Origin: a virus
Direction: 5' to 3' (one strand)
Length of the DNA: 22,097 nt
IMG/VR virus record: IMGVR_UViG_3300009034_001231
Location: 1 to 22,097 of that record
Positions 1 through 22,097 of this stretch are shown here, piece by piece. The notes under the pieces were generated by a model that saw only the letters and a program-made list of their open reading frames with translations, did no database searches and was not told the DNA's origin. Numbering within the stretch: position 1 is the first letter of the stretch; each line of letters starts with the position of its first letter. The position numbers and the translations under genes were made by a program.

Positions 1-119
1 ACCCTTCAAGAGATACTCAAAGAAGGACTAACTGCCAATGAACGCAAGGCTATAAATCTTTTCCGAGCATACCAAGAGGAAGCACGACAGACGGTAAACA
101 AATATCTTCGCGGTGCTGA
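1..119. repeat. Terminal direct repeat (circular-closure overlap), left copy
   Basis: These 119 bases recur without a mismatch at 21979-22097. The frame of the giant gene enters through the right copy and leaves through the left copy in phase, so joining the copies gives an uninterrupted coding sequence. An exact overlap inside a coding region with no other signal fits an assembler k-mer overlap on a circular molecule better than a biological terminal redundancy, though a headful-packaged or terminally redundant genome is possible. The non-redundant length is 21,978 bp. Confidence 0.95.
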
Positions 120-2223
120 CATTGCTGAGTATATCAAGTTCATCGAGGATTATTTCATACACGCTTACCAAACGCCGCTGACCACGAAGTACAAAGTTGC
201 TATTGCAAGATGGGCTAAGCGTTCTCCGCAGGTAAAAAAAAGAGTCCTGCCCGATTTGGCAAAAGCGGTCGAGATAGGTTTGAAGCCCAGGGCCAAGACC
301 TTGAGTGATGGTCTGAGGTTGTGGGCAGGCATAAACTATCGGGTGATGACGAACAAGGCGTTCTTGAGAATCCTGCCAAACATTACAAACGATGATGGTG
401 TTAGTATCTTGCAGAAGCCGCAGGATTATCCCTACTGGCCAACTGTTGATTACTGGCCTATTCGTCAAACTTACGCAGTGCCTCTGCCAAACAGGGGTGT
501 TCTTTTGTTTCAGGGCAGAGTAGCTGTTGACCCGCGAGTTAAGCCGTTCATTGACGCTATGTTCGGACGAAAGGTTTTTAATACTCCCGTGCGAGTTATC
601 GAAGCCCTGAACGCAACGTGGAAAGCGTTTCAGTTGACCCTCTTTAGCTTGTTTCATCATCAGGCTGAGTTCTTTAGTGCCTGTGGTTCTTTGGGGCCAA
701 GAGCATTGCCTTTTGTCGGTGGTTACTATGGTAAACGAGCACAAGCGTTTGGAAAGAAACCAAAACTATGGGGTTTTCTGCCTGCACATATCGGCGTATT
801 GAAAGCTGGCAAGCAGCTTGAAAAATGTCCTGAGTTTATGGACGATTATATGGCCCACGGCGGACAGAGAGGCTACATATCTACTGAGGGTATCAACCTG
901 ATGGAGAGGATGTTAAAGCGAGCAGCGGACTATCTTGAGGGGTTGACGCAGAGGGAACCGACCACGCCGCTAACCGGAGTTTACGCTGCTGCCTATGTCC
1001 CTGTGAAAGCCGCACAGGAAGCCTACTCATTCCATCAGGAGGTTTTGTGGGATAATGTTCAAAGGGCGAAACTCGTTAGTTACTATAAAATCGTAGCCGA
1101 TGGTGCAAAGTACAGCGACCTTCCGATTAAAGATATCAAAGAGATAGCGGTCGAATATATCAACGACAATTACGGGGGCCAGGAATGGCTCAATACGGTT
1201 TTCCGCAAACCCAAGACCAGACAGTTCTGGACGCAGCTTATGATGAGTCTTGACTGGACGTGGAGCCAGATTAAAACGGCTCGCTGGCCTTTAGGTATTG
1301 GCGGTGGCAACACAGCGAGGCGAGCATTTATGCGAAAAATCGGACGCCACCACTGGTTCTGGTATCTCTCGGCAGTCGCCGGCTTCACAATAGCCGGTAG
1401 TTACGCAATGAGCGGCAAAGCCCCTTGGGACAACGAGAAGGGACACAAGCTCGATATTGACTGGACAAGAATATGGCGTAGCTTACCTTGGAATAGAGAC
1501 TGGAAAGCGCGAGGAGATTACGCCAGACGGTATATAAGTATTGGAAAGGCCGGACGTGAGCTTGTCCGGTGGGTTACAAGCCCCCTGCTGGCCTTCGGTT
1601 ATAAGCTCAGTCCTGTGGCAAGGAGTACGTTTGAGCAGAGTACAGGTTATAACTTGGGAAGCGATTGGGCCGAACCCTGGGCGAGAGATGATTTGGAGCT
1701 TTATCAGGAAGTATATGCCCGATTCAAAGGTCTAATGGAAAATTTCGTGCCTTTTGCTTTCAGCGGGAACAATGCCTTCCTCGCCTTTCCGAGTCGAAAG
1801 GGTATGACGCAGTGGAAGGCTATCCGGTCGTTTGAGAAGTTGTTTGACGTTAGGGCTAACATCGCCTGCGGCGGCTTGAGAGCTGAGTTGACAAAGGCAA
1901 GTCATATTCTCGATAAAAACAGAAAGAAACTGGTCGAGGAAATCGTCCAAGCCTGCGTATTAAATAATGTCGATGCGGTTAAGGCGATGAGTGCGGGTCT
2001 ATCTGGTGTGAGAAGTAAATATTACAGCCGCTTCTGGTATGCAGCTAAACAGCAGGACGTTGATAAGTGCAATAGATATGCCGATGCCCTGCTCGCCCTT
2101 GGCGTAACAGAGGAAGGCTTTATGCAATCAATGACGGAGAGAGGCAGGCAATTGTCGAGAGAGGCTGTCAAAACGGGAATTGATGTATTTATCAAAAAGC
2201 AAAAAGGAACTATGGTTAAGTAA
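1..2223 (+). CDS. Giant virion/ejection-type protein, C-terminal third (continues from 22097)
   Basis: Frame 1 is open from base 1 and is the continuation, across the circular junction, of the gene that starts at 18059. The stop is TAA at 2221-2223. A start at TTG 256 is possible on paper, but the frame upstream is open, protein-like and continuous with 22097, so I treat 1-2223 as the last ~740 residues of a ~2,047-residue protein. One hydrophobic segment lies at about 1348-1413 (HHWFWYLSAVAGFTIAGSYA), followed by an APWDNEKGHKLDIDW stretch and many aromatic and basic residues. That arrangement resembles the C-terminal 'large polyvalent protein-associated' domains (LPD38 type) of giant phage proteins thought to be ejected with DNA. 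The LPD assignment is from memory and unsure; the junction continuity is seen directly. Confidence 0.85.
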   Translation, partial: TLQEILKEGLTANERKAINLFRAYQEEARQTVNKYLRGADIAEYIKFIEDYFIHAYQTPLTTKYKVAIARWAKRSPQVKKRVLPDLAKAVEIGLKPRAKTLSDGLRLWAGINYRVMTNKAFLRILPNITNDDGVSILQKPQDYPYWPTVDYWPIRQTYAVPLPNRGVLLFQGRVAVDPRVKPFIDAMFGRKVFNTPVRVIEALNATWKAFQLTLFSLFHHQAEFFSACGSLGPRALPFVGGYYGKRAQAFGKKPKLWGFLPAHIGVLKAGKQLEKCPEFMDDYMAHGGQRGYISTEGINLMERMLKRAADYLEGLTQREPTTPLTGVYAAAYVPVKAAQEAYSFHQEVLWDNVQRAKLVSYYKIVADGAKYSDLPIKDIKEIAVEYINDNYGGQEWLNTVFRKPKTRQFWTQLMMSLDWTWSQIKTARWPLGIGGGNTARRAFMRKIGRHHWFWYLSAVAGFTIAGSYAMSGKAPWDNEKGHKLDIDWTRIWRSLPWNRDWKARGDYARRYISIGKAGRELVRWVTSPLLAFGYKLSPVARSTFEQSTGYNLGSDWAEPWARDDLELYQEVYARFKGLMENFVPFAFSGNNAFLAFPSRKGMTQWKAIRSFEKLFDVRANIACGGLRAELTKASHILDKNRKKLVEEIVQACVLNNVDAVKAMSAGLSGVRSKYYSRFWYAAKQQDVDKCNRYADALLALGVTEEGFMQSMTERGRQLSREAVKTGIDVFIKKQKGTMVK

Positions 2224-2242
2224 AAGAAAAGGAGTGTAAAAA

Positions 2243-2275
2243 ATGGCAACTTTCACGAGAAACTGGGAGGAATAA
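2243..2275 (+). CDS. Possible 10-residue micropeptide (MATFTRNWEE)
   Basis: An ATG at 2243 follows a good Shine-Dalgarno (AAGGAG, 2229-2234) and reads ten codons to TAA at 2273-2275, three bases before the next gene's ATG at 2279. Its own last codons supply the GGGAGG ribosome site of that next gene. It could be a translated coupler, a remnant of a lost gene start, or incidental. Only the ribosome site argues for translation. Confidence 0.25.
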   Translation: MATFTRNWEE

Positions 2276-2278
2276 GTA

Positions 2279-2746
2279 ATGGCTTACGGATTGTGTGATA
2301 TTCCACTATGTGAAGAGCAAGCCTATATGGGTTGGCGACCATTGACAGAACAGACAGGCCACAAAATCTGCGAGTCTCACTTTGTCAGGCACAAGAACAA
2401 AAACGATAGATTCGATTTGTTCGATACCTTCGGCTTTAGGAAATCACCGACACTGCTGAAGGCCAAGCCTGAAACACAGTCGGAGCGGTGTGCTTGTGGT
2501 AAGGAAGTACAGCCGGGGCATAAGTTCTGCACGGCTTGTGCGTCAGAGCGGGAATGTCAACGCAAGAGAGAATACTACCATCGGAGCAAAGAAGAAAAAC
2601 CGCCGAAGGTAATTAGCTTGCGATGTAATGACTGTGGAAATGAACGAGAGCCGAACCATAGATACTGCCGAAAATGCGGACAACGCCGAATCCAAAAGTC
2701 GCATCGTAAGAGACAACAGCGTTATTGGAAAAAGCATAATGTTTGA
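2279..2746 (+). CDS. Multi-zinc-ribbon small protein
   Basis: A 155-residue basic protein of unknown function with a strong ribosome site (GGGAGG, 2265-2270) before ATG 2279. Three cysteine clusters are visible. The N-terminal one has C6, C11, C31 and H34. A ribbon follows with C71, C73, C84 and C87, and a second ribbon with C116, C119, C130 and C133. The last 20 residues are rich in Lys and Arg. Each ribbon pair could hold one zinc, and the basic tail suggests nucleic-acid binding. It sits between the giant virion protein gene and the terminase genes and is co-directional with both, so a role in packaging or late regulation is possible but is inference. The last bases overlap the next small ORF's ATG at 2739. 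Confidence 0.75.
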   Translation: MAYGLCDIPLCEEQAYMGWRPLTEQTGHKICESHFVRHKNKNDRFDLFDTFGFRKSPTLLKAKPETQSERCACGKEVQPGHKFCTACASERECQRKREYYHRSKEEKPPKVISLRCNDCGNEREPNHRYCRKCGQRRIQKSHRKRQQRYWKKHNV

Positions 2747-2897
2747 AACGGTTAAGACTGACGTTTTTGCGTTTGAAAATCAGCGTTCACGGGGTCAAAA
2801 ACCGCGAAAAAATTTAGCGAATTTGGTGAAAGGGTATCGTAGGCCGTATCTACTTAAATCGCTAACAAAACCGTTAGCAAAAAGTGGACATTTATAA
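2739..2897 (+). CDS. Small basic hypothetical protein
   Basis: This is a 52-residue ORF from ATG 2739, which overlaps the end of the zinc-ribbon gene by 8 bases, to TAA 2895-2897, just before the terminase-like gene at 2904. It is Lys/Arg rich with no motif I recognise. The same frame is open further upstream to GTG/ATG codons near 2628, but that would overlap the zinc-ribbon gene by over 100 bases. A 6-bp inverted repeat (GCTAAC 2861-2866, GTTAGC 2873-2878) lies in its last codons. Tight packing is the main support, and it may be non-coding spacer. Confidence 0.4.
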   Translation: MFETVKTDVFAFENQRSRGQKPRKNLANLVKGYRRPYLLKSLTKPLAKSGHL

Positions 2898-2903
2898 GAA
2901 ATT

Positions 2904-3347
2904 ATGACTGATGAGCAAATAACTGAGAAACCTAACGAAAATAGTCAACCGTCTGCCGAACAAACCGATAGAGACGCCGCAGGTCGTTTTATTGAAGGAA
3001 ATAAATTAGGCAACAGGTTTGAACCTGGCGAGTCTGGCAATCCCAAAGGCCCACCCAAACGCAAGACGAATCTTTGGGTTTGGCTATGCAAATATATGGA
3101 TATGACTGATGCTGAGCTTGAGAAGCTGGACGGTACTGAACTAACCCAAGCGAGACAGTACGCCTTGAACCTTGCAAAGAATATGAAAAAGGGTAGAGGG
3201 CCAGAGTCAGAACGATTTGCACGGCACCTCTTTGACCGTGAAGAAGGTAAGGTTGTGGAGCACATTATAATCGGAAACGAGGACGTTTTATCTGATGATG
3301 AGTGCGATGATATAAGAGAAGAATTGCTCAAAAATAATGCTGACTAA
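2904..3347 (+). CDS. DUF5681-type protein, probable small terminase subunit or terminase partner
   Basis: A 147-residue protein. Residues ~26-54 hold a GRFIEGNKLGNRFEPGESGN stretch continuing into PKGPPKRK, the Gly/Asn/Pro-rich basic motif of the DUF5681 family, which often lies directly upstream of phage large terminases. The rest is charged and helical, ending in an acidic tail (DVLSDDECDD, residues ~128-137). The large terminase ATG at 3337 lies inside its last codons (11-base overlap), which implies translational coupling. In such pairs the small protein recognises the packaging site and recruits the large subunit. DUF5681 is from memory; the small-terminase role rests on position. The ribosome site before ATG 2904 is weak. 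Confidence 0.7.
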   Translation: MTDEQITEKPNENSQPSAEQTDRDAAGRFIEGNKLGNRFEPGESGNPKGPPKRKTNLWVWLCKYMDMTDAELEKLDGTELTQARQYALNLAKNMKKGRGPESERFARHLFDREEGKVVEHIIIGNEDVLSDDECDDIREELLKNNAD

Positions 3348-4638
3348 TAGACAAATACGAAATGTTGGTAAGAAAATTCTGTTGTACCGGCCCTTGCCTA
3401 TTCCGAAAGAATTTCACAAGAGCCAGGCAAAGAATCGCTGGCTTTGTGGCGGAAATCGTAGCAGTAAGTCAGAATCTAATATCGGCTTTGATTTATGTTC
3501 ATTTGCTCTCAGCGTCCATCCATATCGCAGGACACCGAAGAACGCAACGATATGGGCGGCGGCAAATTCCTGGCCTCTTGTGGGTAAGCTGCTTTGGAAT
3601 GAGAAGATAAAGTCCTATCTTCCAGGCTCACAGATACATTCTTTTAGTTGGCATAATAAAAATGCTGAAATACCCGCTGAGTTAAGGTTAGTAAATGGCA
3701 ATCGAATTGAGTTCAAGGCGTATGAGCAGGGAAGGAAGGCGTTTGAAGGACGGGCAATAGACGCCTTCTACGGGGATGAACAAACGAAGTCCGACGCTGA
3801 GGGGATATGGCAGGAAATCCAAGCGAGACTAATGGATAAAAACGGTTTCTCTGCTCAAAGTTTGACACCTATTATCCCGCAGGCGTGGCTTGAGGAAAGA
3901 ATTGAGGGCTTGCCTGAAACCGATAATGTTTTCTATGCCGACTTGAACGATAACCGAAAGAGTCGGGGTGGTTACATTGACGACAAAGAAATTGACTTTA
4001 TGATTTCTCAATGGCCTGCGGAGGTTCAAGAGACTCGGATTAAGGGTTATTTCGCAGCTTTTGCCGGTGCTGTTTACAAGACGTTCAAACGCGATACTCA
4101 CGTTATCAAGCCCTTTGATATACCTGCGGACTGGCCCAGATACAGGGCGATTGACTGGGGTTGCAATACTCCGTTTGCGTGCTTATGGCTGGCAAGAGAC
4201 TCAGACCGCAGGTGGTACGTTTATGCCGAGCATTATCAAGCGCGACAGACTTTGGCATATCACGCCGAGAGGATTAAGCAAATAAGCAGAAACGAGAAGT
4301 ACCAAACAACGTGGGCTGACCACGATGCACAGGACAGGTTGGAGTTCGAGAAACTTGGAATCACAACGATACCAGCTAAAAAGAATGTACACTTAGGCAT
4401 TGAGGCTGTTCAGGCGGCTTTGAAAGTACAGAATGATGGCAAACCCAGGCTGTTTCTCTTTAAGAACTGTACTCACACAGTCAAAGAAATGACCGGCTAT
4501 AAGTGGGCCGAAGGCACAGAAAGCAAAGACCCGACCGATGAGCCGTTGAAAGTCAATGACCATACCGTTGACTGTTTGCGATATGCGATATACGGGATTG
4601 AACATAAGGGTTATTTTTTAGAAAGTGATTTATCCTAA
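3337..4638 (+). CDS. terL: Large terminase subunit (packaging ATPase-nuclease)
   Basis: A 433-residue protein of typical phage large-terminase length. The motor domain has a Walker A variant GGNRSSKS at 38-45 and a Walker B segment IDAFYGDE at 141-148 with the catalytic Asp-Glu. The C-terminal RNase H-fold nuclease is marked by RAIDWG (D273), DHD (about 328-330) and the late acidic motif VNDHTVDCLRYA (D408, D412). The protein would cut concatemeric DNA and pump it through a portal into an empty head. The start overlaps the upstream DUF5681 gene and the next gene begins one base after the stop, so it sits in an operon. It is oddly isolated: no portal or capsid gene follows, although these normally come next in phages. 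Confidence 0.93.
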   Translation: MLTNRQIRNVGKKILLYRPLPIPKEFHKSQAKNRWLCGGNRSSKSESNIGFDLCSFALSVHPYRRTPKNATIWAAANSWPLVGKLLWNEKIKSYLPGSQIHSFSWHNKNAEIPAELRLVNGNRIEFKAYEQGRKAFEGRAIDAFYGDEQTKSDAEGIWQEIQARLMDKNGFSAQSLTPIIPQAWLEERIEGLPETDNVFYADLNDNRKSRGGYIDDKEIDFMISQWPAEVQETRIKGYFAAFAGAVYKTFKRDTHVIKPFDIPADWPRYRAIDWGCNTPFACLWLARDSDRRWYVYAEHYQARQTLAYHAERIKQISRNEKYQTTWADHDAQDRLEFEKLGITTIPAKKNVHLGIEAVQAALKVQNDGKPRLFLFKNCTHTVKEMTGYKWAEGTESKDPTDEPLKVNDHTVDCLRYAIYGIEHKGYFLESDLS

Positions 4639-4639
4639 A

Positions 4640-5305
4640 ATGAATATAAAGACGGCAAAATTAGGTGAGACATTTAGCCGCACAGAATTACTCGTACAAA
4701 GCAAGGCCGTATATGGTGGTGTGTCCTGGCCTGGAAAGCGTGCAGGCTTTGTCGTGGTGGTTGTTATGGTTAAAGAGGAACATTTGGATAATCACGACAT
4801 CTACTTGCTTGACGAATACGAATCGTGGGACGTAAGAGAGCTTGTTAGAAAATGTGGGACATTCGATTATATCTATCACAGGCCGAGAGTGTGGATTGGC
4901 GACAGGACTAATAACGCAGCGGATTACTCGATACGAGAAATGAACATTGAGAATACGCTTCCTGCTAAAAAATCACAAGAACAACGCCGGATGTTTTCGC
5001 TTAGTACGACACCGCTGCTCGAAATGAATTATCTCTATCAGTACATTCTTGCTCAATTACAAAATCTTTTGAAGGAAGATACCCGCCAGCTATTTCTTAA
5101 AGACAGCACGATAAAAAATTACATAAGGGACGTTGAAGCAAGCAATAGCGAAGTGGCTAAGTACGAACTCGGCGAATATCCGGCAATAGAGGCTCTGGCA
5201 TTTTCTGTAATTGAGATGCGGCGGTTCGGGCAGCTAAGAGATTCGGACTCTTATGTGGACGATATGACGGTTGCAAATTCATACGCAACGCAGAGTGTGA
5301 TATGA
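4640..5305 (+). CDS. Conserved-looking protein downstream of terminase, function unknown
   Basis: A 221-residue protein from ATG 4640, which follows the terminase stop by one base. A GTG at 4625 would overlap terminase and is less likely. The N-terminal half has alternating beta-like hydrophobic runs (GFVVVVVMV near residue 40) followed by acidic stretches (DIYLLDEYESWDV, WIGDRTNNAADY), loosely reminiscent of an RNase H-like core. A second nuclease-like packaging factor is therefore conceivable, but I see no definite catalytic set. The C-terminal half is helical. It occupies the place where a portal gene usually lies, but it is far too short for a portal and has no portal features. I do not recognise the family. 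Confidence 0.75.
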   Translation: MNIKTAKLGETFSRTELLVQSKAVYGGVSWPGKRAGFVVVVVMVKEEHLDNHDIYLLDEYESWDVRELVRKCGTFDYIYHRPRVWIGDRTNNAADYSIREMNIENTLPAKKSQEQRRMFSLSTTPLLEMNYLYQYILAQLQNLLKEDTRQLFLKDSTIKNYIRDVEASNSEVAKYELGEYPAIEALAFSVIEMRRFGQLRDSDSYVDDMTVANSYATQSVI

Positions 5306-5489
5306 AGATTAGCGAGGCAAAAATAGCCCAAAAAAGGCAAGTATAACACCAAGTCTGGGGGTTAAATACACAACTATCGGAAACACAAGGGCTTACGGGG
5401 CGGGGTATCCGACAGGTTATCAGATACGGCTGAACATTCAAAAGAATCAAACTAGGCTATTTATGCCCGTTTTTTTGAACTCCACATAA
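5302..5489 (+). pseudogene. Frameshifted small gene (two homopolymer breaks)
   Basis: ATG 5302 overlaps the upstream stop in an ATGA arrangement but reads only 14 codons to TAA 5344. Sensible protein continues in the other frames: KGKYNTKSG in frame 2, then GVKYTTIGNTRAYGAGYPTG and onward in frame 3, to TAA 5487-5489. The switches coincide with A6 (5330-5335) and G5 (5357-5361). Dropping one base from each restores a continuous product of about 60 residues. Either the gene is decaying, or the assembly has two homopolymer errors, or slippage occurs. It is too short to assign. Confidence 0.45.
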
Positions 5490-5566
5490 CTCTAAAGGTC
5501 CATAAAAGTAATGACGATAAGTGAGAAAAAAGAGAACAAATAATGTTTAGCTCGAAAGGAGATAAA

Positions 5567-5779
5567 ATGACTGGATATTGCCCCTACTGTAACCAAATGT
5601 TACAACCTACTGTTGAAACATTCAATACGATATATAATGGGCAAACTTATGAATCAGTAACATTTAAATGCTCTAATGCTGGATGTATGAGAATACTTGG
5701 AGTAACATTAAATCCGGCAGTTCAATCTGAGTGGATTGTTCGTGAGGTTGTACGTAGGCTTGGACATCATCAACAATGA
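5567..5779 (+). CDS. Small zinc-binding protein
   Basis: A 70-residue protein from ATG 5567, chosen because AAAGGAGA at 5555-5562 is well placed; an in-frame ATG at 5543 lacks such a site. CPYC near the N-terminus and a CSNAGC pair about 30 residues later make one zinc knuckle/ribbon, followed by a helical tail. It resembles the many small zinc ribbons of phage genomes and I assign no function. It is the last rightward gene of the late block and converges on the reverse-strand cassette at 5859. A 10-codon ORF (5511-5543) overlaps the upstream ATG and is probably incidental. Confidence 0.7.
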   Translation: MTGYCPYCNQMLQPTVETFNTIYNGQTYESVTFKCSNAGCMRILGVTLNPAVQSEWIVREVVRRLGHHQQ

Positions 5780-5858
5780 CAATCAAAGCCCTGAAAAAAT
5801 CAATACCTCTCAACCACCGCAACCAAGCCGAGCAGCAAGAGCGTAGCTAATTCGGTAG

Positions 5859-6146
5859 CTATGGATTACAGACCTCGCACGGCCTTCTGCCTGAGTTTAT
5901 CGCTTCTTCTCTCGATTTGAAGCCAGCAAGGTTTTTCGACTTTATTCTCTGAGCGTATCTACAGTTTGGTTGGTGAAAAACCTCACTATTAACCGAAGCG
6001 ATATAGGCGTACTCTGCTACATCCTCTCGGCTTATTTGGACTTCAGGTGTGGTTTTCGCCGGCGGCCAGAGCAAATGAGCAGCTATCACTACCAAAGCTG
6101 CTACTCCGACACAAATGGCTATGAATTGGATGTCTTTACGGGTCAT
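5859..6146 (-). CDS. Membrane-anchored Ada-like zinc-binding protein B
   Basis: A 95-residue protein. One N-terminal hydrophobic segment (about residues 8-27) is followed by a linker and a compact C-terminal domain. That domain has H58, C62 and the closing C90-x-x-C93 with an intervening SREEAINSG, the pattern of the Ada metal-binding-like domains in small bacterial proteins. In Ada the four-Cys site binds zinc and DNA phosphates, but membrane-tethered relatives have no settled role. The start ATG (6146) lies inside the end of the upstream reverse-strand gene, so the cassette is translationally coupled. Protein A at 6516-6866 has the same plan. A surface or superinfection role is speculation. 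Confidence 0.8.
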   Translation of the reverse strand: MTRKDIQFIAICVGVAALVVIAAHLLWPPAKTTPEVQISREDVAEYAYIASVNSEVFHQPNCRYAQRIKSKNLAGFKSREEAINSGRRPCEVCNP

Positions 6147-6516
6147 TTAGCTTTCCGCTTCTATGCAATTCTTCAATGCTTTTGTCAAGATTTGGCCTGA
6201 GTATAAACTCGTTGTACGACTTCATACCCATATCAAAGAGGCCAGCTAAAAGAAAAAGCCAAGCGAAAATCGGGAAAAAGTATTTTCTAACATTGCGCCT
6301 TACAGTGGACACGGCCAACGCGATGAGGCCAAGGATAATGAAGTATATAATTGGTTCGAGTAGAATGACTCCGACCAGCCCGCCAAAGGTGTATATATTT
6401 GGATTCCTAACCTCAAAACAATTAGCGATGATTGTTGCGAGGACACCGACGACCAGAAACACGATATACTTCCGGCTCTTTTTGGGTGTTTTCTGCGATG
6501 TGTTTTCTTCGTGCAT
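6136..6516 (-). CDS. Small integral membrane protein
   Basis: A 126-residue protein with a charged N-terminus (KKSRK) and three hydrophobic stretches, roughly residues 17-32, 43-70 and 80-98, consistent with three or four membrane spans. No family recognised. Its ATG (6516-6514) overlaps the TAA of the upstream Ada-like gene in a TAATG junction, and its own end overlaps the start of the downstream Ada-like gene, so all three are one operon. Being sandwiched between two tethered zinc domains suggests a joint membrane complex. Confidence 0.78.
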   Translation of the reverse strand: MHEENTSQKTPKKSRKYIVFLVVGVLATIIANCFEVRNPNIYTFGGLVGVILLEPIIYFIILGLIALAVSTVRRNVRKYFFPIFAWLFLLAGLFDMGMKSYNEFILRPNLDKSIEELHRSGKLNDP

Positions 6517-6866
6517 TATAGTTTTCCTAAAGTTGGGCTACCCGATTTATCTGTCTCACATACCTTACAAGGATTATAGCCCTCTCTTGTGGCTTCTTCT
6601 CTGCTTAGAAAAACGACCATATCACCTGGAATTATTTGTTTGGCGCAATTAGAGCCTAATATGTGGGCGACCTTAGTTTTCTTAACCCCAGCATATATAT
6701 CATCTATCCAACAATAGCTTGGTGCGGGGTTCTCGTCGTAGAAACTATCCATCTTTGCATCGTTGGCGTTTTCGTTGATGTCCCAGAGAAACGAACCAAG
6801 ACAAACAAACGCCAAGAAAGCAAGTCCGACCGCTAATTTATTTGTCCACTCTTGGTATTTGCTCAT
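6516..6866 (-). CDS. Membrane-anchored Ada-like zinc-binding protein A
   Basis: A 116-residue protein from ATG 6866. The frame extends upstream to 6992, but that part crosses two opposed promoters and is not protein-like. It has one membrane segment at about 11-28, an acidic linker, then H68, C74 and C100-x-x-C103 with FLSREEATREGYNPCKVC, parallel to protein B. It is the first gene of the reverse cassette. A consensus -10 (6881-6876) ends nine bases before the ATG, so its mRNA would be leaderless or nearly so. Two paralogous tethered zinc domains in one cassette suggest duplication and divergence. Confidence 0.78.
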   Translation of the reverse strand: MSKYQEWTNKLAVGLAFLAFVCLGSFLWDINENANDAKMDSFYDENPAPSYCWIDDIYAGVKKTKVAHILGSNCAKQIIPGDMVVFLSREEATREGYNPCKVCETDKSGSPTLGKL

Positions 6867-6875
6867 TCCGAAAAT

Positions 6876-6904
6876 ATTATAGCATTTCAGCCCCAAATAA
6901 CCAA
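6876..6904 (-). promoter_or_regulatory. Sigma70-like promoter for the reverse cassette (leaderless)
   Basis: On the reverse strand, TTGGTT (6904-6899) and a perfect TATAAT (6881-6876) are separated by 17 bases. Transcription would start within about two bases of ATG 6866, giving a leaderless or near-leaderless message; no good Shine-Dalgarno precedes that ATG. Confidence 0.55.
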
Positions 6905-6938
6905 GCAAAAAAAACTTTATTTCTTGGCTATTATTTTG

Positions 6939-6966
6939 TTGACAGACTGGCAGGATAACCGATAAT
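6939..6966 (+). promoter_or_regulatory. Strong sigma70-like promoter for leader II / gene 7104
   Basis: TTGACA (6939-6944), 16-base spacer, GATAAT (6961-6966). It is divergent from the reverse-cassette promoter, with about 34 bases between the two -35 boxes. The predicted start falls near 6973, at the copy of the downstream gene's start codon. Confidence 0.7.
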
Positions 6967-6972
6967 GGTAAG

Positions 6973-7088
6973 TATGGAACACAGAGCATCAAATCAGTTT
7001 AACAAATCCAAATTAACGGGTGGGATAACTCTGTCGGTAACGCTGAGTGCGCCGCTCTGTGGCGTCATTAAATCCCGCCCACTTTTTT
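6973..7088 (+). ncRNA. Structured leader RNA II with duplicated gene start and terminator
   Basis: Predicted RNA from the 6939 promoter to the T-run at 7083-7088. It begins at or beside ATGGAACACAGAG (6974-6986), an exact 13-base copy of the start of the gene at 7104. Segment A, CACAGAGC (6980-6987), is complementary over 8 bp to A' GCTCTGTG (7054-7061). The terminator stem B/B' (7018-7026 with 7072-7080) interleaves with A/A', giving order A-B-A'-B'. A' also sits in the loop of a CGCC/GGCG hairpin and can pair with the same CACAGAG inside the real gene start (7110-7116). The pairings are seen in sequence; a switch is inference. Confidence 0.55.
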
Positions 7089-7116
7089 ACAAGGAGATTT
7101 GTAATGGAACACAGAG
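6974..7116 (+). repeat. 13-bp direct repeat of a gene start (6974-6986 and 7104-7116)
   Basis: ATGGAACACAGAG occurs at 6974-6986 and again at 7104-7116, where it is the start of the Tat-leader gene, 130 bp apart. The two copies flank the leader II terminator. The upstream copy opens a different reading frame (MEHRAS...) that runs through the terminator and past the true start to 7159. Confidence 0.9.
7018..7088 (+). terminator. Intrinsic terminator with long loop, leader II
   Basis: GGGTGGGAT (7018-7026) pairs with ATCCCGCCC (7072-7080): nine pairs, one G-U. It is followed two bases later by six Ts (7083-7088). The loop is 45 bases and contains smaller hairpins. It lies directly upstream of AAGGAG (7091-7096) and the gene at 7104, so readthrough would be needed for expression from the upstream promoter. 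Confidence 0.55.
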
Positions 7117-7883
7117 AAACCAAACAACCAGAACAAGAGCGCGTGTCCAGCCAGGTTGAGAAGCCGAAGGACAAAGAACAGAGAACGGAGCGGAGAACAT
7201 TTCTTAGGGGAGCAGGCGTAGCAACAGCGGGTTTATGCGCCCCTGGTTTGCCGAAGCTCGCAGCAGCCAAGACAAAAGAGCCTAAAGAGCCTGACAAAAG
7301 CCTCAACGAAGAAATTGCGTTGCTCGAACCTGAAGAAAAAGCAGCCTTGACAACTTTTCTGAAAGGGCTTTGGGAAGTTGACCGGATGCTAAGCCCCAGT
7401 ATGGTTCATAATTTTCTGCAAATCACTAAATTAAGTGTGGTAGTACAGAAAGCAAAAGAGAAACGCGAAAAGGCCAGGCAAGAGGAACGCCGACACCGGG
7501 ACAGCCTGACGGGGCAAGCCAAAGTGGATTATGTTTTGGAGAAATTGAGAGAGGATATTGGCCTATATTATCGAGCGAGTTTTCAGCGTGAGATATTGGA
7601 GCTTATAAGGGATGATAAGCCCATTCCTCCAGATGCAGATGAGCATTACGCCTACAGAGCTAAAGCGGTGAATGAGCAATTTGAAGGTTGCAGCAAGAGT
7701 TTCAGGCGAAAGGTTATTAACCAGTATCTTACCAAAGTCTTGCCAGAAATGGAGGCTAAACAACGAGAAGAAGATGCTGACCAGGAGGCTTATGACAACT
7801 TATTGAACTATCTCGGCAACAACAAGACAACCGAGGAAGTTGTTGCCCTAACAAAGCAACTCAAGCAAGCTGATGCAGCTTAA
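7104..7883 (+). CDS. Helical protein with Tat-like signal sequence, function unknown
   Basis: A 259-residue protein from ATG 7104 with AAGGAG at 7091-7096; an in-frame upstream start at 7047 lies inside the terminator region. After a 29-residue polar N-terminus comes RRTFLRGAGVATAGL (from residue 30), an S/T-R-R-x-F-L-K-type twin-arginine motif with a weakly hydrophobic h-region, then a possible cleavage region near KLAAAKT (51-57). The rest is charged and helical with coiled-coil-like stretches (residues ~135-155 and near the C-terminus). A Tat leader on a phage-type gene is unusual and suggests export of a folded product, or a captured host gene. The cysteine at 45 is not in a proper lipobox. 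It is preceded by leader RNA II, so expression is probably controlled by termination. Confidence 0.8.
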   Translation: MEHRETKQPEQERVSSQVEKPKDKEQRTERRTFLRGAGVATAGLCAPGLPKLAAAKTKEPKEPDKSLNEEIALLEPEEKAALTTFLKGLWEVDRMLSPSMVHNFLQITKLSVVVQKAKEKREKARQEERRHRDSLTGQAKVDYVLEKLREDIGLYYRASFQREILELIRDDKPIPPDADEHYAYRAKAVNEQFEGCSKSFRRKVINQYLTKVLPEMEAKQREEDADQEAYDNLLNYLGNNKTTEEVVALTKQLKQADAA

Positions 7884-7951
7884 TAATGGACAGAATAGGT
7901 TTTTTGAGGTAGAATATTCGTATCGGGACGGTCTCGGCGGGACGTTATGGC

Positions 7952-8004
7952 TCACCTGCTCGCGTTTCCGCCTGGGCCGGTCCGAAATGAGCAGGTGAAA
8001 AATG
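7952..8004 (+). promoter_or_regulatory. Inverted repeat that can sequester the ribosome site of gene 8002
   Basis: TCACCTGCTC (7952-7961) and GAGCAGGTGA (7989-7998) form a perfect 10-bp stem with a 27-base loop. The right arm contains AGGTGA, the only Shine-Dalgarno-like sequence before ATG 8002, three bases past the stem. In RNA the stem would hide the ribosome site. As DNA it could also be an operator. No T-run follows, so it is not an intrinsic terminator. Confidence 0.6.
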
Positions 8005-8751
8005 ATAAGTGCTAAAACCAAAACTTCAAAGAAAAAACGAACCGAACAACCACCAAAAATTACTCTCCAATCCCCATCAATAGATGATGCGAAGCTCTGT
8101 GTGTGGGAACTTGAGCAAATAATGAATCCATTGGCTGAATTATGCAACGGGCAGGAAGGCAAAAGGTTGGGTTTATACAATCCCGTCCAGAGACATTTGG
8201 ACAAGCTCGAAAACCTGCTAAAAGAAGCCAAATATAATTGTATTTATGCACGAAATGACTCAACCAAATATGATATAGCAAATCAGTGTCTTGAAGATTT
8301 AATTAGTGGTTTTGCTAACCTAAACAAGACTCTCTACTACACGAAGAAGGAAATTCAGAAAGAATCGACAGAGGATTTAGCTGATGGCATAACTACAAAC
8401 GAAAAGACAAAATCAGAAGTTGTGGTTGAAATAGATAGAATTGCAACTTGGATTACAAAGTGGGCAAATAACCTGGGTAAACATCTTCCCTTATTAACAA
8501 ATAAGGTAGAGGTTGGCACAGCTAAAAGCAAACAGGCGACAAGAAAGCCGCGCAAATCGAAACGAAAGAAATGGTCAAGGCCAATGACTAAAAGCACAAT
8601 AATAACTATCTTGCGTTTAGAGAGTGTTTACAAACTTAATAAACTCGCGAAGCAGGGTGAATATGAAATCAAACAGGTCGGCAATAATCCTCAATCTTGG
8701 AAAATTCGCATAGACAAACTTGAAGATAATCTCCAAAAAAAGCTCAGATAA
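8002..8751 (+). CDS. Hypothetical basic protein
   Basis: A 249-residue protein with no family I recognise. It starts with a Lys-rich tail (KTKTSKKKR), has a helical middle (residues ~28-160), then a strongly basic patch (TRKPRKSKRKKW, about 180-191). The C-terminal ~50 residues end in a QSWKIRIDKLEDNLQKKL helix, possibly a small DNA-binding unit. ATG 8002 is set by the hairpin-embedded ribosome site. It precedes the excisionase-like gene, so early regulation is plausible but unproven. Confidence 0.72.
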   Translation: MISAKTKTSKKKRTEQPPKITLQSPSIDDAKLCVWELEQIMNPLAELCNGQEGKRLGLYNPVQRHLDKLENLLKEAKYNCIYARNDSTKYDIANQCLEDLISGFANLNKTLYYTKKEIQKESTEDLADGITTNEKTKSEVVVEIDRIATWITKWANNLGKHLPLLTNKVEVGTAKSKQATRKPRKSKRKKWSRPMTKSTIITILRLESVYKLNKLAKQGEYEIKQVGNNPQSWKIRIDKLEDNLQKKLR

Positions 8752-8863
8752 GCATAAGTGATTTGGCTTCATAAAGCCAAACTGGTCGAAACACGTCTAA
8801 ACAGGTCAAAACCCAAAAAACCACCAATTCCTTACTTTTAATAATCTCAAAATATGCTTTTTT
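8750..8863 (+). terminator. Possible long-loop terminator between genes 8002 and 8871
   Basis: AAGCATA (8750-8756) can pair with TATGCTT (8853-8859), which runs into six Ts (8858-8863). Inside is a solid hairpin: TTTGGCTT (8762-8769), a 4-base loop, AAGCCAAA (8774-8781). The outer stem is AT-rich and only 7 bp, so this is weak. It sits seven bases before ATG 8871, as the stronger leader terminators sit before their genes. Confidence 0.3.
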
Positions 8864-8870
8864 GTGATAT

Positions 8871-9065
8871 ATGGATATTGCATTATTGAAACCACAGGAA
8901 GTTGATTTGCTTTTCCGTTATCCGGCTGGTCGCTCATCCCGCTTAGCGAAGGCTGGACACATTCCGTATATCATTTTGCCTGATGGGGAAATCCGTTTTA
9001 ACGAAGCCGAAATTCAACAGATACTAAAATCTAAGCACAGTGGAAGGGATACTGTCAAATGTTAA
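8871..9065 (+). CDS. Excisionase-like MerR/HTH_17 DNA-binding protein
   Basis: A 64-residue protein from ATG 8871. LLKPQEVDLLFRYPAGRSSR, then AGHIPYIILPDGEIRFNEAEIQQIL, follows the excisionase-family plan: a recognition helix, a short beta wing carrying the (I/V)-x-(F/L)-x-(D/P)-G-x-(I/V)-R-F signature, and a final helix. Such proteins bend DNA at att sites for excision or act as regulators. No Shine-Dalgarno is visible before the ATG. Its stop overlaps the start of the 58-residue ORF at 9059. It is far from the integrase (13573), so it could be a regulator rather than a directionality factor. Confidence 0.75.
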   Translation: MDIALLKPQEVDLLFRYPAGRSSRLAKAGHIPYIILPDGEIRFNEAEIQQILKSKHSGRDTVKC

Positions 9066-9235
9066 AAGTAAAAAAGGCCGCTTGCTGGGCGACCCTTAAA
9101 ACTAAACGACGAAATCGAAAATACCAGAATTTCCTCTGTTTGTCAAATAAATTTTTCCCGCGACTGCAAAAAATTCCCCGGCGACCTGCAAACCGGATTG
9201 AACTCTCCAAGGTTAATTTGAGGAAGGCTGTTTGA
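9059..9235 (+). CDS. Small very basic hypothetical protein
   Basis: A 58-residue ORF whose ATG overlaps the stop of the excisionase-like gene and whose TGA (9233-9235) lies just before the winged-helix gene's ATG. GGAAGGG at 9042-9048 could serve as ribosome site. It is rich in Lys and Arg (about a quarter of residues) with no motif. Its exact fit between two genes is the main support. It could be spacer that happens to be open. Confidence 0.4.
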   Translation: MLKVKKAACWATLKTKRRNRKYQNFLCLSNKFFPRLQKIPRRPANRIELSKVNLRKAV

Positions 9236-9237
9236 TA

Positions 9238-9561
9238 ATGACACACCGTCAGATGACAATAGGTGAGTTATTGCTGAATCCTTCTGTGAAAAACAAGGAT
9301 ACGCTAAGGCTTTCGCGGCAGGCAGAGAAGATTTACGCCTTGTTCCGGCGTGGCCCCGTCAAGACGAGCCAACTGGCAGCCATAGCCTGTCAATACAATG
9401 CTCGCATATCCGAAATCCGCCACTCTATTGTAAAAATAGGTCTGATGGTTGATGAGATAGAGGGTTCTGGTGGTCAGAATGAATATCGCATAGTGGAGCT
9501 TGGCCGAAGCTCGTTCTGGAAGAAAGTTAAACAAAAAAATGAGGTCTGGAAGTGGCTGTAG
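9238..9561 (+). CDS. Winged-helix DNA-binding protein
   Basis: A 107-residue protein from ATG 9238 (TTG at 9232 is an alternative), with AGGAAGG at 9221-9227. Residues ~25-88 (RLSRQAEKIYALFRRGPVKT, then SQLAAIACQYNARISEIRHSI, VDEIEGSGGQNEYRIVEL) form a winged helix-turn-helix of the kind common upstream of phage replication genes: three helices, then a two-strand wing. It probably acts as a regulator or replication accessory. The C-terminus is basic (KKVKQKN). Confidence 0.75.
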   Translation: MTHRQMTIGELLLNPSVKNKDTLRLSRQAEKIYALFRRGPVKTSQLAAIACQYNARISEIRHSIVKIGLMVDEIEGSGGQNEYRIVELGRSSFWKKVKQKNEVWKWL

Positions 9562-9568
9562 GCAAGAG

Positions 9569-9715
9569 ATGAAAATGTGCCGCAATGGTTGTGAGCGTCC
9601 AGCAATAAAGTCCCGACCAGTTTGTGCTGAGTGCCACAGGCAAGATATGAAGAATTACTATGTGGGAAAAAAGGCAGAACATAAGGTTTGGCTGCAAGAG
9701 TTCAAAGGAAAATGA
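9569..9715 (+). CDS. Small zinc-finger protein
   Basis: A 48-residue protein from ATG 9569 (ATG 9575 also possible). CRNGC near the N-terminus and CAEC about 15 residues later make a single zinc-knuckle candidate, followed by a basic helix. The TGA overlaps the ATG of the replication initiator (ATGA at 9712), a coupling typical of a real operon member. Confidence 0.6.
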   Translation: MKMCRNGCERPAIKSRPVCAECHRQDMKNYYVGKKAEHKVWLQEFKGK

Positions 9716-10635
9716 CAACGAATAATACAGATAATCAGGGATGGGTCAGACTTTACAGAAAATCACTGGACAGTAGGGTTTGGCATAATCCCCATTTATG
9801 GCAGTTGTGGTGCTACTGTCTGCTCAGAGCGAATCATAAGCCCTGCTGGGCTTCCGTCAAAACAGGACGAGGGCAAACAGAAGTCTATTTAGAGCCAGGC
9901 CAGTTTATTTTCGGAAGGTTCTCAACAGCCAAAGACCTAAAGGCGAAGCCCGATGCAACGTATAAACGATTGTTGAAATTAAAAACACTCGGAAATATTA
10001 CCACCCAAAACAGGACGCATTTTACGGTCGTAACGCTCTGTAATTGGGATTTATACCAAAACGCTCAGGCTGATATTACCACCCAAGTACCACCCAAGTA
10101 CCACCCAAGTAACACAGACAAGAATGATAAGAATGATAAGAAGATAAATAAGTATAGTCAAAACTCTAACGAGTTCCGACTTGCCTCTCTTTTATTTGAC
10201 GAAATCAGGAAGCGTAAATCAGACTTCAAAGAGCCAAACCTACAACAATGGAGTGTTCATATTGACAGAGCGATTCGCATTGATAGTCGTAAGCCCGACC
10301 GGATTGAAGCTGTTATCCGATGGTGCCAGCAGGATGCGCCGAGGGGTGAGCGGGGTTTCGGATGGCAGGACAATATCCTCTCGACCGCCAAGCTCCGCGA
10401 GAAATTCGATAAGTTAGAGCTTGCGATGCAGGCTTCTCAAAAACAAAGGCAGCCCCGTGTGGTGAAATTCGAGGACGTTGGGCCAAGTGTGGAGTTTCTA
10501 AAGAACCAGCTTGATGGTTTGCTGCTGGTTCCTGAGCAAAAGAGAACGCCGAAGGACAGGGCTGAAATAAAGCGATTACAGGCGCGTTGTGAAAGAGCGA
10601 AAAATGATAGAGCAAATGCAGATAAGGCCGGATGA
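9712..10635 (+). CDS. Replication initiator/helicase-loader-type protein (lambda O / DnaD-like)
   Basis: A 307-residue protein from ATG 9712, with AAAGGA just upstream. The N-terminal domain (residues ~8-115) opens with GWVRLYRKSLDSRVWHNPHL and contains a GQFIFGRF...AKPDATYKRLLKLKTLGNI winged-helix segment, the plan of phage replisome organisers that bind origin iterons. A low-complexity linker (residues ~123-150) is encoded by the iteron repeats themselves, as in lambda O. The C-terminal half is charged and helical and could contact the helicase. The next gene is the DnaB helicase, with overlapping ends (10604), so the pair forms a replication module. Family placement is by plan and context, not by a decisive motif. 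Confidence 0.78.
   Translation: MTTNNTDNQGWVRLYRKSLDSRVWHNPHLWQLWCYCLLRANHKPCWASVKTGRGQTEVYLEPGQFIFGRFSTAKDLKAKPDATYKRLLKLKTLGNITTQNRTHFTVVTLCNWDLYQNAQADITTQVPPKYHPSNTDKNDKNDKKINKYSQNSNEFRLASLLFDEIRKRKSDFKEPNLQQWSVHIDRAIRIDSRKPDRIEAVIRWCQQDAPRGERGFGWQDNILSTAKLREKFDKLELAMQASQKQRQPRVVKFEDVGPSVEFLKNQLDGLLLVPEQKRTPKDRAEIKRLQARCERAKNDRANADKAG
10000..10160 (+). other. Candidate replication origin with iterons inside the initiator gene
   Basis: Three perfect tandem copies of ACCACCCAAGT occupy 10078-10110, preceded by ATATT. A partial fourth copy (ATTACCACCCAA) is at 9997-10008. Immediately downstream is an AT-rich A-strand tract with two AGAATGATA repeats (near 10120-10137) and AAGATAAATAAG. The 11-bp period is not a multiple of three, so each copy encodes different residues and selection appears to act on the DNA. 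Iterons plus an AT-rich tract inside the initiator gene reproduce the lambda-type origin layout. Confidence 0.7.
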
Positions 10636-11944
10636 TATTTTTTCGCGTGAAGCCGAGGCTGGTTGTATCGGTAGTCTGATTATGGTCGGCAAAACCGAGC
10701 CAGGCCGAATCGGAGAGATAATGGGCATACTTGACGTTGACGACTTTCACTTGCCCGAACACAAGGCGATGTACGGTGCTATTTGTGATATTTACATAAA
10801 AACCTCTACGCTTGACCCAGTAGTCTTGCGGGAAAAATTGAAGCAGGGAAAGGAGTTAGAAAGCGTTGGCGGCGTTGATGCTTACATAATCAAAGTCGTG
10901 CAAAGTGTTACTTCCGCAGCGAATCTTGACTATTTCGTTGATATTGTAAGGCGTAAAGCAAAGAACCGGCAGGTGGTTGAAGTCGGTCAAACAATTTACG
11001 ATTTGACGCTCAACTCCGACCAGCCGGACCAAAAGATAGAGAAAATCCAAGAGCTTTCATTGAGCTTAACGCCGATTGAGAACAAGCCGGACGTTTACAA
11101 AACAGAGAATGTTACGCAGGAAGCCTTAGAAGATTTATTGGAAAAGAAATCCGGCATTAGTACGGGCTTTGAGAAAATGGATTGGCACTTGGGGGGCTTA
11201 CGGGGTGGGGATTTTGTTGTAGTTGCGGCGCGTCCGTCTATGGGTAAAACGGCCTGGGCACTCGATGTAGCCTTGAATGTTGCCAGGTCTGGCAAAGCTG
11301 TGGTTATTTACAGCCTTGAGATGACCCGAACGCAATTAACTCAGCGAATGATTTGCAATATAGCAAGGGTTGATTCGCATAAAGTGAGGCAACAACGATA
11401 TACCCCCGAAGATGTAAACGAGCTTGGACTGGCCGCTACAACACTGAGCAATTACAAAATCCTGATAATGGACTTCTCACAATTAACACCTGAAACTTTC
11501 AGGGCAAGTCTCAAGACCGTAAAGCATAGATTTAGAGTGGACTGTGTGATAGTCGATTATCTTCAACTTATGCAGACAAAGGGTAGGAATGAAAACCGGC
11601 AGCAGGAAATTACTACGATAAGTCGAAACCTGAAAGCGGCTGCAAAGGGAGAGGAATTGCCGGTAATTGTCTTATCGCAACTGAATCGGGAAGTCGAACA
11701 TAGATTGAGTCATAAGCCACAACTTAGCGATTTGCGTGAAAGCGGTAGTATCGAGCAGGATGCCGATGTTGTGATTTTGCTACACCGGCCAGACTGGTAT
11801 CACAAGGGCGAGGAAGGGTATGTGAAAACCAACAATGGAGTTTTTCAAATTGCTAAAAGTCGCAACGGCCCAACGGGTGAGTTGGAATTACAGTTTAGTG
11901 AAAAATTCGTTTCGTTTGGAAATATATCAATGGGGGAAGAATAA
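10604..11944 (+). CDS. dnaB: Replicative DNA helicase, DnaB family
   Basis: A 446-residue protein from ATG 10604. The N-terminal helical domain (about 10-130: SREAEAGCIGSLI, DDFHLPEHKAMYGAI) is followed by a linker and a RecA-fold core. In the core, Walker A is ARPSMGKT (209-216), SLEMTRTQLTQRM follows, Walker B is VIVDYLQLM (315-323), then LSQLNREVEHR (357-367), DLRESGSIEQDAD (376-388) and KSRNGPTG (418-425). All signatures of a working hexameric replicative helicase are present and the length is normal. The element therefore drives its own theta-type replication with the initiator encoded immediately upstream. The start overlaps the initiator's last codons, and the stop overlaps the next ATG. 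Confidence 0.96.
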   Translation: MIEQMQIRPDDIFSREAEAGCIGSLIMVGKTEPGRIGEIMGILDVDDFHLPEHKAMYGAICDIYIKTSTLDPVVLREKLKQGKELESVGGVDAYIIKVVQSVTSAANLDYFVDIVRRKAKNRQVVEVGQTIYDLTLNSDQPDQKIEKIQELSLSLTPIENKPDVYKTENVTQEALEDLLEKKSGISTGFEKMDWHLGGLRGGDFVVVAARPSMGKTAWALDVALNVARSGKAVVIYSLEMTRTQLTQRMICNIARVDSHKVRQQRYTPEDVNELGLAATTLSNYKILIMDFSQLTPETFRASLKTVKHRFRVDCVIVDYLQLMQTKGRNENRQQEITTISRNLKAAAKGEELPVIVLSQLNREVEHRLSHKPQLSDLRESGSIEQDADVVILLHRPDWYHKGEEGYVKTNNGVFQIAKSRNGPTGELELQFSEKFVSFGNISMGEE

Positions 11945-12168
11945 TGTCTGAATCACAAAGATTAGACGAGATTTTACCAGAGGTTATGCAGAACATCCGA
12001 AGGCGATGTGAGCAGAATCCAGACAACAAAGTGTTTAAGCCAACAGCGAGTAAACACAGGCATAGGGTAGTATCCGCCGTTAGTGATTTTATGTTTCGCA
12101 GGTCAAGCCGACCGAAAAGATTGAGCGGCGAACGAAACAATAAAAAAGAGCAGAAGCGATTATGGTGA
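11944..12168 (+). CDS. Small basic hypothetical protein
   Basis: A 74-residue protein starting in a TAATG overlap with the helicase stop, with GGGGGAAGA upstream as ribosome site. It has a helical N-terminus (RLDEILPEVMQNIRRRCEQN) and a basic, poorly structured tail. No family recognised. Coupling to dnaB suggests an accessory replication or regulatory role. Confidence 0.6.
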   Translation: MSESQRLDEILPEVMQNIRRRCEQNPDNKVFKPTASKHRHRVVSAVSDFMFRRSSRPKRLSGERNNKKEQKRLW

Positions 12169-12293
12169 AAAAGAAAAAAGCAAGAACTAAGAAACAAAGA
12201 CGCAAGTGGTGGAAAGCTCTAACTGATGAGGAAAAGGCCGAATACATTAGGGACGTCCAAGAGTGCAAAAAAATCAAGAGAGACTCAAGGTGA
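12162..12293 (+). CDS. Very small basic protein, possibly frame-broken with the next ORF
   Basis: A 43-residue ORF from ATG 12162, overlapping the upstream stop. It has a Lys/Arg-rich start (MVKKKKARTKKQRRKWWKAL) followed by an acidic helix (TDEEKAEYIRDVQECKK). It crosses a run of seven As (12267-12273). Dropping one A there would fuse it to the downstream frame ending at 12453, giving about 96 residues. Confidence 0.45.
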   Translation: MVKKKKARTKKQRRKWWKALTDEEKAEYIRDVQECKKIKRDSR

Positions 12294-12453
12294 AAGAACA
12301 ATAAAAAAGAGAAAACAGCCAAGTGAAAAAAATAATTATTTAGGTCGTGGCTTCAAGTGGCAATCAAAACCGGCGATGGTGGAGATAACACCGGAAACCA
12401 AACCAAATTGGCTGGACTGGATTCGATTCAAAAATTCTTGGTTGAATGATTAG
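12226..12453 (+). CDS. Small hypothetical protein (overlapping frame)
   Basis: The 75-residue frame from ATG 12226 overlaps the previous ORF by 68 bases in another phase. The second half (YLGRGFKWQSKPAMVEITPE, then NWLDWIRF) looks like genuine protein; the first third is less convincing. I therefore favour a single gene starting at 12162 with a break at the A7 run, but cannot exclude two overlapping genes. Confidence 0.45.
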   Translation: MRKRPNTLGTSKSAKKSRETQGERTIKKRKQPSEKNNYLGRGFKWQSKPAMVEITPETKPNWLDWIRFKNSWLND

Positions 12454-12516
12454 TGAGTTTTGAAAGTGGTGGCGAAAAAATGACGCAATAGCAAAAGCGG
12501 CAAGGAGACTGGAACA

Positions 12517-12708
12517 TTGAAACAGAGTAAGAGAAATCGTCAAAAAATAGCAAAAATAACTTTCGATGTTGTACCAGATGAAAGAATTGTGCTGTTCGAT
12601 ATGCAGAGCCGAAATACAACAACGCTAAAAGTTTACTACCGGTCTGGCGGTTTGGCTATAAATTTCAAAGTGCCGTCAAACGTACGAGTTTGTAGGGATG
12701 GTTTATGA
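12517..12708 (+). CDS. Small hypothetical protein with TTG start
   Basis: A 63-residue ORF. The TTG at 12517 is supported by AAGGAG at 12502-12507, nine bases upstream. A basic N-terminus is followed by an alternating pattern compatible with a small beta fold (KITFDVVPDERIVLFDMQ, TTLKVYYRSGGLAINFKV). No family recognised. It is the last small gene before a weak terminator. Confidence 0.55.
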   Translation: MKQSKRNRQKIAKITFDVVPDERIVLFDMQSRNTTTLKVYYRSGGLAINFKVPSNVRVCRDGL

Positions 12709-12769
12709 TAAAAACGAGCGGCGGTGTAAAAAAATAGAGAGCAAAACGGGAATCAAGCCAGATAGACCG

Positions 12770-12803
12770 AAGGCGAGTGCTACTCCGCCCGCCGTCGCTT
12801 TTT
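12770..12803 (+). terminator. Weak intrinsic terminator candidate closing the replication block
   Basis: GGCG (12772-12775) and AGT (12776-12778) can pair with ACT (12782-12784) and CGCC (12786-12789), with one bulge. CGA/TCG and AAG/CTT pairing extends towards five Ts (12799-12803). The fold is imperfect. It lies in the only non-coding gap (12709-12826) between the replication block and the next HTH gene. Confidence 0.35.
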
Positions 12804-12826
12804 AATATTTGATAAATGTGCTAAAG

Positions 12827-13069
12827 ATGGAAGTCAACAAAAATAATGTGAACTCTTTACTTTTGTCAGTTAAAGATGTGGCAAAACTATTGGGAATTAG
12901 TCCCCGTCAGCTTTATCGCCTACATTCGGCAGGAAAAATCCCGCTCCCGATTAGAACTTTGGGGCGGCCATTATGGAACCGGAAGGAACTGGAATCTTGG
13001 ATTGACGCTGGTTGCGTAAATCGAGAAATGTGGCAAAATATGAAAACAGTAGGAGTAAGCAAATCTTAA
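12827..13069 (+). CDS. AlpA/excisionase-type HTH DNA-binding protein
   Basis: An 80-residue protein from ATG 12827 (TTG 12809 or GTG 12818 would extend it). Residues ~13-60 read LLSVKDVAKLLGISPRQLYR, then LHSAGKIPLPIRTLGRPLW and NRKELESWI. This is the textbook HTH_17/AlpA fold: helix-turn-helix, a wing with GRPLWN, and a closing helix. Such proteins activate integrase or serve as excision factors. It lies 0.5 kb upstream of the integrase promoter, so it is a better candidate directionality factor or integrase regulator than the protein at 8871. No clear ribosome site. Confidence 0.82.
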   Translation: MEVNKNNVNSLLLSVKDVAKLLGISPRQLYRLHSAGKIPLPIRTLGRPLWNRKELESWIDAGCVNREMWQNMKTVGVSKS

Positions 13070-13070
13070 A

Positions 13071-13307
13071 ATGGTAGAAATACTCGGCACAATCGCAACG
13101 ATGTTAGCTGTACTTGGTGTTGTCTTTAACAACCACAAACTAATTGCTTGTTTTTATCTCTGGCTTTTGAGTAATGCGATTACGGCAGGGATTCATCTGG
13201 ACGCAGGGATATACAGCTTGCTCATAAGAGATTTGATATTCTTCGGGCTGGCTATCGAAGGCATATATCGTTGGAGAAAAAAACCTTTTGAAAAACAGGG
13301 AACATAA
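13071..13307 (+). CDS. Small membrane protein, PnuC-fragment-like
   Basis: A 78-residue protein with three hydrophobic segments (about 3-20, 25-42, 50-66) and a basic C-terminus (RWRKKP). NNHKLIACFYLWLLSNAI followed by a RDLIFFGLAIEGIYRW segment resembles the small PnuC-like (nicotinamide riboside transporter fragment) membrane proteins seen in many phages and islands. It is too short to be a full transporter, so its role is unknown. It starts one base after the upstream stop. Confidence 0.7.
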   Translation: MVEILGTIATMLAVLGVVFNNHKLIACFYLWLLSNAITAGIHLDAGIYSLLIRDLIFFGLAIEGIYRWRKKPFEKQGT

Positions 13308-13418
13308 ATATCGAAGCGACTGAGTTCGTCCAGCACAGCTAACGTGGCGACCTCGGAAAATGACAAAAAGGGCTAAAAATGGCCGATTCAGAAAAAACTG
13401 ATATTTTTTACTTTTCTC

Positions 13419-13446
13419 TTGACGTAGCTTGAGCCGATGATATAAT
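13419..13446 (+). promoter_or_regulatory. Strong sigma70-like promoter for leader I / integrase
   Basis: TTGACG (13419-13424), 16-base spacer, perfect TATAAT (13441-13446). Predicted start near 13453. It is the same spacer length as the promoters of leaders II and III. Confidence 0.75.
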
Positions 13447-13452
13447 TGTAGA

Positions 13453-13553
13453 TACTATGAGACTCAGGATAAGTCAGAAAATATTAAGCCCATCGAAGTC
13501 CACTTTTGGCCGTTTTCGGTCAGTCCTGGGTCTCAACTTTGATGGGCTTTTTT
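13453..13553 (+). ncRNA. Structured leader RNA I upstream of integrase
   Basis: A roughly 100-base RNA from the promoter to the T-run. Segment A, TGAGACTCAGGA (13458-13469), pairs with A' TCCTGGGTCTCA (13524-13535): 12 pairs, one G-U. Segment B, AAGCCCATCGAAGT (13486-13499), pairs with B' ACTTTGATGGGCTT (13536-13549): 14 pairs, one G-U. The order is A-B-A'-B' with A' abutting B', so the stems interleave as a pseudoknot or as rival folds. A small hairpin GGCCG-TTTT-CGGTC (13508-13521) lies between B and A'. The first bases of A repeat the integrase start (ATGAGACT at 13457 and 13573), so A' could also pair with the true start. Confidence 0.7.
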
Positions 13554-13564
13554 ATAGAAAGTGA
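13457..13564 (+). CDS. Possible 35-residue leader peptide ending in the integrase ribosome site
   Basis: The ATG copy at 13457 reads MRLRISQKILSPSKSTFGRF and on for 35 codons through the whole terminator to TGA 13562-13564, inside the GTGAGGTGAA ribosome-site region of the integrase. Its first three residues (MRL) equal those of the integrase. No Shine-Dalgarno precedes it, but the predicted RNA begins only about four bases upstream, so leaderless initiation is possible. A translating ribosome would melt the terminator. Confidence 0.35.
   Translation: MRLRISQKILSPSKSTFGRFRSVLGLNFDGLFYRK
13486..13553 (+). terminator. Intrinsic terminator with long loop, leader I
   Basis: A 14-bp stem (13486-13499 with 13536-13549, one G-U), a 36-base loop with an internal hairpin, and six Ts ending at 13553. 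It lies 20 bases before the integrase ATG, between promoter and gene. Confidence 0.75.
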
Positions 13565-13572
13565 GGTGAACA

Positions 13573-14757
13573 ATGAGACTGTTCAAACCAACATACAAAA
13601 ATAAGAAGAACGGCAAGACAAAACAAGTTAGTAAATGGTGGGTAGAACTCCGCCACAACGAAACTGTCCGGCGTTTCGCAGGAGAACGCGACAAGGCCGC
13701 GACCGAGGCTATCGGTCGTAACATCGAGAAACTGATAGGTCTTTATCACGCAGGCGAACCACCGAGTACGCAGTTGGTACTCTGGCTCAATCAGGCTCCG
13801 GTGAAACTCCGAGAGCAGTTAGTAAGAATAGGATTACTGGACTCCGGCTGGGTGACGGCCAGCAAGCCGATATTAGAACACCTTAAAGATTTTGAGAAAT
13901 CACTTGCCCTGCGGGGCAAAGAGAAGCACGCCCGACAGACCGCTTCGATGTTAAGGAAAATAATAGATGGCTGCGGATTCAAACACTGGACTGACGTTAA
14001 GGCTAATGACATCGAGGTATATATCGCAGACCGCCGCAGGAACGGATTGTCCAAGATGACAGCGTCTTACTATGCTAAGGCTTTTCGGCGGTTCGGTCTT
14101 TGGATGGTAAAAGAGAAAAGGGCAAGCGAAGCACCTATGATACATTATGATAAACCACCGAAAAACTACGGACGTGCCTTTGAGCTTGACGAATTTCAAA
14201 GGTTGCTCGACGCTACGTTTTCGGGGCCGGTGCGTGAAGGTTTGACTGGCCGTGTCAGAGGTATTTGTTATATTCTTGCGACCGAAACAGGATTGCGGCG
14301 TGGGGAATTGCGGAGCTTGACACCAGCATCATTCGATTTCAAAAGCAATACGGTATTCGTCAGTGGCGAGCATACAAAGAATGGCGAGGATGCCATACAG
14401 GAGTTTTCAATAAAGACGGCGGGATTACTAAAAGAATTTATTGCTAACAAAATGCCGAATGTTCAGTTGTTTCCTTTACCAAACTATACATCGAGGATGA
14501 TAAAAGCAGACTGCAAGGCTGCTGGTATCGAAACAGACAACAACAATGGTAAAAAATGCTTTCATAGTTTACGGCACTCGTGCGGCACATTTTTGGCTGC
14601 CAAAGGCACCCATCCTAAGATAATACAAGACGTGATGCGTCATAAGTCGATAGAAATTTCAATGATTCGATACTGTCACATTCTTAAAGGCCAGAGAAGG
14701 TCGGCTATCGAAAGCTTGCCGGACTTCACTAAGCGCAGAGCGACAGGGACGAAGTGA
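13573..14757 (+). CDS. int: Tyrosine recombinase integrase
   Basis: A 394-residue protein from ATG 13573 with GAGGTGA upstream. An N-terminal arm/zinc-free region (1-95) is followed by a core-binding SAM-like domain (~96-190) and a catalytic domain. The catalytic set is complete: R242 in ETGLRRGEL, H331-x-x-R334 in HSLRHSCGTF, H357 in MRHKSIEIS and the nucleophile Y367 in IRYCHI. It integrates and excises the element at an att site, presumably close by. The N-terminal KWWVELRHNETVRRFAGERD pattern resembles Planctomycetota-type integrases from memory. It is transcribed from its own promoter through leader I. Confidence 0.95.
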   Translation: MRLFKPTYKNKKNGKTKQVSKWWVELRHNETVRRFAGERDKAATEAIGRNIEKLIGLYHAGEPPSTQLVLWLNQAPVKLREQLVRIGLLDSGWVTASKPILEHLKDFEKSLALRGKEKHARQTASMLRKIIDGCGFKHWTDVKANDIEVYIADRRRNGLSKMTASYYAKAFRRFGLWMVKEKRASEAPMIHYDKPPKNYGRAFELDEFQRLLDATFSGPVREGLTGRVRGICYILATETGLRRGELRSLTPASFDFKSNTVFVSGEHTKNGEDAIQEFSIKTAGLLKEFIANKMPNVQLFPLPNYTSRMIKADCKAAGIETDNNNGKKCFHSLRHSCGTFLAAKGTHPKIIQDVMRHKSIEISMIRYCHILKGQRRSAIESLPDFTKRRATGTK

Positions 14758-15022
14758 TTGACTTGACGGAAAACTAAGCGGAATACCTGTCGGAATGTGG
14801 CACAATGAGGCACAATGAGGCAAAAGTGAAGCTGATTAACGAGTTAAAAAGGCCGTTTTTGTCTATCTATCAAAGGTATGTATCATTTGCAGAGTCGGAT
14901 AGATAAAACTCATAACTCCATAATAGTAAAGAGTTAATAAATTGTCAACAGGGCGACTTGGCAGGATACTTGGCGTAAATTGTCGAAAAAAGGCTAAAAA
15001 CAGAACGGATTGAAAAAGAAGT
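14758..15022. repeat. Repeat-bearing spacer downstream of integrase, candidate att/arm sites
   Basis: GGCACAATGA is repeated in tandem at 14799-14808 and 14809-14818, followed by GGCAAAAG. ACTTGGC occurs twice with a 12-bp period (14956-14962, 14968-14974). TATCTAT (14864-14870) and ATAGATA (14899-14905) form an inverted pair. GGCTAAAAA at 14992-15000 also occurs upstream of the integrase leader (13371-13379). Short repeats next to an integrase fit arm-type binding sites around attP, but no core can be fixed without the host junction. I see no gene here. Confidence 0.4.
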
Positions 15023-15424
15023 ATGGAAGCTAAGAAAAAACAAAAAGGACGAAACTTAACAGAGCTTGAGAAGGTTGCTATCCTTGACGATTTAAGATGG
15101 TCGGAGCTAATGGGGTTAAAAAATTGGGCTTTAGTGTTTGGTGATATAGATACGAGAATGATGCGCAGTTTATTTGAGAAAGGCGGAGAGAATGGCGGCA
15201 TAACAAATCAACAGATGTCCCCCCGCTTGTGGCGAGTACCTCTTTTTGAGATACCTTTTGAGAGGATTTTTGATATTTATTGCAAAGCGATGTGTGAAAA
15301 TGAAGCCGAAGCCTTACGCAAGGATGCTGTATTAGAAAGCTACGCTGCTACCATAGAACGTCTGAATCAAGAGATTAAAGGGCTTAGGCATCGGCTTGAC
15401 GAAAGAAAAAAAGAAGCAATATGA
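15023..15424 (+). CDS. Hypothetical protein with C-terminal coiled coil
   Basis: A 133-residue protein from ATG 15023; the ribosome site is weak. It has a basic start (MEAKKKQKGRNL), a compact middle (LTELEKVAILDDLRWSELMG; FGDIDTRMMRSLF) and a heptad-like C-terminal helix (~105-131: YAATIERLNQEIKGLRHRLD). It may be a dimeric regulator, which would suit its place between integrase and the late promoter, but there is no recognisable HTH. Confidence 0.65.
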   Translation: MEAKKKQKGRNLTELEKVAILDDLRWSELMGLKNWALVFGDIDTRMMRSLFEKGGENGGITNQQMSPRLWRVPLFEIPFERIFDIYCKAMCENEAEALRKDAVLESYAATIERLNQEIKGLRHRLDERKKEAI

Positions 15425-15484
15425 TACAATCTTGTGCATAAATCGACATAATCGTACATTCAGGCAGAACGAGGACAAAAAGTG

Positions 15485-15512
15485 TTGACACGCTTTACAC
15501 GCAGCATATAAT
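15485..15512 (+). promoter_or_regulatory. Consensus sigma70 promoter for the late operon
   Basis: A perfect TTGACA (15485-15490), 16-base spacer and perfect TATAAT (15507-15512). It is the strongest promoter in the window. It drives leader III and, on readthrough, the virion/terminase operon of more than 11 kb across the circular junction. Confidence 0.85.
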
Positions 15513-15518
15513 ATTAGC

Positions 15519-15790
15519 AGTTCTATAAAAAGTGGATATTGGCAGTCTATGTTCTATGGTCTATTGTTCCGCAAGCTGGACTGATTATTGGGTAAGACCT
15601 AATCAAGACACATAGAATAATCAGAGTGGCCGAATGATGTTCTCAAAGAGTAATCCCTTTCGCCTTTGCGCTGTAGAGGGGTACTTAATGGAACAGTTTG
15701 CGAAGCTCTGGTGGTAGGCAAGGTGAAAACGATATATTGGGTTGTTCAGTGTATCGGGTTCGTCTTTTCTATTGCCAGAGCTTTTTTTTG
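15519..15790 (+). ncRNA. Structured leader RNA III upstream of the late operon
   Basis: A roughly 270-base untranslated RNA within the 380-base gap 15425-15804. Visible elements are TTCTATG/CATAGAA (15552-15558 with 15611-15617) enclosing GTCT/AGAC, CAGTC/GACTG (15543-15547 with 15579-15583, interleaved with the former), CCCTTT/AGAGGG near 15656-15680, and the terminator at 15703-15789. Near the 5' end, ATATTGGCAG (15536-15545) resembles the gene start ATATGGCAG (15803-15811). ATTGCCA (15771-15777), inside the terminator arm, can pair with TGGCAGT of the upstream copy (7 pairs, one G-U). The plan resembles leaders I and II but the start copy is imperfect. No tRNA, 6S or tmRNA features were recognised. 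Confidence 0.5.
15703..15789 (+). terminator. Intrinsic terminator with long loop, leader III
   Basis: AAGCTCTGG (15703-15711) pairs perfectly with CCAGAGCTT (15775-15783), and pairing extends inward with G-U pairs to about 16 bp. Eight Ts follow (15782-15789). The loop of about 50 bases holds a CGATA/TATCG hairpin (15730-15734 with 15752-15756). It lies three bases before the AAGGTGA ribosome site of the first late gene. Confidence 0.75.
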
Positions 15791-15804
15791 TAAGGTGAAC
15801 GAAT

Positions 15805-16269
15805 ATGGCAGATTTTGAAAAACCAGATTGGCCTGAAGATATTAAGAAAGCAACGCGGGATATAGAAGCCGTCGCTGGGTTCTTCAGAGCGCTTGCTGGT
15901 TATTTTGGCATTAGCTTTGACTTTGAAAAAGAGGGATGTGCGATTGGCCGAGTTGCTGGTTACCTCTCGACTCTTGCCAGCCAGGAAAATATTACCACAG
16001 TCATTGCTGGATACTTCGAGAAATTGGTAGTCGCAAATAACAGCCAGAACTACGACTTAGAAACAGTCAACCTTTTGATTGAGAGGCATCAGATTATTGC
16101 TAATCGGCCATTGCCTGGAACTATCAAAGAAGCATTAGACGAAGTTGCTGCACGTACCGAGTTTTTCCGAAAATTTACGAAAGCGGATTTTCCTCTGGAA
16201 AGTTTGATAGCTATGGCTTTGTACTGGCCGTCTTTTCGCCGGAAACGACCGTTGGAATCAATTAGTTAG
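15805..16269 (+). CDS. First late-operon protein, unknown
   Basis: A 154-residue, mostly helical protein from ATG 15805 with AAGGTGA at 15792-15798. An amphipathic first half (PEDIKKATRDIEAVAGFFRA; GRVAGYLSTLASQENITTVI) is followed by LIERHQIIANRPLP and a basic C-terminus (FRRKRPLES). No family recognised. Being first in an operon of virion-type genes, it could be an activator, a scaffold-like factor or an internal virion protein. It is too small for a capsid or portal protein. Confidence 0.72.
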   Translation: MADFEKPDWPEDIKKATRDIEAVAGFFRALAGYFGISFDFEKEGCAIGRVAGYLSTLASQENITTVIAGYFEKLVVANNSQNYDLETVNLLIERHQIIANRPLPGTIKEALDEVAARTEFFRKFTKADFPLESLIAMALYWPSFRRKRPLESIS

Positions 16270-16280
16270 GAGATTTAAAA

Positions 16281-17369
16281 ATGGGTTTGTTGGATAGTTT
16301 ATTTGAACCATCTGGACAAAAGAAACCGAAATTACTTGAACCGGCGTGGCAAGGGACGACTCGAAAGGATTTAACGGAATTGGCTATGCCTGGGGCTGCC
16401 GAAGCAATACGTTTAGCTGGTGAGCCGCCACCCATCCAAAAGACCGCCCCGATGACTGGCGTGGAAGAAACAGCTTATGGCGGCTTACAGGATTATATGA
16501 CAAGCCCTCTGGCGTCCGAGAGTAGTCTATATCAGGCTGGTGCGGGCGAGATAGAAAAGACTCTTGCCGGTGATTACGACCCCGTTGGCAGTACATACTA
16601 CAAGGCATTTAAGAGTGCCGTTATGCGAGAACTTCAGGAGGCCAAAGACAGAATAGCTGCGAGAACTTCGTCGAGGGATAAATTCTTCGGCGGTGGACGC
16701 ATATCAGCAGAGGGCGAGCTTGAGGAATCTGCTGTTGGTGATTTGGCTATGGTTTTAGGTCAACTTACTGAAAGAGAGCGTGAGCGGAAACTTGGTGTTG
16801 CACCTATGTCGATAGAGGCGGCGATACAGGAAGCGGAATTACCAGCCGAGAGAGCAAGGACGGGAATGGAGCTTGGCGGTCTGCCGAGACAACTTGAGGA
16901 ATTAGGTTTTAGCCGAGAACATCAAGCGTATCTGCAAGAACTAACCAATTTGGGTATTCCCTTAGAGACGGCGATACAGTTGGTAACTTACAAGCCGGAC
17001 TATTTCACGCAGCAGCCAGGAGCTTCGCCGTTTAGTCAAGTTATGGAACCAGCAGGCGATATCGGTGCTGCCCTTATGATGGCTGCTGTAATGTCGGATG
17101 AGAGAATGAAGGAAAATATCACGCCGATAGACAATGCGCTTGATAAAGTCAATAAGTTGGATGGCAAGACGTTTAACTATTCTTTCAACAAGCCTGACAA
17201 TCGAAATGCTGGCGTGATAGCTCAAGATTTGGAATCTGTACTGCCAGAGGGCGTAATTGAAAAAGACGAAGTGAAATATGTCAAGCTGGATGCTGTTGTT
17301 GCATTGCTCGTAAATGCCGTCAAAGAATTAAACGCCAAAGTTAAAGAGATTGTTCCTGTTCTCAATTAA
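16281..17369 (+). CDS. Virion protein with C-terminal S74 intramolecular chaperone
   Basis: A 362-residue protein from ATG 16281 with AGGAGA at 16268-16273. The C-terminal ~91 residues, starting SDERMKENITPIDNALDKV, with GVIAQDLESVLPE and a closing VKYVKLDAVVALLVNAVKEL helix, are a clear Peptidase_S74 domain. It trimerises tail spikes or needles and cuts itself off at the Ser-Asp step (S272-D273 here). The N-terminal part (MGLLDSLFEP, Gly/Pro-rich, then GDLAMVLGQLTERERERKL helices) is not a receptor-binding beta helix and looks like a short virion adaptor or internal/needle protein. A virion-surface or tail-tip trimer is most likely. Confidence 0.85.
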   Translation: MGLLDSLFEPSGQKKPKLLEPAWQGTTRKDLTELAMPGAAEAIRLAGEPPPIQKTAPMTGVEETAYGGLQDYMTSPLASESSLYQAGAGEIEKTLAGDYDPVGSTYYKAFKSAVMRELQEAKDRIAARTSSRDKFFGGGRISAEGELEESAVGDLAMVLGQLTERERERKLGVAPMSIEAAIQEAELPAERARTGMELGGLPRQLEELGFSREHQAYLQELTNLGIPLETAIQLVTYKPDYFTQQPGASPFSQVMEPAGDIGAALMMAAVMSDERMKENITPIDNALDKVNKLDGKTFNYSFNKPDNRNAGVIAQDLESVLPEGVIEKDEVKYVKLDAVVALLVNAVKELNAKVKEIVPVLN

Positions 17370-17384
17370 AAAGGAGTTAAGATT

Positions 17385-18056
17385 ATGGCTTTATACACAA
17401 TGCCAAGAGGAGGCCCATCGCCAGCGGAAAGTATCGGCGGTGGGTTAAGCAAACTGGCACAGGCTTATTTGAGAAGCAAGCTGCTTAAACGACAATTAGA
17501 CCGCCAGAGAAAACAAGACACCAGGCAAGACATCAGCTACTATATTCAGCAAGCACAAACCGACCCGTCTATTCTTCAGACCCCACAGGCAAAAACAGTG
17601 TTTGGGAAGATGGGTTATCCTATACCAACTATGCCGGAACCGCTAACGATAGGAAGTGCTCTATCGCAAGACGTTAGCAGTGGCGATGGAGTCCCGACCG
17701 GATTCGAGAACATACAAGCTGTATATGGCGAGCCAGCACAAAAGTTCCCAAGTGCAGTTGCGAAGCCGAAAAGAGACCCGTTAGCTGGTTATGGCAAACC
17801 GACTATAAGTGTCGGGGCGAGAGGCAGGGTACGGGGGATGACTTATCGCCCAAGAACCCAATACCCAGAAGGATACCAAGCTGACATAACAAATGCAGTA
17901 GTGGCGATAGGTCAGGGGGCTGATGCCTACAAGGTTTATCAAAGAATAGCGTCGCAATATCCTGACCAGAGTACCGACCTTAAGAGGATTTTGTTATACA
18001 CACCGGCGAGCAGCCGACTTGAGGCTTTGCGGGAAGCATTGTTCGGGGGCGAGTAA
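17385..18056 (+). CDS. Probable internal virion protein, unknown
   Basis: A 223-residue protein from ATG 17385 with AAGGAG upstream. Gly/Pro-rich N-terminus (MPRGGPSPAESIGGGLSKLA), then a basic helix (YLRSKLLKRQLDRQRKQDTR), a Pro-rich low-complexity middle, and a helical C-terminus (ADAYKVYQRIASQYPDQSTD). This flexible, basic, non-enzymatic composition is common among podovirus internal or ejection proteins that precede a giant virion protein gene. The family is not recognised. The stop lies two bases before the giant gene's ATG. Confidence 0.75.
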   Translation: MALYTMPRGGPSPAESIGGGLSKLAQAYLRSKLLKRQLDRQRKQDTRQDISYYIQQAQTDPSILQTPQAKTVFGKMGYPIPTMPEPLTIGSALSQDVSSGDGVPTGFENIQAVYGEPAQKFPSAVAKPKRDPLAGYGKPTISVGARGRVRGMTYRPRTQYPEGYQADITNAVVAIGQGADAYKVYQRIASQYPDQSTDLKRILLYTPASSRLEALREALFGGE

Positions 18057-18058
18057 GA

Positions 18059-19693
18059 ATGGCTATTGATTATTCAGACCTTATACCTACACCAACGGCG
18101 CTGAAGGAAAAGAAGCCCAAGCCAAAAAAGAGCTCTTTGTCCTACGGCGACTTAATCGAGAGGAAATTGGTTCCCAGCGCAAAGGCTATGGATTTTCAAG
18201 ACCTGGTTCCAAAAGAAATGAGAGTTGCCTTCCCGAAGGTTGACCCTGAGTCGTTAAAATCTGCTATACAAGTTATGGCCGAGGCCGAAGGGCGTTTACC
18301 CTTTGTGCCAGAGACGACAGGGGAAGCGATTGCGTTTGACCCGAATAAACCTCTTGGCTTTGTAGATGATATTATCCCACCGACCGGCATACCTGAAATT
18401 GCAGACCCGCAGGATATATCATTACCAAGAACGATAGGAAAGGAAAAACCTATTGGGCTTCGAGAGAGCATAAGACGAGAGGGTGCCTGGGGCGTTACAA
18501 AACGATTACCTTTTATTGGGCCTTCTTTTGGGGCAATGAAAGATGTTGAAATTGGCAGGGCAGCAAAGAGGTTGCAGGCTAACACCTACGAGCAAATGTA
18601 CGCGCAGCCGAGAGAAAAGTGGACTATGCAGATGATAGTAAATCCACACCCATCACACTTGCAACGAGAAGATAAAAAGCTCATTATGGACTACTTCAAT
18701 AAGCTGGATGAAGAATCGAAGCGGGACAGGACTTTTTGGGCTAAAGTAGGTTCAGGTGCTTTAGATTTGGCGCCCTGGATGGTAGAATTTGCCGCAACTG
18801 GCGGTCTGGCGAATCTCGGTTCAGGTGCAACGAGAAAATTCGGCGAAAAACTCATTGGTCAATATGCCAAGACCAAAACAGGTCAATTAGCTTTGAGAAG
18901 TGCAGGCTGGCTCGGTGGCGCGGCCGCCAGGACTACAGCAGGCTTACCACATCGAGTTGCAGAGCAATATGCGAGGCGCAGATTACCCGAAGGTCTTACC
19001 GTTGATGAGCAAGGGCAGGTCGGTTTCCGTTGGCCTCAAGAAAAGCCGTTTACTTCTTTTGCTAAGGCGTGGGGCAATGTGTTTGTCGAGGCTGCGTCAG
19101 AGGAAGCGGGACAGACTATCACTAAAGGTTTAGTCAAGGGCATAGGCAAAATGCCCTTCGGTAGCAAATTTCTTATCGCCCTTCGCAAAGCCTGGACTAA
19201 ATTGAGTCCAGACAATTCTATGATGAAGTTCTGGCAGCAGCTATTTAGGAAAGGTGGATACAGCAATCTCATCGGTGAAATAGGAGAGGAAAGACTTGCA
19301 ACTATTATGCACAGTATTGCCGGAACTGAAAGTTTCGGAGTTAAAGCAACGGGTAATCCTTTAGTTGATATTCCCAATAGACTTGTGGCTGGTTTCGAGC
19401 AGGACATAAAGAACTTTCCTGTCGAGGCTACCGTGTTGAGTATTCCTGGTGCAACCAGATTCGCTCTTGGTAGAACTATGCAGCCCCCAACAGAAGCACC
19501 CGCAGGAGTACCTGCAGCGCCGCCTGTAATGCCCACAGAGCCGCGAGCCCAGCCAGAGGCGGTAGAAGTAGCCCCACTATACTCATCGAGAATCCAGAGG
19601 AAAAAGGCGACTATCAAAAGTACGAGGACTTCGGCACAGGCATACTCCGTAGAGGTAACAAGTTGTATCACAAGGCGTCTTTGCTGCAAATAG
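18059..19693 (+). CDS. Giant virion/ejection-type protein, N-terminal part (frame break near 19575)
   Basis: The reading frame runs from ATG 18059, two bases after the previous stop, to TAG 19691-19693. The first ~506 residues are protein-like, but the last ~40 codons of this frame are not. Good protein continues in the -1 frame from about 19576, suggesting a missing C at CCCC (19572-19575) or a -1 event. The N-terminus carries three short repeats of an aromatic-x-D-L-hydrophobic motif: YSDLIPT, YGDLIER and FQDLVPK. A helical region with Gly/Ala-rich hydrophobic stretches (~235-290, LDLAPWMVEFAATGGLANLG) follows, then Pro/Ala-rich sequence just before the break. No enzyme domain is visible in this part. 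Confidence 0.8.
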   Translation: MAIDYSDLIPTPTALKEKKPKPKKSSLSYGDLIERKLVPSAKAMDFQDLVPKEMRVAFPKVDPESLKSAIQVMAEAEGRLPFVPETTGEAIAFDPNKPLGFVDDIIPPTGIPEIADPQDISLPRTIGKEKPIGLRESIRREGAWGVTKRLPFIGPSFGAMKDVEIGRAAKRLQANTYEQMYAQPREKWTMQMIVNPHPSHLQREDKKLIMDYFNKLDEESKRDRTFWAKVGSGALDLAPWMVEFAATGGLANLGSGATRKFGEKLIGQYAKTKTGQLALRSAGWLGGAAARTTAGLPHRVAEQYARRRLPEGLTVDEQGQVGFRWPQEKPFTSFAKAWGNVFVEAASEEAGQTITKGLVKGIGKMPFGSKFLIALRKAWTKLSPDNSMMKFWQQLFRKGGYSNLIGEIGEERLATIMHSIAGTESFGVKATGNPLVDIPNRLVAGFEQDIKNFPVEATVLSIPGATRFALGRTMQPPTEAPAGVPAAPPVMPTEPRAQPEAVEVAPLYSSRIQRKKATIKSTRTSAQAYSVEVTSCITRRLCCK

Positions 19694-22097
19694 AAAAATT
19701 TAGCACCGTAAAGAACGCACGTAAGGCAGCCCAGACACTTGCTCAAGAGGATATTGATTTTGAATTAGAGGATGTTGATAAGATAAAGGCACAATTTCAG
19801 CAATGGCAAAAGGGCATCGGGGACATTGAAGCGTATCTAACTGGTAAAGGCAAAGAATTAGAGGGTGAAGATTATCCTGAAATTATACGGACTATGGCCT
19901 GGGTGAGAGAAAAAGATACTATCATAAAAAAGCTAAAGAATTTCGTTAGCGAAGTGCCTGAATTTACATTGAATCCCGTCCTTACCTACAAGGAAGGTTA
20001 TTTGGTTTTCTCAGACGGTTATCGCTTTAAGTTTGTCCCCGACTACTTTGGCATTAACAAAGAGTCTTTAGCGGAAGGTGATAAAATCCGTTTCGACCTT
20101 GAGAGTCTTGGCATAAAGAGACCATCGGCCAAAAAACTCAAAGCAGCGGAAATATGGACAGGCGAACCGAAGATAATGGGCAGGGTAGCCGAAAAACCTA
20201 TCCCGATAGAAAGAATGGGTAAACCAAAAAAGCCACGCGAACTAACCGCCGAAGAAAAAACTTACGAGCAAGCCTTGAGGGATATTGAAAGAGGCGTAGA
20301 AGTAGAGGTTGAAGGGGGCGTAACATACAAAGCTGTTAGGGAAGATGACATACGCAAGGTGGCCGAACTTGGCAGGAAAGCCGGACGCCAAGCCTGGACG
20401 GTCGAGCGTGATATTCTCGGCAGACAAGAATATGGTATAGCTGAAACCAAAGTAGATATTGGTGAAGCGATTAAAATAATACGCAATGTGTTTGCTGCAA
20501 AACTTTTGCCGAAAGAAATAGAACCGAAAGCACCAGAGAAGATTGAACCGTTGAAAAGCTATCACGCCGAAGTTGAACTGCCGAACAAAGAAAAGGCCGC
20601 TTTTACTTATCAATACATAGAATATCCCAAGACCGGCCAACACGAATACGGATTCAATTTTCACAGTAAAACAATAGGACATCCAGACACAGGGATAATA
20701 CATCACAGCGCAAAGGCCACAGAGGTTGACGCTGTTGGTGGGCCGATAGAGTATGCGAGGCAATGGGCGGCAAAGCGATATGCACAAGTACGCGGTGTTC
20801 GTCCAGAAGCTAAGCCCCCTGCCGAACCGCAGCAGTTGTACGATGAGCTTGTTGCCAAGTGGGGAGACGATGCTGTTACTGAGGCCCAAGAGTTCTTGTC
20901 CGATGAAAGCGATACCTATCAGGACATAGATGCCAAATTCTTTGACCTGGACTCGGAAGGTAAAGGCGGGACAGAACAAGCCAAAGTATTAGAGCGACAA
21001 CTGCTTAGAATGGTCGATGAGTACCTGTCGGCAAGGTCCAAAGAGACTACCGAGGAACCATCAGAGTTTGTCCCGCCAACAAAACGGAAAATGTCGTTTG
21101 AAGATTTGATACCACGTCCCGCAGACGTAAAACATATCAAGAACGTAGTTGTCGATACGTTTCGGGAATGGCCGCAGAGCATAAAGAAAGTCGGCAAAGA
21201 CTACTGGACTGAAGTAATGGCAGTAGCAAAACAGTTGAGTACGCCATACCGATACAAAGCCTTACGACAAACGATGCTCGGAGTATTCAGGCACAAGAAA
21301 GGGACTGTACCACCGCAAGTCGTAGGCATAGAGCTTCAGGATATAACCGATGCCCTTACTGCCACGCACGAACTCGGTCATAACATCGACTGGCTGATGA
21401 ACAACAAGATTTATCCAAGCTCCATAAAAGCGCGATTCCCAGATACCACTGTCGGAGAGATATCGTTAAGAAACGAGCTAAAGAAAGTCTCGCAAGTCCT
21501 TCGTCCAGATAGGTGGGAAAAACCCAAGCCATATATCAAAAGCCACACCGAACTGATGGCCGATTACATTTCGCACTATATCCTCGACCCAGAAAAAACA
21601 AGAGAGCTTGCCCCTAACCTTACCAGGGCTTTCGAGGCAAAGCTGACTACAAAGCCCGACCTGTTCGATATAATTTCGAGATTACAGGAGAGCCGATACA
21701 CGGGGCCGGAAGAACCTGCGGTTGCCAAGCATATCAGAGAGAAGTTTCCATTGCCGAAAGAGTTTACACCACTGAAACTGGCTCTCGATATGATGAATGA
21801 AGATTACGTCAAAGCTGCGGAAGAACTGGGCATAACGGCTGCGCGTCATTACAAGTTGCTCATTGCCCGCGCACAGATGGAAGCTCGCAGGATAGATAAG
21901 CTCGTCCCGAACAAAGACAGGCAAACCGACCTTGTTGTTGTCGCCGAGAACGGCAGTAAAAATCCCTTCACTGGCAAAACCCTTCAAGAGATACTCAAAG
22001 AAGGACTAACTGCCAATGAACGCAAGGCTATAAATCTTTTCCGAGCATACCAAGAGGAAGCACGACAGACGGTAAACAAATATCTTCGCGGTGCTGA
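19576..22097 (+). CDS. Giant protein, central part with zincin-type metalloprotease motif (continues at base 1)
   Basis: Frame 1 is open from 19474 to the window end without a plausible early start codon (first ATG near 19891), so it is best read as the continuation of the 18059 gene after a frame shift near 19575. The join would read ...EVAPTILIENPEEKGDYQ. HELGH at 21367-21381 is a zinc-metalloprotease HExxH motif. About 56 residues later, HTELMADYISHY (near 21544-21579) offers a glutamate as possible third ligand. A fourth FEDLIPRP motif lies near 21094-21117. The rest is charged and helical. With the 1-2223 part, the full product is about 2,047 residues: a polyvalent, ejection-type protein that could act on the cell wall, host proteins or itself on entry. 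Confidence 0.82.
21979..22097. repeat. Terminal direct repeat (circular-closure overlap), right copy
   Basis: Identical to bases 1-119; see the left copy. The coding phase is preserved across the junction, which supports a circular molecule rather than a chance repeat. Confidence 0.95.

Follow-up and report, generated by a model that had tools for sequence, protein, structure and literature searches.

The integrase gene of the phage described here is preceded by a strong predicted promoter and then, directly before the gene, by a predicted intrinsic terminator. This arrangement raises the question of what decides whether RNA polymerase stops in the leader or continues into the gene. In the window (the whole 22,097-nucleotide stretch of viral DNA that was analysed), a first-pass annotation had proposed that this leader holds two interleaved stems of 12 and 14 bp with A' abutting B' and a T-run, all of which was confirmed to the nucleotide. 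Specifically, A (13458–13469, TGAGACTCAGGA) and A' (13524–13535, TCCTGGGTCTCA) are paired at 12 of 12 positions, and B (13486–13499, AAGCCCATCGAAGT) and B' (13536–13549, ACTTTGATGGGCTT) at 14 of 14, each with one G·U pair included. A' adjoins B' directly, and six T residues occupy 13548–13553. The surrounding 136 nucleotides (13440–13575) have a minimum free energy of −37.4 kcal/mol, with z = −2.74 relative to shuffled sequences. The features of this leader, called element 1, are as follows.

13419–13446, + strand: sigma70-type promoter, TTGACG-16-TATAAT (11/12 matches; consensus prediction)
~13453, + strand: predicted transcription start, inferred from the −10 spacing
13457–13564, + strand: leader ORF 1, 35 codons (MRLRISQKILSPSKSTFGRFRSVLGLNFDGLFYRK), open through both stems and the T-run
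13458–13469, + strand: stem A, which begins inside the leader start codon
13486–13499, + strand: stem B, the 5' arm of the predicted terminator
13507–13522, + strand: small hairpin in the loop between B and A' (fold prediction)
13524–13535, + strand: stem A', adjoining B'
13536–13553, + strand: B' (13536–13549) and T-run (13548–13553), predicted intrinsic terminator
13573–14757, + strand: tyrosine integrase (Pfam PF00589, E = 3e-18)

The first-pass account of the stems stood, but it overlooked the ATG at 13457–13459, the leader ORF that this codon opens, and another copy of the architecture at 6939–7104. The ATG lies about 4 nucleotides from the predicted 5' end of the transcript, and the ORF stops 8 nucleotides upstream of the integrase ATG. 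Judging from sequence and predicted folds, we propose a translation-gated attenuator of transcription whose leader ORF is near-leaderless, a reading to which we give a rough probability of 0.52. Under this proposal, the window integrase would be the gene controlled by element 1, and translation would probably decide whether the phage genes downstream are transcribed.

Copies in related phages and planctomycete elements

The window belongs to an IMG/VR virus record of 22,098 bases. Its terminase is about 60–87% identical to terminases of other uncultured phages, and relatives of the window integrase occur in genomes labelled Phycisphaerae, Planctomycetia and Planctomycetota, so planctomycetes are the likely hosts. 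Because integrase scans of viral_contigs brought no new relatives (none with the single sequence, and just two already known with an alignment), relatives were reached through the terminase and through planctomycete genomes. Two phages of the same terminase group, L005 and L013, encode related integrases with about 41% and 33% identity, respectively. Between an excisionase-like helix-turn-helix gene and the integrase leader of the window lies a small ORF (13071–13307) whose match to the NMN transporter (PnuC) family (Pfam PF04973, E = 5e-9) is to the beginning of that family; the ORF is far shorter than the family's members.

The L013 and L005 integrase leaders, which were chosen by protein homology and not by complementarity, bear on a check set beforehand, namely whether homologues carry compensatory changes. 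Both keep the interleaved stems in different sequence. In L013, A (GCTATGCCACAGAA) pairs with A' (TTTTGTGGCATAGC) and B (AAATGAGCCGCCAAG) with B' (CTTGGCGGCTCATTT), followed by T6; in L005, GTTGTATG (A) pairs with CATACAGC and AAAGGCGGCCGGGGC (B) with GCCCCGGCCGTTTTT. Readings of the region as attP or as an operator were dropped because the orthologous leaders keep RNA pairing and not sequence.

A structural descriptor was run over both strands of the loci retrieved in this analysis, to which all counts refer, and 16 clear copies plus one ambiguous copy (L154) were found in related phages and planctomycete elements. Members were picked by stems and promoter, except for the L100 variant, which alone was spotted via its start codon. 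The promoters, transcription starts and terminators of all copies are predictions, the first two made by consensus. The copies, the orthologous leaders among them, keep the architecture, which supports the earlier proposal of a regulatory leader and shows it to be conserved. The device is not specific to the integrase, since the same-strand genes that directly follow every copy include not only integrase genes but also exonuclease, recombination and replication genes or operons, among others. For example, L022/L107 has one copy before a RecE/YqaJ-type exonuclease gene and another before a small ORF that is closely followed by a replication-type gene. Further copies are found in L081, in L082/L083 and L084/L094, in L092, in L020, in L013 (a second one) and in the L100 variant, and chromosomal copies in L037, L153 and L157.

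The second copy in the window, element 2, heads a different gene.

6939–6966, + strand: promoter, TTGACA-16-GATAAT (consensus prediction)
6973–6988, + strand: stem A, which pairs with A' (7053–7069)
6974–7159, + strand: leader ORF 2, 61 codons, ATG about 1 nucleotide from the predicted start
7018–7026, + strand: stem B, which pairs with B' (7072–7080), then T6
7053–7080, + strand: A' (7053–7069) and B' (7072–7080)
7104–7883, + strand: first gene 3' of element 2, no PHROG match

Leader ORF 2 crosses the stems and extends into the downstream gene, which is read in a different frame; that gene lies on the same strand as, and upstream of, a DnaB-type helicase gene (10589–11944). Elements 1 and 2 have no sequence in common, and an own-genome sequence search with the element 1 leader matched only itself and did not pick up the structural copy at 6939–7104. 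The window, L107 and L013 each carry two copies without common sequence, and therefore a sequence-specific factor is not needed. Leader 6974–7159 of the window, the L020 5500 region and the minus-strand L037 leader resemble one another in three parts, L1 (ATCAAATC-like), the L2 hairpin and the leader peptide, and possibly form a sequence subfamily. Two small minus-strand ORFs of the window (5859–6146 and 6516–6992) have a common C-terminal motif with Cys pairs and SREEA that, judged by eye, resembles Ada-type zinc-binding domains.

A promoter-anchored score for the interleaved arrangement gives 71 for the window integrase leader. Nine distinct real promoter-downstream segments score at least 60, compared with 0 of 57,400 dinucleotide-shuffled segments, and 12 real segments score at least 47, compared with 1.55 expected. 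Some members were found by this score, which rewards complementarity, so complementarity is not fully independent evidence; the integrase orthologues, the start codon and the reading frame are independent of it.

The element is absent from some of the loci covered. Among the chromosomal integrase loci, just four carry it (L037, L153, L157 and the ambiguous L154), and the integrase leader of the L020 phage (L194) is without it. No copy was found in the distant phages G404 and G406–G409, and no clear member in planctomycete chromosome and prophage controls of modest size. Six further phages (lambda, HK022, P1312, ctEqG8, P23-45 and D3), also a modest control, gave no match of at least 43 with a promoter of at least 9/12, and two unrelated matches of at least 55 when a promoter of 8/12 was allowed. 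BLASTN with the element 1 leader in phages and plasmids returned chance matches only. Likewise, no Rfam covariance model (int-alpA and riboswitches included) matched the leader at its gathering score, and the best result at a permissive threshold was a below-threshold, chance-level Phe_leader.

Two copies depart from the common form. In the L100 variant (minus strand, near 765 of the reverse complement), A' and B' are separated by 15 nucleotides, A is a perfect 11-bp stem and the leader ORF has 78 codons. In the integrase-proximal L154 copy (2833–3010), the stems are present and A/A' is very strong (−34.5 kcal/mol), the ATG overlaps the predicted −10 box, and the ORF ends at the T-run.

Pairing partners and the leader reading frame

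Arms of the 16 copies pair far better with their own partners than with swapped ones, at −20.2 versus −6.5 kcal/mol on average for A and −20.7 versus −7.4 kcal/mol for B. The own partner is the best partner in 16/16, with stem sequences that are wholly different between copies, and the check on compensatory changes thus did not refute the first-pass reading. The gap between A' and B' is at most 2 nucleotides in 14 of 16 copies, and 9 and 15 nucleotides in the remaining two. L1 spans at least 11 nucleotides in every copy, counting the core A stem only, and its composition (40% A and 11% G) differs from that of whole leaders (26% and 23%). B/B' and the T-run form a predicted intrinsic terminator before the gene in all listed copies, and the predicted terminated RNA would run from A to B' over 81–135 nucleotides with both ends paired.

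The start codon falls +5 to +12 after the −10 box in 14/14 counted copies (12 ATG and 2 GTG, with GTG used in three copies of the family overall), leaving a predicted 5' UTR of 0–5 nucleotides. By comparison, an ATG occupies this interval in 103 of 979 other promoters (P = 3e-10 against 12 of 14 members). Moreover, the start codon lies −3 to +6 nucleotides from the 5' end of A in 16/16 copies. Read from this codon, 13/14 copies have no stop before the end of B', and the leader frame contains a single stop in total, whereas the other two frames contain 39 and 18 (Fisher P = 4e-6); the exception is L013, whose leader ORF stops inside A', short of the B' end. The frame is likewise open in two further chromosomal copies, L153 and L157. 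The ORF usually stops at or overlapping the start of the next gene, and the L005 ORF shares its frame with the integrase. With the stop placed past the T-run, a terminated transcript would be a message that has no stop codon, L013 excepted. The leader peptides contain no run of regulatory-amino-acid codons and no cysteine cluster, and their sequences are not conserved among the integrase leaders of related phages.

Readthrough or termination

We propose the following order of events. A strong promoter would yield a transcript that begins at, or almost at, the leader ORF start codon, and the ORF would then be translated. Arm A is made up of this start codon and the codons after it, the stretch that falls under the footprint of an initiating 70S ribosome. 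Because A' is made last, directly before B', A:A' could close only when RNA polymerase is at the T-run, and the start codon would be open to a ribosome until then. This order fits a timer that leaves the start codon accessible until polymerase reaches the decision point. Ribosome loading and A:A' pairing would be mutually exclusive: a loaded, translating ribosome would block A:A' and, by its passage over B, also B:B', giving polymerase readthrough, and would then translate up to the start of the next gene. If no ribosome is loaded, B:B' would terminate transcription, and A:A' would seal the start codon of a short RNA that would otherwise act as a message without a stop codon. One candidate for the signal sensed is the supply of ribosomes that can initiate on leaderless messages; such initiation uses mainly 70S ribosomes and is sensitive to initiator tRNA and initiation factors (PMC9031893). 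Counting against the proposal are the L013 ORF that ends before B' is complete, the L154 ATG placed over its predicted −10 box, the lack of a regulatory codon run in the peptides, and the L194 integrase leader, which has no such element.

The folding calculations give two states. As long as B' is hidden in the polymerase, 12/13 copies have A:A' in their minimum-energy fold. Once the full leader is folded, B:B' takes its place in 11/13, and when A is masked as a ribosome would mask it, B:B' is formed in 13/13. In nested folding, the energies of these states lie within about 1–15 kcal/mol of each other. The first-pass annotation had anticipated two states and a comparison of their free energies, and both folds indeed appear in the expected order, with B:B' favoured once the leader is complete. 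However, its suggestion that they exclude each other was not supported. A/A' shares no bases with B or B', so the nested calculation overstates exclusion, and L1 leaves room for a pseudoknot. Our folding tools are nested only, and the loop lengths permit an H-type pseudoknot, in which A:A' and B:B' may both be present, with A' stacked end to end on B'.

In the proposed order of events, A:A' would act as a lock on the start codon. The pairing could also work in the other direction, by hindering B:B' and causing readthrough without a ribosome. An RNA-only kinetic switch of this kind, along the lines of the first-pass proposal, in which A:A' forms first and encloses B, and removal of A:A' restores termination, would make the leader ORF secondary, or itself the agent that removes A:A'. 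The early success of A:A' before B' emerges and the closeness of the two energies are compatible with such a switch, and an A' that abuts B' would maximise hindrance. We nevertheless consider it unlikely, because A has no nucleotides in common with B, the length of L1 would let both helices coexist, B:B' wins the full nested fold in most copies, and the start codon and open frame are left unexplained.

It is less probable still that the phage makes a small, stable RNA here that works in trans as a pseudoknot whose 5' and 3' ends are protected, with the downstream gene reached by leaky termination. Strong promoters and a short predicted RNA that is paired at both ends, from A to B', are what such a molecule would be expected to have. 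However, no sequence is conserved between copies, even within one phage, whereas the reading frame is conserved and each copy sits directly before a same-strand gene.

If the ribosome-gated attenuator is correct, its topology is unlike the textbook scheme of 1:2, 2:3 and 3:4 pairings. These leaders might then represent an attenuator class, which we put forward tentatively and at somewhat less than even odds, whose leaderless leader ORF contributes its start codon as the 5' arm of a stem that interleaves with the terminator (1:3 and 2:4). Lock and terminator would close together, as a factor-free and sequence-independent gate on integrase and early operons in Planctomycetota phages. Because the sequence changes freely between copies, the device would rely only on general machinery, the ribosome and the polymerase. 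Such a device could explain how these phages, without a known antitermination protein, control integrase and early operons. The element may also be more widespread than the 17 copies, because unconserved sequence escapes sequence-based RNA searches.

Relation to known leaders

Leader-peptide attenuators such as trp and ilvB1 of Mycobacterium tuberculosis comprise a promoter, a short leader ORF and an intrinsic terminator before the gene, as predicted for the phage leader, and the position of the ribosome is the likely switch in both cases. The phage leader may work like a classical attenuator. In the ilvB1 type, however, one strand of the terminator also serves the antiterminator (arms 1:2, 2:3 and 3:4; PMC13236596), whereas the phage leader pairs 1:3 and 2:4 with no shared strand, and for this reason we do not file it under that type. 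In addition, its start codon is itself in arm 1, it has no regulatory codon run, and its ORF passes through the terminator.

Mycobacterial leaderless short-ORF attenuators (Canestrari et al. 2020, as described in PMC9031893 and PMC4633059) also place an ORF start at or near the 5' end and before operon genes; they carry runs of cysteine codons, and their target is translation of the following gene. The phage leader instead has a predicted intrinsic terminator and interleaved stems and no cysteine cluster. Transcriptional H-type pseudoknot riboswitches (preQ1 and others, PMC11625349) resemble it in setting two interleaved helices beside an intrinsic terminator. The phage leader differs from these in having no conserved aptamer and no Rfam match, in the free sequence of its helices, and in the reading frame through the structure.

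Put-type RNAs of phage HK022 are conserved, are recognised by RNA polymerase and act in cis on several terminators. A related possibility is that the leader RNA is recognised by an antitermination factor of the phage or its host, so that a modified polymerase passes B:B' and later terminators. The copies do head integrase, recombination and replication genes or operons, the kind of place in which antitermination is used by lambdoid phages. We regard this as highly improbable, because two copies in the same phage lack common sequence, such a factor was not identified, and the leader ORF is left unexplained; HK022 itself has no copy with a promoter match of at least 9/12.

In hok, the 5' translation start region is bound by a distal strand, and transcription sets the folding order. 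The phage leader would be similar in both respects, but it is not a stable message with an antisense partner, and it sits before a gene and ends in a terminator. That the leader ORF encodes a functional small protein, with its message silenced by 5' fold-back as in type I toxins and the downstream gene incidental, would suit a start codon locked by a distal strand and the hydrophobic stretches of several peptides (L020 and L037 among them), but this is the least probable of the explanations considered and a very improbable one, since the peptides vary among related integrase leaders, the stop codon lies at the start of the next gene, and no antisense RNA gene was seen.

Our search of the literature and Rfam found no equivalent, and no described system that combines 1:3/2:4 pairing with a start codon in arm 1. 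A separate observation concerns L194 (1760–2010), where the integrase lies behind a strong promoter and a near-leaderless ORF that resembles a small helix-turn-helix protein, which suggests that leaderless starts are common in these phages.
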